Shown: positions 1 to 55,293 of the stretch, one piece after another | How the letters are laid out: each line of letters begins with the position of its first letter | Position numbering within the stretch: position 1 is the first letter of the stretch | Assembly: GCA_902774005.1 (NCBI GenBank) | Contig: CACYGK010000030.1 | Coordinates: forward strand, 1 to 55,293 | Reading direction: 5' to 3' | DNA: 55,293 nt | DNA from: an uncultured Bacteroidales bacterium | Lineage (GTDB): Bacteria; Bacteroidota; Bacteroidia; Bacteroidales; Bacteroidaceae | Position numbers and translations under genes: made by a program | The notes under the pieces: generated by a model | Told to the model about the DNA's origin: nothing | Databases searched by the model: none | The model's input: only the letters and a program-made list of their open reading frames with translations

Positions 1-695
1 AGACTGCCGGTGTCACCCATGAATATCTTGTTCTTGCCTATGTTACCGTAGAAGTTGTAGAAGAAGAATCCGATGACTGCTCCGCACAGACAGATGGAGA
101 GAAGCGAGAAAAGTGTGGCTCCGATCTGATGGAAGAGGTATGCATATACTGACAGAATGAGAATAGACAGACTCGACGAAAGTCCGTCGATGCCGTCTAT
201 CAGATTCATAGCGTTTACGATTAGAAGTATGGTGAATACTGTAAGCGGATAACTTGCCCAAATCGGCAGTTCGTATATCCCGAACAGTCCGTGCAGATTG
301 CTTATCATCAGGTTGCACGCTGGGAAGATAAGTGCGGCAATGGTCTGGATGATGAACTTCTGCGAAGCCTCCAGTCCTTTCAGGTCATCGATGAGTCCGA
401 TGATGTAGATAAGCAATGCTCCCACTACCATCATGAACGACGACAGATAGAACTCAACCTCTCCGTTTCGTCCCTTACTCAGAATTGCCAGTCCCACGAA
501 CATTCCGATTGCTGTGATGGGCATGAAGATGATGCCACCCAGTCGGGGTACTGCAATCTTGTGTATTTTGCGTCCGTTGGGCATGTCGTATAGTTCATGC
601 TTGTAGCATATATGTACTATAAAAGGTATGGCAATGATTGCCAGTATAATACAGGTAATGAAAGGTATCATATAGTTAAGGTGTAATGATGTCAT
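1..695 (-). CDS. WecA/MraY-family undecaprenyl-phosphate sugar-1-phosphate transferase (3' end missing)
   Basis: The frame is open from an ATG at 695 to the left window edge (231 codons visible), so the C-terminus is lost. The translation is strongly hydrophobic with several membrane segments. It carries family hallmarks: an IDDLKG motif, the signature NLIDGIDGL, and MGDTGS just before the edge. Enzymes of this family transfer a sugar-1-phosphate from a UDP-sugar to undecaprenyl phosphate in the inner membrane, starting O-antigen, capsule or exopolysaccharide lipid-linked synthesis. It follows a lipoprotein gene and a Wzi gene on the same strand, which fits a surface-polysaccharide role. MraY itself is less likely, since no murein genes are adjacent. 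A second ATG ten codons in is also a possible start. Family assignment is secure; the exact sugar substrate cannot be read from sequence. Confidence 0.9.
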   Translation of the reverse strand, partial: MTSLHLNYMIPFITCIILAIIAIPFIVHICYKHELYDMPNGRKIHKIAVPRLGGIIFMPITAIGMFVGLAILSKGRNGEVEFYLSSFMMVVGALLIYIIGLIDDLKGLEASQKFIIQTIAALIFPACNLMISNLHGLFGIYELPIWASYPLTVFTILLIVNAMNLIDGIDGLSSSLSILILSVYAYLFHQIGATLFSLLSICLCGAVIGFFFYNFYGNIGKNKIFMGDTGS

Positions 696-702
696 GTTTT
701 AT

Positions 703-724
703 AGCTTACTGCTTACTGCTTAAC
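703..724. repeat. short 7-bp tandem repeat (unit like cttactg)
   Basis: About three imperfect copies of a 7-bp unit fill the gap between the WecA-like gene and the upstream lipoprotein gene. It belongs to the heptamer-repeat class seen at many gene junctions in this window. Confidence 0.5.
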
Positions 725-726
725 GG

Positions 727-1167
727 TCAGAACTTGCGATAGGTAATGCGTGCATTCTTCGACCGTAGTGCCATGTCGTTTCGTGTCAGACTTTCAATAT
801 GGAAGGTATCGCTAAGGGCATAATAGCCCCAAGGTTCGATGATTGTCAAATCGGTAACTGGGTAGTTGTCGGGTTTGTCAGGGTGCTTTTCTGCCATATC
901 TGAGAAATTGCGGAACACTATCCTGTCGCCTAGATTATCGAAGTAGCCGTAGTATCTTGTGTTACTGTTTATCTTCGTCAGTTGGAACAAATCGAGCTGG
1001 AACGACAAATACAGCTGACGGTCTTTGACATCGTTGGTGGTTCCGTTGTGTTCAATTGTCATCAACTGCCACATGCCGTCCAGGTCGCCGTTCTTCGGCA
1101 TTTTATCACACGATGCCATGATGCAGCATCCTATAATAATATATAATGTGTAAAGTGTCTTTTTCAT
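727..1167 (-). CDS. small lipoprotein, possibly lipocalin-like
   Basis: A 146-aa protein with an N-terminal hydrophobic stretch ending in MASC followed by D, a good lipoprotein signal peptide with Cys at about residue 20. The mature part begins with a DGMWQLMTIEHNG segment, which resembles the start of lipocalin-like beta-barrel domains common in Bacteroidales lipoproteins. I do not recognise a specific family and see no catalytic motif. The start codon overlaps the stop of the upstream wzi-like gene (ATGA), and the WecA-like gene lies 31 bp downstream. The three are therefore probably co-transcribed and linked to surface polysaccharide. Its own function is unknown. Confidence 0.8.
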   Translation of the reverse strand: MKKTLYTLYIIIGCCIMASCDKMPKNGDLDGMWQLMTIEHNGTTNDVKDRQLYLSFQLDLFQLTKINSNTRYYGYFDNLGDRIVFRNFSDMAEKHPDKPDNYPVTDLTIIEPWGYYALSDTFHIESLTRNDMALRSKNARITYRKF

Positions 1168-2687
1168 TTTGTCAGCGTGAATGATTTATGAATGGTCAGT
1201 TGTGTTCCGAATGAATTTCCGAGTAGGTCTCCGTGGTCGAGTCCGAAAGCAAGTCTTCCACTCCAGCCTTTCAGCCATGCAGGTTTATATCCGACCTCTG
1301 CCATGTAGTACTGTTGATTCAGTTTGTCCTTGAACGGAGCAGTATAGCGTCCCCAGTTCTGGGTGAAGGTCATGAACAGTCGCCAGTGGAGTTCGGGGGT
1401 AGGGTCGCCGCATAGTCCGAAGTGCCACGCTTTGACTCTGTTGTTCTCAAAGTATATCAGGCCGTCTGTGTTATAGACAGGGGAGGTAATGAGCGGATTG
1501 CCTATAGCCATACCCCAGTGTTGCCATCCGGTATAGATGTTGTGATTGTAGTAGTCGTCTCTGCCGTTCATCTTGTCGGGAATGGATTTCGTAGCATCAT
1601 GATAGACAGCTCCCGACTGATTTCTCGTGCTCATGTGCTCGATGACGGCTGCTGAAACGAATCTGTTTTTCGGGAACTTCGCATCTACTCCTACGAGGTG
1701 ATCCTGAATGCCGTATTGCAGAGTGAGCATCGACTGGTCTTCGAAGTAACGCTCGAAATATGCTCCTACTTCCCATGCATTCTCCTCTCCTGTATTTCCG
1801 TGCCAAGCCAGTCGCATGTTATAGCTGCCCAACATATTTCCTGAGTTGTTGCTCTCGGTAAAGTCAGTCGCATCTCTGCCTCCACCGAATACTGCTCTCC
1901 AGAATGCCTTTAGGTTCTGCGGCATTTCTACTGTCATAGTCTGTGTGCTGACTTCGCGGGGAGCGACATTGTAGGCTTTGCCTCCGAACTGGGTGAACAT
2001 CTGAATACCAATCTCGAAAGTGAGCGGCACCTTCTTTGCTGTTTCCTTTCCGAACTTCCAGTACAGAGCCTTCTCATGGTACAGCGTGTTGTTTGTATAT
2101 CTTGTTCCGGGACGTACAAAGTCTTTCTGCCAGCCTGCGTCGGTAGTCATACCGAACGAACCCCTCATCTTCCATTTCCACCATCCGCGAGTACCTGGAA
2201 AACTGAAATAGTCAATCTCCAGTCTCAGTTGTGGAATAGGGTGGGCATTCAGTCCAGCCGACAGACCCCCACTCGTCAGTTCGTTGTTTTTCAGGTCTAT
2301 GCTGCGTTCCTTTGCTCCCAGCGACAGGTTTGCCTTCATATAACCAGCCTCGATATAAGCCTGCTGAATGAAGAAGGTGGATGTGGAGTGCTGGTTCAGC
2401 ATGAGGTCGATACCATAACCGCGTTTCCATACTCGTGCCGAGTCGGTGTCGATAGAACGGAACAGTCCGACACGCTCGTAAGCAGAGTTGTCGTATGGTG
2501 ACACCTTTCCATGTTTATTTGCTGAAAGCCACAGCGGAGCATTGTCTCCACTGCTTACCGTTCCGCTTACCTCAGCTTCCAGCTTCAGTCCGTCGCCCAA
2601 GTCCTGTGCTGTTGCACACACCGATACGACTGCACAGAGCATCAGTGTGAAAAGTGTTTTCCGTATGTTTGATTCGTGGTTATGCAT
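1164..2687 (-). CDS. capsule assembly Wzi-family outer-membrane protein
   Basis: 507 aa from the chosen ATG at 2687. An upstream in-frame start at 2729 would add 14 residues ahead of the signal peptide and is less likely. The N-terminus has a signal peptide ending in CATAQ. The rest is rich in alternating hydrophobic and aromatic strands with many Trp, Tyr and Gly, as expected of an outer-membrane beta-barrel. Phrases such as APLWLSANKHG near the mature N-terminus are typical of Bacteroidales Wzi-family proteins. Wzi helps hold capsular polysaccharide at the cell surface. It heads the minus-strand set wzi-lipoprotein-wecA-like. Family assignment is by recognition rather than by a diagnostic active site. 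Confidence 0.85.
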   Translation of the reverse strand: MHNHESNIRKTLFTLMLCAVVSVCATAQDLGDGLKLEAEVSGTVSSGDNAPLWLSANKHGKVSPYDNSAYERVGLFRSIDTDSARVWKRGYGIDLMLNQHSTSTFFIQQAYIEAGYMKANLSLGAKERSIDLKNNELTSGGLSAGLNAHPIPQLRLEIDYFSFPGTRGWWKWKMRGSFGMTTDAGWQKDFVRPGTRYTNNTLYHEKALYWKFGKETAKKVPLTFEIGIQMFTQFGGKAYNVAPREVSTQTMTVEMPQNLKAFWRAVFGGGRDATDFTESNNSGNMLGSYNMRLAWHGNTGEENAWEVGAYFERYFEDQSMLTLQYGIQDHLVGVDAKFPKNRFVSAAVIEHMSTRNQSGAVYHDATKSIPDKMNGRDDYYNHNIYTGWQHWGMAIGNPLITSPVYNTDGLIYFENNRVKAWHFGLCGDPTPELHWRLFMTFTQNWGRYTAPFKDKLNQQYYMAEVGYKPAWLKGWSGRLAFGLDHGDLLGNSFGTQLTIHKSFTLTK

Positions 2688-2760
2688 AGTATGGTTTTTA
2701 TATTTATAATATAAAACGCACATTAACATAATTTATTGTTTCAACACCCTAAATAATTTC

Positions 2761-2814
2761 TAACTCTTAACTTTTAACTTATAACTTTTAACTTTTAACT
2801 TATAACTTTTAACT
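2761..2814. repeat. 7-bp tandem repeat array (unit like aactttt)
   Basis: About seven consecutive imperfect copies of aactttt/aacttat lie in the 253-bp gap between wzi and galE. The remainder of the gap (2815-2940) holds no gene that I can see. Confidence 0.85.
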
Positions 2815-2940
2815 CAAAAAAAGGGCTACCCCGTCGCTCGCGCGAAAGAATAGCCACAACACAAACACAAAATAAAACACGATAGAAAACTACAAAAATG
2901 TAGTTACCGGTTTTATGTCGTTTTCAATTGAAAGTCACAA

Positions 2941-3975
2941 TTATTGTATTCCGTCTTCACGGAGTTTCTGCTGCCACTTCCAAGCTGAACGCAGGATGTC
3001 GTCGAGTGGAGTGTCTGCCGACCATCCGAGCACCTTGTTAGCTTTGTCCACATTACCCCAGATAGCCTCGATATCACCTTCACGACGTGGAGCATATTCC
3101 CATGGCAGTTTTACACCTGTAGCACGTTCGAAACCTTCTACGATTTCCAGGGTTGAGTATCCGTGACCGGTACCGATATTGAATACCTCGACTGGGTCTG
3201 TATCCTGATCCAATACACGTGTCATTGCTTTCACGTGAGCCTTTGCAAGGTCAACTACATAGATATAGTCGCGTATGCAGGTCTTGTCAGGAGTGTTATA
3301 GTCGTTTCCGAAAATCTTCAACTGCTTGCGGATGCCGATAGCAGTCTGAGTTACGAACGGAATAAGGTTCATTGGTACACCGTTTGGCAGTTCACCGATG
3401 AATGCTGTGGGGTGAGCACCGATCGGGTTGAAGTAGCGGAGGATAACCGACTTGATAGGAGCACCCGAATGGATGTAGTCCTGAATGATTTCCTCGTTAA
3501 TCTGCTTCGTGTTGCCGTATGGTGAGAGAGCCTGCTGTATCGGAGCCTGCTCTGTTACAGGCAGATTCTCAGGAGTCGGCTGACCATATACGGTACATGA
3601 AGAAGAGAAGATAATTCCCTTTGCTCCGTACTTAGTCATCATCTCCAACACGTTCATCAGAGAGTTCAGGTTGTTACGATAGTAGAGCAGTGGTTTTTCA
3701 ACCGACTCACCCACAGCCTTCGATGCTGCGAAGTGGATGATACCCTTGATGGGATATTTCTTGAACACAGCCTCTACCTTGTCAATCTCGTTGAGGTCCA
3801 CTTTCTCAAAAGCGGGACGGATACCGGTAATCTTCTCTATACCGTCGATTACGTTCTCGTTCGAGTTTGAGAGGTTATCAACAATCACTACATCATAGCC
3901 TGCCTGCTGCAGTTCTACTGTCGTATGGGAACCGATAAATCCAGTTCCACCTGTAACCAGAATTGTCTCTTTCAT
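2941..3975 (-). CDS. galE: UDP-glucose 4-epimerase
   Basis: 344 aa, the usual GalE length. The N-terminus has the Rossmann NAD-binding motif TGGTGFIGSHT. An SSSCTVYG segment and a catalytic Tyr-x3-Lys in SPYGNTK follow, as in extended short-chain dehydrogenases. A C-terminal substrate domain contains FNIGTGHGYS. The enzyme interconverts UDP-glucose and UDP-galactose in the cytoplasm, supplying galactose for polysaccharides and the Leloir pathway. A -7 box at 4012-4019 sits about 37 bp before the start. It is separated from the wzi set by a repeat-filled gap and probably has its own promoter. Confidence 0.96.
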   Translation of the reverse strand: MKETILVTGGTGFIGSHTTVELQQAGYDVVIVDNLSNSNENVIDGIEKITGIRPAFEKVDLNEIDKVEAVFKKYPIKGIIHFAASKAVGESVEKPLLYYRNNLNSLMNVLEMMTKYGAKGIIFSSSCTVYGQPTPENLPVTEQAPIQQALSPYGNTKQINEEIIQDYIHSGAPIKSVILRYFNPIGAHPTAFIGELPNGVPMNLIPFVTQTAIGIRKQLKIFGNDYNTPDKTCIRDYIYVVDLAKAHVKAMTRVLDQDTDPVEVFNIGTGHGYSTLEIVEGFERATGVKLPWEYAPRREGDIEAIWGNVDKANKVLGWSADTPLDDILRSAWKWQQKLREDGIQ

Positions 3976-4011
3976 GATTTATGTTTTTACCGTTGTTTGG
4001 TTTTTTCGGTG

Positions 4012-4019
4012 CAAAAATA
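4012..4019 (-). promoter_or_regulatory. Bacteroidetes -7 box (TATTTTTG) for galE
   Basis: Reading the minus strand, TATTTTTG followed by CACC lies 36 bp upstream of the galE ATG. It matches the TAnnTTTG consensus of the Bacteroidetes primary sigma factor. Confidence 0.6.
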
Positions 4020-4066
4020 TGTAATTTGCAGTAACTGACAAATATTTTTTAGTAAAAAAATGATAA

Positions 4067-7000
4067 TTATAGTCCCTTGCCGTGACAATTCTTGTATTTT
4101 TTGCCACTTCCGCATGGACATGGGTCATTTCTACCAACACGTGGAGTATTGTTCACAATCGGCTGATGAGTCGGTTGCTGACGTGTGTCACGGTTAGCTG
4201 CATTCTGCTGTGCCGTACTGCTCTGCATGTCGTCCAGATTCTGCTTTGTCTCCGTCAGTCGCTGTCTCGGAGCCTCCGGCATACGGTTCGGAGCCTGCTT
4301 CACGTCGTTGGGGTCTGCCATCGGAATCGAGCAGCGCATCAGTGTCGAGATGGTGCGGTCGTTAATCTCGTTCACCATATTGTCAAACAGTGTCACCGAC
4401 TCCAGTTTGAAGATGAGCAACGGGTCTTTCTGTTCGTACGACGCATTCTGCACCGACTGCTTCAGTTCGTCGAGAGCACGCAGGTTCTCTTTCCAAGCCT
4501 CGTCGATGGTATGCAACAGAACAATCTTCTCGAATGCAATCAGGATATTCTTAGCTTCCGAGTCGTAGCATTCTTTCAGTGGCACACTTATCTGATATAC
4601 ACCCCTTCCGTCACTGATCGGTACAAGGATATTCTCGTACATGTGTCCTGCCTCTTCATATACACGCTTGATGGTAGGATATGCAGTCGAAGCCAGACGT
4701 GCAGTACGTTCCTTGAAGTGAGTCATCACCTTCTCGTATGTCTCGTCTTCCAGTTGCTGACGGTTCTTGTTTTCGAATTCCTCGGCACTGAATGGTACTT
4801 CCATTGCGAAAATCTTCAGGAAGTCCTCCTTGCATCCTTCAAAGTCGTTACCTTCCATGATATGGAGAGTGCGGTCCCATATCATATTTGATATATCCAT
4901 GCCGATACGCTGTCCCATCAGGGCATGGCGACGGCGTTCATATATCACCTTACGCTGCTTGTTCATCACGTCGTCATATTCAAGCAGACGCTTACGGATA
5001 CCGAAGTTGTTTTCTTCCACTTTCTTCTGAGCCCTCTCGATACTCTTGTTAATCATTGGGTGCTCAATCATCTCGCCTTCGGCAAATCCCAGACGGTCCA
5101 TAATCTTCGAGATACGGTCACTGGCAAACAGACGCATCAGTTTGTCTTCGAGTGATACGTAGAACACAGACGAACCCGGGTCACCCTGACGTCCGGAACG
5201 TCCACGCAACTGACGGTCCACACGACGGCTTTCATGTCTTTCCGTACCGATGATGGCAAGACCGCCGGCAGCCTTCACTTCGTCGCTCAACTTGATATCC
5301 GTACCACGACCTGCCATGTTCGTAGCGATAGTCACGATACTCTTCTGACCTGCCTGAGCCACGATGTCTGCTTCTTTCTGGTGCAACTTCGCATTCAGTA
5401 CGTTGTGTTCTATCTTGCGCAGCTGCAACATCTTCGAGAGCATTTCCGAGATTTCTACCGACGTCGTACCTACCAGTACCGGACGTCCTGCTTTTACCAT
5501 CTCCTCAATCTCCTCGATTACAGCCTTATACTTTTCGCGGTTCGTCTTATACACGCGATCATTCATATCTTTACGCGCGATAGGACGGTTCGTCGGAATC
5601 TCCACTACATCCAGTTTATAGATGTCCCAGAACTCACCCGCCTCGGTTATGGCAGTACCTGTCATACCAGCCAACTTGTGGTACATACGGAAGTAGTTCT
5701 GCAGTGTGATGGTAGCAAATGTCTGAGTGGCAGCTTCCACCTTCACTCTTTCCTTTGCCTCCACAGCCTGGTGCAGTCCGTCGCTCCATCGTCTTCCCTC
5801 CATGATACGTCCCGTCTGCTCATCTACAATCTTCACCTCACCGTCAATCACTACGTAGTCATCATCCTTCATGAACATAGTATATGCCTTCAGCAGCTGC
5901 TGCATCGTGTGCACACGTTCCGACTTCACGGCATAGTCCTGCATCAGTTCGTCTTTCTTCTGCAGACGTTCCTCGTCACTCATCTTCTGGTTGTCCAGTT
6001 CGGCGAGTTGTGTGGTTATGTCGGGCAGGATAAAGAACGTGTCATCCTTCACGATATTCGCAATCAGTTCGTTTCCCTTGTCGGTCATCTCTACCGATTT
6101 CTGCTTTTCATCCACTACAAAGAACAGCGGACTGGTTGCCTCTGGCATCCTTCTGTTGTTGTTCTCCATGTATATCTCCTCTGTCTGAAGCAGACCAGTC
6201 TTGATACCCGGCTGTGAAAGGAATTTTACGAGGGCGTTGTTCTTAGGCATACCTTTGAACGCACGGAACAGCGAAAGGAATCCCGCAGTCACGTCGTCCT
6301 TATTGTCACTCTCAATCAGTTTCTTTGCCTCCGACAGGTAGTTCTGAGTCAGTCGTCTCTGAGCCTCTACCAGTTGTTCTACGATAGGGCAGTACTGCTC
6401 AAACATCTGGTCGTTCTGTTTCGGTACCGGACCACTGATGATGAGTGGTGTACGTGCATCGTCGATGAGCACAGAGTCCACCTCGTCCACAATGGCGTAG
6501 TTATGCTTTCTCTGCACCAGGTCTTCCGGTTTCATAGCCATGTTGTCACGCAGGTAGTCGAAACCGAATTCGTTGTTCGTACCGAATGTGATATCTGCCT
6601 GATAAGCCTTGCGACGTGCTTCCGAGTTCGGTTGGTGCTTATCGATACAGTCAACCGACAGTCCGTGGAACATATACAGCGGACCCATCCACTCCGAGTC
6701 ACGCTTAGCCAGATAGTCGTTCACCGTGACTACGTGTACACCGTTCTTCGTCAGGGCATTCAGGAATACCGGCAGGGTAGCCACCAGGGTCTTACCTTCA
6801 CCCGTAGCCATTTCGGCAATCTTACCCTGATGCAGAACGATACCACCGAAGAGCTGTACGTCGTAGTGAATCATGTTCCACACCGTGTCGTTACCTCCGG
6901 CTACCCAGTGGTTGTGCCAGATAGCTTTGTCACCGTCTATATCTACGAAGTCCCTGCCTTCACCTGCCAACTGACGATCGAAGTCCGTAGCAGTCACTAC

Positions 7001-7393
7001 CACACCTTCGTCACCGCTCTCTGCAAAGCGTCGTGCCGTATCCTTCACGATGGCATACACCGTAGGCAGAATCTTATTCAGTTCCTCTTCGAAGCGGTCA
7101 GTGATATGCTGCTCCGTCTTGTCAATCTCATCGAAGATAGGCTGACGCTTATCGATGTCAGTCTCTTCGATCTTACTGTTCAGTTCGGCAACCTTCTCGC
7201 GCAGGTCCTTCACACTGTCCTGCAGGTTTGCCTTTATCTCGTCCAGTCTGCTACGCAGAGCATCGTTGCTCAGACCCTTAATCTCAGGTTCAATCCTCAG
7301 CACCTGCTCTACTATCGGACGAATCTCCTTGATATCTCTTGTGGCTTTATTGCCGAATATGCTACTTAAAAAAGCATTTAATGAAAATCCCAT
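4067..7393 (-). CDS. secA: preprotein translocase ATPase SecA
   Basis: 1108 aa, longer than the E. coli protein but usual for Bacteroidetes. Walker A ATGEGKT lies near residue 198, the [14 protein letters not shown] motif follows, and the helicase motif [12 protein letters not shown] is in the second motor domain. The C-terminus ends with the zinc-binding SecB/ribosome-interacting tail containing [12 protein letters not shown]. SecA couples ATP hydrolysis to protein export through SecYEG at the inner membrane. An insertion-like, charged region after motor domain 1 (roughly residues 330-500) accounts for the extra length. It is flanked by galE and the phosphatase-like gene, all on the minus strand but with gaps of about 90 bp. 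Confidence 0.98.
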
Positions 7394-7446
7394 TTTTATT
7401 TACTATTAAACTATTTACTATTTAATTCTTATTTGGGCGCCTTTAA

Positions 7447-7478
7447 TTTTTAACTTTTAACTTTTAACTTTTAACTTC
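7447..7478. repeat. 7-bp tandem repeat array (aactttt)
   Basis: Four copies of aactttt in the 96-bp gap between secA and the upstream phosphatase-like gene. Confidence 0.85.
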
Positions 7479-7489
7479 AATTAACAAAG

Positions 7490-8902
7490 TTAATTGACCA
7501 CCCCATTCGGTGCCCTTATCCTTGCATGGCGTGCTACGGTAGGAGCAATCTCTACGGCACTCAGTGTCTCGTACTCCTGCTTTGCCTCAATTCCGTATCC
7601 GTAGTAGATTACGGGGAAGTTAACCCATGAGGGTCGCCATACCTTTGCGTCACTCTTACCGTCGTCAGCGAGCGAACAACCCGGCATAATCTCTATCACG
7701 ATATCGCCCGAGTGACGTATATTGAAACTGTTGCGCACCTGACTCAGTTCGGGCGACCAGGCACCTTGCATCAGTCGGGTAGAGGTATAAACCTCCTTCA
7801 CTCCGTCAAACTGGTACAGGAAATCCTCACACTCCTGCAGTATGTCGGCAGTCTTCAGTTTCCGCTGCTCCAGCAGTTTCTTATCTATGTAAATCTGGTT
7901 GCCCAGATGATTCTCAATGTAATTACCCTTGCCGTGCAGAGCTACGAGATACATATTCAGCAGTGCCACGCAGCGGTTCATGCTGAATTCCTGAGTCGGC
8001 AACTTATAACTGATACTCTGCAGCAGGGTAGGGGCATCCTCATATCCTGTCGAAGTCAGATAGATGAGGGTCTTGTCAATACCTACCGAACGCTCTATTG
8101 TCTCCAGCAACTTTGCAATCTCCATGTCGAGATTCACGTAGTTCTGCCTTATCTTGTCGATACCTGCATTTGCTGTTTCTGCCACACTATAGTTCAGTGC
8201 CATGAAATCGGTGATGTGGTCGGCACCGCATGCACCCGACGTGATGCAGTACTTCGCTGCCTTTGTCACTCTTGAGTTGATGCTGCCTTTGTCCGATAGG
8301 TTTCTCTCCTCGAACTCCAACGGACTTACCCAATAGGGAGCCCTCTCGCCGTAATACTTCGTGCCTGCCCAGTTGCCAGTCCCCTCGTCAATCCACATTG
8401 CCCAGTCGGCAGCATGTCCGGCAGAAAGTACCGAGATAAGTCTGTCCGCACCGATTGAATAGACCAGTCCCTTGCCCTCAGTGGCAATCTTCACCTCATC
8501 ACCAAGCGTTGAAACCTGCAGGTTCTTTGCCGACGAACCGTTGCGGGTGTTCACACCGCCTACCGTGTTGTCATCCACCGCACTTACCGTCTGCAGTGTC
8601 TTCCTTTCCACCCATTCGTCACCCACGATGCCGTGAGTATAAGGTACGGTACCCGTCACGATGGTAGCCGTAGCAGCAGCCTTGTTGATGTCGCGCATCG
8701 GGAACTTAGCATTCCGATACACCTGTCCGTCTTTCAGCAACCGCTTCAGTCCGTCCTCACCATACAAGGCAGAGAACGACTCCAGCATATCGCCTCTCAA
8801 CTGGTCGATGGTGATACCCACAACCAGTCGTGGCGATTCCTGAGCCATCGCCACACTGCTACACAGAGCAGCATATATACAAAGTGAAAATAATCTATTC
8901 AA
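7490..8902 (-). CDS. alkaline-phosphatase-superfamily protein, probable pseudoenzyme
   Basis: 470 aa with a signal peptide ending in SVAMAQ, so exported. The N-terminal segment PRLVVGITIDQLRGDML and the following VTGTVPYTHGIVGDEW align by eye with type I phosphodiesterase/PafA-like phosphatases. The C-terminal AVEIAPTVARHARI matches their final helix. However, the position of the Thr/Ser nucleophile reads NKAAATATI with Lys in its place. The metal-binding Asp-His pair is replaced (STGYED), and the expected Asp-x3-His and late His ligands are not visible. Only the first metal Asp (IDQ) remains. It therefore looks inactive, and may be a scaffold or binding protein. Its start lies in a 7-bp repeat tract. 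Fold confidence is good; inactivity is inferred from manual alignment. Confidence 0.75.
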   Translation of the reverse strand: MNRLFSLCIYAALCSSVAMAQESPRLVVGITIDQLRGDMLESFSALYGEDGLKRLLKDGQVYRNAKFPMRDINKAAATATIVTGTVPYTHGIVGDEWVERKTLQTVSAVDDNTVGGVNTRNGSSAKNLQVSTLGDEVKIATEGKGLVYSIGADRLISVLSAGHAADWAMWIDEGTGNWAGTKYYGERAPYWVSPLEFEERNLSDKGSINSRVTKAAKYCITSGACGADHITDFMALNYSVAETANAGIDKIRQNYVNLDMEIAKLLETIERSVGIDKTLIYLTSTGYEDAPTLLQSISYKLPTQEFSMNRCVALLNMYLVALHGKGNYIENHLGNQIYIDKKLLEQRKLKTADILQECEDFLYQFDGVKEVYTSTRLMQGAWSPELSQVRNSFNIRHSGDIVIEIMPGCSLADDGKSDAKVWRPSWVNFPVIYYGYGIEAKQEYETLSAVEIAPTVARHARIRAPNGVVN

Positions 8903-8932
8903 CTTTTAACTTTTAATTTTTAACTTTTAACT
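8901..8932. repeat. 7-bp tandem repeat array overlapping two gene ends
   Basis: Copies of aactttt span the gap between the DUF4105 stop and the phosphatase-like start. The array also encodes the last residues (LKVKN) of the DUF4105 protein, so the repeat has moved into coding sequence at that 3' end. Confidence 0.8.
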
Positions 8933-10130
8933 GCAACGCTCGCGTTGCCCCCCTTCCCAGCAAAGTCAGTTCCATCAGCCATACGGCAGGGTGAAACCAC
9001 TGCTTTACGCAGAGCATGCATACTGCAAACAATATCATTACTGCCATATTGGCATATTCCATTCGTTTTATCCACGTCGTGGCTCTTCCCGTCTTCCAGT
9101 TCCACGCTATCATCGCAGCCTGAACGAGGAACAGCGGATTGTAAGCCACTACCATCCAATTGCTGTCCACAGCCGGGTGTTTGCTCAGGAAGAAGAGTCC
9201 TGCCACTACGATGCCTGTCACTCCCTGTGCTGTCAGCAGACAGATATCCAGCCATCGCGACATCCGTTTCCGCTTCACGTCGATCGTCAGTACAAATGCT
9301 GTCAGCAGCAGTACGATGCCGAACACTATCATCGGACTCAGCGGTGATGCCACCTCCTTGCTCTTCTCTGTCGCCTCCTGCATCACTTCGGTCTTAGCCA
9401 CAAGTCGCCGCCTTGCTCCTCCCTTCTCTATGTAAGCCTCTTCCAGTTCTGCCTCGAAGTTGTCGGGCAGGAACATGCGGATTCGCTTTCCTATGGGTTT
9501 GTCAATCTCCTCACCCAGTATGATGTCGATGCCAAACTGAAGCCACGGAGCCTGCATCAGTTTTTCGTGCAGCATATGTCTCACCGTCACCGTTTCCTCC
9601 TCCCGTTCGTATGTCACCACACCGTCAATTGCTGCTTCTATCACGTCGCGAGCCCTTTCCGTGCAGTTGTCATACAGCCAGTTGTACAGGTAAGTCTGGT
9701 TCTCCGGACGTATGTTCACCGACAGCAGTTCTACGAGTCGTCTCGTCTCCGTTGGTGTCAGGTTCAGTTCCTGGCGTGTCACCCCGTTACCTGTCATTCC
9801 GTATCTCCATAGGAAGAAATCCAGCGACTCCGCTTCCAGCAGGTAGTTCGTGTTGCCAGCCATGAAGTTGATGACGAAATGCTTCTGAGTATCGTCAAAG
9901 CATCCGTAGTTGAATACCGCATTCCTGTTGCGTACAGTATCCTCCAGCAGAATTGCCGTATGTCCGAAATGGGCATACGCATCCGTTCCCGGAGTACATG
10001 TCAGCACGGAGAATCGCCATGGTGTCACCACCACCGCCTCTTCCGTTCTCAGAGTGTCCTGTGCCCTTCCTTCCGCACAAAAACTGAGCAGCACTGCGCA
10101 CAGCAATATAGTATTCAATAATTCTTTCAT
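8913..10130 (-). CDS. DUF4105-family membrane protein
   Basis: 405 aa: a signal peptide (ending about EGRAQ), an exported domain to about residue 260, then four or five hydrophobic segments in the C-terminal 140 residues. The soluble part includes CTPGTDAYAHFGHTAILL, FNYGCFD and YNWLYDNCTERARD. Conserved His and Cys residues in these motifs are typical of DUF4105 (the Lnb N-terminal periplasmic domain fold), which resembles NlpC/P60-like cysteine hydrolases. Some relatives act on lipoproteins, but activity here is not established. A -7 box at 10144-10151 places the likely transcript start only a few bases ahead of the ATG. The C-terminal five residues come from a heptamer repeat. Confidence 0.85.
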   Translation of the reverse strand: MKELLNTILLCAVLLSFCAEGRAQDTLRTEEAVVVTPWRFSVLTCTPGTDAYAHFGHTAILLEDTVRNRNAVFNYGCFDDTQKHFVINFMAGNTNYLLEAESLDFFLWRYGMTGNGVTRQELNLTPTETRRLVELLSVNIRPENQTYLYNWLYDNCTERARDVIEAAIDGVVTYEREEETVTVRHMLHEKLMQAPWLQFGIDIILGEEIDKPIGKRIRMFLPDNFEAELEEAYIEKGGARRRLVAKTEVMQEATEKSKEVASPLSPMIVFGIVLLLTAFVLTIDVKRKRMSRWLDICLLTAQGVTGIVVAGLFFLSKHPAVDSNWMVVAYNPLFLVQAAMIAWNWKTGRATTWIKRMEYANMAVMILFAVCMLCVKQWFHPAVWLMELTLLGRGATRALQLKVKN

Positions 10131-10143
10131 CGCAAAAACGCTG

Positions 10144-10151
10144 CGAAGTTA
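10144..10151 (-). promoter_or_regulatory. -7 box (TAACTTCG) for the DUF4105 gene
   Basis: Minus-strand TAACTTCG lies 13 bp upstream of the ATG at 10130, implying a very short 5' leader. Confidence 0.55.
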
Positions 10152-10202
10152 CACATTTTTCTGCATCCTTGCAATAGCAAGGGGAAAAAAGGTAAGTTTT
10201 CT

Positions 10203-10233
10203 TGTTGTGCTTTGTTGCTTTGTTGCTTTGTTG
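10203..10233. repeat. 8-bp tandem repeat (ttgctttg)
   Basis: Three to four copies of ttgctttg. The same unit in reverse complement recurs at 12166-12209, on the far side of the HU gene cluster. Confidence 0.8.
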
Positions 10234-10279
10234 CATTTCGAAAAAATCGGAGGAACGCATTTCTGCAAACCTCCGAAAT

Positions 10280-10310
10280 AAATAGTAAATAGTAAATAGT
10301 CAAATAGTAA
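10280..10310. repeat. 7-bp tandem repeat (aatagta)
   Basis: Imperfect copies of aatagta lie directly downstream of the 31-aa peptide gene. The surrounding 10131-10310 gap holds no other gene that I can see. Confidence 0.7.
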
Positions 10311-10406
10311 CTATCCCAAGTGTGCGAGTATGTACTGAAGTACAAGTATTGCTGCGTTGATTATCACGGTCGCAATATTGACCGACCTTTTCTGCTCTTC
10401 ACTCAT
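10311..10406 (-). CDS. 31-aa smalltalk-type membrane peptide
   Basis: A short frame from ATG at 10406 to TAG at 10311. It encodes a charged N-terminus (MSEEQKRS) followed by one hydrophobic helix (VNIATVIINAAILVLQYILA). Its size, layout and position just downstream of an HU-like gene match the smalltalk protein family of Bacteroidales as I remember it, which is repeatedly found next to HU-family DNA-binding genes. Function unknown. It is separated from the HU gene by a tandem-repeat tract and is on the same strand. The reading frame is supported by protein character only; there is no obvious ribosome-binding site. Confidence 0.7.
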   Translation of the reverse strand: MSEEQKRSVNIATVIINAAILVLQYILAHLG

Positions 10407-10442
10407 AATTATCAATTGTCAATTGTCAATTGTCAATTATCA
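10407..10442. repeat. 7-bp tandem repeat (unit like caattgt)
   Basis: About five copies of caattgt/caattat fill the gap between the 31-aa peptide gene and the first HU-like gene. They touch the HU stop codon. Confidence 0.85.
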
Positions 10443-10850
10443 ATGAGGAAGTGCAAACTTGTTCTCAGTGATTACCTTAGCACACTCCTGCATGTCCTTC
10501 TTGGTTGATACCGAAGGAGTGAAGATGATGCGCTTGCGCTTGATGAGGTCAGCACCTACCTCGTCCTTCTCCTGTGGCTTAGCCTTCATGTCAAGTCCGA
10601 AGCGGAAGGTACCGAGGTCTCCGAACTCCAGTCCGTGTCCGTTGCAGAGCATCTGTTCCATCTCGTGGAGGATAGCGTCGAATGTCTGTTCGAGCACACC
10701 GCGGGTGATGCTTCCGTCAGCAGCTGCCTGTTCCAGCAGTTCTGAGCGTCCGATAGTTGAATACCTGATAGGTGTAGGTACGATGTAGCGCTTGATTGTA
10801 CTCGACTCTACCTTCTTTTTAGTCAGTTTAAAATTAATACGTCCTGCCAT
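10440..10850 (-). CDS. HU-like DNA-binding protein
   Basis: 136 aa. It opens with the basic, beta-strand-forming segment MAGRINFKLTKKK. It then contains ELLEQAAADGSITRGVLEQTF and GLEFGDLGTFRFGLD, which match the helix-turn-helix and the start of the DNA-binding beta arm of Bacteroidales HU/IHF-family proteins. These are longer than E. coli HU (90 aa) and usually annotated as HU-family proteins. A nucleoid or local DNA-architecture role is expected from the family. It lies between the 31-aa peptide gene and a second HU-like gene on the same strand. Confidence 0.88.
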   Translation of the reverse strand: MAGRINFKLTKKKVESSTIKRYIVPTPIRYSTIGRSELLEQAAADGSITRGVLEQTFDAILHEMEQMLCNGHGLEFGDLGTFRFGLDMKAKPQEKDEVGADLIKRKRIIFTPSVSTKKDMQECAKVITENKFALPH

Positions 10851-10868
10851 AAAAAATCTTTAGTTTAA

Positions 10869-10970
10869 GGACCCTCCTAACCTCCCTTAAAGGGCGGAAC
10901 TTGGGTCGTGGTTAGTAAATTAATTAGTTGTTAGTTTGTCATCCCCCTTTAAGGGGGAATGAGAGGGTCC
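10869..10970. repeat. palindromic intergenic element between two HU genes
   Basis: A left arm beginning GGACCCTC (10869-10894) and a right arm ending GAGGGTCC (10943-10970) form an imperfect inverted repeat. Each arm also holds its own palindrome around CCCTTAAAGGG and CCCCCTTTAAGGGGG. It could fold into a cruciform or act as a terminator for the upstream HU gene. Similar G/C-block palindromes occur in other Bacteroidetes genomes as dispersed elements, from memory. Confidence 0.75.
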
Positions 10971-11425
10971 TATTCAACTACCGTTACGCGACAGTTGATT
11001 TCGTCCAGCGCACGCTTCAGAGTGCCGATAGGCTTGGTGAGGATATGCTCTGTTACCAGATACTCACGCACACCGCCCTCATTGAAGATTGCCTGCGCAG
11101 CTGCTTCGTCTGCTGCCGGAGTGTTGTCCGTGAACTCACCCTTACAGATGGTTGAATAGCGCAGGTACATGAGGTCTCCCAGACGGATGGTGTGACCATT
11201 GAGCAGAAGCTGACGAATCTGCTTTGCGATTGCTATAACACCGGCGCGGATGGTTGACTTTGGAATACCGAGCGATTCGCTGATGTTCTGGCACAGCTGC
11301 TCGAACGAGAGATTAGAATACTTTACAGGTACACCCACCCAGCGCTTCTGCATCACGCCAGTATCAGGGTCCTTTGTGTAACCGATGTCGCGCAGGGCTG
11401 CGCGAACCAAAATTGTTTTTGCCAT
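10970..11425 (-). CDS. second HU-like DNA-binding protein
   Basis: 151 aa. It begins MAKTILVRAALRDIGYTKD and carries LSFEQLCQNISESLGIPKST followed by LLLNGHTIRLGDLMYLRYS. This is the layout of a Bacteroidales HU-family domain: an N-terminal strand, helices, then the GxxIxLGdLG-like turn before the DNA-binding arm. It differs clearly in sequence from the neighbouring 136-aa paralogue. A -7 box at 11502-11509 and a 21-bp hairpin in the leader (11475-11495) precede it. Confidence 0.85.
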   Translation of the reverse strand: MAKTILVRAALRDIGYTKDPDTGVMQKRWVGVPVKYSNLSFEQLCQNISESLGIPKSTIRAGVIAIAKQIRQLLLNGHTIRLGDLMYLRYSTICKGEFTDNTPAADEAAAQAIFNEGGVREYLVTEHILTKPIGTLKRALDEINCRVTVVE

Positions 11426-11474
11426 AGTTTTTTACTTTGTGTTGTGTTGTGGTTAATAATGTTAATGATCTCTC

Positions 11475-11495
11475 AAAGACTTCCGGAATGTCTTT
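11475..11495 (-). promoter_or_regulatory. leader hairpin upstream of the second HU-like gene
   Basis: AAAGAC and GTCTTT flank the palindrome TTCCGGAA in the presumed 5' leader, downstream of the -7 box. It could influence translation or be an operator for autoregulation; which one is not visible. Confidence 0.45.
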
Positions 11496-11501
11496 CTGAT
11501 G

Positions 11502-11509
11502 CAAATTTA
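11502..11509 (-). promoter_or_regulatory. -7 box (TAAATTTG) for the second HU-like gene
   Basis: Minus-strand TAAATTTG lies about 77 bp before the ATG and matches the Bacteroidetes consensus. Confidence 0.5.
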
Positions 11510-11925
11510 CGACATGTTATATGAGCATACAAATCAGGCCTTAAATTAACATTTATTAACATGGGTAAATTTTCAAGGTTCTTTTCACTGTCAGAAGTTA
11601 GCAACAATGCAACAATGCACAAACGTAATTTGCTGATTTCGCGCGATTTATAGATTAGAAAACTCATTATTAAACTAGTTTTATGTTTAACCTTCTTATA
11701 TATATATATTATTACTATAAAAGGAAGCAGGCTCATGCTTCGGAAGACGCGCCACCACGCTCCGAAAGGAGCAGGCTCATGCTCTGACCATTGCGCTATA
11801 AAAGCAAAAACTGTGCTTTGTTGCTTTGTTGCCAATCTGCTTTTTCTGAATGTTAACGAGTGTGAATTTGTGTAAATATCATATAAAGGTTATGGGTTAT
11901 GGCTTATAGGTTAAAGAAATATCCG
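11510..11925. other. gene-free stretch with short hairpins and repeats
   Basis: No convincing gene. Two near-identical 13-bp copies of gcaggctcatgct (about 11728 and 11770) each sit in a hairpin, with a GCTCC-gaaa-GGAGC stem-loop between them at about 11759-11772. An octamer-like repeat (gcaacaat) lies near 11600. The minus strand around 11740-11790 resembles a tRNA D-arm, but no complete cloverleaf forms. Confidence 0.5.
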
Positions 11926-11933
11926 TATCTTCG
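11926..11933 (+). promoter_or_regulatory. -7 box (TATCTTCG) ahead of a possible small gene
   Basis: TATCTTCG on the plus strand lies 35 bp before the ATG at 11968. It suggests that a transcript starts in the otherwise empty gap. Confidence 0.5.
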
Positions 11934-11967
11934 CGGATAATCGACAGCTACGTAAAAGACATACAAA

Positions 11968-12096
11968 ATGGGACAGAAGATTTTTCTAGATTCAATCTAT
12001 CAGAGCATGCGGGACTCTGCAAGGGAGGCTCGAAAATGTCAACGAAATCAGGAATACCGTCAACGATGTCAGGAAGGCTGTCAACGTATTCAGTAA
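11968..12096 (+). CDS. possible 42-aa small protein or remnant over a 21-bp repeat
   Basis: An ATG downstream of a promoter-like box opens a 42-codon frame rich in Arg, Gln and Cys. The DNA from about 12038 to 12100 is three imperfect 21-bp repeats beginning gtcaacga. Another frame without a start reads this as heptads (VNEIRNT, VNDVRKA), which look like a coiled coil, so the visible frame may be a decayed copy. No family recognised; low confidence that it is translated as drawn. Confidence 0.25.
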   Translation: MGQKIFLDSIYQSMRDSAREARKCQRNQEYRQRCQEGCQRIQ

Positions 12097-12165
12097 AACG
12101 ACTGTAAACCACATCAGGAAATAAACGAAAAACTGTCAACCGAAATTAGGAAAAGACATCGAAAA

Positions 12166-12209
12166 GCAACAAAGCAACAAAGCAACAATGCAACAATGCA
12201 ACAAAGCAA
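12166..12209. repeat. 8-bp tandem repeat (gcaacaaa)
   Basis: Five to six copies of gcaacaaa/gcaacaat, the reverse complement of the array at 10203-10233. No gene is seen from 12100 to 12320. Confidence 0.8.
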
Positions 12210-12320
12210 CGATTAAGTTTTGAAGCAGAAGGCTGAGGTCTGATGTATGATGGCTGATGGAAGAGTTTAACGAAAACGATAACGAAAACGAAAACTTTTG
12301 GTAAGAGTAAGATTTTGTTG

Positions 12321-12328
12321 TATATTTG
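12321..12328 (+). promoter_or_regulatory. -7 box (TATATTTG) immediately ahead of the Y-family polymerase
   Basis: TATATTTG ends only four bases before the best start codon, a GTG at 12333. The expected transcript start nearly coincides with the start codon, which points to a leaderless mRNA. Confidence 0.55.
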
Positions 12329-12332
12329 CAAT

Positions 12333-13847
12333 GTGAAAGAGGAAACGAGAACATATGTTGCTATCGATTTGAAGTCGTTTTATGCTTCGGTAGAGTGTGT
12401 GGATAGGGGACTGAATCCTCTTACCACCAACCTAGTGGTGGCTGATAAGAGTCGTACTGAAAAGACTATCTGTCTGGCTGTGTCACCATCACTGAAGAAG
12501 TATGGCATAGGTGGTAGGGCACGTCTGTTTGAGGTGGTGCAGCGGGTGAAGGAGGTGAATATCCAGCGCCGATATGATGTACCGAACGGGGAACTGCAGG
12601 GCAGTTCAGTGTCGGATATAGAATTGGAGGCTGACAAGCGGTTGCGTGTGGATTATATCGTAGCCACGCCACGGATGGCGCAGTATATGAAAGTGAGCCG
12701 GCAGATTAACCGGATTTATAGGAAGTATATAGCTCCGGAGGATATTCATGTGTATAGTGTGGATGAGGTGATTATGGATGTGACGGTATATCTGAAGTTG
12801 TACAAGATGACGGCTCACGAACTGGCGATGAAGATGATACGTGATGTGCTGAGTGAGACGGGTATCACAGCTACGGCTGGCATCGGAACGAATATGTACC
12901 TGTGTAAGGTGGCGATGGATATCATGGCGAAGAAGATGCCGGCAGATAAGGATGGGGTGCGCATAGCGGAGCTGGACGAGATGTCGTACAGACGGCAGTT
13001 GTGGGACCATCGTCCGCTGACTGCTTTCTGGCGGGTAGGGAAGGGTATTGCCGGCAGACTGGCTGCCTACGGTATCGATACGATGGGTAAGATAGCACGC
13101 TGTTCGGTAGAGAACGAGGAATTGCTGTACCGGTTGTTCGGTGTGAATGCCGAACTGCTCATCGACCATGCATGGGGTTGGGAACCCTGTACGATGGAGG
13201 CGGTGAAGGCATACAGACCGGAGACGAACTCGCTGAGCAGGGGACAAGTGCTGTCGGTGGCCTATGACTGCGAGAAGGCTCGTGTGGTGGTGAAGGAGAT
13301 GGCTGAGAATATTGCTCTGCTGCTGGTGTTGAAGAGACTTGTGACGAATCAGATTATTCTGACGGTCAGCTATGATGCGGAGAATCTTACGAACGATGAA
13401 ATCAGGGCGAAGTATCACGGCGATGTGGTGCAGAACTATTATGGCAAGATGGTGCCGAAGCATTCGCACGGTACTGCCAATATGGCTCGTCACACGTCGT
13501 CGGCACAAGAGATAGTTGAGGCTGTGATGCGTCTGTATGACGAAAATGTGAATCCTGACCTGCTGGTGCGCCGACTGAATCTGACGGTGAATAATGTGAT
13601 TGGCGAGATGCAGATGGAAATGGAAGAAGCAAAACCTCAGCAACTGGATCTGTTCGTGGATTACGAACAGCAGCAGAGGGACGAGGAACTGCAGAAATCT
13701 CAGCAGGAGAAGGAACGGCGCATGCAGGAGGCACAGATTGAGATTAAGAAACGTTTCGGAAAGAATGCCATACTGAAGGGGCTGAATTTCCGCGAAGGGG
13801 CTACGGCACGGGAACGGAACCAACAGATTGGAGGACATAAGGGCTGA
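12333..13847 (+). CDS. Y-family DNA polymerase (UmuC/DinB-like)
   Basis: 504 aa from a GTG at 12333. The frame is open upstream to a TTG at 12315, but that start would precede the probable transcript start. Motifs of translesion polymerases: IDLKSFYASVE at the N-terminus, with the first metal Asp and the steric-gate region, and VYSVDEVIMDV with the catalytic Asp-Glu. GIGTNMYLCKVAMD belongs to the palm, and a helix-hairpin-helix-like region and little-finger domain follow. A QLDLF sequence near residue 440 is a textbook sliding-clamp-binding motif. The charged C-terminal tail is helical. The role is error-prone synthesis past DNA damage. A YolD-like gene follows 125 bp downstream, the pairing known from Firmicutes SOS cassettes. 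Confidence 0.93.
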   Translation: MKEETRTYVAIDLKSFYASVECVDRGLNPLTTNLVVADKSRTEKTICLAVSPSLKKYGIGGRARLFEVVQRVKEVNIQRRYDVPNGELQGSSVSDIELEADKRLRVDYIVATPRMAQYMKVSRQINRIYRKYIAPEDIHVYSVDEVIMDVTVYLKLYKMTAHELAMKMIRDVLSETGITATAGIGTNMYLCKVAMDIMAKKMPADKDGVRIAELDEMSYRRQLWDHRPLTAFWRVGKGIAGRLAAYGIDTMGKIARCSVENEELLYRLFGVNAELLIDHAWGWEPCTMEAVKAYRPETNSLSRGQVLSVAYDCEKARVVVKEMAENIALLLVLKRLVTNQIILTVSYDAENLTNDEIRAKYHGDVVQNYYGKMVPKHSHGTANMARHTSSAQEIVEAVMRLYDENVNPDLLVRRLNLTVNNVIGEMQMEMEEAKPQQLDLFVDYEQQQRDEELQKSQQEKERRMQEAQIEIKKRFGKNAILKGLNFREGATARERNQQIGGHKG

Positions 13848-13863
13848 AAGCTGGCTTTCAGCC
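13842..13863. terminator. hairpin at the end of the polymerase gene
   Basis: A perfect 10-bp inverted repeat (GGCTGAAAGC / GCTTTCAGCC) with a 2-nt spacer starts inside the stop codon of the polymerase. There is no U-tract, so it may be a stability element rather than a true intrinsic terminator. Confidence 0.55.
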
Positions 13864-13911
13864 AAGTTAAAAGTTAAAAGTTAAAAGTTAAAAGTTAAAA
13901 GTTAAAAGTTG
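13864..13911. repeat. 7-bp tandem repeat array (aagttaa)
   Basis: Six to seven consecutive copies of aagttaa/agttaaa directly after the polymerase hairpin. Confidence 0.9.
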
Positions 13912-13923
13912 AAGAGTTCAAGT

Positions 13924-13967
13924 CTATTAAACTACTAAACTATTAAACTACTAAACTATTAAACTAA
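13924..13967. repeat. tandem repeat array (taaactat/taaactac)
   Basis: Alternating units of 7-8 bp (taaacta plus c/t variants) run up to six bases before the YolD-like start codon. Confidence 0.8.
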
Positions 13968-13972
13968 AGAGA

Positions 13973-14128
13973 ATGGAAACGGATTATTCTGATATAATAG
14001 AGATGGAGCACCATGTGTCGAAGAGGCATGGGCAGATGTCGATGTATGACAGGGCGGCACAGTTCGCTCCGTTCGCTGCTCTTGTGGAAGATAATCTGAA
14101 GAAGGATGAAACCTTTTTTCAACGATAA
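13973..14128 (+). CDS. short YolD-like protein
   Basis: A 51-aa frame. Residues 5-37 (DYSDIIEMEHHVSKRH followed by MSMYDRAAQFAPFAAL) match the N-terminal signature of YolD-like proteins, which are encoded beside Y-family polymerases in Firmicutes SOS/UvrX-type cassettes. The usual family length is about 110 residues. Here the homology stops after FAAL and the protein ends with a short charged tail, so it is either a natural short form or a truncation. No frameshift that would restore the rest is visible downstream. Its position after the polymerase supports a joint role in DNA-damage tolerance. Confidence 0.75.
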   Translation: METDYSDIIEMEHHVSKRHGQMSMYDRAAQFAPFAALVEDNLKKDETFFQR

Positions 14129-14227
14129 CTAATTTTTTTTTGTCAAAAAAATCTTGTGTAAACGTACATAACCGTGGCGTGGTGATGGCTGATAATAAGG
14201 GCAGCAAGACGAGGGCGCCAAGATGAT

Positions 14228-14262
14228 AAAAAAACAGGGGCGTGTGGCGCTCCTGTTTTTTT
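14228..14262. terminator. bidirectional intrinsic terminator
   Basis: An A-tract, a stem CAGGGGCG/GCGCTCCTG and a T-tract form a near-symmetric hairpin. It lies between the convergent YolD-like and Hsp20 genes and can stop transcripts from both sides. Confidence 0.85.
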
Positions 14263-14278
14263 GTTATGATGCTATTGT

Positions 14279-14707
14279 TTATGCGATAGCAATGTTTTTG
14301 GATATTTTCTTCACTTCTTTCTTTGTTTTCGGCAGGATGACGGTAAGGATGCCGTTCTCTACTTTGGCTGAGATGTCTTCTTTCTCTACGTCGTCGGGCA
14401 GTGTGTAGCTCTGTTCGTAGTTTGAGTATGAGAATTCGCGACGCAGATAATGGTTCTTGTGGTCGTTCTCCTTATGCTCTGCCTTGTTTTCGATTGCTAT
14501 GGCGAGGTTGCCGTCGTCGTTGATGCTTACCCTGCAAAACTCCTTCTTGATACCTGGAGCTGCAACTTCCATAGTGTAAGCTTTGTCATCTTCCTTTACA
14601 TTGACTGCAGGTGCTGTTGCATTGGCACGAGGCATAAAATCAGTGTTAAGAAAATCATCGAATACTGTTGGAAACCAACTGCCTGTTCTCATTAAATTTG
14701 TCAACAT
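14279..14707 (-). CDS. Hsp20/alpha-crystallin small heat-shock protein
   Basis: 142 aa. The central alpha-crystallin domain includes TMEVAAPGIKKEF near its start, a series of beta strands, and VENGILTVILPK. The A-x-x-x-NGIL-like motif and the following LPK are hallmarks of the family. It is an ATP-independent chaperone that holds unfolding proteins. Unusually for this window, a strong Shine-Dalgarno (AGGAGG) lies about 8 bases before the ATG, so translation is probably efficient. A bidirectional terminator lies 17 bp beyond the stop. Confidence 0.94.
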   Translation of the reverse strand: MLTNLMRTGSWFPTVFDDFLNTDFMPRANATAPAVNVKEDDKAYTMEVAAPGIKKEFCRVSINDDGNLAIAIENKAEHKENDHKNHYLRREFSYSNYEQSYTLPDDVEKEDISAKVENGILTVILPKTKKEVKKISKNIAIA

Positions 14708-14709
14708 AA

Positions 14710-14894
14710 TTTTTACCTCCTAATTATATGTTTTTATGGGTTAAACAATAATCAATCTGTTCTGAACGCTTCGCCTCGGGTTTCGCGTTCGCCCTGATAT
14801 GATGCAAGGATTGTGCCATGGTGACAAAATCGGACAAAAATGGACATTTTGACATAAAAATGGACAAAATGACAAATATCTTATTTTTTTTTCG
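14710..14894. other. divergent intergenic region with imperfect direct repeats
   Basis: Between the divergent Hsp20 and hydrolase genes. From 14820 to 14875 the sequence repeats gacaaaa/atggaca motifs several times. This could be regulatory or simply low-complexity; no gene is seen. Confidence 0.4.
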
Positions 14895-14902
14895 TAACTT
14901 CG
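14895..14902 (+). promoter_or_regulatory. -7 box (TAACTTCG) for the alpha/beta hydrolase
   Basis: TAACTTCG lies 30 bp before the ATG at 14933. Confidence 0.6.
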
Positions 14903-14932
14903 CGTCGAAAAATAATCCTATAATATATAATA

Positions 14933-15739
14933 ATGAGTATGAAAAGAAAGGTTTTTATGCTACTGATGCTCATAATTTGTATCAGCACAAGTGCGCAAAC
15001 GGAAGAAGATTTGTGGATAAAGAATGGGAATCGTAATATATTCGGGGTGTTAAGCCGTCCGGCTGCCGACGGCAGGGAAAAGTATCCCGTGGCTATCATC
15101 TCGCACGGATTCAACGGCTCGCATTGGTTCGGGAAGGATTATTTCCCATTGATGCAAGAACTGGGGTATATGTGCTATACATTCGATTTTCCATGTGGTT
15201 CGGTAAGAAACAGAAGCGACAATAACACTATGAATATGTCGGCTCTGGACGAAGTGGATGATTTGCTTGCTGTTGTGAGGTATTTCCAGAGTCGATCAGA
15301 TGTGGATCTGAAACATATCGTGCTCATAGGTGAGAGTCAGGGCGGACTGGTGTCGGCGCTGGCTGCTGCAAGGATTCCGAAGGAGATAGGCAATCTAATT
15401 TTAATCTATCCGGCGCTGTGTATTCCAGATAATTGGAACCAGAGGTATCCTACTGTGGATGCCATTCCTGACACTACTCGTCTGTGGAATGTGCCCATGG
15501 GACGCAGATACTTCGAAGAGATACGCGGACTTGACCCGTATAAGGAGATTGTGAAATACAAGAAACCTGTGCTCATCATTCACGGAGATATGGATAAGGT
15601 AGTGCCTCTCAGCTACTCGCAGCGTGCACAAAAAGTGTATAAGAAGGCACGAATGGAAGTGATTGAAGGGGCAGGACACGGATTTAAACCGACAGAGAGA
15701 GCTAAGGCGTTTGAGTTTATCCGTGCGGCATTACAATAG
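14933..15739 (+). CDS. secreted alpha/beta hydrolase
   Basis: 268 aa with a signal peptide ending about STSAQ, so exported. The fold shows an oxyanion-hole segment ISHGFNGSH, a nucleophile elbow GESQGG (Ser), an acid in HGDMDKVVP (Asp), and a final His in GAGHGF. That is a complete Ser-Asp-His triad in the usual order. It resembles dienelactone-hydrolase/prolyl-peptidase-like esterases common in Bacteroidales. The substrate cannot be read from sequence. An alternative ATG two codons in is possible. It is probably monocistronic, as carB has its own promoter. Confidence 0.88.
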   Translation: MSMKRKVFMLLMLIICISTSAQTEEDLWIKNGNRNIFGVLSRPAADGREKYPVAIISHGFNGSHWFGKDYFPLMQELGYMCYTFDFPCGSVRNRSDNNTMNMSALDEVDDLLAVVRYFQSRSDVDLKHIVLIGESQGGLVSALAAARIPKEIGNLILIYPALCIPDNWNQRYPTVDAIPDTTRLWNVPMGRRYFEEIRGLDPYKEIVKYKKPVLIIHGDMDKVVPLSYSQRAQKVYKKARMEVIEGAGHGFKPTERAKAFEFIRAALQ

Positions 15740-15831
15740 CTCATACCCCTATGTATCGCAGATAAGAAAAAACATCAAATTTTTTTGATAAAAAAATGGC
15801 AAGTAAGGGTACGTATTTTTGAAAAATGTCG

Positions 15832-15839
15832 TACCTTCG
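15832..15839 (+). promoter_or_regulatory. -7 box (TACCTTCG) for carB
   Basis: TACCTTCG followed by CACCC lies 32 bp before the carB ATG. Confidence 0.65.
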
Positions 15840-15871
15840 CACCCGATTTGAAAAGTTTAATATAAAGTCGT

Positions 15872-18800
15872 ATGAAAAAACAGCTGAAAAAAGTGCTTGT
15901 ACTGGGCTCAGGCGCACTGAAGATTGGGCAAGCTGGCGAGTTCGACTACTCCGGTAGTCAGGCGCTGAAGGCGCTCCGCGAAGAGGGTATCAAATCGGTA
16001 CTTGTTAATCCAAATGTTGCAACTATTCAGACTAGTGAAGGTATTGCGGACAAGGTTTATTTCCTTCCGGTCAATACCTTTTTTGTTACTGAAATAATAA
16101 AGAAGGAACGTCCTGACGGCATACTCCTGGCATTTGGTGGACAGACTGCCCTGAACTGTGGTACGGAACTCTTCCAGAAGGGAATACTGAAGGAATATGG
16201 TGTTGAAGTGCTGGGTACAAGTGTTGAGGCTATCATGAATACTGAGGACCGCGACCTCTTCGTGAAGGAACTGAACAAGATCAGTCTGAAGGTACCGGTA
16301 AGTCAGGCTTGTGAGAATATGGAGGATGCCATAGCTACTGCACGCCGCATCGGTTATCCTATCATGATCCGTTCTGCATATGCTCTCGGTGGTCTGGGTT
16401 CGGGTGTATGTCCCGATGAGAAGACATTCAAGGAGATTGCTGAGTCTGCATTCACATTTGCTCCACAGGTACTGGTAGAGGAGAGTCTGAAGGGATGGAA
16501 GGAGATTGAGTTTGAATGTATCCGTGACGCTAACGACCACTGTTTCACTGTGGCTTCAATGGAGAACTTCGACCCACTGGGTATCCACACCGGTGAGAGT
16601 ATCGTGGTTGCTCCTACCTGTTCGCTGAAGGACGATCAGGTGAAGATGTTGCAGGATATCACTATTAAGTGTGTCCGTCACCTGAATATAGTAGGTGAGT
16701 GTAACATCCAGTTTGCATTCAACGCTGAGACTAACGACTACCGTATCATCGAGATAAATGCACGTCTGAGTCGTTCGTCAGCACTGGCTTCGAAGGCTAC
16801 AGGTTATCCACTTGCTTTCGTTGCTGCCAAGATTGCTCTCGGCTATACTCTCGACCAGATTGGTGAGATGGGTACGACCAACTCGGCATACGTAGCTCCA
16901 CAGCTCGATTACCTGATTTGTAAGATTCCACGTTGGGACCTCACTAAGTTCACAGGTGTGAGCCGTAAGATCGGTTCGAGCATGAAGTCGGTAGGTGAAA
17001 TCATGTCAATCGGACGTAGTTTCGAGGAACTCATCCAGAAGGGTCTGCGTATGATCGGACAGGGTATGCACGGATTCGTAGGTAACGACCATACACGTTT
17101 CGAGAACCTTGACGAGGAATTGGCTAACCCGACCGACCTCCGTATCTTCGCTATTGCTCAGGCTCTGGAAGAGGGATATACGGTTGAGCGTATCTTTGAA
17201 CTGACGAAGATTGACCCTTGGTTCATCGAACGACTGAAGAATATCGTTGACTTCAAACATAAGCTTGAGACATATAATAATGTAGAGGATATTCCTGCTG
17301 ACGTTCTGAAGCAGGCTAAGGTGCTCGGTTTCTCCGACTTCCAGATTGCACGTTTCGTTTTGAAGACCAAAGCCGGCAATATGGAGAAGGAGAATCTGGC
17401 TGTACGTACATACCGCAAGAAGCTCGGAATACTGCCTGCAGTGAAGCGTATTCCTACTGTTGCAAGTGAGCACCCAGACCTCACTAACTACCTCTACATG
17501 ACATATGCAGTAGAAGGATATGATGTAAACTATTACAATAATGAAAAGTCGGTAATCGTCTTAGGTTCAGGTGCTTATCGTATCGGTTCATCTGTTGAGT
17601 TTGACTGGTGCTCAGTTAATGCTATCAATACGGCAAGAAAACTCGGATACAAGAGTATCATGATAAATTACAACCCTGAGACTGTTTCGACTGACTATGA
17701 TATGTGTGACCGTCTGTACTTCGATGAACTCTCGTTCGAACGTGTACTTGACGTCATTGACCTTGAGAATCCACGTGGTGTGATTGTATCGGTAGGTGGT
17801 CAGATTCCTAACAACCTCGCCATGAAGCTCTACCGTCAGAGTGTGCCTATCCTGGGTACTTCGCCGGTAAGCATCGACAGGGCTGAAAACCGTAATAAGT
17901 TCTCTGCTATGCTCGACCAGCTGGGTATCGACCAGCCGCAGTGGAGTGCTCTGACAAGCATGGAGGATGTAAAGGCATTCATCCAGCGTGTCGGCTTCCC
18001 TGTATTGGTTCGTCCGTCGTATGTGCTCTCAGGTGCTGCGATGAACGTATGCTACGACTATGAAGAGTTGGAGCGCTTCCTCCAGATGGCAAGTGAGGTG
18101 AGCAAGGAGTACCCGGTAGTTATCTCGCAGTTCATGCAGGAGACTAACGAGGTGGAATTCGACGCTGTGGCTCAGAACGGTGAAGTGGTTGAGTATGCAA
18201 TCAGCGAACACGTAGAGTTTGCCGGTGTTCACTCAGGTGACGCTACTATGGTGTTCCCTGCTCAGCAGATAAGCTTTGCTACAGTACGTCAGATCAAGAA
18301 GATAAGTCGTGCGATTGCCAAGGAACTGAATATATCGGGTCCGTTCAATATCCAGTACCTGGCTAAGGGTAGGGATGTGAAGGTAATCGAATGTAACCTG
18401 CGTGCTTCACGTTCGTTCCCATTCGTAAGTAAAGTGCTGAAGCGCAACTTCATCGAGACTGCAACACGTATCATGCTCGATGCTCCGTATTCAAAGCCTG
18501 ACAAGAGTGAGTTCGACATCGACCGTATGGGCGTGAAGGCAAGTCAGTTCTCATTTGCCCGTCTGCAAAATGCCGACCCTGTACTTGGAGTGGATATGAG
18601 TTCGACAGGTGAAGTAGGCTGTATGGGTGACTCATACGAGGAGGCTCTGCTCAATTCTATGATTGCAACCGGATACAAGATTCCGTCGAAGGATAAGGCT
18701 ATCATGATTTCTTCGGGTGAAACCAAGGAGAAGGTGGCTATGCTCGACGCTGCACGTGCACTGGTCAAGAACGGTTATACTATCTATGCATCGGAAGGTA

Positions 18801-19102
18801 CGGCTAAGTTCCTGAATGATAACGGTGCACCAGCTACCGCTGTGGCATGGCCGGACGAAGAGAACAGTGACAAGCCGAACGTAATGCAGATGATTGCGGA
18901 CCATAAGTTTGACCTCATTGTGAATATTCCGAAGAATCACTCGAAGCGAGAACTGACTAACGGTTACCGTATTCGTCGTGGAGCTATCGACCATAACATA
19001 CCACTTATCACAAATGCCCGCCTGGCTTCAGCCTTTATCGAGGCGTTCTGCGAAAAGGGTCTGAAAGACCTGCAGATAAAGAGTTGGCAGGAGTACGAAT
19101 AA
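15872..19102 (+). CDS. carB: carbamoyl-phosphate synthase large subunit
   Basis: 1076 aa, full family length. It has two homologous halves, each with a biotin-carboxylase-like N-terminal fold (VLGSGALKIGQAGEFDYSG and VLGSGAYRIGSSVEFDW) and an ATP-grasp domain. A C-terminal MGS-like allosteric domain follows from about residue 940 (MISSGETKEKVAMLDAARAL). It joins ammonia from the small subunit, bicarbonate and two ATP into carbamoyl phosphate for arginine and pyrimidine synthesis in the cytoplasm. No carA is adjacent in the window. The GH43 gene follows within 35 bp but is functionally unrelated. Confidence 0.97.
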   Translation: MKKQLKKVLVLGSGALKIGQAGEFDYSGSQALKALREEGIKSVLVNPNVATIQTSEGIADKVYFLPVNTFFVTEIIKKERPDGILLAFGGQTALNCGTELFQKGILKEYGVEVLGTSVEAIMNTEDRDLFVKELNKISLKVPVSQACENMEDAIATARRIGYPIMIRSAYALGGLGSGVCPDEKTFKEIAESAFTFAPQVLVEESLKGWKEIEFECIRDANDHCFTVASMENFDPLGIHTGESIVVAPTCSLKDDQVKMLQDITIKCVRHLNIVGECNIQFAFNAETNDYRIIEINARLSRSSALASKATGYPLAFVAAKIALGYTLDQIGEMGTTNSAYVAPQLDYLICKIPRWDLTKFTGVSRKIGSSMKSVGEIMSIGRSFEELIQKGLRMIGQGMHGFVGNDHTRFENLDEELANPTDLRIFAIAQALEEGYTVERIFELTKIDPWFIERLKNIVDFKHKLETYNNVEDIPADVLKQAKVLGFSDFQIARFVLKTKAGNMEKENLAVRTYRKKLGILPAVKRIPTVASEHPDLTNYLYMTYAVEGYDVNYYNNEKSVIVLGSGAYRIGSSVEFDWCSVNAINTARKLGYKSIMINYNPETVSTDYDMCDRLYFDELSFERVLDVIDLENPRGVIVSVGGQIPNNLAMKLYRQSVPILGTSPVSIDRAENRNKFSAMLDQLGIDQPQWSALTSMEDVKAFIQRVGFPVLVRPSYVLSGAAMNVCYDYEELERFLQMASEVSKEYPVVISQFMQETNEVEFDAVAQNGEVVEYAISEHVEFAGVHSGDATMVFPAQQISFATVRQIKKISRAIAKELNISGPFNIQYLAKGRDVKVIECNLRASRSFPFVSKVLKRNFIETATRIMLDAPYSKPDKSEFDIDRMGVKASQFSFARLQNADPVLGVDMSSTGEVGCMGDSYEEALLNSMIATGYKIPSKDKAIMISSGETKEKVAMLDAARALVKNGYTIYASEGTAKFLNDNGAPATAVAWPDEENSDKPNVMQMIADHKFDLIVNIPKNHSKRELTNGYRIRRGAIDHNIPLITNARLASAFIEAFCEKGLKDLQIKSWQEYE

Positions 19103-19137
19103 GAAATATGCTGACAAATAACAAAATATGGGGGAGT

Positions 19138-21993
19138 ATGAAGCAGCGCTTCATGCTTCCCTATTGCTTTTTCATAGCTTGCTGTACACTTGCCACAGCA
19201 CAGAATCAGCGAAGGGAATATACTCCTTCGCCGGTAGTGGGAACACAATGGAATGCTGCAGGGAATATGAATCCTTTCATTCCGGGCTATTTTGCCGACC
19301 CTACGATAAGGAAATTCGGGGATACATACTATCTGTATGCCACTACTGACGGAACGGGTAACGGATATGGTCCGGCACAGGTGTGGGTGAGCAAGGATTT
19401 CGTAAACTGGAAGAATATCGTGATGAACTGGCCCACTACGGAAGTGGTATGGGCACCGGATGTGGTAAGACAGCCTAATGGTAAGTACCGCTATTATTAC
19501 TGCGAACCGTGCAACATCAATATCGGTGAGAGTGATTCACCGATCGGTCCGTGGCATAATATCCTTGGAAAAGAAGATGCTGTGATGGTGCCTGACAGGT
19601 ATATCCACAATGTTATCACCCTCGATCCACAGCTGTTTACCGATGATGACGGAAGTCAGTATCTGTACTTCACGACGTGGGGTATATACAAGGGTTTCGG
19701 ATGCGGTGTGGCAAAGTTGAAGGACGGTGATTTCGATATCACAGCATTGGCTAAGGATGTGGCTAAGGATGCACGTCGTTGGAATGAGAACCGTCCGTTC
19801 CCGATTGCTGCTGATGAGTTCTTTACGGAAAAACGGCTTATTCTGAATACCGAACTGAAGGATATCTTTGAGGCTCCTTTCGTTTTTAAGAGGAACGGAG
19901 TGTATTACTTCACGTATTCAAGTGGTTCGTGTCATACTGATACCTACCGTGTGCAGTATGCCACTTCGACAGTGGGTCCGATGGGTCCCTATGAATATAA
20001 GGGTGAACTGCTGACCACGAATGAAGACGGGACGGTACACGGTCCGGGACACCATTCGGTACTGGAACAGAACGGCAAGTACTATATTGTGTATCACAGA
20101 CATAATAATCCGAAGTCGGTACACGGATTCAATCGTCAGATATGTATCGACGAACTGATGTTTGACAAGGATGGTAATATCATTCCGATAATTCCTACCC
20201 ATAATGCACTGAACGTGGATATTTTCAAGAGTCAGAAGCGGCAGAACCTGGCATACGGTGCAAAGGTGACGGCGTCAAGCTATTATGATGAGTGGTTCAA
20301 ACCTGAGTATGCCGTGGATGACAATAATGCCACACTGTGGAAAGCAAGAAATACGAACTGGGGCAGGGAAGGAGTGCAGCAGAACGTGGAATGGTTGCAG
20401 ATAGACCTTGGAGGCGTGAAGAAGTTTACGGAGATTTGGACTCAGTTCGAGTATGCTACGTTTTTCTACCAGTACCTGATAGAAACCAGTTTGGACGGCA
20501 GTAACTGGACTATGTATGCTGACCGTACAAAGAATACTATGCAGGGTTCGCCGATGATTGACAAGGGTAGTGTCAAGGCACGTTTCGTACGTATCAGTAT
20601 TACAGACACCCAGAAGAATGGACACATGCCTGCCATTTGGAATGTGAAGGTATGGAAGAAAGCTCCGTCGCTGCCTGAGACAGATGTGGAGAGCAATGAC
20701 GGTTATCCGGGTATGCACCGTAAAGATGTGGCTGAGGAGGAACGCGGGAGTCTGTCTTCTTCGGCATTCGTAATAAATGCACAGATAATTGCTAAAGGAA
20801 AAACGGGACCGTTCGATTTCAGTGAAATACCCGGTTTTACTCCTGGAAGTACGCTGAAAGCAAACAAACCCGTCAGAATGAGGATTAAGGACGGACGATG
20901 GGCGTTCTTCATGAATGGTACGCAGTATTTCCGTACTGCAGAACCGCTTTCGAACCAATACAGGTATAATTCTCCTTTTACTATCAGTGTCTGGGCTTTG
21001 CAGACTGAAGCCGGACCTGTATCAACGGTCGTTTCGCTGAGCAGTTCACGTGCAGACCTCGCTACGACGGAGATGCGTCTCGGTACGAATCCTACTACCG
21101 GACTTATGAACCATAACGGTTCGTTTGAGAGCAGCGGTGCCCCGAAAGCTATCGGGGAGTGTGTGGGTAAATGGCATCATTGGGTAGTGACTTATGACGG
21201 CTGGATGGAGAAGGTATACCTCGACGGCAAACTGTTGCAGGAGAAGAATAACTTCCTTATGATTCGTCCTGAAGGATATGTGACGATAGGTGCCGATGCC
21301 GGAGGTACGAATAATTTCGTGGGATATCTGAGTAATATCGTGATTCTGTCGTGTGCTGCAAGTGAGGGCGATATAAAGGAGATGTACGAAAACATGAAGG
21401 ATACAAATCTCGCTTCGCTGGGTGATGATGATTTCGAAGAGATAGATCCTGACAGTAAGTTTGTTCTCTCACCTGATATGAAACCGGTGTTTGAAAAGAA
21501 GGAGGAATTCACGCTTTCTGCCACTGGTGCTGCGTTTAATGAGAATCCGCTTAACGATGGTGGTGTGATTTATCAGGAGGTGGAAGGTGACTTTGTTGTG
21601 ATGGCTGTCGTGTCGGACATGGAAGGATTGGTGCAGAGGAATGTGACGGGCTATAATGAAGGTGGCATTTTGCTAAGTGACGGCAATGGTACATTCTATC
21701 AGTTGGGAGTTTTCCCTTTGTATAACTGCGGTAACATGCTCACCGTACTGAGTCGTAGAGGACGTCCGCAGTTCCCTAATTATAAGGGATATGACTTTGA
21801 CCCTTATATTCAGTTCGAAAGGAAAGGAGAGAACCTTTATGCCCGTAGCAGTAAGGACGGAAAGACCTGGAAGAACATGCCGGGTTCGCCGCTCCATGTA
21901 TCGGCTGAAAAGATGCAGATAGGTGCTTATCAGACTACTTACACAGAGAAGCAGTCGTGGGTGAAAATGCGCGATTATGTGATTTACAAATAA
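19138..21993 (+). CDS. multidomain GH43-family glycosidase
   Basis: 951 aa from ATG 19138, chosen because MKQRFMLPYCFFIACCTLATAQ-type residues form a clean signal peptide; 19108 is an alternative start. The five-bladed propeller shows the three GH43 catalytic acids: Asp in YFADPTIRKFG, Asp in VVWAPDVVR and Glu in IFEAPFVFKRNG. A discoidin/F5-8C-type carbohydrate-binding domain follows (about 390-520, from NLAYGAKVTASS). Next are a LamG-like domain (about 580-770, HHWVVTYDGWMEKVYLDG) and a C-terminal concanavalin-like DUF1349-type domain. It probably trims arabinose- or xylose-containing plant glycans outside the cytoplasm. It lacks SusC/D neighbours, so it is not in a typical polysaccharide-utilisation locus. 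Confidence 0.9.
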   Translation: MKQRFMLPYCFFIACCTLATAQNQRREYTPSPVVGTQWNAAGNMNPFIPGYFADPTIRKFGDTYYLYATTDGTGNGYGPAQVWVSKDFVNWKNIVMNWPTTEVVWAPDVVRQPNGKYRYYYCEPCNINIGESDSPIGPWHNILGKEDAVMVPDRYIHNVITLDPQLFTDDDGSQYLYFTTWGIYKGFGCGVAKLKDGDFDITALAKDVAKDARRWNENRPFPIAADEFFTEKRLILNTELKDIFEAPFVFKRNGVYYFTYSSGSCHTDTYRVQYATSTVGPMGPYEYKGELLTTNEDGTVHGPGHHSVLEQNGKYYIVYHRHNNPKSVHGFNRQICIDELMFDKDGNIIPIIPTHNALNVDIFKSQKRQNLAYGAKVTASSYYDEWFKPEYAVDDNNATLWKARNTNWGREGVQQNVEWLQIDLGGVKKFTEIWTQFEYATFFYQYLIETSLDGSNWTMYADRTKNTMQGSPMIDKGSVKARFVRISITDTQKNGHMPAIWNVKVWKKAPSLPETDVESNDGYPGMHRKDVAEEERGSLSSSAFVINAQIIAKGKTGPFDFSEIPGFTPGSTLKANKPVRMRIKDGRWAFFMNGTQYFRTAEPLSNQYRYNSPFTISVWALQTEAGPVSTVVSLSSSRADLATTEMRLGTNPTTGLMNHNGSFESSGAPKAIGECVGKWHHWVVTYDGWMEKVYLDGKLLQEKNNFLMIRPEGYVTIGADAGGTNNFVGYLSNIVILSCAASEGDIKEMYENMKDTNLASLGDDDFEEIDPDSKFVLSPDMKPVFEKKEEFTLSATGAAFNENPLNDGGVIYQEVEGDFVVMAVVSDMEGLVQRNVTGYNEGGILLSDGNGTFYQLGVFPLYNCGNMLTVLSRRGRPQFPNYKGYDFDPYIQFERKGENLYARSSKDGKTWKNMPGSPLHVSAEKMQIGAYQTTYTEKQSWVKMRDYVIYK

Positions 21994-22017
21994 CCTAAAG
22001 AATATTCACTGACACAG

Positions 22018-23799
22018 ATGAAAATAAACAAAACCAGTCTTATTGTTATGTTGCTGTCGGCTGTCTTTATGACGACAGTACATGCACAGGATATCCAGGA
22101 GTCTGAATCTGCCGTTGAGGAAATCGATTCACTGGCTGCTGTTTCTGATTCAATTATAAATGAGTTGCGACAGGAGATAAACGAGTTAAAGTTGCGTGAA
22201 CTCATTATGCAGCAGCAGATAGATTTGTCTGAAAAGGATGATTTGGAGGATTCGCTACGTCGTGCTACCCTGAAAGCAAACATAGATTCGTTGCGCAGTA
22301 AAACTACAGGTGCTCCACTTGTGGTGAACGGTGATACGCTTCTGTTTGTATATGCCCGTAAAGGTGGTATGCTACCTGAAGCACGTGTTGAGGATGCTGA
22401 AGAAAAGATTTTGAAAGCAGGTAAGAGAATGTCGATGTTCCTCGATTCGATATATATCTATGAAAGCGATATGCAGGCAGATATCATGATAGGGGATGAG
22501 GTGTTGCTGAGTGTTACTGACATGGATGCTCTGTGGAATGATACTGAACGCATGGTGTTGGCAGTACAGTATAAGCAGATAATAGAAAAGAAGATTAATG
22601 AACTGCACGATGAATACGGACTGAAACAGAAGTTGAAAGGTTTTGCATTGGCATTACTAATCATCTCGTGTCTGGTGGGGTTGATATGGGGTACACTGTG
22701 GCTCTTCGGCAAATGGAAAGACAGACTGGCACTAAAAATACTGAAGAAAATAAAACCTTGGCAGATGAAGAACTATGTGCTGATGGATATTCACAAGTTG
22801 GGAGTTCTTATATTTGTCGTGTTCAACTTACTGAAACTGCTTTTTATCGTTGTACTGGTGTTAGTAAGCATTCCGTTGCTGTTCTCTATATTCCCGGAAA
22901 CAAAGGATTTCACTTTTGCTGTATTGGGCTATCTGTGGAACCCTGTGAAGCATATATTCGGAGCTGTGGTGGACTATATACCGAATCTGTTCCAGATAAT
23001 CGTGATTGTGCTGTGTTTCCGATATGTCATCAAACTGATACGTTACTTTGCAAACGAGATAGCAAACGAGAATCTGAAGATTACAGGTTTCTATCCCGAC
23101 TGGGCGATGCCTACGTTCGTGATACTGAGAATCCTGCTCTATTCGTTCATGCTGGTAATGATTTGGCCGCTGCTGCCCAAGTCAGACTCTGAGATATTCC
23201 AGGGTGTATCTGTGTTTATAGGTATTATAGTATCACTTGGATCTACATCGATAGTCGGAAATATAATGGCAGGACTCGTAATGACCTATATGCGTCCGTT
23301 CAGGGTAGGGGATTATGTCTGTTTCGGTGATACGAAAGGTGAGGTGGTGGAACGTACGATACTCGTAACCCGTATACGCACTTTGAAAAACGAGTTGGTA
23401 ACCATCCCGAACTCTAATCTGATGGGTTCGCAAATCAGTAATTTTACTTTTGCAGCACGTAAATACGGAATCATTATACATACGAAGATAACCATTGGTT
23501 ATGACGAACCATGGGAGAAAATAGAAAAACTGCTTCTGCAGGCTGCTGAGAATACGGAGGGTATCAAGCATAATCCGAAACCTTTCGTAAACGTGACGGC
23601 TTTGGACGATTTCTATGTGGAATATGAGATAAATGCGTTTACCGACCGACATAAGACATTGCCAAGGGTGTATTCGACTCTCCATTCCAATATCCTGGAT
23701 TCAATGCACGGAGCAGGTGTTGAAATTATGTCGCCAAGTATATTTGCAACCCGTCCTAATATCCCGACTCAGATTCCACCTGATAAAAAGGACTCATAA
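22018..23799 (+). CDS. MscS-family mechanosensitive channel with periplasmic N-terminal domain
   Basis: 593 aa. Signal peptide (ending TTVHAQ), a coiled-coil-rich Glu/Ser/Leu region (about 25-90), then several membrane segments (about 205-400). The MscS pore and beta domain follow (about 400-550), with GIIVSLGSTSIVGNIMAGLV as the pore-lining helix and VGDYVCFGDTKGEVVERT as the beta-domain start. Such channels release solutes on hypo-osmotic shock. It lies 24 bp after the GH43 gene and may be read through from it. A good terminator follows. Confidence 0.92.
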   Translation: MKINKTSLIVMLLSAVFMTTVHAQDIQESESAVEEIDSLAAVSDSIINELRQEINELKLRELIMQQQIDLSEKDDLEDSLRRATLKANIDSLRSKTTGAPLVVNGDTLLFVYARKGGMLPEARVEDAEEKILKAGKRMSMFLDSIYIYESDMQADIMIGDEVLLSVTDMDALWNDTERMVLAVQYKQIIEKKINELHDEYGLKQKLKGFALALLIISCLVGLIWGTLWLFGKWKDRLALKILKKIKPWQMKNYVLMDIHKLGVLIFVVFNLLKLLFIVVLVLVSIPLLFSIFPETKDFTFAVLGYLWNPVKHIFGAVVDYIPNLFQIIVIVLCFRYVIKLIRYFANEIANENLKITGFYPDWAMPTFVILRILLYSFMLVMIWPLLPKSDSEIFQGVSVFIGIIVSLGSTSIVGNIMAGLVMTYMRPFRVGDYVCFGDTKGEVVERTILVTRIRTLKNELVTIPNSNLMGSQISNFTFAARKYGIIIHTKITIGYDEPWEKIEKLLLQAAENTEGIKHNPKPFVNVTALDDFYVEYEINAFTDRHKTLPRVYSTLHSNILDSMHGAGVEIMSPSIFATRPNIPTQIPPDKKDS

Positions 23800-23833
23800 A
23801 GAGACGTTTCGGGTGTATTTTTAATAGATTTTA

Positions 23834-23875
23834 AGGTTTGGCATGCAGTTTAAACAAAAATGCCAAACTTTTTTG
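23834..23875 (+). terminator. intrinsic terminator after the MscS gene
   Basis: Stem GTTTGGCAT/ATGCCAAAC with a 16-nt loop, followed by TTTTTTG. Confidence 0.85.
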
Positions 23876-23897
23876 TGTGTATTCGTAATATTATTCC

Positions 23898-23905
23898 TAC
23901 CTTTG
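23898..23905 (+). promoter_or_regulatory. -7 box (TACCTTTG) for the exopolysaccharide genes
   Basis: A perfect consensus TACCTTTG followed by CAAAA lies 70 bp ahead of the Wzc-like ATG and directly after the preceding terminator. It probably drives the genes from 23975 onward. Confidence 0.75.
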
Positions 23906-23974
23906 CAAAACTTTATGTGCAGTACATTATAATGCACACTATGTTTTTTACGGAAAAAAGAAAAGAAAACACTT

Positions 23975-26533
23975 ATGAGCGACGAAAAGAAAATCAGTAT
24001 TGACGAATTGGAGGGGCTTGTTGAAGAAGAACAGGGAACATCATGGTTCTCGTTTCAAAACATCTATGCCATCTTTATATTGAATTGGCAGTGGTTCCTG
24101 TTATCATTATTTATCTCTTTGAGTGCAGCCTTGCTTTACCTACGTTACACAGAACCTGTATTCAGTGTTTCGACACGTATGCTTATCAAGGAAGATAATA
24201 ATAACCGTCGTATGAATGGTGCGAGAATGCTTGCCAATATGCAGGACATCGGTTTTATGTCAAATTCAACTGGTATTGATAATGAGGTAGAGGTTCTACA
24301 GTCTCGTATTCTCGTACACGATGCGATAATGGATTTGAAGTTATATGCAACTTATCGTCGTGCTGGAAGAGTGCGCAATCCTCAAGTATATTCAAAACAA
24401 CCGATTAATGTGGATTTGGATTCCGTAGGTCTTGATAGTCTCGACAGGTTGATGTTGTTTGAAATGCGCAATATTAAGTTGACAATTACCCGGAAGGATG
24501 GAGCGTATGATGTAAAGGGAATACTTCTTCGTGATGGAAAGCCTTTAGAGGAATTTGAGAAGACATTCAAACAATTGCCTTATGACATAAAAACTCAATA
24601 TGGAGTGTTGTCGCTCACAGCTAACGGCAAGTACGTAATGGAGGATGATGAGAAGTATTTTGTTACAATCGTTCCTCCGGAGGTAATGGCAATACAGTAT
24701 TTGAATGCTATGACTGTGGAGCCTACATCAAAAATGACGTCAGTAGCTCGAATAACAGTAAAGAATACGGATATTTTGCGTGGTATGGATTTCCTCAGTC
24801 AGCTTGCAGTTTGTTATAACCGTCAGGCAAATGCCGACAAGAACGAAATTGCACTGCGTACTGAAGAATTCATCAACGATCGTATTGAAAAACTCAATGC
24901 CGAATTGGGAACAACAGAAGGCTCACTTGAGAAGTATAAGAAGCAGAATGCTTTGACACGTATAGAGATGGATGCTACCCAGTCACTTACGATGTCGAAC
25001 CAGTATGCAACTAAGTTGGCTGAAATCACTTCGCAGATTCAACTTTTGGATTATCTGCGTGAGTTTGTTGACAATCCTGCTAACAACTACAAGATTATTC
25101 CTTCGAATGTAGGTATGACTGATAACTCGTCAACTGCGTTGATAACGGAATATAATAAGAAGGTGCTTGATCGCAATCGTATGTTGAGAGGATCAAGCGA
25201 ACAAGCCCCACAAGTATTGACTCTCACGGCATCACTTGATGACTTGCAGAGTTCTATTCGTACTGCACTGCTCCAGGCACGTCGTTCTGCCGACATACAG
25301 CGCCAGAGTATTCAGAATGAGTATTCGAAGTATCAAAGTCGTGTAGGTAGTACTCCGGAACAGGAGCGTGTGCTTACAGAAATCGGTCGTCAGCAGGAAG
25401 TAAAGTCAGGACTCTATCTGATGTTGCTCCAGAAGCGTGAGGAGAATAGTATCTCACTTGCAGCTACTGCAGATAACGGACGTTTGATAGATCAGCCGTC
25501 ATACGAGGGAAAAGTAAAACCAAAGTCTTCCATTATTTTACTTTTGGCTCTTGTCCTCGGTTTCGGTATACCTTTGTTTGTAACCTTCTTGCTCCGTTTC
25601 TTCAGTTACCGAATTGAAGGACGTGAAAACCTCGAATCGCTTACGACTCTGCCTGTCATAGCAGATGTGCCTGTGGCAAGCGAAAGTGTGAAGTCGGCAG
25701 CAGGTATTGTGGTTCAGGCAAACAAGAATAATCAGATAGACGAAATATTCCGTTCGCTGCGTACCAATATCCTGTTCATGATGAAGGAAGGCGAGAAGGT
25801 TATACTCTTTACTTCATCGACATCAGGAGAAGGTAAGACTTTCCTTGCAGCAAACCTTGCCGTTTCATTTGCATTGCTTGGTAAGAGGGTAGTGCTCTGC
25901 GGAGCCGATATCCGTAAACCGGCACTCGGTAAACTCTTCAACCTGAAAGACCGTCAGCAAGGTCTGTCTACTCTGCTTACAAAGAATACGGTGACAATGG
26001 AAGACGTGAATGAGGAACTTACTCCGTCGGGTGTTAATCCGAACCTTGATATTCTGCTTGCTGGTCCGACCCCTCCAAACCCGACCGAACTTCTGGCACG
26101 TCAGAATCTGGAGGATGTAATCGAACTGCTGAAGCAGGAGTATGACTATGTAATCCTTGATACTGCACCTGTCGGACTTGTAACTGATACACTCCAGATA
26201 GCACGTCATGCTAATGTGAGCTGTTATGTATGCCGTGCCGACTATACTCCGAAGTCGGAAATCGGAATTGCCAACAGTCTTGCAAAGCAGAATCAGTTGC
26301 CTAACGTATGTATGATCCTCAATGGTGTGGACATGTCGAAGAAGAAGTATGGTTACTACTACGGCTACGGCAAGTATGGCAAGTACGGACGTTACGGTTA
26401 TGGTCGCTACGGCTATGGCAAATACGGACGTTACGGACGTTATGGTTACGGTGGTTATGGTAACTACGGTAATTATGGTAACTATGCCGAATCTCACTAC
26501 GGCAACAAGAACGATAACTCGATTAAGAGATAA
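23975..26533 (+). CDS. Wzc-type polysaccharide co-polymerase / BY-kinase
   Basis: 852 aa. A cytoplasmic N-terminus, a Wzz-type transmembrane segment near residue 40, a long periplasmic coiled-coil region and a second transmembrane helix (about 515-535) precede a cytoplasmic BY-kinase. The kinase has Walker A TSGEGKT (near 615), Walker A' (VVLCGADIRKP) and Walker B (YDYVILDTAPVG, near 723). From about residue 790 the tail is an extended Gly/Tyr/Lys run with roughly two dozen Tyr, the autophosphorylation cluster. It controls chain length and export of surface polysaccharide together with the Wza-like protein at 27013. The tail is unusually long and regular. Confidence 0.95.
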   Translation: MSDEKKISIDELEGLVEEEQGTSWFSFQNIYAIFILNWQWFLLSLFISLSAALLYLRYTEPVFSVSTRMLIKEDNNNRRMNGARMLANMQDIGFMSNSTGIDNEVEVLQSRILVHDAIMDLKLYATYRRAGRVRNPQVYSKQPINVDLDSVGLDSLDRLMLFEMRNIKLTITRKDGAYDVKGILLRDGKPLEEFEKTFKQLPYDIKTQYGVLSLTANGKYVMEDDEKYFVTIVPPEVMAIQYLNAMTVEPTSKMTSVARITVKNTDILRGMDFLSQLAVCYNRQANADKNEIALRTEEFINDRIEKLNAELGTTEGSLEKYKKQNALTRIEMDATQSLTMSNQYATKLAEITSQIQLLDYLREFVDNPANNYKIIPSNVGMTDNSSTALITEYNKKVLDRNRMLRGSSEQAPQVLTLTASLDDLQSSIRTALLQARRSADIQRQSIQNEYSKYQSRVGSTPEQERVLTEIGRQQEVKSGLYLMLLQKREENSISLAATADNGRLIDQPSYEGKVKPKSSIILLLALVLGFGIPLFVTFLLRFFSYRIEGRENLESLTTLPVIADVPVASESVKSAAGIVVQANKNNQIDEIFRSLRTNILFMMKEGEKVILFTSSTSGEGKTFLAANLAVSFALLGKRVVLCGADIRKPALGKLFNLKDRQQGLSTLLTKNTVTMEDVNEELTPSGVNPNLDILLAGPTPPNPTELLARQNLEDVIELLKQEYDYVILDTAPVGLVTDTLQIARHANVSCYVCRADYTPKSEIGIANSLAKQNQLPNVCMILNGVDMSKKKYGYYYGYGKYGKYGRYGYGRYGYGKYGRYGRYGYGGYGNYGNYGNYAESHYGNKNDNSIKR

Positions 26534-26560
26534 TACAACAGAGAAAGGAGAACTGGCGAA

Positions 26561-26992
26561 ATGACTATTGCAGTTGATTTTGACGGAACTATCGTTGAGC
26601 ACAAGTATCCCAAAATCGGAAGGGAGAAACCTTTTGCTATCGACACACTAAAGATGCTCATCAAGGAAGGGCACCAGATTATATTGTGGAGTGTACGTGA
26701 AGGGGAACTGCTTAAGGAAGCTGTGGACTGGTGTCGCGACCGCGGTGTGGAATTCTACGCTGTCAACCGTGATTATCCAGAGGAAACGACCGACAATAAT
26801 CCGAATTTCTCCCGCAAACTGAAAGTCGATATGTTTATCGATGACCGTAATCTCGGTGGTCTGCCCGACTGGGGAGCTATCTACCGTATGATTCGTGAAA
26901 ACCATACATGGGCAGATGTCATTGATGAGTCGACACGTATATCTCTGGAACATTATAGACCACCAAAGAAACGCCACTGGTGGCAGCTATAA
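26561..26992 (+). CDS. BT0820-type HAD-superfamily hydrolase
   Basis: 143 aa. Motif I is IAVDFDGTIVEH (nucleophile Asp and acid Asp), motif II lies in IILWSVREGE, and a late acidic motif is in DMFIDDRNLGG. This compact capless HAD matches the BT0820-type family of Bacteroidales. Such proteins are predicted phosphatases acting on small phosphorylated molecules. The gene sits 27 bp after wzc and 20 bp before wza, so it is probably co-transcribed with the export genes. Its substrate could be a sugar phosphate of that pathway, which is inference from position. Confidence 0.85.
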   Translation: MTIAVDFDGTIVEHKYPKIGREKPFAIDTLKMLIKEGHQIILWSVREGELLKEAVDWCRDRGVEFYAVNRDYPEETTDNNPNFSRKLKVDMFIDDRNLGGLPDWGAIYRMIRENHTWADVIDESTRISLEHYRPPKKRHWWQL

Positions 26993-27012
26993 GAAATAAT
27001 AAGAAATAAAAT

Positions 27013-27813
27013 ATGAAAAAACTGACTTACTTTTTTTCTGCATTGATTGCTGTCTCTCTGCTGCTTACATCATGTGGCAGTACAAAGAACGTTGCTTACT
27101 TCCAGAATATCGACAGCATCAATCTTGATCAGTCGCGTTTCCTCTATGATGCCCGCATCATGCCGAAGGACCAGTTGACCATTACCGTAAGTACTACAAA
27201 CGATGAGGCTGCTGCTCCGTTTAATATGATTGTGCCTACAGCACTCTCTGTCAATCAGCGTTCCACTTACTCTCAGCCAATGCTTCAGAGCTACCTGGTT
27301 GATAACGACGGTTACATCAAATTCCCTATTATCGGTAGTATCAAAGTGGGTGGTCTCACAAAGAAAGAGGCTGAAGACATGATTGAAGAGAAGATACGGC
27401 CATATATGGCAGAAAGTGAAAACCCGATTGTGACTGTCCGTATGTCAAGCTATTCAATATCTGTCATAGGTGAAGTTGCACGTCCGGGTAGTTACCAGGT
27501 TTCACGTGAGAAAATCACCATTCTTGAGGCATTGGCACAGGCTGGTGACCTTACAATCTATGGTGTACGTGATAAGGTTCAACTTATCCGTGAAGATGCA
27601 TCTGGTAAGAAGGAATTCCATGTCCTTAACCTCAACGATGCCAATATCATCAACAGTCCATATTATTACCTGCAGCAGAATGACGTTGTTTACGTAGAGC
27701 CGAACAAGGTGAAGGCACGTAACTCAACTGTTGGTACAACAACCACACTCTGGTTCACAGCTACCAGCATCCTCATTTCGCTCACTTCATTGATGTATAA
27801 TATTTTGAAATAA
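27013..27813 (+). CDS. Wza-type polysaccharide export lipoprotein
   Basis: 266 aa. Lipoprotein signal peptide ending LLTSC (Cys near residue 21). It then has the polysaccharide export domain (ITVSTTNDEAA, GYIKFPIIGSIKVGGLTKKE) and a SLBB-like domain (VIGEVARPGSY through GDLTIYGVRD). A C-terminal hydrophobic stretch (TLWFTATSILISLTSLMYNI) probably spans the outer membrane, as the amphipathic helix of Wza does. It forms the outer-membrane export channel partnered by the Wzc-like kinase in the same operon. Confidence 0.93.
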   Translation: MKKLTYFFSALIAVSLLLTSCGSTKNVAYFQNIDSINLDQSRFLYDARIMPKDQLTITVSTTNDEAAAPFNMIVPTALSVNQRSTYSQPMLQSYLVDNDGYIKFPIIGSIKVGGLTKKEAEDMIEEKIRPYMAESENPIVTVRMSSYSISVIGEVARPGSYQVSREKITILEALAQAGDLTIYGVRDKVQLIREDASGKKEFHVLNLNDANIINSPYYYLQQNDVVYVEPNKVKARNSTVGTTTTLWFTATSILISLTSLMYNILK

Positions 27814-27817
27814 GCTT

Positions 27818-28027
27818 ATGGCAGAAGAACAAACACATACCCATACCCATACCCATCATCACCACCATCATCATCATAAAATGGATGGTGCGACGAAATT
27901 CAAACGCAAGAGTCTCAATGCCATTGAGCGTCGCAAATTCCTGGAGAAATACGGAAAGATTGCGCTAATGGTTATTGCAGCCATCATGGCAATTGCCGTT
28001 GTATATTCATACATTCTTCCTGTATAA
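27818..28027 (+). CDS. small His-rich single-pass membrane protein
   Basis: 69 aa. The N-terminus alternates Thr-His and then runs into about nine consecutive His (residues 7-20). A basic region (FKRKSLNAIERRKF) and one transmembrane helix (IALMVIAAIMAIAVVYSYIL) at the C-terminus follow. The gene begins 4 bp after wza and is followed 10 bp later by the UbiA-like gene, so it is part of the operon. No enzymatic domain. The His tract would face the cytoplasm if the positive-inside rule holds and could bind metal or a partner; that is inference. Confidence 0.8.
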   Translation: MAEEQTHTHTHTHHHHHHHHKMDGATKFKRKSLNAIERRKFLEKYGKIALMVIAAIMAIAVVYSYILPV

Positions 28028-28037
28028 TATATAAATA

Positions 28038-29057
28038 ATGATAAAGCGCTGGTTATATAATGCCCGCTCGTTTGCAGCACCGCAGAACCTGATGCCTAGC
28101 ATCTTGGCTGTTGTGCTTGCAATCAATGTAGAGGGTTTTAATCTTCTGCTCGGATTGCTTGCAGTCTTTGGTGTATGCATGGTACATCTGGGTGGCAATC
28201 TGCTTGACGATTATTTTGACTGGCAGTACGAGCTGCTCACTTATCGTGAGGAACTTCGCAAGGAGGGTGAGCAGGCTTTTACAGATAAATATCCATACAT
28301 GAGGGATGGTTCGACGACTGTTGCCCAGTTACGTAATGCCATCATCGTCTTTTTCGGCATAGCTGCATTGTGTGGGGCTGTGATATGGATATTCCGTGAT
28401 TTCGACCTTTGGCTTGTCGCAATTGCTGCTGTAGCTTTCGTTCTGTGTTATTTCTATTCGGCACCACCGCTTAAACTCGGTTTTCACGGACTCGGCGAAC
28501 TCGTTATCGGTATCTGTTTCGGACCCTGTCTTCTCTGTGGTGTATATCAGTCGGCATGTGGAGGTCTCTTCTCTTCCGATGGCACCTTTGCATGGCATAT
28601 CCTTGCCCTTGGTTGTGCCATAGGTATGTTTGTTACTAATATCCTCTACACACATTCATTCGTAGAACGTCATGTTGATGATATGTCGCATAAGAAGACT
28701 TTGGCTGTACTCCTTAAGACAAACTTCTGGGGACTTACTGCCTATGCATTCTTCCTTTTCGTACCCTTCATTCTTGTATTGTTGTGTGTAGCTTTCGGAT
28801 ACATTCATTGGGCATATTCCTTTGTCCTGCTCATGATACCTCAGGCTCTGTGGCTCATGTGGGCTATGATTATGTTTGCAAAGAATGTTGAGGTACCCAC
28901 TGATCATCCTCGTCGTTGGCTCGGTCCTATGGACAATTGGGAACATATAGAAAAGGAAAACCGCTACTATCTGCTGCGCTGGTACACAATGCGTAATATC
29001 AACACCGGATTCTGTTTTATCATTGCGGTGGTAAAGATAGCCTTGCTACTTTTCTAA
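28038..29057 (+). CDS. UbiA-family prenyltransferase-like membrane protein
   Basis: 339 aa, about eight membrane segments. The first Asp-rich motif of UbiA enzymes is present (GGNLLDDYFDW), and a weaker second one lies at SFVERHVDDMSHK. YFYSAPPLKLGFHGLGEL is the typical central signature. Family members transfer an isoprenoid chain to an aromatic or other acceptor; the closest general type is MenA-like. The acceptor here is unknown. The second motif is unusual, with Glu and His where an Arg-Asp pair is common. Its stop overlaps the start of the radical-SAM gene by one base, implying translational coupling. Confidence 0.85.
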   Translation: MIKRWLYNARSFAAPQNLMPSILAVVLAINVEGFNLLLGLLAVFGVCMVHLGGNLLDDYFDWQYELLTYREELRKEGEQAFTDKYPYMRDGSTTVAQLRNAIIVFFGIAALCGAVIWIFRDFDLWLVAIAAVAFVLCYFYSAPPLKLGFHGLGELVIGICFGPCLLCGVYQSACGGLFSSDGTFAWHILALGCAIGMFVTNILYTHSFVERHVDDMSHKKTLAVLLKTNFWGLTAYAFFLFVPFILVLLCVAFGYIHWAYSFVLLMIPQALWLMWAMIMFAKNVEVPTDHPRRWLGPMDNWEHIEKENRYYLLRWYTMRNINTGFCFIIAVVKIALLLF

Positions 29058-30010
29058 TGTTCAATCGTTTCTGTTATCTTATATGGTGGCAATTACGTGC
29101 CTTCTGTGGCAGACGCCGTCCGCTACAGTCTGTCATTTTTCTGCTCGACAAGTGTAATCTTCGTTGTCGCCATTGTTCGGTATATGCCATCAGTACCCCA
29201 CGCATAAAGACTCTCAGTCAGATACGCACCGAACTCGAATACTGCTATGGTCAGGGCTCGCGATTTGTTGATTTTGAGGGTGGTGAACTCTATCTGTGGC
29301 ATGACAAAGATAAGGATGGACGCACTTACGACATCAACGATGTCATTGACTTGGCACATGAGATTGGATTTTGGAATGTAACCATCACTACTAATGCCCA
29401 ACTACCGTTTCGCGGTACTCATGCCGATCAGGTGTGGGTGTCAATGGATGGCATAAACGAATGGCACGAGTCAGTACGTGGAAAGGGTACCTTCCAACGT
29501 CTGGAACACAATATAGCCGACTATGTGGAGTGGTCCGAGAAGGAGAATGGAGGGCACCGCGCACCAATATGTGTGAATATGGTTATAGGTCGTCTGAACT
29601 ATGAGAGCGTTGCCGACACCCTTGAATACGTGCGCAATAATCCGAATATTGATCAGATATCTGTCAATTTCCATACTCCTTTTCCTGAGACTGAAGAACT
29701 CTTTCTCGATTCTCAGGTTCGTAATAATATCATCGACCTCCTTCTGGACTACAAACGCAAGGGCTATCCCATCATGAATAGTTATTCGGGACTCCGTGCC
29801 ATGCGTATGGAGAAGGGTAGGGTAAAGTGCAGCGACCGATACTGCTGGGTTACTAACTTTATTTTTTCGGATGGTAGTCGTTCTCCCAAATGCATGGGTT
29901 ATACCCATGGCGTGTGCGATCGTTGCGGATTCTCTATGGGAGGTGAGATGTATGCCATGCAGCATCTGAAACCCGACACCCTGTTGAGTGGACTGAAACT
30001 TAGATTATAG
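29057..30010 (+). CDS. radical SAM protein with C-terminal Cys cluster
   Basis: 317 aa. The [4Fe-4S]-SAM motif CNLRCRHC (C-x3-C-x2-C) is near residue 34. It is followed by VDFEGGELYLW (the GGE SAM-binding motif) and a TIM-barrel pattern (VWVSMDGINEWHE). Four or more Cys near the C-terminus (CSDRYC, KCMGYTHGVCDRCG) could hold an auxiliary cluster as in SPASM/HpnH-like proteins. The start overlaps the UbiA-like stop by one base, so the two probably act in one pathway, for example on a polyprenyl or lipid product. No precursor-peptide gene is visible. Confidence 0.85.
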   Translation: MFNRFCYLIWWQLRAFCGRRRPLQSVIFLLDKCNLRCRHCSVYAISTPRIKTLSQIRTELEYCYGQGSRFVDFEGGELYLWHDKDKDGRTYDINDVIDLAHEIGFWNVTITTNAQLPFRGTHADQVWVSMDGINEWHESVRGKGTFQRLEHNIADYVEWSEKENGGHRAPICVNMVIGRLNYESVADTLEYVRNNPNIDQISVNFHTPFPETEELFLDSQVRNNIIDLLLDYKRKGYPIMNSYSGLRAMRMEKGRVKCSDRYCWVTNFIFSDGSRSPKCMGYTHGVCDRCGFSMGGEMYAMQHLKPDTLLSGLKLRL

Positions 30011-30047
30011 CTTAGTAGCTTAGTAGCTTAATAGCTTAATAGGTTAA
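30005..30047. repeat. tandem repeat array (unit agcttagt/agcttaat)
   Basis: Four to five copies of an 8-9 bp unit overlap the radical-SAM stop and fill the gap before the glycosidase start. Confidence 0.8.
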
Positions 30048-30050
30048 TCG

Positions 30051-32291
<2,241 letters not shown>

Positions 32292-32321
32292 TTTCAACCT
32301 TAACAATAACGTTAACCTTAA

Positions 32322-32358
32322 ATAGTAAACAGTAAATAGTAAATAGTAAATAGTAAAT
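32322..32358. repeat. 7-bp tandem repeat (aatagta)
   Basis: About five copies of aatagta, one with a change, end exactly at the start codon of the DUF4250 gene. The last unit contributes the A of its ATG context. Confidence 0.85.
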
Positions 32359-32529
32359 ATGCTCCTTTCGAGTATAAATATGTTACTGCGTGACGAAGAA
32401 TTTGATACGTTGGAATCGTTATGTTCATACTTCGACCGCGAAGTGTCTGAAGTTCTACAGATTCTCCTTGATGAAGGATATGAATATGATGAGAAGAACC
32501 GTCATTTCCGTCCAATTCTTAATTCCTAA
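32359..32529 (+). CDS. DUF4250-family small protein
   Basis: A 56-aa frame starting MLLSSINMLLRDEEFDTLES and containing YFDREVSEVLQILLDEGYEYDE. The pattern LLSxxNxxLRDxxxxLxxLC...GYxYD matches DUF4250, a small conserved protein of anaerobes with no assigned function, as I remember it. Its start directly abuts a 7-bp repeat array, and the next gene starts 3 bp after its stop, suggesting co-transcription with the transporter. Short, but the family-like pattern makes it convincing. Confidence 0.75.
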   Translation: MLLSSINMLLRDEEFDTLESLCSYFDREVSEVLQILLDEGYEYDEKNRHFRPILNS

Positions 32530-32532
32530 CTT

Positions 32533-33450
32533 ATGAAAGCTATATGTGATTTTATATCCCGATGGATGGGAGTACTCGTACTCCTTGTGGCAGCCCTATC
32601 ATTGCTTCAGCCTTCTTCCTTTCTTTGGGTAGATACAAAAAACATCAATCCCATGCTTGGACTCATTATGTTCGGTATGGGACTAACCCTCTCTCCTCAG
32701 GACTTTCATATCGTCCTCTCCCGTCCCAAGGATATCATTATCGGTTGTCTGGCCCAGTTTACTGTCATGCCGTTGCTTGCCATCGGACTCTCATTACTAT
32801 TCTCCTTACCTAAGGAACTGGCACTTGGAGTTATTCTCGTCGGTTGTTGTCCGGGTGGTACTGCATCTAATGTCATCACTTATCTTGCAAAAGGCGACCT
32901 CGCACTCTCTGTTGGTATGACGGCTACATCCACGCTTCTCGCACCGCTGCTTACTCCTCTTCTCGTGTGGCTCTTGGCTGGTACGATGGTTAATGTCGAT
33001 ACTGTGGGTATGCTTCTCAGCATAGTCTATGTAGTTATAGCACCAATCATCGTCGGACTCCTCTGTCAGCGGTTCCTGCCACAGCTTACTCGTCGTGTAG
33101 TACCTTACTTGCCTGCTTTCTCTTCACTCATGATAGCAGTCGTTGTGGGTATAGTCGTTTCCCATAATGCCGACCGTCTCCTTGTCGGAGGAATGATTGT
33201 TATCATCGTAGTCATGCTTCATAATCTTCTCGGACTCTCCGTCGGATGGATTATCGGACGACTGCTCCGTCTCTCACACCCCAAACGTGTGGCCATCAGC
33301 ATCGAAGTCGGCATGCAGAATTCCGGACTTGCATCCTCACTGGCAGTTACCCACTTTGCAGCCTTTCCTATGGCTGCTATACCCGGTGCCATTTTTAGCG
33401 TATGGCACAACATAAGCGGGGCACTCGCAGCTCGTTTCTTTAACCATTAA
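32533..33450 (+). CDS. BASS-family (bile acid:Na+ symporter-like) transporter
   Basis: 305 aa with about ten hydrophobic segments. Signatures include MFGMGLTLSPQDF, VGCCPGGTASNVITYLAKGD and IEVGMQNSGLASSLA, all typical of the bile acid:sodium symporter family. Bacterial members often carry organic anions such as pantoate or keto acids rather than bile salts, so the name should not be read as substrate. It follows the DUF4250 gene by 3 bp and precedes the GH2 gene by 12 bp. Confidence 0.92.
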   Translation: MKAICDFISRWMGVLVLLVAALSLLQPSSFLWVDTKNINPMLGLIMFGMGLTLSPQDFHIVLSRPKDIIIGCLAQFTVMPLLAIGLSLLFSLPKELALGVILVGCCPGGTASNVITYLAKGDLALSVGMTATSTLLAPLLTPLLVWLLAGTMVNVDTVGMLLSIVYVVIAPIIVGLLCQRFLPQLTRRVVPYLPAFSSLMIAVVVGIVVSHNADRLLVGGMIVIIVVMLHNLLGLSVGWIIGRLLRLSHPKRVAISIEVGMQNSGLASSLAVTHFAAFPMAAIPGAIFSVWHNISGALAARFFNH

Positions 33451-33462
33451 ACCTTAACCCTT

Positions 33463-35280
33463 ATGAAAAAGTTTTTTTTACTTTTTACTCTAAACCTTTC
33501 GTTCTTTGTATTGTGTAAAGCACAAACTCCCACCATTGCTCGTGCCGATGCTCAGACACTTCCGCTCGTTCAGAATATCAACGCCTACGAAGGTACATCT
33601 CTTGCGGGCGACTGGCACTACATAGTCGATGTGCAGGAAGAAGGTTACTACGACTACCGTATGAAACCCACACCATGGGGATTCTTTCTTAATGCCAAAC
33701 CGCAACACCCCGAAGACCTCATAGAGTACGATTTCGATAAGTCACCGACAATGAAAATACCTGGCGACTGGAACACGCAGGACCCTCGTCTTTTCTTCTA
33801 TGAAGGCACAGTATGGTTTAAAACCAGTTTCCTGGCTGTACCGATGACCGACTATCGTACACTCCTCTATTTTGGCGCTGTCAACTACGACTGCCGGGTA
33901 TGGCTCAACGGTAAGGAAGTAGGACACCACGTAGGTGGATTCACACCTTTTAATTTTGATGTCAGCAACCTTCTACGTGAAGGTGAGAACACACTCATCG
34001 TAAAAGTTGACAACAAGCGTCATGCTTCTGCTGTGCCCACTCAGATATTCGACTGGTGGAACTATGGTGGCATCACACGCGACGTCCGTCTCGTCAAACT
34101 TACTCCTGTCTATCTTCAGGACTATAGTCTTTCGCTTACTCCGGGCAATACGAAAAGTCTTACTTTCAGTGCCAGTCTTAACAGTTTCGAACCAGATCAT
34201 AACGTTACTCTCGAAATACCTGAACTGAAAGTAAAGAAGTCAGTCAAGACCGATGCCGAAGGCAAAGTGTCTTTTACTGTAAAAGCAAAACCACAGCTTT
34301 GGTCTCCCGAAAATCCCAAACTCTATCGGGTACAAATATCTCTCGACAATGCTACCTATGGCGACGAAATCGGATTCCGCACCATAGAGACTCGCGACAA
34401 ACAGATACTGCTAAACGGCAAACCAATCTTCCTGAAAGGCATTTCTATTCATGATGAGAAACCCAACGGAGGTGGTCGTACCAACTCAGTAGAAGATGCA
34501 CGTACACTCCTCACTTGGGCAAAGGAACTGGGATGTAACTTCGTACGTCTTGCCCACTATCCACATAATGAGAATATGGTTCGCGAAGCCGAACGTATGG
34601 GTATTCTGGTATGGTCTGAGATACCTTGCTACTGGACTATCGATTGGACTAATCCTGTGACCTATCGTGTTGCGCAGAACCAACTCACCGACATGATACT
34701 GCGCGACCATAATCGTGCTAACATCATCATCTGGTCCATAGCTAATGAGACACCGCATTCTCCTGAACGCGACCAGTTCCTGGGTATGCTTGCCAAGCAT
34801 GCTCGCACACTCGACTCCTCACGACTCATCTCTATGGCAATGGAAGTGACAAGTGCATCCAACTACCTCAACCGACTCTCCGACAACATGAACCAATACG
34901 TCGATGTTGTCAGCTTCAATCAGTATGTAGGTTGGTATCGCGATGTCAACGATGCCTCCAAGATGCGCTGGGAAATACCATACAACAAACCGGTCATCAT
35001 CAGCGAATTCGGAGGCGGAGCCAAATACGGCTATCACGGACCGAAGAACCAACGATGGACAGAAGAGTTCCAGGAAAACCTCTATATCGAGAACCTTGCT
35101 ATGCTCGATAAGATAGAAGGACTCTCCGGCACAACCCCATGGATTCTGAAAGACTTCCGCTCTCCACGTCGAGTACTCCCAGGCATCCAGGACTACTACA
35201 ACATGAAAGGACTCATGAGCGACAAAGGCGAAAAGAAACGTGCTTTCTACGTCCTTAAAAAATGGTACGAAAATAAATAA
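33463..35280 (+). CDS. GH2-family glycosidase (beta-glucuronidase/galactosidase type)
   Basis: 605 aa with a signal peptide (ending FVLCKAQ). It has three GH2 domains: a jelly-roll sugar-binding domain (about 40-220), an immunoglobulin-like domain (about 220-310) and a TIM barrel. The barrel contains FVRLAHYPHNENMV, the acid/base Glu in IIWSIANETPHS (near residue 428) and the nucleophile Glu in VIISEFGGGAKYG (near 513). This compact form without extra C-terminal domains resembles bacterial beta-glucuronidases. The NxK motif that marks glucuronidases is not obvious, so the substrate is left open. Exported; probably acts on oligosaccharides in the periplasm. Confidence 0.9.
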   Translation: MKKFFLLFTLNLSFFVLCKAQTPTIARADAQTLPLVQNINAYEGTSLAGDWHYIVDVQEEGYYDYRMKPTPWGFFLNAKPQHPEDLIEYDFDKSPTMKIPGDWNTQDPRLFFYEGTVWFKTSFLAVPMTDYRTLLYFGAVNYDCRVWLNGKEVGHHVGGFTPFNFDVSNLLREGENTLIVKVDNKRHASAVPTQIFDWWNYGGITRDVRLVKLTPVYLQDYSLSLTPGNTKSLTFSASLNSFEPDHNVTLEIPELKVKKSVKTDAEGKVSFTVKAKPQLWSPENPKLYRVQISLDNATYGDEIGFRTIETRDKQILLNGKPIFLKGISIHDEKPNGGGRTNSVEDARTLLTWAKELGCNFVRLAHYPHNENMVREAERMGILVWSEIPCYWTIDWTNPVTYRVAQNQLTDMILRDHNRANIIIWSIANETPHSPERDQFLGMLAKHARTLDSSRLISMAMEVTSASNYLNRLSDNMNQYVDVVSFNQYVGWYRDVNDASKMRWEIPYNKPVIISEFGGGAKYGYHGPKNQRWTEEFQENLYIENLAMLDKIEGLSGTTPWILKDFRSPRRVLPGIQDYYNMKGLMSDKGEKKRAFYVLKKWYENK

Positions 35281-35301
35281 CTATAAACGGTAAGCCGTAA
35301 G

Positions 35302-36321
35302 CTAAAAAAACTTTCTAAGGTTTTTCTTTGCCGTTTCTGGTTTCATAGCTTCATCCATGGAGAGGGTAGGAGGGTTGATGCATTCCACCCTGTCGAATCC
35401 GGCATCGAGCAATTGCTGCCTGTCATCCACCTTGCCCGCAATCAGCATTACAGGCACACCCATGCGCTTGGCATGTTGCAGAATTACCTGTGGCAGTTTT
35501 CCCATCAGAGTCTGACGGTCTGCCTTACCTTCTCCTGTGATGACCATAGAGGTTCCGTGCAGCATCTGGTCGAACCCTGCCGTTTCCAGTAGCAGTTCGG
35601 CTCCCGAACGGTATTCGGCATTCATATATTGCATAAAAGCATACCCCAGTCCTCCTGCAGCACCAGCTCCGGGTAGGTCTTGACGGTCGTAGCCCATTTG
35701 TTTTGCAGAAACCTCTGCAAATTCCCTTGCCTGTGCGTCGAGTTTTTCTACCATCTCAGGGGTTGCTCCTTTCTGTGGACCGAACACCTGGGCAGCACCC
35801 CTTTCGCCACAGAGCGGATTATTCACATCGGCGGCTATGGTAAATCGCACGTCATTATTAATTATGCATTCTTCATTATGAATTGCTTCAAGCATACCTT
35901 TGCCGCAGTCACTCGTACCACTGCCACCTAGTCCCACGATGATGTGTCGTGCACCCTTCTTCACGGCATCAGCCACCAGTTGTCCTGTTCCATAACTCGT
36001 TGCCACCATCGGATTGCGTTCCTCCTTGCTGAGCAGAGCCAATCCGCTGGCTTGAGCCATCTCAATCACCGCCGTATCTCCTTTCATCAGGTACTGCGCC
36101 ATCGTATCGCGCATCAGGGGGTCTTTCACTTTTACCTCAGTGATATTTCCTCCCAAGACATTTCTGAAAGCCTCCAACCATCCCTCACCACCATCACTGA
36201 CGGCAAGTTGCACCACCTCGGCATCGGGCATCCTGCTGCTTATTCCCTCAGCAACTGCCTTATTTGCCTCAGTCGATGTCAGACATCCCTTCAGCGAGTC
36301 TATAGCTACGATGATTTTCAT
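35302..36321 (-). CDS. glycerate kinase
   Basis: 339 aa. It begins MKIIVAIDSLKGCLTSTEANK, the characteristic glycerate-kinase start. It also has VSDGGEG, IIVGLGGSGTSDCGKGML, NPLCGERGAAQVFGPQKGAT and MVITGEGKADRQT. It phosphorylates D-glycerate, feeding it to glycolysis. In the middle (after GKGMLEAI) the coding DNA contains an AT-rich near-repeat encoding HNEECIINND, where relatives usually have a different, longer loop. It is convergent with the GH2 gene; a -7 box lies at 36350-36357. Confidence 0.92.
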   Translation of the reverse strand: MKIIVAIDSLKGCLTSTEANKAVAEGISSRMPDAEVVQLAVSDGGEGWLEAFRNVLGGNITEVKVKDPLMRDTMAQYLMKGDTAVIEMAQASGLALLSKEERNPMVATSYGTGQLVADAVKKGARHIIVGLGGSGTSDCGKGMLEAIHNEECIINNDVRFTIAADVNNPLCGERGAAQVFGPQKGATPEMVEKLDAQAREFAEVSAKQMGYDRQDLPGAGAAGGLGYAFMQYMNAEYRSGAELLLETAGFDQMLHGTSMVITGEGKADRQTLMGKLPQVILQHAKRMGVPVMLIAGKVDDRQQLLDAGFDRVECINPPTLSMDEAMKPETAKKNLRKFF

Positions 36322-36349
36322 AAAACTCTTTTTTTGAAAAAAACTCTTG

Positions 36350-36357
36350 CAAAAGTA
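36350..36357 (-). promoter_or_regulatory. -7 box (TACTTTTG) for glycerate kinase
   Basis: Minus-strand TACTTTTG lies 28 bp before the ATG at 36321. It is back to back with the plus-strand box at 36380-36387. Confidence 0.6.
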
Positions 36358-36379
36358 CGTAAATCCGAATATTTATTAC

Positions 36380-36387
36380 TAATTTTG
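36380..36387 (+). promoter_or_regulatory. -7 box (TAATTTTG) for the SDR gene
   Basis: TAATTTTG followed by CCACC lies 19 bp before the ATG at 36407. Confidence 0.55.
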
Positions 36388-36406
36388 CCACCACATTTTA
36401 AAAATT

Positions 36407-37129
36407 ATGGAGTTTATTATGAATAAGAAGATTGTTTTAGTAACCGGTGCAAACAAAGGCATCGGATTTGGAATTGCAAAACACCTCGGTCTTACTGGCT
36501 GGAAAGTAGTAATTGGTGCACGTGATGAACAACGTGCAGAGAAAGCCATCGGCGAACTGAAGTCTGCCGGTGTCGACGTACTTGGTTGGGTGAACATCGA
36601 ACTGAAGGACCTGACCAACATCTCTCAGGCAGCTGTAGTGATTAAAGAGAAATATCCTGAACTCTCACTGCTCGTGAACAATGCCGGCATCCCTGGCGAT
36701 ATGAGTGTCGATAGCGAACATACCGAAATCAGTACGTTGCGCGAAACATTCGACGTCAACTTCATCGGCACCTTCGCACTCACCAAAGCACTTATTCCGC
36801 TGATTGCCAAGAACGGGGGACGAATAGCCAATGTCACCGTTCCTTCCGAAATCAGTCCCTACTGGCATCCTCTGGCATACGTAGCCAGCAAAGCAGCACA
36901 GAACGCCATGATGGGTGTGATGGCAATAGAATTCCAGCAGTCTGGCACACCGGTAGAGATATTCTCCGTACATCCCGGACCTACCACGACCGACCTCAAT
37001 GGCAACATGTCCCTCCCCGGATTCCACGACATCGAGACTGTTGGTCAGAAGTTTGCCGAACTCATCAACGATGGTCAGAACCATCAGGGCGAGTTCATCG
37101 AATTATATCCAATAGTAAAGGAAGATTAA
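36407..37129 (+). CDS. short-chain dehydrogenase/reductase
   Basis: 240 aa (or 236 from the ATG at 36419). The classical SDR motifs are present: TGANKGIG for NAD(P) binding, LLVNNAGI, and the catalytic Tyr and Lys in LAYVASKAAQNAM. Asn and Ser positions are plausible (VTVPSEIS). SDRs of this type oxidise or reduce carbonyl compounds; the substrate is unknown. It is divergent from glycerate kinase, and its 3' end overlaps the convergent TIGR04076-like gene by 4 bp. Confidence 0.9.
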   Translation: MEFIMNKKIVLVTGANKGIGFGIAKHLGLTGWKVVIGARDEQRAEKAIGELKSAGVDVLGWVNIELKDLTNISQAAVVIKEKYPELSLLVNNAGIPGDMSVDSEHTEISTLRETFDVNFIGTFALTKALIPLIAKNGGRIANVTVPSEISPYWHPLAYVASKAAQNAMMGVMAIEFQQSGTPVEIFSVHPGPTTTDLNGNMSLPGFHDIETVGQKFAELINDGQNHQGEFIELYPIVKED

Positions 37130-37428
37130 AGGCACTCTATATAGAAGCTAACTGGACGGAATCCGTCGTTGCAACTGATCATAGCACTCATCGGATTCTG
37201 CATCCATCCGTCGTAGAAATTACCCTCACCTCTTGTGAGAGACTCCACAAATGGTTTCATGGATTCCCATGCCGATGGACACATACCCTCGGGTTGCTGT
37301 CCGTCGATGGAAATCCATTGTTGTCCTATGCTCACATCACAAGTGTGCTCAATGGGGTTTTCATATTTCGCCATCAGGTCCGTATATACCGTTTGGCGAA
37401 CAGCTGTGATTCGAACCTTGTTCATCAT
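37126..37428 (-). CDS. TIGR04076-like small protein
   Basis: 100 aa. It reads MMNKVRITAVRQTVYTDLMA, a central GQQWISIDGQQPEGMCPSAW and a C-terminal ISCNDGFRPVSFYIECL. The C-x-n-GxxxxC pattern (CDVSIGQ, EGMCPSAW, SCNDGFRPV) matches TIGR04076, a family of unknown function found in many anaerobes. Its conserved Cys residues hint at metal binding or redox. It overlaps the SDR 3' end tail to tail. Neighbouring genes do not suggest a role. Confidence 0.75.
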   Translation of the reverse strand: MMNKVRITAVRQTVYTDLMAKYENPIEHTCDVSIGQQWISIDGQQPEGMCPSAWESMKPFVESLTRGEGNFYDGWMQNPMSAMISCNDGFRPVSFYIECL

Positions 37429-37439
37429 ATTTCTCTTCC

Positions 37440-39620
37440 TTATTTATTAAGATACTTCTTGCCTTTGTATATTACGAAGCCTTTTGTGTTCTTGCTTACT
37501 CTTTGTCCGAGGGCGTTGTAGCAGTTGTCGTCAACATCATACATCGTTGCCGGAGTAGCCTGTCGGCGACCGTCTTCTCCTACCGTCTCAATGGCTGTCG
37601 TTCCTGTAAGCCTTTCAAGTCCTGCAAGGGCATCAATCTTGCCGGCACCAGCCTGAATGGCATTATGGGAAGGGATGAGCTCAGGATTGGTGACATACTC
37701 GTCCCTAAGACTTGTCTCCTGCATGAGACTGCGCACATCTGAATACGTCATATCGGGCTTTGCCTGCAGCCACAGGGCTATGATGCCTGCTGCATGAGGG
37801 GCAGCCATCGAAGTTCCTTCCTTTACACCATAGTAGTGGTTGCGACCAAAGAGGTTGACGCCGTCGGTGAGTTCGGCTGACATTTCAGGACGGAACTCGC
37901 CTTTTGCGTCAATATAGTCAGCGTCATAGTTGTTATACGCAGAGCATACTCCAGCACCCGGAGCAACGACATCGGGGTGGTTCATACCATTATCGTCTGT
38001 GCCCCATGAGGAGAAATGGACTATCTTGTCAAGCTGAGACTCGTCTCTATATTGCTGGATGTTGCCATTGATATCCATGTAGGATGTCGCAGAATAATAG
38101 ACTCCTACTCCAATAGCCTCCTCGCAACAGATGTCCACACTGAAGGCACCGTTGTCCCCTCCGTCGGTGTAGCCCGGCAGTCCGTAGGAATGGTATCCTG
38201 AGGTGGATGAGATTCTGCCGTCTATTGCCCTGAAGGTTTTACCGGCCTGACCTTTGACGAAATACGCCAGCTTGAGGTTTGGCTCGTGGAACAAGCGTGT
38301 ACTGTAACTGTCGTATCTTATGTAATACTTGTTATTAAGATAAAAAATCGTGCTTGTCTTGTCAATTTTTGACACCTTTGTATAATAGGTTGTGTATAAG
38401 GGCTTCTCGTCAAGGGTATATACCTGACCTGTTATGGTGTCAACCACCTTTAACTCGACATCGAATTCGCTTCCGTCGATGTTGTAGAAGAAGTTTTCGA
38501 TGCTGGAATAGCTGTTGACTTCCATGCCATCGTAAGTGACTTTCTTATCCTCGCCCAACACGGTCTTGAGGTTGTAGCCGTCGCTGTCGGCCTCGGGCAG
38601 AGTGGTGTAGATGGCTGAATGATAACCGGCTGAGTTGCCATTGGCCAATACGATGATTCTGCCCTTCTTGTCTTCTTCCGTCTTATAATACTCTTTCAGG
38701 CATTGTACTATTTCAGAAGAGATACCGTCGTGAAAAAAACAAGAATAACCGAGGCTGAGGTTTACCACACAGGGCTGTCCCTGTTCTTTGGCAAAGTCGA
38801 ACATCCTGGTTATGGCAGATATAACATATGTATCATACAGGTAGTATCCCAAACCGCACAACATCAGATCTGCCTCTGGAGCCATGCCTTGTTTGTCCAA
38901 ACCTTCAACAATGCTTCCTCCGGCTATTCCCGCCACGTGGGTGCCATGTGAGCGGCTAACTTCGTCATTTGTCAGTTGTTCTATATCTTCCGGACTGGTA
39001 TATTCGTCGTAATTATCAGTCTCCATTGAAAGCACCAAAGCCAGTTTGATACGCGTAGAACCGTCGGCATTGCGGAAGGCAGCATGGTTGTAGTCCATGC
39101 CTGAGTCGATGATGCCCACTAGTACTCCCTTGCCGGTATAGGCTTGTGGCAGGTTGTGCTGCTGTGCCTTCTCCCATGTAGCAACCTCCTCTACCTTACT
39201 CTTCTCACGGGCATTGTTGTTCATCAGCTGGTTCATCTGGTCAGCCCTGACGCTTTCTATCTCGTCAATGTTCCCGAGTGCCATCAGACTCTTTGCCGGT
39301 ACGTTAAGGATGAGCATCCGGCCTATCTGCTTCCTAATCTCTATGCCGAGTTTCTGCAACCGTGCCGTGGGACACTCTGCACCTTCCTTCAGCATGACGA
39401 TAGCACTAAAACTCCTTACCGTGCAGTCGCTATTGAAACTCACATTGATTTTCTGCTTCACGCCGGCAGTATCAATCTCCTGCTGACCTGCGGAAGAGCC
39501 AATGGTGCTCATCAGCTTATTGTTACTTGGCAACAAAGCTGTCAGTCTTGCATCTATCTTCTGTGCCTGAATGCTGATAGCAAACATCAAGGCTGCTGCA
39601 ACGTTCAGAAATCTTTTCAT
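37440..39620 (-). CDS. secreted S8 family subtilisin-like serine protease
   Basis: 726 aa. Signal peptide ending ISIQAQ. A propeptide-like region (about 60-140) precedes the catalytic domain. The triad is visible: Asp in VGIIDSGMDYNH (near 171), His in SRSHGTHVAGIAGG (near 224) and Ser in KEGTSMAAPHAAG (near 601). A large insertion (about 350-530) separates His and Ser. The last residues (CYNALGQRVSKNTKGFVIYK) resemble the short C-terminal tails of many Prevotella secreted proteins, possibly a sorting signal. The lipoprotein gene 16 bp upstream is probably co-transcribed. Confidence 0.92.
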   Translation of the reverse strand: MKRFLNVAAALMFAISIQAQKIDARLTALLPSNNKLMSTIGSSAGQQEIDTAGVKQKINVSFNSDCTVRSFSAIVMLKEGAECPTARLQKLGIEIRKQIGRMLILNVPAKSLMALGNIDEIESVRADQMNQLMNNNAREKSKVEEVATWEKAQQHNLPQAYTGKGVLVGIIDSGMDYNHAAFRNADGSTRIKLALVLSMETDNYDEYTSPEDIEQLTNDEVSRSHGTHVAGIAGGSIVEGLDKQGMAPEADLMLCGLGYYLYDTYVISAITRMFDFAKEQGQPCVVNLSLGYSCFFHDGISSEIVQCLKEYYKTEEDKKGRIIVLANGNSAGYHSAIYTTLPEADSDGYNLKTVLGEDKKVTYDGMEVNSYSSIENFFYNIDGSEFDVELKVVDTITGQVYTLDEKPLYTTYYTKVSKIDKTSTIFYLNNKYYIRYDSYSTRLFHEPNLKLAYFVKGQAGKTFRAIDGRISSTSGYHSYGLPGYTDGGDNGAFSVDICCEEAIGVGVYYSATSYMDINGNIQQYRDESQLDKIVHFSSWGTDDNGMNHPDVVAPGAGVCSAYNNYDADYIDAKGEFRPEMSAELTDGVNLFGRNHYYGVKEGTSMAAPHAAGIIALWLQAKPDMTYSDVRSLMQETSLRDEYVTNPELIPSHNAIQAGAGKIDALAGLERLTGTTAIETVGEDGRRQATPATMYDVDDNCYNALGQRVSKNTKGFVIYKGKKYLNK

Positions 39621-39636
39621 ATTATTGTATTTGTTA

Positions 39637-39987
39637 TTATTTGCTGTTCTTCTCTAAATAATCAAACAAATCGATAGTTCCCGCCTCTTCCTCTATATTA
39701 AGGCTAGGCACTTTCTCCACCATTCTTGTCTCGCCGTTTCTCTTATCGACATAGAAATGCACAAAGGCACCCGTATAACTTCGGAATACCACTTGGTACG
39801 TAGAGTCCGTCTCGTCGCCCATCGTCAGATACATCATTTCAGGGTCATCCTTTGCTACGCTCCAGTCATACGTGTCATGACAATAGTTACTCACTCCTTC
39901 GTATGCCTCCTCTGCCGTAATCATGCCCTTCGACGTGTTTGAACCACATGCGCACAAAAGCAAAGCTATCAAAACTAAAAACTTCAT
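39637..39987 (-). CDS. small lipoprotein upstream of the subtilase
   Basis: 116 aa from the ATG at 39987. That start gives a proper lipoprotein signal, MKFLVLIALLLCAC; the frame is open further upstream but less plausible. The mature domain includes AYEGVSNYCHDTYDW, YQVVFRSYTGAFVHFYVDK and a C-terminal DLFDYLEK. I do not recognise the family. Its position directly ahead of a secreted protease suggests a partner such as an inhibitor or chaperone, as in several protease operons, but nothing in the sequence proves this. A -7 box lies at 40017-40024. Confidence 0.75.
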   Translation of the reverse strand: MKFLVLIALLLCACGSNTSKGMITAEEAYEGVSNYCHDTYDWSVAKDDPEMMYLTMGDETDSTYQVVFRSYTGAFVHFYVDKRNGETRMVEKVPSLNIEEEAGTIDLFDYLEKNSK

Positions 39988-40016
39988 ATTGTATTCTTTC
40001 TGTTTGAATCCAACTG

Positions 40017-40024
40017 CAAACATA
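40017..40024 (-). promoter_or_regulatory. -7 box (TATGTTTG) for the lipoprotein-subtilase pair
   Basis: Minus-strand TATGTTTG lies 29 bp before the lipoprotein ATG. Confidence 0.55.
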
Positions 40025-40103
40025 CGGAGAATCCCTGTACTATGCAACACTAAGCACGAAAAATACTAGTAACTTGTCCTGTGACATCACTCAATATCTA
40101 TTT

Positions 40104-40141
40104 TTTGTACAAATATACCACAATTAAAAATATTTGTGGTA
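40104..40141 (+). promoter_or_regulatory. operator-like dyads at the abiE promoter
   Basis: A perfect palindrome TTTGTACAAA (40104-40113) is followed by arms TACCACAA (40116-40123) and TTGTGGTA (40134-40141), separated by 10 bp. The right arm runs into the -7 box at 40140. This is where an autoregulating antitoxin would bind; AbiEi proteins are known to repress their own promoters through inverted repeats. Confidence 0.65.
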
Positions 40142-40147
40142 ACTTTG
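40140..40147 (+). promoter_or_regulatory. -7 box (TAACTTTG) for the abiE unit
   Basis: TAACTTTG lies 22 bp before the ATG at 40170 and overlaps the operator-like dyad. Confidence 0.65.
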
Positions 40148-40169
40148 TACCGATTTTCATAAATTGAAG

Positions 40170-40733
40170 ATGAAAGAACGAAATACATATCTATCGTCAG
40201 CCAGTATAAAGGAGCAAGGCAGGACAGCATATTACAAGATGCTGGAGAGTGTTCGTCAGGGAGAACTTATTCAGGTGCGTCGTGGCGTATATGCCAATAT
40301 CGACCAGCTCAGCGGGAACATGATTGACATCAATGCCATTGTTCCTGATGGTATTCTGTGCCTATGGTCTGCATGGAGCATCCATCAACTTACAACATCC
40401 ATGCCGCAGGCTTTTCATGTTGCTATCAAAAGAGACAGAAAAGTAACTGCACCATCCTTTCCCAAAGTGGAATTGCATCATTACACAGAGTCAATACTCA
40501 ATATCGGTGTAACTTGCATGGAAATAGATGGATTTGACATCAAACTATACGATGTTGAACGATGTGTATGCGATGCGGTGAAGTTCCGCAATAAAGTTGG
40601 TATAGATATTTGTTCTGAAATAATCAACAATTATTTAGAACGTCCGGACAGAAATCTGAGCAAGTTGATGGATTATGCGCGATTGCTTCGTGTAGGTACT
40701 ATTCTTGAAAAATATCTACAGGTAAAACTATGA
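40170..40733 (+). CDS. abiEi: AbiEi-like antitoxin
   Basis: 187 aa from ATG 40170. The N-terminal part (SIKEQGRTAYYKMLESVRQGELIQVRRGVYA) is a winged-helix segment with the RGxY motif that recurs in AbiEi antitoxins. The C-terminal part (DIKLYDVERCVCDAVKFRNKVG) matches their second domain, where the E+D-x-CDA pattern is conserved. The role is to neutralise the downstream nucleotidyltransferase toxin and repress the operon. It overlaps abiEii by 4 bp (ATGA). It is a compact Bacteroidetes form, shorter than lactococcal or streptococcal AbiEi. Confidence 0.87.
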   Translation: MKERNTYLSSASIKEQGRTAYYKMLESVRQGELIQVRRGVYANIDQLSGNMIDINAIVPDGILCLWSAWSIHQLTTSMPQAFHVAIKRDRKVTAPSFPKVELHHYTESILNIGVTCMEIDGFDIKLYDVERCVCDAVKFRNKVGIDICSEIINNYLERPDRNLSKLMDYARLLRVGTILEKYLQVKL

Positions 40734-41605
40734 GCAACGAAACATCAAAGAATTACGGGAAGTCTATTCAGAGCAAACTTCTGAATATTTCCAAGGAAGA
40801 GAATGTCTTTCACCAGACAATTCTCACACGCTTTTTTCAGGAACGTTTGCTGTATAGGATGTCGCAGACAAAATACCGTAGCAACTTCTATCTGAAAGGA
40901 GGTGCGCTCATGTACGTATACGAGCGGTTTGCCGCTCGTCCGACGTTGGATATAGATTTTCTAGGCTACGACATCAGTAATGAGGGAGAATCTATCGTTG
41001 CAGCTTTTAAAGAGATATGCTCCGTACCATGCGAGGAGGACGGTATTTCTTTTGACACAGAACATATTACATCACAGAACATAACTGAGTTCAAGGATTA
41101 TCATGGTGTGCGTCTTAGCATTCCTGTGAGAATGGACAGCATTTCTCAGGTATTGACAATGGATATCGGTTTCGGTGATATTGTCACCCCTGAGCCGGTA
41201 GCCCTCGATTATCCAACACTGCTTAACCATCTGCCAGCTGTAAACATTTTGGCATACTCGCTCGAAACGGTTATCGCAGAGAAGTTCCATGCGATAATTG
41301 ATCTTGCCGACCAGAGTAGCCGTATGAAGGACTATTACGACCTGTATCATTTGCTGTCAAAAGGGAAATACAATAGTGACATTCTTCAGGAAGCAATTGA
41401 ACGTACCTTTAAAAACAGACATACTTCATACGATGCAAACACCATGTTTTTTCGCAAGGACTTCGCTGATAATCAACAGATGCAAGTCAGATGGCAAGCT
41501 TTCTTACGCAAGATTACAAGGAGCGAGGAACTATCATTCTCTGATGTTGTAACATACATACAAAATGTATTGAGCCCATATTGGAAGAATCTGGCACATG
41601 AATAA
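40730..41605 (+). CDS. abiEii: AbiEii-like nucleotidyltransferase toxin
   Basis: 291 aa. FYLKGGALMYVYERFAARPT followed by DIDFLG forms the polymerase-beta-like GG...D-x-D metal site. LETVIAEKFHAIID and MKDYYDLYHLL match the later conserved motifs of the AbiEii/AbiGii toxin family. Members are GTP-type nucleotidyltransferases that halt growth (for some homologues by modifying tRNA), giving phage abortive infection. It is translationally coupled to AbiEi, and its stop lies within the start of a metallophosphoesterase gene (8-bp overlap). Confidence 0.9.
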   Translation: MSNETSKNYGKSIQSKLLNISKEENVFHQTILTRFFQERLLYRMSQTKYRSNFYLKGGALMYVYERFAARPTLDIDFLGYDISNEGESIVAAFKEICSVPCEEDGISFDTEHITSQNITEFKDYHGVRLSIPVRMDSISQVLTMDIGFGDIVTPEPVALDYPTLLNHLPAVNILAYSLETVIAEKFHAIIDLADQSSRMKDYYDLYHLLSKGKYNSDILQEAIERTFKNRHTSYDANTMFFRKDFADNQQMQVRWQAFLRKITRSEELSFSDVVTYIQNVLSPYWKNLAHE

Positions 41606-42404
41606 CTATCATACATATAGCTTCCCTGACAGCAAATGCCTTGTTATCTGCGGAGACATTCACGGTGACTTTAATCTGTTGGTGAATAAAATTTGCGCGC
41701 AATACCAGTTAAGGGACACTGTTGTTATCGTTGCAGGTGATTGTGGCTTCGGCTTTGAGAGGAAAGGAGCCTATGACAACATGGTTCGCAGAAACTGCAA
41801 ACGAATGAATAATGCAAACAATTGGATTCTATTCATTCGGGGCAATCATGACAATCCTGCATACTTTGATGGACGAACATTTGTTCATAAACGTTTCATG
41901 GCGATTCCAGACTACTCTATCGTTAAAGCTAATGGTCATACAGTCCTATGTGTCGGTGGAGCCATTTCTGTTGATAGAAGCTACAGGATTGAAGCATGGG
42001 AACAGAATCAGAAAAAATTACGTAAATTTGGTCACGACAACGACAATACAGATTTGCTTACTCCCAACTACTATTGGAGCAATGAAGCACCGACGTTCGA
42101 CAAAGATACCCTTACAAAAGTTCTTATTGATAACGCTATAGATACAGTTGTCACTCATACCGCTCCATCCTTTTGTGAACTCCAAAGCAAGTCTGGTCTG
42201 AAGTCGTGGGCAGAAAGAGACTCAATCCTTCTTTATGATGTTCAACAGGAACGTACCTCGATGGATGCATTATACAACGCTCTAAAAGGTCAGCTCATTA
42301 CCCATTGGTGCTACGGACACTTTCATCAAAGCTGGCATTCCACAATAGAGGGAGTCTTGTTCAAAATGCTCGACATTATGGAACTGTATGAGATTAGATG
42401 GTAG
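41598..42404 (+). CDS. metallophosphoesterase coupled to the AbiE pair
   Basis: 268 aa. A full set of calcineurin-like motifs: CGDIHGDF, VAGDCGFG, IRGNHDNP, VVTHTAPS and YGHFHQS, giving the two-metal site. There is no signal peptide, so it is cytoplasmic. The start overlaps abiEii by 8 bp, so all three genes are probably translated from one mRNA. Members hydrolyse phosphomono- or diesters (proteins, nucleotides, RNA or DNA ends). A role in reversing or tuning the toxin's nucleotidyl product is attractive but is only inference. It is convergent with the flavodoxin gene, 6 bp away. Confidence 0.92.
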   Translation: MNNYHTYSFPDSKCLVICGDIHGDFNLLVNKICAQYQLRDTVVIVAGDCGFGFERKGAYDNMVRRNCKRMNNANNWILFIRGNHDNPAYFDGRTFVHKRFMAIPDYSIVKANGHTVLCVGGAISVDRSYRIEAWEQNQKKLRKFGHDNDNTDLLTPNYYWSNEAPTFDKDTLTKVLIDNAIDTVVTHTAPSFCELQSKSGLKSWAERDSILLYDVQQERTSMDALYNALKGQLITHWCYGHFHQSWHSTIEGVLFKMLDIMELYEIRW

Positions 42405-42410
42405 AGTCAT

Positions 42411-42983
42411 CTAATTAAGTTTTTCTATTGCCTTGCGACACTTCTGTTTGTCCTTCTCTGTCAGTTCCGGATGCATCACTGTGCCGCCGCGTTCGATGGT
42501 GCTTACGATTTTGAAACCTGCATAGCGGGCGATTTCACGCATTGCACGGATGGCACCACGCGATTGATTGAACATGATGTTCCAAGGCCAAGGCGTGGTA
42601 CAGGTGCTGATGAGAATACATTTCTTTCCTTTCATCAGCGGCTCAGGAAAGCGTGGCGTGTCACGCATCATGCCATAGACCTGGCGGTCGAACATCAGCT
42701 TCATCTGTCCTGGGATATTGCCCCAGTAACAGGGCGCACCCATAATGATGGCATCAGCCTGCTGCATCATCTTCAGTACCCGCTGCGAATCGTCCTCAGC
42801 GAGTACGCATTCCTTCTTTGTGCGGCATACCATACAACCTGTGCAGGGTTTTATGGTCAGATCGTTAGTGTAGACCACATCCACCTTGTCGCCTCGTTTC
42901 TCAGCCTCCTCGCGCATGATGCCAAGCATCTGCGAAATCAGTCCTTTCTTCCGAGGACTTCCGTTTATGATAAGTATGTTCAT
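42411..42983 (-). CDS. flavodoxin/NADPH-dependent FMN reductase family protein
   Basis: 190 aa from the ATG at 42983; a longer open frame upstream reads into the previous gene and is not used. It starts MNILIINGSPRKKGLISQM, the FMN-phosphate loop. It continues with a Cys-containing CTGCMVCRTKKEC and ADAIIMGAPCYWGNIPGQMK, typical of iron-sulfur-flavoprotein-like/flavodoxin oxidoreductases. The start overlaps the stop of the acetyltransferase-like gene (ATGA). Likely a cytoplasmic flavin reductase; electron partner unknown. Confidence 0.88.
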   Translation of the reverse strand: MNILIINGSPRKKGLISQMLGIMREEAEKRGDKVDVVYTNDLTIKPCTGCMVCRTKKECVLAEDDSQRVLKMMQQADAIIMGAPCYWGNIPGQMKLMFDRQVYGMMRDTPRFPEPLMKGKKCILISTCTTPWPWNIMFNQSRGAIRAMREIARYAGFKIVSTIERGGTVMHPELTEKDKQKCRKAIEKLN

Positions 42984-43606
42984 ATTGTATTTATTATCTT
43001 TTGCAGTTCTTCCATGAATCGGGCGGCGTGTCCGCCATCCATCTGGGCGTGGTGGAACTGGAAAGAGATGGGTAGGGTAGTCTTCAGCCAGCCTTTGCGA
43101 TAGCGCCCCCAAGCCAGGAATGGATTATTGAATATTCCACTGTATTGGTTGATAACCGAGTCGAGTTCCGTGCCAGTCATTGCAGAAGTGCCGACTATCA
43201 TAGCGTCATCGTCTAAAATGTCCTGACAGGTCTGTCTGATGGTTTCTGTCAGATGCAGGTAGTTGGCATTAAACTCCTCCAAATCATCGCTGACAGCAAC
43301 ATCGCAGAAACTGAGTCCGCCCTTTGCATTTTCAACTATCACGTTGATGGCCATACGGTCATACTTGTACAGTTTTCCATCCTTGGGCAGCATGTAAAAC
43401 TCCTCTATCCCTGATGCAGCCTTGCCGATGCACCAGCAGAGCAGCATGTTGAATTTCATACTGCGTCGGCGACTCACCTTGCAAAGCCTCGTCACATCGA
43501 AGGTCTTTGTGAACGTCAGCATCGGCATTGGTGACTTCATCCACAGCTCAAATGCAATAGCTCTATTTGCGTCCTTTGGATTGATTTCCTGTTTCATTTT
43601 TTCCAT
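42980..43606 (-). CDS. CatA-like O-acetyltransferase fold protein
   Basis: 208 aa, the usual length of chloramphenicol-acetyltransferase-fold proteins. The catalytic motif is visible near the C-terminus: SFQFHHAQMDGGHAARF (His-His-x3-Asp-Gly). Residues FNPYGNYL-type partners are not obvious, but SMKFNMLLCWCIGKAA near the N-terminus fits. Xenobiotic or O-acetyl transfer from acetyl-CoA is expected; there is no evidence that it confers antibiotic resistance. Coupled to the flavodoxin gene by ATGA overlap. Confidence 0.85.
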   Translation of the reverse strand: MEKMKQEINPKDANRAIAFELWMKSPMPMLTFTKTFDVTRLCKVSRRRSMKFNMLLCWCIGKAASGIEEFYMLPKDGKLYKYDRMAINVIVENAKGGLSFCDVAVSDDLEEFNANYLHLTETIRQTCQDILDDDAMIVGTSAMTGTELDSVINQYSGIFNNPFLAWGRYRKGWLKTTLPISFQFHHAQMDGGHAARFMEELQKIINTI

Positions 43607-43672
43607 TTTTTTAGCATCGGGAAGAAGCCGCGCATCGCTCTGCTTGCTTTTTTCATATTCCTATCAATATAA

Positions 43673-43858
43673 TCATTGATACTTCCAGAAATCATACTTC
43701 TTGCGCAGTTCTTCCTGTTTCTCCGGTGGCAGCGACTTGAAATAGCCTCGCCAGCTAGGACAGAAATTGATTTGCCAGCGCCAGAAGCGTCCTATTAACG
43801 ACTTCGGATTCTTGTCATACGCAGCACGTAGCTTGCAGTTTTCACATGGGTACTTCAT
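43673..43858 (-). CDS. 61-aa Cys-containing conserved small protein
   Basis: From ATG at 43858, chosen because MKYPCENCKLRAAYDKNPKS looks like a conserved small-protein start; an upstream open frame is not convincing. It has CENC and one more Cys (FCPSWRGYFKSLP), suggesting metal binding. I remember similar small proteins in Clostridia and Bacteroidales but no function. It lies between the DUF3784 gene (26 bp gap) and the acetyltransferase gene (66 bp gap), all on the minus strand. Confidence 0.65.
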   Translation of the reverse strand: MKYPCENCKLRAAYDKNPKSLIGRFWRWQINFCPSWRGYFKSLPPEKQEELRKKYDFWKYQ

Positions 43859-43884
43859 AATCGTATTGATTTTAGTGTTTTCTT

Positions 43885-44175
43885 CTATTTCTTCATTGCC
43901 CATGTATTGGCAAGTATCACGACGATAAGAGTCAATACAACGACAATGCCTGTAATGGTCAATCCTGAATTGACGTTGTTGTTTAGAATGAAACATAAAG
44001 GAGCCATAACAATTAACAGACCGCCTGTCAATAGCCTCAGTCTCTTAATGTTTACCTTCTCCCTTTCTTCCTTTGATGCTGTGTTATACCCGGCAATAAG
44101 CTTATCGCCTTTCCCTGTGAGTACGACAACACCCGATACAAATAAAAGCAACGCTATAATAATCTGTATAACCAT
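43885..44175 (-). CDS. DUF3784-like small membrane protein
   Basis: 96 aa with three hydrophobic segments (1-18, 48-63, 70-88). The segment GKGDKLIAGYNTASKEEREK between the first two matches DUF3784 (GKGxxLIAGYNTxSKEEK), a family of small membrane proteins with unknown role. It follows the ferredoxin-type gene by 7 bp and is probably in the same transcript. Confidence 0.8.
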   Translation of the reverse strand: MVIQIIIALLLFVSGVVVLTGKGDKLIAGYNTASKEEREKVNIKRLRLLTGGLLIVMAPLCFILNNNVNSGLTITGIVVVLTLIVVILANTWAMKK

Positions 44176-44182
44176 ATTGGTT

Positions 44183-44899
44183 TTAGTGTTTTAATTCCAT
44201 AATCTTAGTAGGACAGGCAAGAGTACATTTGCCACACTTCAGACAGTCGGGATGCAGATAACCTACAGCCTCACCACGCGAGTCGTAAGGTGTGAGTTGC
44301 ATCGGACATACGCGGGCACACTGCTTGCACTTCATCTGACAGGCACTCGATACGTGGATGTTCGTGAAAGCCTGGGGTAGGGGAGCCTTCTTTGGTGCCA
44401 CCCAGTTGGAGATGGTTCCCATAGGGCAGAACGAGCACCAGGTACGTGGTGCATAGATGAACGACAGCACAACACCTACGACGGTAGTCATGACGATAAT
44501 CGTCCAGAACACCTTACCGATACCAGCCCACATGGGCAGTCCGCCCTCGCTCCAAGGTACAAGACTCAGTTGGAAACCGAACATGCCGAAGATGAAGAAT
44601 ACCATGAACAGGCGGAAACCGAAGGTACGAACAAACTTCGGAATCGGACGATGGGGTGAGTACTTCGACAGCAGACGGTCGTACATGTTTCCGCGAGGAC
44701 ACACATGTCCACACCACCAGCGCCCTTTGAATATACTAGTCACCACCGGACCAATCATGCAGATGATAGCCACGAGTCCTATCACAGGAAAGAACCATCC
44801 GAGGATTATATACGCAATGATGATCCAATAGAGAGGCTTGCCCGGAGTCTCGAAGTGACGGTGGAAACGCTTTGTTGTATTCTTCTTGTCAAATATCAT
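44183..44899 (-). CDS. NapH/NosR-like 4Fe-4S membrane protein
   Basis: 238 aa. About four transmembrane segments carry two Cys motifs on loops (WWCGHVCPRGNMYD and WCSFCPMG), then a C-terminal 2[4Fe-4S] ferredoxin domain (CQMKCKQCARVCPM and CLKCGKCTLACPT). Proteins of this class pass electrons across or at the membrane to periplasmic or cytoplasmic partners. A Shine-Dalgarno AGGAGG precedes the ATG, and a -7 box lies at 44934-44941. It heads the minus-strand series of DUF3784, Cys-rich, acetyltransferase-like and flavodoxin genes, so a joint redox function is likely. Confidence 0.9.
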   Translation of the reverse strand: MIFDKKNTTKRFHRHFETPGKPLYWIIIAYIILGWFFPVIGLVAIICMIGPVVTSIFKGRWWCGHVCPRGNMYDRLLSKYSPHRPIPKFVRTFGFRLFMVFFIFGMFGFQLSLVPWSEGGLPMWAGIGKVFWTIIVMTTVVGVVLSFIYAPRTWCSFCPMGTISNWVAPKKAPLPQAFTNIHVSSACQMKCKQCARVCPMQLTPYDSRGEAVGYLHPDCLKCGKCTLACPTKIMELKH

Positions 44900-44933
44900 A
44901 ATTCAACCTCCTTAGGTTTAAGTTAAACTGCGG

Positions 44934-44941
44934 CAAATATA
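44934..44941 (-). promoter_or_regulatory. -7 box (TATATTTG) for the ferredoxin-type operon
   Basis: Minus-strand TATATTTG lies 35 bp before the ATG at 44899 and directly after the terminator of the unit upstream. Confidence 0.6.
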
Positions 44942-44943
44942 CG

Positions 44944-44982
44944 AAAAAATCCCAAAGCGATAACGGTTCGCCTTGGGATTTA
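44944..44982 (-). terminator. intrinsic terminator (minus strand)
   Basis: Stem ATCCCAAGGCG/CGCTTTGGGAT with a loop of about nine bases, followed on the minus strand by TTTTTT. It ends the small unit that starts near 45133. Confidence 0.88.
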
Positions 44983-45135
44983 AAGATTATTTGAAAAAAA
45001 ACAGCGTTAGCCCTTCACTCCGATAGTCGTGGCATACGTAGGTTTCTTACGGTGGATTCCTCAGGTCGTGCACATTGACTGAAAAATGATTTAAGTAATC
45101 CCATAACACTTTACGATTAATTGACCTATTTATAG
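44983..45135 (-). ncRNA. candidate small RNA or short-peptide leader
   Basis: The stretch is bounded by a consensus -7 box (45140-45147) and a strong terminator (44944-44982), giving a predicted RNA of about 190 nt on the minus strand. Near its start is a small hairpin, CCTAT-aa-ATAGG. A short ATG frame (about 29 codons) is possible, and a second frame reads IHRKKPTYATTIGVKG to a stop, but neither gives a recognisable protein. The element could be a noncoding RNA or encode a tiny peptide; no Rfam family recognised. Confidence 0.5.
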
Positions 45136-45139
45136 GGCG

Positions 45140-45147
45140 CAAAGGTA
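45140..45147 (-). promoter_or_regulatory. -7 box (TACCTTTG) for the 45-kb small unit
   Basis: A perfect consensus TACCTTTGCGCC on the minus strand. No long open reading frame follows on that strand before the terminator at 44944. Confidence 0.65.
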
Positions 45148-45216
45148 TGGCAAAAAGAAAAAGTGCGCAATACCTAAAACTGAGTGTTTTAGCATTGCTA
45201 CATCTCTTCCGAGGTT

Positions 45217-45233
45217 GAAAACTTCGTGAAACT
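45217..45233. repeat. 17-bp direct repeat, left copy
   Basis: A perfect copy of gaaaacttcgtgaaact recurs at 45680-45696, so the two flank the 99-aa gene. Confidence 0.8.
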
Positions 45234-45358
45234 AAAGAACTTTGAAACTAAAGAACTTTTGCAACCTGTTGCTGATATTCGCACTAGAAAAAAATTAAAA
45301 TACTAAAAAGCCGCTAGAAAAATAATATCAATTATTGTATAAGTCGCTGGAAAAATTG

Positions 45359-45366
45359 TACTTTTG
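45359..45366 (+). promoter_or_regulatory. -7 box (TACTTTTG) for the 99-aa gene
   Basis: TACTTTTG followed by CACCC lies 26 bp before the ATG at 45393. Confidence 0.65.
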
Positions 45367-45392
45367 CACCCAGAAACAAAACAAAATAGCTT

Positions 45393-45692
45393 ATGTCTAC
45401 AGTTCAATTAAGTGCTTTGAATGCCGAGATACTTCGGAATCTTGGTGTTGTTGCAACAAATGAAGGTGCATTGCAACGCGTTGCAAAATACGTGCGTCGT
45501 GTTGCGCGTGAACTGACCACAGACCCCACAGCGATGACGAAAGAGGAGTTCTTTGCCCGTATAGATAAGGCAAAAGCCGGTCCTACATACAGCATGCTTC
45601 CAGATGAAGACTTGACCGCATACCTAAAACGTCAGGGTCCCCTTCATCGAAGCGATGATTTTTCAACGCCAACCTTAGCGAAAACTTCGTGA
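45393..45692 (+). CDS. 99-aa conserved-type hypothetical protein (antitoxin-like)
   Basis: 99 aa with an early VQLSALNAEILRNLGVVA, a helical middle and MTKEEFFARIDKAKAGPTY. Small Bacteroidetes proteins with MTKEEFFxRxDxAK occur as orphan antitoxin-like proteins, from memory, but I cannot name a family. There is no toxin gene beside it. It has its own promoter, and a 17-bp direct repeat lies on each side, with the right copy overlapping the stop codon. The last ten codons are unlike the rest and come from the repeat. Confidence 0.6.
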   Translation: MSTVQLSALNAEILRNLGVVATNEGALQRVAKYVRRVARELTTDPTAMTKEEFFARIDKAKAGPTYSMLPDEDLTAYLKRQGPLHRSDDFSTPTLAKTS

Positions 45693-45696
45693 AACT
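45680..45696. repeat. 17-bp direct repeat, right copy
   Basis: Identical to 45217-45233; overlaps the stop of the 99-aa gene. Confidence 0.8.
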
Positions 45697-45714
45697 TTGC
45701 AACTAAGGGACTAA

Positions 45715-45737
45715 GAAACTAAAGAACCGGCTACGCA
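45715..45737. repeat. 23-bp direct repeat, left copy
   Basis: 21 of 23 bases match 47122-47144. The pair brackets the two hypothetical genes between 45785 and 46985. Confidence 0.7.
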
Positions 45738-45784
45738 GGTATGTCAGTTGTAAGCTGCAAAACTCTTACATCTGCCATCTTACA

Positions 45785-46732
45785 TCATTCCCATCCACTA
45801 TATGCTCCATCATGATCATCATTGGGGTCATAGTCAGAATAATCGAAGTTCTTATTATGTTTTTGTGCCTGAGAAAATTCATTGTATCTATCTTCGTCAA
45901 GTCTATCTCTCTCCTGTACTCTTCCATATCTGTCGCGCGCATAACCATACTTGGGTTGTCTTGAAGCTCCATATATAGACCTTCCCTGCACATAATCACT
46001 ATCTTCAGTTGTTTTCTTCAAAGAACTGAAAGTTGCAATATCTGCAAGACTCTGTCCATAGCGCTGAGATGCATAATACCCAGAATTTGATGACTTATGT
46101 TTGTCTTTTCTATTATTCTGTCTCTTTTTCTTCTTATCTTTTTTAAGGTTTTGTTTTATAGGATGTTCACTGGGTACAGAAACAAAATCACCATATGTTT
46201 GTGACTCTTCTTCTATTTGATATAATCCATTTTCTTCACAATAAACCTTATACTTTGCGAATTCTTCGATAAAATATAATTTGCATTCAATGTTTAATCT
46301 ATGGAGGATGGTTTTATACTCAGAATTTGTTATAATTCTATTTTGTCTTTTTCTTTTGGAAATAAACTTATCAATTCCTTTTTTCACAAGACCAACTTTT
46401 ATATTTCTATCATACAAAGTCCCAGAATGAGCATTCTCCCCTAAAACAAAAACATTATTTGTACTTTCTTGTTTTATGGTTTTAGCAGATAATCTATTTA
46501 ATCTATTTACACACTCTAACGCATCGTCTAAAACTTCTTTTTTTGTCTTTACCTTTTTTTTCTTTTTTGAATTGCGACGCGGAGCAAGAAAATGGTCTGT
46601 AACATATAATTCATGAGACGTCTTTTTGGGATTTTCTAACTTAGAATAATCCCTTAAAACAATATTCCCATTTGAATCATATTTGGCACCTACGACAGAT
46701 ATTGTACCATCAGGATTAATAACATATGCCAT
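45785..46732 (-). CDS. Lys-rich hypothetical protein
   Basis: 315 aa, no recognisable domain. It is rich in Lys, Asn, Tyr and Ser, with low-complexity basic runs (KKKKKVKTKK at about 55-65; a second at about 195-215) and a charged, Tyr-rich C-terminus. Composition is AT-rich relative to its neighbours, consistent with acquired DNA. It starts 16 bp after the stop of the small coiled-coil gene at 46749 and probably shares its promoter (47022-47029). Function cannot be assigned. Basic runs suggest nucleic-acid contact, which is speculation. Confidence 0.6.
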   Translation of the reverse strand: MAYVINPDGTISVVGAKYDSNGNIVLRDYSKLENPKKTSHELYVTDHFLAPRRNSKKKKKVKTKKEVLDDALECVNRLNRLSAKTIKQESTNNVFVLGENAHSGTLYDRNIKVGLVKKGIDKFISKRKRQNRIITNSEYKTILHRLNIECKLYFIEEFAKYKVYCEENGLYQIEEESQTYGDFVSVPSEHPIKQNLKKDKKKKRQNNRKDKHKSSNSGYYASQRYGQSLADIATFSSLKKTTEDSDYVQGRSIYGASRQPKYGYARDRYGRVQERDRLDEDRYNEFSQAQKHNKNFDYSDYDPNDDHDGAYSGWE

Positions 46733-46748
46733 AGAAAAAGGAAATAAA

Positions 46749-46985
46749 TTAGTTATTCGCTATTATATCGTTTAGCGCGTTCATTCCGTCCTCAATATAT
46801 GAGAGAGCATCATCTAAGTCATCCGCGTTCTGCTCTGTTTGCTCACCTCTTTCGGAATACTGTAGGTTTTCAGGCATACAATCAAAAGCATCCCTTTCTT
46901 CATCCCTAACTTTATCTAATTCTGAATATGCTGCAGATATTTTTTCAACAGCATCTCTAAGTCTTTGTAGTCGATTCTTATTCAT
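46749..46985 (-). CDS. small acidic coiled-coil hypothetical protein
   Basis: 78 aa, almost entirely helical and acidic, with a RLQRLRDAVEKISAAYSELDKV amphipathic segment followed by FDCMPENLQYSERGEQTE. The MPENLQ-S-RGE motif occurs in small proteins of phages and mobile elements, as I recall, but no role is known. It is first of the two-gene unit with the 315-aa gene and has a consensus -7 box at 47022-47029. Confidence 0.65.
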   Translation of the reverse strand: MNKNRLQRLRDAVEKISAAYSELDKVRDEERDAFDCMPENLQYSERGEQTEQNADDLDDALSYIEDGMNALNDIIANN

Positions 46986-47021
46986 AGTATTTTTGTATAA
47001 GGGTTAACTCTTTGGATATTA

Positions 47022-47029
47022 CAAAGGTA
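47022..47029 (-). promoter_or_regulatory. -7 box (TACCTTTG) for the two hypothetical genes
   Basis: Minus-strand TACCTTTG lies 36 bp before the ATG at 46985. Confidence 0.6.
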
Positions 47030-47121
47030 TGAACTATTTCTAAAACTGCAATACTTCTTACATTATTTACTTGTTATGTCGCATGTTTTAGTGTATCATT
47101 TGTCCTGTCCCCGATATATCT

Positions 47122-47144
47122 GAAACTAAAGAACCGACTCCGCA
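47122..47144. repeat. 23-bp direct repeat, right copy
   Basis: Matches 45715-45737 at 21 of 23 bases. The rest of 47030-47218 holds no gene that I can see. Confidence 0.7.
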
Positions 47145-47218
47145 CAGATGCGAAGCTGGTCTTTTTCATGTTTAACGAGTTAAGGAACCTGTTTCTAGTT
47201 TAATCATATTTGATAGTA

Positions 47219-50200
47219 TTATGATTGTTCAACGATTTTGATTTCTTCTTCAGTCAATCCGTAGAGCTGATAGACGAGATGATCTATTTCACTTTCCAAA
47301 ATAGATGTATCAGCGTTATCTGTTGTTTGCTTAGATTCATTTATCTCATCAACCAACTTTATAATATCCTCTTGTTGTTCTTTCGTAGCATTGGGAATGG
47401 GGATTTTCTTTACTGTACCTATATTAATAGATATGTTTGATGAGTTTTTCTTTAACCATGAGTCCACATAGCTAGAATTCAGTACTGCTAAGATATACCT
47501 GAGTTTAACTTTTTCATTAGGCTTAATAACTACTACTGAACTGTGAACATAATACTGATTTGTATCCAATGCTGCGATTATCTTTTTTGAGATACGCTGC
47601 ATCACAATTTTCTCTGGCAGCTCAAAATCCTCAGGTTTTTTAGGACTACATTGTCTTCCTCCTCCTTTAAGTGTTGATTTGGGTTTTGCATCACTATCTT
47701 TACCCATTTCTATTGGATCATACCAAATATACTCACCAGCATATTTAATCTCGTAGCGAGAAATATTTGTCCCACGAATACAGGGTTTATCAATGTCTGT
47801 TAACTTCTCATATCTACAATACTTCTTGTCGTTACCACTTACAATACCCACAATCATTTTACATAAGTCTCCCAAGGGGGTGGACTGGGTGTCTTTAGTT
47901 TCCTCTAGATTGATATTCAAATCAGAATCTGCTTTTATTGATTCCTTTGTCCTTGCAGAAACATATTTATTATCATAGACATCAATAAATGAAATGTCGG
48001 AATCTCTATTAGTATTTTCGACAAAAAGCAATGCTGTTTCAACTGTAGCATTATCAAACACCTTCTCCGGCAATATACCAATTTGAGTTATATTATATTT
48101 TTTGATTAAGAGTTCCCTTAGTTTCTTAAATGAATAGAGACTATACCATGTTTTAGGGACAATATAAGAGAGAATGCCTTTTCTACGGAGCAAATGGCAT
48201 CCCTTTTCAATAAAGAAAGCATATATATCTGTCTTCTGTTGGGCTACATAATAGTTTTTCCACAGTATTACTTTCTCCCTATCATCCATTCTGTGAGGTC
48301 TGATATACGGAGGATTTGCTATCACAATATCAAAACCGCCTTGAGCAAAAACATCATAAAACCAAGTGTGCCAAAGCATGAATTGGTCGTTGCCAGATAG
48401 ATCTAGATTTCCAAAATCCACATTGAGTCCTTGTTCTCGGAGTTGTTGCTTTACATTATTTATAATGTCATGCTTTAGTATTGCCTTACGCTTGTGGTCT
48501 GGACAGTTATAATATTCATCGAGTTTCTTGCGAAGGTCAAGGCGGAGCACATCAAGCATATCATCAAACATAGTAGTTTGGTAAATTCCATGCTTATCTT
48601 TTTTTAACTCAGTTATATTAGACAAATCAACACCATTATATTGCTCTAACAAAGAGTTGCCTTGCATAATCTTGAAGTCAAGGTTAGGCAGAGCCTGAGG
48701 AGTTTCTTCATCAACAATAAGCGAAAGCCAGAAACGAAGTCTCGCTATATCAACAGCACCACGTTCTATATCTACACCATAGATATTCTGCTGGATGATG
48801 TGCTTCTTGATTTCTGCTGCCTTGCTCTGCTCTATACCTTCAAGGGCTGTACGGCAAAGGAACAATTCTTTAAGCAAGCCCATAGGGAATGCTCCCGAAC
48901 CAATAGCAGGGTCGCATATTTTGACATCCTTAAGCATTTGAGGAATATCAGCTGGCAAATGCTCAACAAATTTATGTGTGGTTACAAATTGACGGATGGC
49001 TTCTTTCTGTTCCTCTTTTTCAATACCTGTTTGCAAATATGCTATAAGGCTTTCACGACACATATATGTAACAATCTCCTTTGGAGTATAGAAAGCACCT
49101 TTGTCCTTATTGTCTTCAAGAAGGTTCTCGAATATACGACCAAGCATCTCCGGGTCAACACCTACTTCTGCATCATCCGGGTCGTTCTCGTCAATTGTAA
49201 AGTTATAGCTGCTGAAGAAATCAAGCATATCTTTCATATACTTGGCTGGCAGAGGGAAGTTGGTTTCGTCTGCAGCCTCTCTTTCAAACAATCCTCCATT
49301 CAAATAAGGCACACGGATGTTTTTCCCAACTGCAGAAGACACAAGATTATTGGTACGTTCGGTGTTTAAATCATTAAACAACACTTCCAATACATCGTCT
49401 ATAAAGTGATCCTTGTCTTTGCATTGTTCAAAGAGGTTCTGAATGAATTCCGCATCTCCTTTACCCCAAGGTTCGTTAGCTGGCACGCCCAACCATCCTT
49501 TCTTCTGTAGGAACTGAAGGAATACAAGTCGTCCCATCAGTTTCTTCACATAGTCGCGTATAGCCTTCTCAGGATTCTGGAAACGGGCAAACTCCTGCAT
49601 AATCTCTTTGCACGGACTACCTTCTTGTCTTTCTTCCCATTTATTGGCAACCTTCACCATTTTCTTACCAGTAGCATAGAAAATTATGTTGGCATACTGA
49701 CGTTTGTAGTCATCGAAGAACATATCGCTGACAGCATCCACAGAGAATGCTTTTGTAAGGTCTTTCAGCGACAGGGCACTATCGCGAAGTTTTTCAAATT
49801 GCTGAATGGCTGTACGGCTTCGATGACCTTCACCCAACAGATAGGTAAAACGCCTGGTATCAGTCGATTCCTTTTTATAACTGCCATCTTCTGCAAACGA
49901 CCAAGATTCGCTGACATATGAGAATCTAAGTACACTTTCATTCTTCCTATAGCAGAACATAACAGCTCCGGCAAAAGCATTTCGCCAACTACTCAGCAAC
50001 ATGTCACGTATGCCTCGGCGATTACGCTCTATATCTACGTTGTCTGCAAGTTCCACTTCGTAGATGGCTATCTTATATCCATCTGACAATTCTATTACTC
50101 CAAGTTGAAGTGTCTGCTTGGCAAACTGACTGTTAGTATATACTGGTTGGGCTGGTTGCCAGAAGGATGCTTTGCTGCGGAATATGTCGTGCAGCAGTTC

Positions 50201-50251
50201 CATCCATTTCTGACGATTATATCTTGATTCAATAGTGTTCTTGTAGTCCAT
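47219..50251 (-). CDS. Eco57I/PglX-like N6-adenine DNA methyltransferase of a restriction-type system
   Basis: 1010 aa. An N-terminal domain (about 1-330) carries an IYEVELADN segment resembling the degenerate nuclease-like part of type IIG enzymes, but with Glu-x-Glu and no obvious catalytic Lys. Methylase motifs follow: GAFYTPKEIVTYM (motif X region, near 388), CDPAIGSGAFP (motif I, near 447), GVDIERGAVDIARLR and DIVIANPPYIRPHR (motif IV NPPY, near 645). The C-terminal third (about 780-1000) resembles a TaqI-type specificity domain. It methylates adenine to mark self DNA. It lies 8 bp downstream of the PLD-helicase gene and is translated with it. Confidence 0.9.
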   Translation of the reverse strand: MDYKNTIESRYNRQKWMELLHDIFRSKASFWQPAQPVYTNSQFAKQTLQLGVIELSDGYKIAIYEVELADNVDIERNRRGIRDMLLSSWRNAFAGAVMFCYRKNESVLRFSYVSESWSFAEDGSYKKESTDTRRFTYLLGEGHRSRTAIQQFEKLRDSALSLKDLTKAFSVDAVSDMFFDDYKRQYANIIFYATGKKMVKVANKWEERQEGSPCKEIMQEFARFQNPEKAIRDYVKKLMGRLVFLQFLQKKGWLGVPANEPWGKGDAEFIQNLFEQCKDKDHFIDDVLEVLFNDLNTERTNNLVSSAVGKNIRVPYLNGGLFEREAADETNFPLPAKYMKDMLDFFSSYNFTIDENDPDDAEVGVDPEMLGRIFENLLEDNKDKGAFYTPKEIVTYMCRESLIAYLQTGIEKEEQKEAIRQFVTTHKFVEHLPADIPQMLKDVKICDPAIGSGAFPMGLLKELFLCRTALEGIEQSKAAEIKKHIIQQNIYGVDIERGAVDIARLRFWLSLIVDEETPQALPNLDFKIMQGNSLLEQYNGVDLSNITELKKDKHGIYQTTMFDDMLDVLRLDLRKKLDEYYNCPDHKRKAILKHDIINNVKQQLREQGLNVDFGNLDLSGNDQFMLWHTWFYDVFAQGGFDIVIANPPYIRPHRMDDREKVILWKNYYVAQQKTDIYAFFIEKGCHLLRRKGILSYIVPKTWYSLYSFKKLRELLIKKYNITQIGILPEKVFDNATVETALLFVENTNRDSDISFIDVYDNKYVSARTKESIKADSDLNINLEETKDTQSTPLGDLCKMIVGIVSGNDKKYCRYEKLTDIDKPCIRGTNISRYEIKYAGEYIWYDPIEMGKDSDAKPKSTLKGGGRQCSPKKPEDFELPEKIVMQRISKKIIAALDTNQYYVHSSVVVIKPNEKVKLRYILAVLNSSYVDSWLKKNSSNISINIGTVKKIPIPNATKEQQEDIIKLVDEINESKQTTDNADTSILESEIDHLVYQLYGLTEEEIKIVEQS

Positions 50252-50259
50252 GGTTCTAT

Positions 50260-53200
50260 TTATTTATTGAATGACTCCGAAAGAATAATGACTGCGTCGT
50301 TTTCCTCTTCTGCTTTCTGAACTTCACGATAATAGGCATTGTATTTGTTTGCCATATCTATTATCTGAGGAAGGGCATCATGTATAGTCATGCGGACTTT
50401 ACCATTGGTGCGTTGCAGGTCTTTTTGAATACGTTGCAGACGCTTGGCTATGTAGGTTATGGTTCCTCTCTCTGCAAGTGCTTTCAATTGAAGAACCTTC
50501 ACTCGTGTTTCTGAATCTTCAATGAAGCCAAGTACATTGTTCAACAGATTGGATGCTATTGCCACCTGTGCACCAAGATTGCTGCGTTGTTGCTGGTTCT
50601 TCTCCTGTTCATGTATCTCTTGTGTCCTTGTATTCCTGAATGCCTTCAACGCCTTTTCCACATGTTCGTGATGTTGTGGTATACGCTCTGTCTGTTGTTC
50701 TTCAGGCATAGCCTTGTAATAGGTGAGAGCATCAAGTACAGACAGCTCTTTGGTTTCCTTGTCATTTACAAGATAGAACAACTTACGGAAGTTGGTCTTA
50801 AGGAACACAAGAGTATCGTCTGATAAGGTCACGTCACCAACTTCACGTGGTGTTCGTCCTGTACGACTACGAAGTGGTAAACGTTCTATGCGTTTGTATT
50901 CACGACGATTATTCAAGTACAAGTCTCTTAGTTCTTCGTAGAACGGGAGTTCAAGATTTCTGTCTGACTTCTCTTGCTTGATTCCTTCCTCAAACAGTTT
51001 GTCGAGGTCGCGGTCTATGATTTCATCCGTAGAATATATCTGATTGTCCTCTCCAAACGTAGTGTGGAATGTCTGAATCTTACTGAGTGCAATCTGGTTG
51101 AGGTTAATCTGTTCGTTACCTTCACGCGACGGATAGAACACATAATTGTATATGATTCCTGATGTGGAACCGATACGATTCACACGTCCAATGCGTTGCA
51201 TCAGTCGTGTACTGTTCCAAGGTGTATCGTAATTGATAATGATGTTAGAGCGATGCAGGTTCACACCTTCTGCCAGTACGTCTGTAGTAAGGATAATGTT
51301 GTAGTCGTTTTTCTTCTCTTTCCAGTTGGCATCGAAGTTCTCACGAATGGTCTTAAACTGCTGACCACGGTTCTGTGAAGAGATGACCAAAACATCTTTC
51401 CTGTTGATACGACGTTGCAGGTATTCTACTGTATCAACTGATTCTGAGAATACAACCAACTTTCCTTCGGGATTTCTCTTTACATCAAAGAGTTCCTTAT
51501 TAAGAAGTTCCTCAAACCTTGCGAACTTGGAATCATCATTATCACTTATACACTCCCATTCAAGCCACATATCATCAAGCAGTTGCTGGTCTTTGCGCAA
51601 CATGTCTATATATTCAGGCTTGAAATGCTCGCGATTGAACACCGCATTTTTCGGATTAGTTTCAGCCTTCTCGTTCAGTTTCTCTTCTATCTCTTCATCT
51701 GTATATCCTTGTGCGTAAAGAAGGTTGATATCCATATCGGGAGCAATGAATATCTTGTCGTTCTCCCACATGGTCAGCATATTCTGGTTTGCCTGACGGA
51801 ATGCATCCAACGATTTTCTGAATGCATAGAAACTGCTTTCCAGTCGTTTTACAAGTCCGTTCTTTCTGATTCCTGCCAAACTGCGGCTTATGACTTCTGC
51901 ATTATCATATAGTCCAGGGGCTGCATCAGGTTTCAAGTATGCGATGGCTTGGTAGCGGGCATAAGTCAACTCCCTGTCAAGTATCTGCATAGCCCGTTCG
52001 AAAAGGTTGGCAAGATGGTTGTTCAGTTCGTATTCCTTCTTGATTGGGCGTTTAACCTTTGGGAATCCGTTTACATCTTTATTATATCGGGGAATGCTTT
52101 CAATATCTGTTCGTGTACGACGTACTGTCAATGGTTTGATTACTCTGTCCCTTACACGTTCTGCCAATTGCTTGAAATTCCTGATGTTAAAGTTGGGTTC
52201 TCGTCTCAGACGCTTAAACTCAGCTATCAGAGGAGAAAAGAATGATGTCAGATTCGGCACACCATCAATCGTACAATGACGTGGGTCTTGAAACAAGAGA
52301 ATCTCATTGTAGAGGTCGGCTGGTGTATTGTTCATAGGCGTTGCCGATATGAGCATCACTTTCTTCTTGTAGCCAGGAATATAACCTGTTTCCATTCGTG
52401 GCATCTTACATATTTCCTGCAACTGCTCAAAAGCCTGAGTTGTATGACTACGGAACTTATGTGCTTCATCGACAAGTATCAGGTCATATTCATCAGCATT
52501 CCAATATTCAAGGTTGTCTTCATCAAGAACTTTGCTCAAACTTCCGTTGCTTATAAAGCGGGCATACTGGTCTATGCCAAAGTCCTTAAAGGTAGCCCTC
52601 CAGTTGTGTTCTACTGCCGGTGGAAATACTACGAGTATCTTGGTGTGTTCCCATCCGTTTTCAATCAGGAATTTCTTAGCAATCATCGTAGCAATAACGG
52701 TTTTGCCAAGACCTACTACATCGGCAAGAAAAAAACCATCATAACGTATAAGTTTCTGATATCCTTCAATAACAGCATCCGTCTGATAGTCGAATTTCAT
52801 GTAGCCTTTAGGCATCGCAAACGGATTTGTATTGTCAATAGCCAGAACACGGTCTGAGAAATACTCCATAAGCATTTTGATGTAGAGTTCGTAAGGAGTG
52901 ACATCTCCCTTCAGATATGTACTACCCATAGTTGTCTCTACATCAATAGACGTGATTGGCACACCTTCCGCTTCGTTCCAAAGGATTTCAAACTCATCTT
53001 TAGCAAACTTCACTTCAGGGTATTGAGTCAGCATCACGTTGAACTCATATTGCTTTTCAGCTGAGATGCCAAGTCCGTTACCACTCAGATTACTGCTACC
53101 GGTTATAGCTGCTCCAAGCATATACTGGTCGTAGTTGTCGGGATAGAGAATGTATATCTTTGCATGAATCCTTCTTGAAGGATGGGCTCTCAGTTCCAAC

Positions 53201-53580
53201 TTGTCATCTTTCATGTCCTGCACCATCTGTAACATTCCATCCTCTACCTCTTTCGTATAGTTTGAATTCTCTATATCCTGCTTTATCAACTGCATGCATT
53301 CTTCCTTAACTTCATCCTCTGCACCAATAAACAGTTGTCCATGCTGCTCGGCACGGGCAATATATTTGTCCACATCTATTCCGATGAGGACACGCACTTT
53401 ATTGATGTTATTAAGGAACGGACGTAAGGCAAAATAACCGGATGCACGAAGGAATCCCACTACGGCATCGAGATGCTTCACTTGAGGATTCTTGGTCAGG
53501 AATCCCTCAAATTGCTTCATTAGTGTGTTCCCGTCTCTGTTGGTAAAGAATAGAGAATTAGAAATAAGGTTGTCAGACAT
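50260..53580 (-). CDS. PLD-nuclease/SNF2-helicase fusion of a restriction-type system
   Basis: 1106 aa. The N-terminal phospholipase-D-like domain (about 1-215) has a single HKD-type site RIHAKIYI (near 138) and GSSNLSGNGLG. An SNF2-type motor follows, with Walker A VVGLGKTVIAT (near 290), LILVDEAHKFRS (near 370), LISATPMNN and a second RecA-like lobe (VLAEGVNLH, LMQRIGRVNRIGS near 795). The C-terminal 200 residues are helical. A nuclease tethered to a translocating ATPase plus the neighbouring methylase makes a self-contained restriction-modification or phage-defence pair. It resembles DISARM and BREX parts but lacks their other genes. Confidence 0.92.
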   Translation of the reverse strand: MSDNLISNSLFFTNRDGNTLMKQFEGFLTKNPQVKHLDAVVGFLRASGYFALRPFLNNINKVRVLIGIDVDKYIARAEQHGQLFIGAEDEVKEECMQLIKQDIENSNYTKEVEDGMLQMVQDMKDDKLELRAHPSRRIHAKIYILYPDNYDQYMLGAAITGSSNLSGNGLGISAEKQYEFNVMLTQYPEVKFAKDEFEILWNEAEGVPITSIDVETTMGSTYLKGDVTPYELYIKMLMEYFSDRVLAIDNTNPFAMPKGYMKFDYQTDAVIEGYQKLIRYDGFFLADVVGLGKTVIATMIAKKFLIENGWEHTKILVVFPPAVEHNWRATFKDFGIDQYARFISNGSLSKVLDEDNLEYWNADEYDLILVDEAHKFRSHTTQAFEQLQEICKMPRMETGYIPGYKKKVMLISATPMNNTPADLYNEILLFQDPRHCTIDGVPNLTSFFSPLIAEFKRLRREPNFNIRNFKQLAERVRDRVIKPLTVRRTRTDIESIPRYNKDVNGFPKVKRPIKKEYELNNHLANLFERAMQILDRELTYARYQAIAYLKPDAAPGLYDNAEVISRSLAGIRKNGLVKRLESSFYAFRKSLDAFRQANQNMLTMWENDKIFIAPDMDINLLYAQGYTDEEIEEKLNEKAETNPKNAVFNREHFKPEYIDMLRKDQQLLDDMWLEWECISDNDDSKFARFEELLNKELFDVKRNPEGKLVVFSESVDTVEYLQRRINRKDVLVISSQNRGQQFKTIRENFDANWKEKKNDYNIILTTDVLAEGVNLHRSNIIINYDTPWNSTRLMQRIGRVNRIGSTSGIIYNYVFYPSREGNEQINLNQIALSKIQTFHTTFGEDNQIYSTDEIIDRDLDKLFEEGIKQEKSDRNLELPFYEELRDLYLNNRREYKRIERLPLRSRTGRTPREVGDVTLSDDTLVFLKTNFRKLFYLVNDKETKELSVLDALTYYKAMPEEQQTERIPQHHEHVEKALKAFRNTRTQEIHEQEKNQQQRSNLGAQVAIASNLLNNVLGFIEDSETRVKVLQLKALAERGTITYIAKRLQRIQKDLQRTNGKVRMTIHDALPQIIDMANKYNAYYREVQKAEEENDAVIILSESFNK

Positions 53581-53598
53581 GGTTGATTGTTAGTTAAT

Positions 53599-53606
53599 TA
53601 TCTTTG
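53599..53606 (+). promoter_or_regulatory. -7 box (TATCTTTG), plus strand, inside the structured element edge
   Basis: Consensus TATCTTTG followed by CACC faces away from the PLD-helicase gene and into the inverted-repeat element. No gene on the plus strand follows. Confidence 0.6.
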
Positions 53607-53890
53607 CACCTAACTATCAATCACGCCAAGACGCAAAAAAAGGCGTGATGCACCTTATTGCGTATAGCTATGGGGCAGCGTAGGAAGGAAACCCCATCCA
53701 TCTAATAAGTATGCAACACACCTAAGTGTGTATGCATCGCTATAATTAGATGGTAGAGATGTCCTGTCCAGACACCTATCCAGATATTATTTCTGTGCGT
53801 TTTATTTCCAAACAGTTTCCTACGCTTTTGGCTATACGCGAAATAATAGCTGATGCTTTCATTAGTCCGGATTTCTCCCCGAACCGATGG
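53607..53890. other. nested inverted-repeat element upstream of the restriction-type operon
   Basis: About 280 bp without a credible gene but with a deep set of complementary arms. These are 53620-53627/53642-53649 (8 bp), 53658-53668/53831-53841 (11 bp), 53677-53686/53817-53826 (10 bp) and 53698-53706/53745-53753 (9 bp). Inside is a near-perfect hairpin 53711-53721/53726-53737 with loop CTAA. An alternative TGGGG/CCCCA stem (53671-53675/53692-53696) competes with the third pair. ATTATTTC (53786-53793) can pair with 53840-53847, crossing the second pair as a pseudoknot. It is either a structured RNA or the leader of the PLD-helicase transcript. Confidence 0.7.
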
Positions 53891-53898
53891 CAAAGATA
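53891..53898 (-). promoter_or_regulatory. -7 box (TATCTTTG), minus strand, for the PLD-helicase operon
   Basis: Consensus TATCTTTG followed by CCATC points toward the operon start at 53580, giving a leader of about 300 nt through the inverted-repeat element. Confidence 0.65.
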
Positions 53899-53906
53899 CA
53901 AACTAT

Positions 53907-53922
53907 ATTTCATTCATGAAAT
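53907..53922. promoter_or_regulatory. operator-like palindrome
   Basis: ATTTCAT-TC-ATGAAAT lies just upstream of the minus-strand -7 box, at the -33 region, and could bind a repressor or controller protein. Confidence 0.45.
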
Positions 53923-53954
53923 AGAATAACATAAAATCTTAGTTTTTTATATCA

Positions 53955-53990
53955 AACAAAAAAGTGCTCACATTGAAGTGCGCACTTTCT
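53955..53990 (-). terminator. intrinsic terminator after the KilA-N gene (repeat copy A)
   Basis: Stem AAAGTGC-t-CAC/GTG-c-GCACTTT with loop ATTGAA, and T-tract on the minus strand. Part of a 45-bp repeat (53956-54000) whose second copy is at 54818-54863. Confidence 0.85.
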
Positions 53991-54018
53991 AAATGGGTAT
54001 CTATGTATTCCCAAAATT

Positions 54019-54564
54019 TCATTTCAATAGATTTCTGCTACTATTATCTTCCAGCACTCGCATCTGCTGGATAGCTATCTGATTAAGTTTTATTAGACGT
54101 TCCCTTTGAGATATGCCCTCGTTGATAAGAACGGCATTGATGTTTTCCATGTTGGACAAACAGATGAGTTCGTTGATGGTGGCATAATCACGGATATTGC
54201 CTTTGAGTTCCGGATTGGCTTCGCGCCATTCACGAGCTGTCATGCCACCATAGCGTCCTTTCTTTACAATAATACCTATGGCATTGGTCTTTTCAACCCA
54301 CTCAGTTACACTCATTACGAAGTTGGGTAGTCCTGCTTGCATTCTAAAGTGGTCAAATTCGACCACTTTGAAACGAGGATTATGAATCATTTCCCATGTA
54401 CCAAGGAACTCAATAGTGTATCTAGTGCGTATCCAGTTCTTAATAATATCAGCAGCACGGCTTTCACTTTGCTTACCATTTGCCATGTCTGTCAAAGAAA
54501 TATAGTCCTTGTCATTAATCGACAAGACAGTAATTTCTGTGTTCTGAACATTTATCTTTGCCAT
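54019..54564 (-). CDS. KilA-N domain protein
   Basis: 181 aa. The KilA-N domain fills most of it: YISLTDMANGKQSESRAADIIKNWIRT, the W-rich FLGTWEMIHNP, and the VVEFDHF and SVTEWVEKTNAIGI segments. A helical C-terminus (YATINELICLSNMENINAVL) follows. KilA-N is a DNA-binding domain found in phages and large DNA viruses, and in Bacteroidales defence islands beside restriction genes. A regulatory or defence role is inferred from position. Promoter box at 54591-54598; a terminator follows 30 bp after the stop, so it is a single-gene unit. Confidence 0.88.
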   Translation of the reverse strand: MAKINVQNTEITVLSINDKDYISLTDMANGKQSESRAADIIKNWIRTRYTIEFLGTWEMIHNPRFKVVEFDHFRMQAGLPNFVMSVTEWVEKTNAIGIIVKKGRYGGMTAREWREANPELKGNIRDYATINELICLSNMENINAVLINEGISQRERLIKLNQIAIQQMRVLEDNSSRNLLK

Positions 54565-54590
54565 AACTTTTTATGATATATTTCTATCCG

Positions 54591-54598
54591 CAAAGATA
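54591..54598 (-). promoter_or_regulatory. -7 box (TATCTTTG) for the KilA-N gene
   Basis: Minus-strand TATCTTTG lies 26 bp before the ATG at 54564. Confidence 0.65.
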
Positions 54599-54661
54599 CG
54601 GTTAAGCGAGAGAAGAACAAAAGAAAAAAAGCTTTTTCTCATTTTTGCTCTTCCGAACGAT

Positions 54662-54757
54662 AGTATGTTCTTTCTCCACTTTGTTGCGAAAGCGCAAGCG
54701 ATGGAGGCGAGTATGTTCTTTCTCCACTTTGTTGCGAAAGCGCAAGCGATGGAGGCG
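54662..54757. repeat. perfect 48-bp tandem duplication
   Basis: Two identical 48-bp units (54662-54709 and 54710-54757), beginning agtatgttctttctcc and ending gcgatggaggcg. Each contains GCGAAAGCGC-like inner symmetry. No gene is apparent from 54599 to 54885 apart from this repeat and the terminator. Confidence 0.95.
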
Positions 54758-54814
54758 TAGCCAACATATGGATTTTCCGTTTTACTGCAAAATTACAAGG
54801 GTTTTTTTTGAAAA

Positions 54815-54852
54815 ATGACAAAAAAAGTGCTCACATTGAAGTGCGCACTTTC
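54815..54852 (-). terminator. intrinsic terminator after the kinase gene (repeat copy B)
   Basis: The same hairpin as at 53955-53990, AAAGTGC-t-CAC/GTG-c-GCACTTT, with a T-tract on the minus strand. It sits 34 bp after the stop of the edge gene. Confidence 0.85.
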
Positions 54853-54885
54853 AAAATGAGTATATAATGTAGGATGTAGGATGTA

Positions 54886-55293
54886 TTATGTAACAGATCT
54901 TTTACCTGGATGCTTGATGCTGATTCTGTTTACTGAATCGATATTAAAGTTGACATTGTTCACGACAGCATCTATAAAGTGGAAGTTTCCCTCCATGTCA
55001 ACAATAACATTTGAAGTTTTAACGTCCGATATCTCATATTGTCCATTGAACCAAATATCATCCATATCAACTGTGTAGCCGTGAGATTCTAGAAATTCAT
55101 CTATTTCGGCATTGGTTGCATACCTGAGGGGTTCAATGAATGGCTGACGTAAGACTACACAAGGTTCGAGGCTGCTATTGAATGTAAAGCCCAGAATAGT
55201 ATAACCATCCTCTGGGAAAAGCATGTTATGGGAAATCAGACGATGCAAGAAGCCGTCAAGAGTGGTCGCCGAATCAGATAAGAGAGCAAAATT
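54886..55293 (-). CDS. polyvalent protein kinase-like protein, 3' part
   Basis: The frame runs from the right window edge to a stop at 54886; the 5' part is outside, so length is unknown (135 residues visible). The visible piece has ILGFTFNSSLEPCVVLRQPF, NAEIDEFLESHG and SNVIVDMEGNFHFIDAVVNN. This pattern of a kinase-like N-V-x-V-D-x-x-G-N-x-x-x-I-D with a preceding acceptor segment matches the putative polyvalent protein kinase domain of phage and conjugative-element proteins. It suggests that the region right of the KilA-N gene is mobile DNA. Confidence 0.65.
   Translation of the reverse strand, partial: NFALLSDSATTLDGFLHRLISHNMLFPEDGYTILGFTFNSSLEPCVVLRQPFIEPLRYATNAEIDEFLESHGYTVDMDDIWFNGQYEISDVKTSNVIVDMEGNFHFIDAVVNNVNFNIDSVNRISIKHPGKRSVT

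Follow-up and report, generated by a model that had tools for sequence, protein, structure and literature searches.

A pseudoknotted leader RNA family, probably an attenuator, before a PLD-helicase/methylase operon and other genes of Bacteroidales

Riboswitches and transcription attenuators combine a structured 5′ leader with competing stems and a terminator-like hairpin before the gene. Processive antitermination also uses leader RNAs, such as EAR upstream of eps operons, and structured RNAs also form part of defence systems, such as the type III toxin-antitoxin RNA, AbiF RNA and retrons. Gene control in restriction-modification (R-M) systems must balance methylation against cutting, and we know of no RNA input that is common to different R-M systems.

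Here we describe, by computational analysis, the leader of a helicase/methylase operon in the window, the whole stretch of 55,293 nucleotides of Bacteroidales DNA that was analysed. It resembles riboswitches and attenuators in its structured 5′ leader, its competing stems and its terminator-like hairpin before the gene, but it has no known ligand and no match in Rfam, and the one fold precedes functionally unrelated genes. As with EAR, a large structured and pseudoknotted RNA is predicted to act on the transcript that it starts; unlike EAR, the family lies immediately upstream of the opening gene in short operons of varied kinds and carries its own U-run. Although it lies beside defence genes like the type III toxin-antitoxin RNA, AbiF RNA and retrons, the family has no single protein partner and precedes unrelated R-M as well as non-defence genes. 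We regard it as a new leader-RNA family, and its unusual trait is that it is common to unrelated R-M systems.

The preliminary description of this DNA had proposed a comparison with Rfam. At the gathering cut-off of release 15, no family matched the element in the window, in 20 relatives or in 20 short-form loci, and when 12 loci were scanned permissively, matches below the cut-off stayed at chance level, the few that overlap the element being for example SNORD105, MIR7994 and ctRNA_p42d at E 0.46-2. A literature search that took in PMC8040213 and PMC2864571 found no description of this leader. Since the supplements of PMC8040213 hold thousands of candidates, the leader may be listed there without a name. 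PMC2864571 lists the epsC motif and, as candidate structured RNA motifs of Bacteroidetes, Bacteroidales-1 and GUCCY-hairpin; the family described here is likewise a candidate structured RNA from this phylum. According to the table in PMC2864571 Bacteroidales-1 is in Rfam, where the window element gave no match, while GUCCY-hairpin stands there without an Rfam number.

Strand, extent and promoter of the leader

The folded leader structure at the helicase/methylase operon is real. A structured element had been placed at 53599-53922; the structure was confirmed, but its extent is shifted, since it extends along the minus strand from about 53898 as far as the helicase ATG at 53580-53578. The leader consists of promoter box, core and a 3′ module that reaches to the start codon at 53580:

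53898-53891, minus strand: sense promoter box TATCTTTG, found in the sequence 38 nt before the core
53860-53653, minus strand: conserved RNA core of the long form, 208 nt, defined by covariance-model matches in relatives
53580-50260, minus strand: PLD/Snf2-type helicase, first gene of the operon (PADLOC C3a139, HKD and Snf2)
50251-47219, minus strand: Eco57I/N6 DNA methylase, type IIG-like (PADLOC REase_MTase_IIG)

Folding of both strands, as proposed earlier, gave minimum free energies below every shuffle for the plus strand (53607-53892, z -6.01, 0/200) and for the minus strand (53581-53888, z -5.62, 0/100). Open frames of 63 aa on the minus and 59 aa on the plus strand occur in this region. 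The Bacteroidetes -7 consensus is TAnnTTTG. Two inward-facing -7 boxes had been reported and both are present as TATCTTTG, the second on the plus strand at about 53599-53606, but the box at the helicase end is not shared: an antisense TAnnTTTG within the 75 nt past the core occurs in only 8 of 129 relatives, window included. In the 150 nt before the core, the consensus was found in sense orientation in 94 of 129 relatives, in antisense orientation in 18, and in 8.2% of mononucleotide shuffles. An RNA on the plus strand is ruled out because the sense promoter boxes outnumber the antisense ones, because the box at 53599 has a counterpart in so few relatives, and because G-U cells exceed A-C cells on the gene strand in 11 of the 14 helices tested, the bias being absent or reversed in helices C (0 vs about 7 cells), E and F. 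The operator-like palindrome noted earlier exists at 53906-53923, but an inverted repeat of this kind, with arms of at least 7 and a gap of 0-4, lies within 120 nt upstream of the core in only 14 of 127 sequences, window included.

Two size forms of the core occur, a long one of about 190-230 nt as in the window and a short one of about 137-155 nt. The distance from core end to start codon has a median of 68 nt in long and 87 nt in short leaders. Compensatory changes, location on the gene strand and a position just upstream of start codons are the marks of a cis-regulatory leader, and all were found. The earlier suggestion of a structured 5′ leader with alternative stems is supported by sense promoter boxes, a narrow position before the start, covariation and competing pairings.

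Core fold and covariation

The structure was derived from the window together with 11 relatives and was tested on alignment A6, which comprises 38 of the 42 window-like leaders (L216, L225, L235 and L241 were left out). All helices lie on the minus strand, pairing refers to these 38 leaders, and a doubly changed pair is one that differs on both sides:

53848-53840 with 53793-53785, minus strand: helix A, which crosses B and C and forms the first pseudoknot; 96.5% of cells paired
53839-53831 with 53668-53660, minus strand: helix B; paired in 99.1% of cells, with 5 of 9 pairs doubly changed
53826-53817 with 53686-53677, minus strand: helix C; paired in 91.2% of cells, with 8 of 10 pairs doubly changed
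53809-53805 with 53691-53687, minus strand: helix C2, extension of C; 73-85% paired
53696-53692 with 53675-53671, minus strand: helix M, which flanks the 3′ arm of C and forms the second pseudoknot; paired in 94.0% of cells, with 3 of 5 pairs doubly changed
53737-53726 with 53721-53711, minus strand: hairpin D; paired in about 82% of cells, with 6 of 11 pairs doubly changed

With A crossing both B and C, and M crossing C as well, the core contains two pseudoknots. The 9 pairs of helix A vary on one side only in 6 cases and on both sides in 1. The outer stem of D, helix J, is paired to 40-68% across its three parts, and helices J and K are less certain.

On A6 the structure paired 84.3% of cells compared to 77.8% in shuffles, with 236 doubly changed cells (97.8 in shuffles) and 47 pairs changed on both sides (33.4 in shuffles). 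In agreement with the covariation expected from the preliminary description, the score was 0.249 against 0.146 after shuffling, and none of 500 shuffles, which ignore relatedness, reached this value. A6 is not an independent set, because the window and the 11 source relatives are all among its members. Since in addition the shuffles ignore relatedness, the weight is carried by the effect size and by the slid control, in which shifting the structure by 1-3 columns lowered the score to 0.063-0.117. Most of the covariation signal comes from helices B, C and M.

The arm pairs listed in the preliminary description were found in the sequence, namely 53677-53686/53817-53826, 53660-53668/53831-53839, 53620-53627/53642-53649 and a hairpin around 53711-53737, as were the alternative pairing 53631-53639/53655-53663 and the crossing arms 53781-53793/53840-53852, the possible pseudoknot that corresponds to helix A. 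One of these pairs did not hold as a conserved helix: the hairpin 53620-53627/53642-53649 gained no covariation support and, together with the pairing of the 5′ arms of A and F (A-F), was no better paired than shuffles (126/500). The A-F pairing is formed in 99.6% of cells, but proves nothing because it is nearly invariant. Two conserved helices were absent from the earlier list, the crossing helix 53692-53696/53671-53675 and the start-codon hairpin 53611-53622/53585-53596.

The 3′ module and a proposed switch

Between core and start codon the minus strand carries the following elements:

53640-53656, minus strand: terminator-like hairpin T, found by scan, with the U-run 53641-53635 following
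53642-53652, minus strand: strand Y, lying within T and complementary to 53721-53711, the 3′ arm of D, with which it may form an antiterminator
53622-53611 with 53596-53585, minus strand: hairpin F, ending 4 nt upstream of the start codon

In the window, hairpin T is weak, with 6 pairs of which 3 are G-C, and it is variable among the 38 leaders, in which its helix is paired to 75%. A terminator-like hairpin follows the core in 76 of 129 relatives (63/90 long, 13/39 short), compared to 9 of 129 on the antisense strand and 15.3% of dinucleotide shuffles. Five consecutive T were present less than 45 nt or at most 45 nt past the core in 91 of 131 sequences versus 8.2% of shuffles. A terminator-like hairpin with U-run before the gene, as expected for an attenuator, is therefore found, more weakly in the short forms.

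The pairing of strand Y with the core of the same sequence is more stable than that with swapped partners in 95 of 128 sequences (p 3.4e-11; L277 and L278 were left out of this count as well as of the terminator and antisense-box/palindrome counts, and L274 of this count). Pairing of Y with the core also exceeds that of shuffled Y in 121 of 128 sequences, and in 105 of 128 the best partner of Y falls at 0.5-0.7 of the core, the position of D. Covariation between D and Y on A6 is modest, with a score of 0.211 versus 0.191 (6/500 shuffles). As Y takes part in T as well, and the 3′ arm of D in that hairpin, the pairings D-D3′ and D3′-Y would be mutually exclusive. The lower part of an extended T hairpin, which would compete with helix B, is paired to only 79% and was rejected. 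The D3′-Y stem could itself serve as a terminator, because it too ends at the U-run.

We propose that the helicase/methylase operon has this element as its 5′ leader RNA and that the leader probably functions as a cis-acting attenuator, representing a new pseudoknotted family of Bacteroidales; most likely, the leaders of this family act as expression switches on the genes downstream. In the model that we infer, with termination, switching and sensing by the leader, it would be transcribed from its own promoter on the gene strand, the core with its two sets of crossing helices being followed by T and the U-run and, in most R-M leaders, by F. With D closed, Y would form T and transcription would stop about 60 nt before the gene. 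If the core adopts its other state, the D 3′ arm may pair with Y, thereby blocking T and allowing the gene to be read. The signal behind this change could be a metabolite, a protein, or how transcription or translation is proceeding. A second control could act at the start codon through F, where this hairpin is present.

The weakness of T in the window would also suit a non-switching leader whose role is to protect or promote the expression of accessory genes, either by processive antitermination or by RNA stability, with the U-run hairpin being read through constitutively. The downstream genes are long, mobile-looking and very different in function, and for such a role they need not share a signal. 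However, the competing pairings D-D3′ and D3′-Y are kept and the terminator-like element is enriched, so that we consider a non-switching leader unlikely.

Hairpin F has 87.0% of its cells paired in the 38 leaders and 5 of 12 pairs changed on both sides. An action on translation only, through F at the start codon, would agree with its presence in 44 of 57 long R-M leaders and with its end a few nucleotides before the ATG, but F is absent from 13 of these 57 and from 16 of 26 other long leaders while the core persists, which makes this a very improbable explanation compared with the attenuator. That F is exclusive to R-M leaders was refuted by its presence in 10 of the 26 other long leaders.

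Distribution of the family and its downstream genes

Using blastn, matches were found in 14 of 393 genomes of the order, the window's own genome included. The six strong matches outside the window (L002-L007) precede EcoRI-family methylase genes and not PLD helicases, as judged by sequence comparison for all six and by Pfam for L002, L003, L004 and L006. Covariance model R1 (11 sequences, 205 positions) detected 37 places in 25 of the 393 genomes. Model R2, built from 40 sequences, detected 90 places in 57 of 151 genomes of the family, and in a phylum-wide sample it matched 4 of 345 genomes, of which one was the window's own and the other three were weak. One model search recovered 91 of 92 expected places and missed the copy L256 of genome G838, and the weakest matches (L158, L159, L161, L279-L283 and similar ones) may include false ones; L278 looks like a tRNA gene on visual inspection.

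Conservation upstream of homologous helicases was seen as expected from the preliminary description. Of the best 80 of 94 PLD-helicase loci, four contained the element by blastn (L045 partial) and 26 by R2 at E < 0.1; at least four of the 80 begin at the gene or near it. All 26 matches of R2 lie on the gene strand, 60-182 nt before the protein match, and two further matches up to E 1 are located elsewhere. A weak match (E 0.028) precedes the PLD helicase of Prevotella sp. P6B1 (L041). For the EcoRI_methylase and MmeI_Mtase families, 30 loci each were taken from the 151 family genomes, strongest matches first and not at random. In this set the RNA precedes 22 of 30 EcoRI-type methylase genes, with 17 strong matches, of which one is truncated at a contig end, and 5 weak ones of the short form at E 0.0005-0.009. 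The 30 MmeI loci, 24 of which have at least 270 nt before the first in-frame start, gave one weak match only (E 0.03, 87 bases), which overlaps the likely gene start. MmeI genes were therefore rejected as regular targets, although two of them from the order search (L140, L152) carry the RNA.

R-M-type genes lie downstream of 61 of 128 genome matches, window included, this class taking in PLD helicases, the HNH-helicase of L150, L213 with a restriction-type gene in second position and L270 with a gene cut by the contig end. By form, they follow 57 of 83 long leaders and 3 of 37 short ones, 8 matches being set aside (L246 with two, L248, L249, L265, L274, L277 and L278); 5 of 86 long leaders were dropped as near-duplicates. 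The EcoRI-type methylase was counted 43 times and is often followed by a GmrSD-like gene, which PADLOC calls a type II restriction enzyme in the one case tested (L127). Other kinds are D12 methylase with HNH and N6_N4 genes, Tsp45I with N6_N4 methylase, MmeI, N6_N4 methylase with a type II restriction enzyme, type III mod genes, N6_Mtase and HSDR_N. The remaining matches precede surface, secreted, other or no identified genes, including GDSL, acyltransferases, sulfatases, LRR, Big_2, dockerin, protein kinase, transglutaminase, AbiC-like and TonB receptor genes, and many leaders precede genes without a family or have no close gene. Since genes such as those for GDSL proteins, sulfatases and TonB receptors also occur downstream, the leader is not restricted to R-M systems.

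The preliminary description had offered as a second option a noncoding RNA belonging to the defence system. A long, structured RNA that adjoins defence genes could indeed be a working part of such a system, as guide, antitoxin or template. Instead of occurring with one protein family, however, the same RNA precedes many unrelated R-M types and non-defence genes, so that a component specific to this defence system is unlikely and we regard this option as highly improbable.

A common mobile repeat at unrelated sites had been named as an observation that would speak against a leader. Repeat-like behaviour with multiple copies was seen in only one of the genomes looked at, G838, which harbours five similar copies (two in L246, and L248, L249 and L256), two of them 1.4 kb apart and some without a gene directly downstream; the near-identical copies at unrelated sites that mark a mobile repeat were thus seen in part, and there only. 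For a miniature mobile repeat, or a DNA-level site that folds by chance, these copies are the argument. Against it stand the single copy in the window's genome, the position of copies elsewhere in line with genes at a narrow distance, and the covariation with G-U pairs, and this origin appears extremely improbable to us. A phage or plasmid origin was rejected on two viral pattern scans (0 and 2 stretches, no full match, the best at E 0.0051 over 39 bases) and on blastn, which gave no match to plasmids and three short matches to phages on the promoter side; exact patterns and blastn would both miss divergent copies.

We favour the attenuator, and going beyond it we put forward, as a possible but rather doubtful idea, that the family is an RNA sensor common to unrelated R-M systems. 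The fold would have been captured repeatedly by type II, type IIG, type III and PLD-helicase systems as well as by surface genes, its doubly pseudoknotted core sensing a signal linked to infection or physiology and antitermination switching the genes on, so that one RNA input would serve different defences. If the leader responds to a signal, this signal would regulate defence and partly surface genes across gut and rumen Bacteroidales. The fold may be an orphan riboswitch, whose ligand could be sought directly with the alignment and the structure.

Some minor observations concern the genes around family members. Large first genes are found behind hairpin-F leaders in L198, L211, L231 (~770 aa), L229 (829 aa) and L138 (772 aa); those of L198, L229 and L138 have no match in Pfam or PADLOC, and all five are possible restriction enzymes of unknown type. 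In genome G207, two DUF805 RNAs (RF03081; L119:1702-1767 and 2666-2734) lie downstream of a weak family match. In the window, a KilA-N domain protein (54019-54564, PADLOC PDC-S22) and the end of a polyvalent-protein kinase (54886-55293) are encoded upstream of the leader and suggest a mobile element. Between the KilA-N gene and the next gene lie two copies of a 48-bp unit at 100% identity (54662-54757). These two genes are each followed by a copy of a 25-nt hairpin sequence GTGC...GCAC (53964-53988 and 54827-54851), the two copies agreeing without mismatch at a chance expectation of 0.00 and being perhaps terminators of a mobile region.
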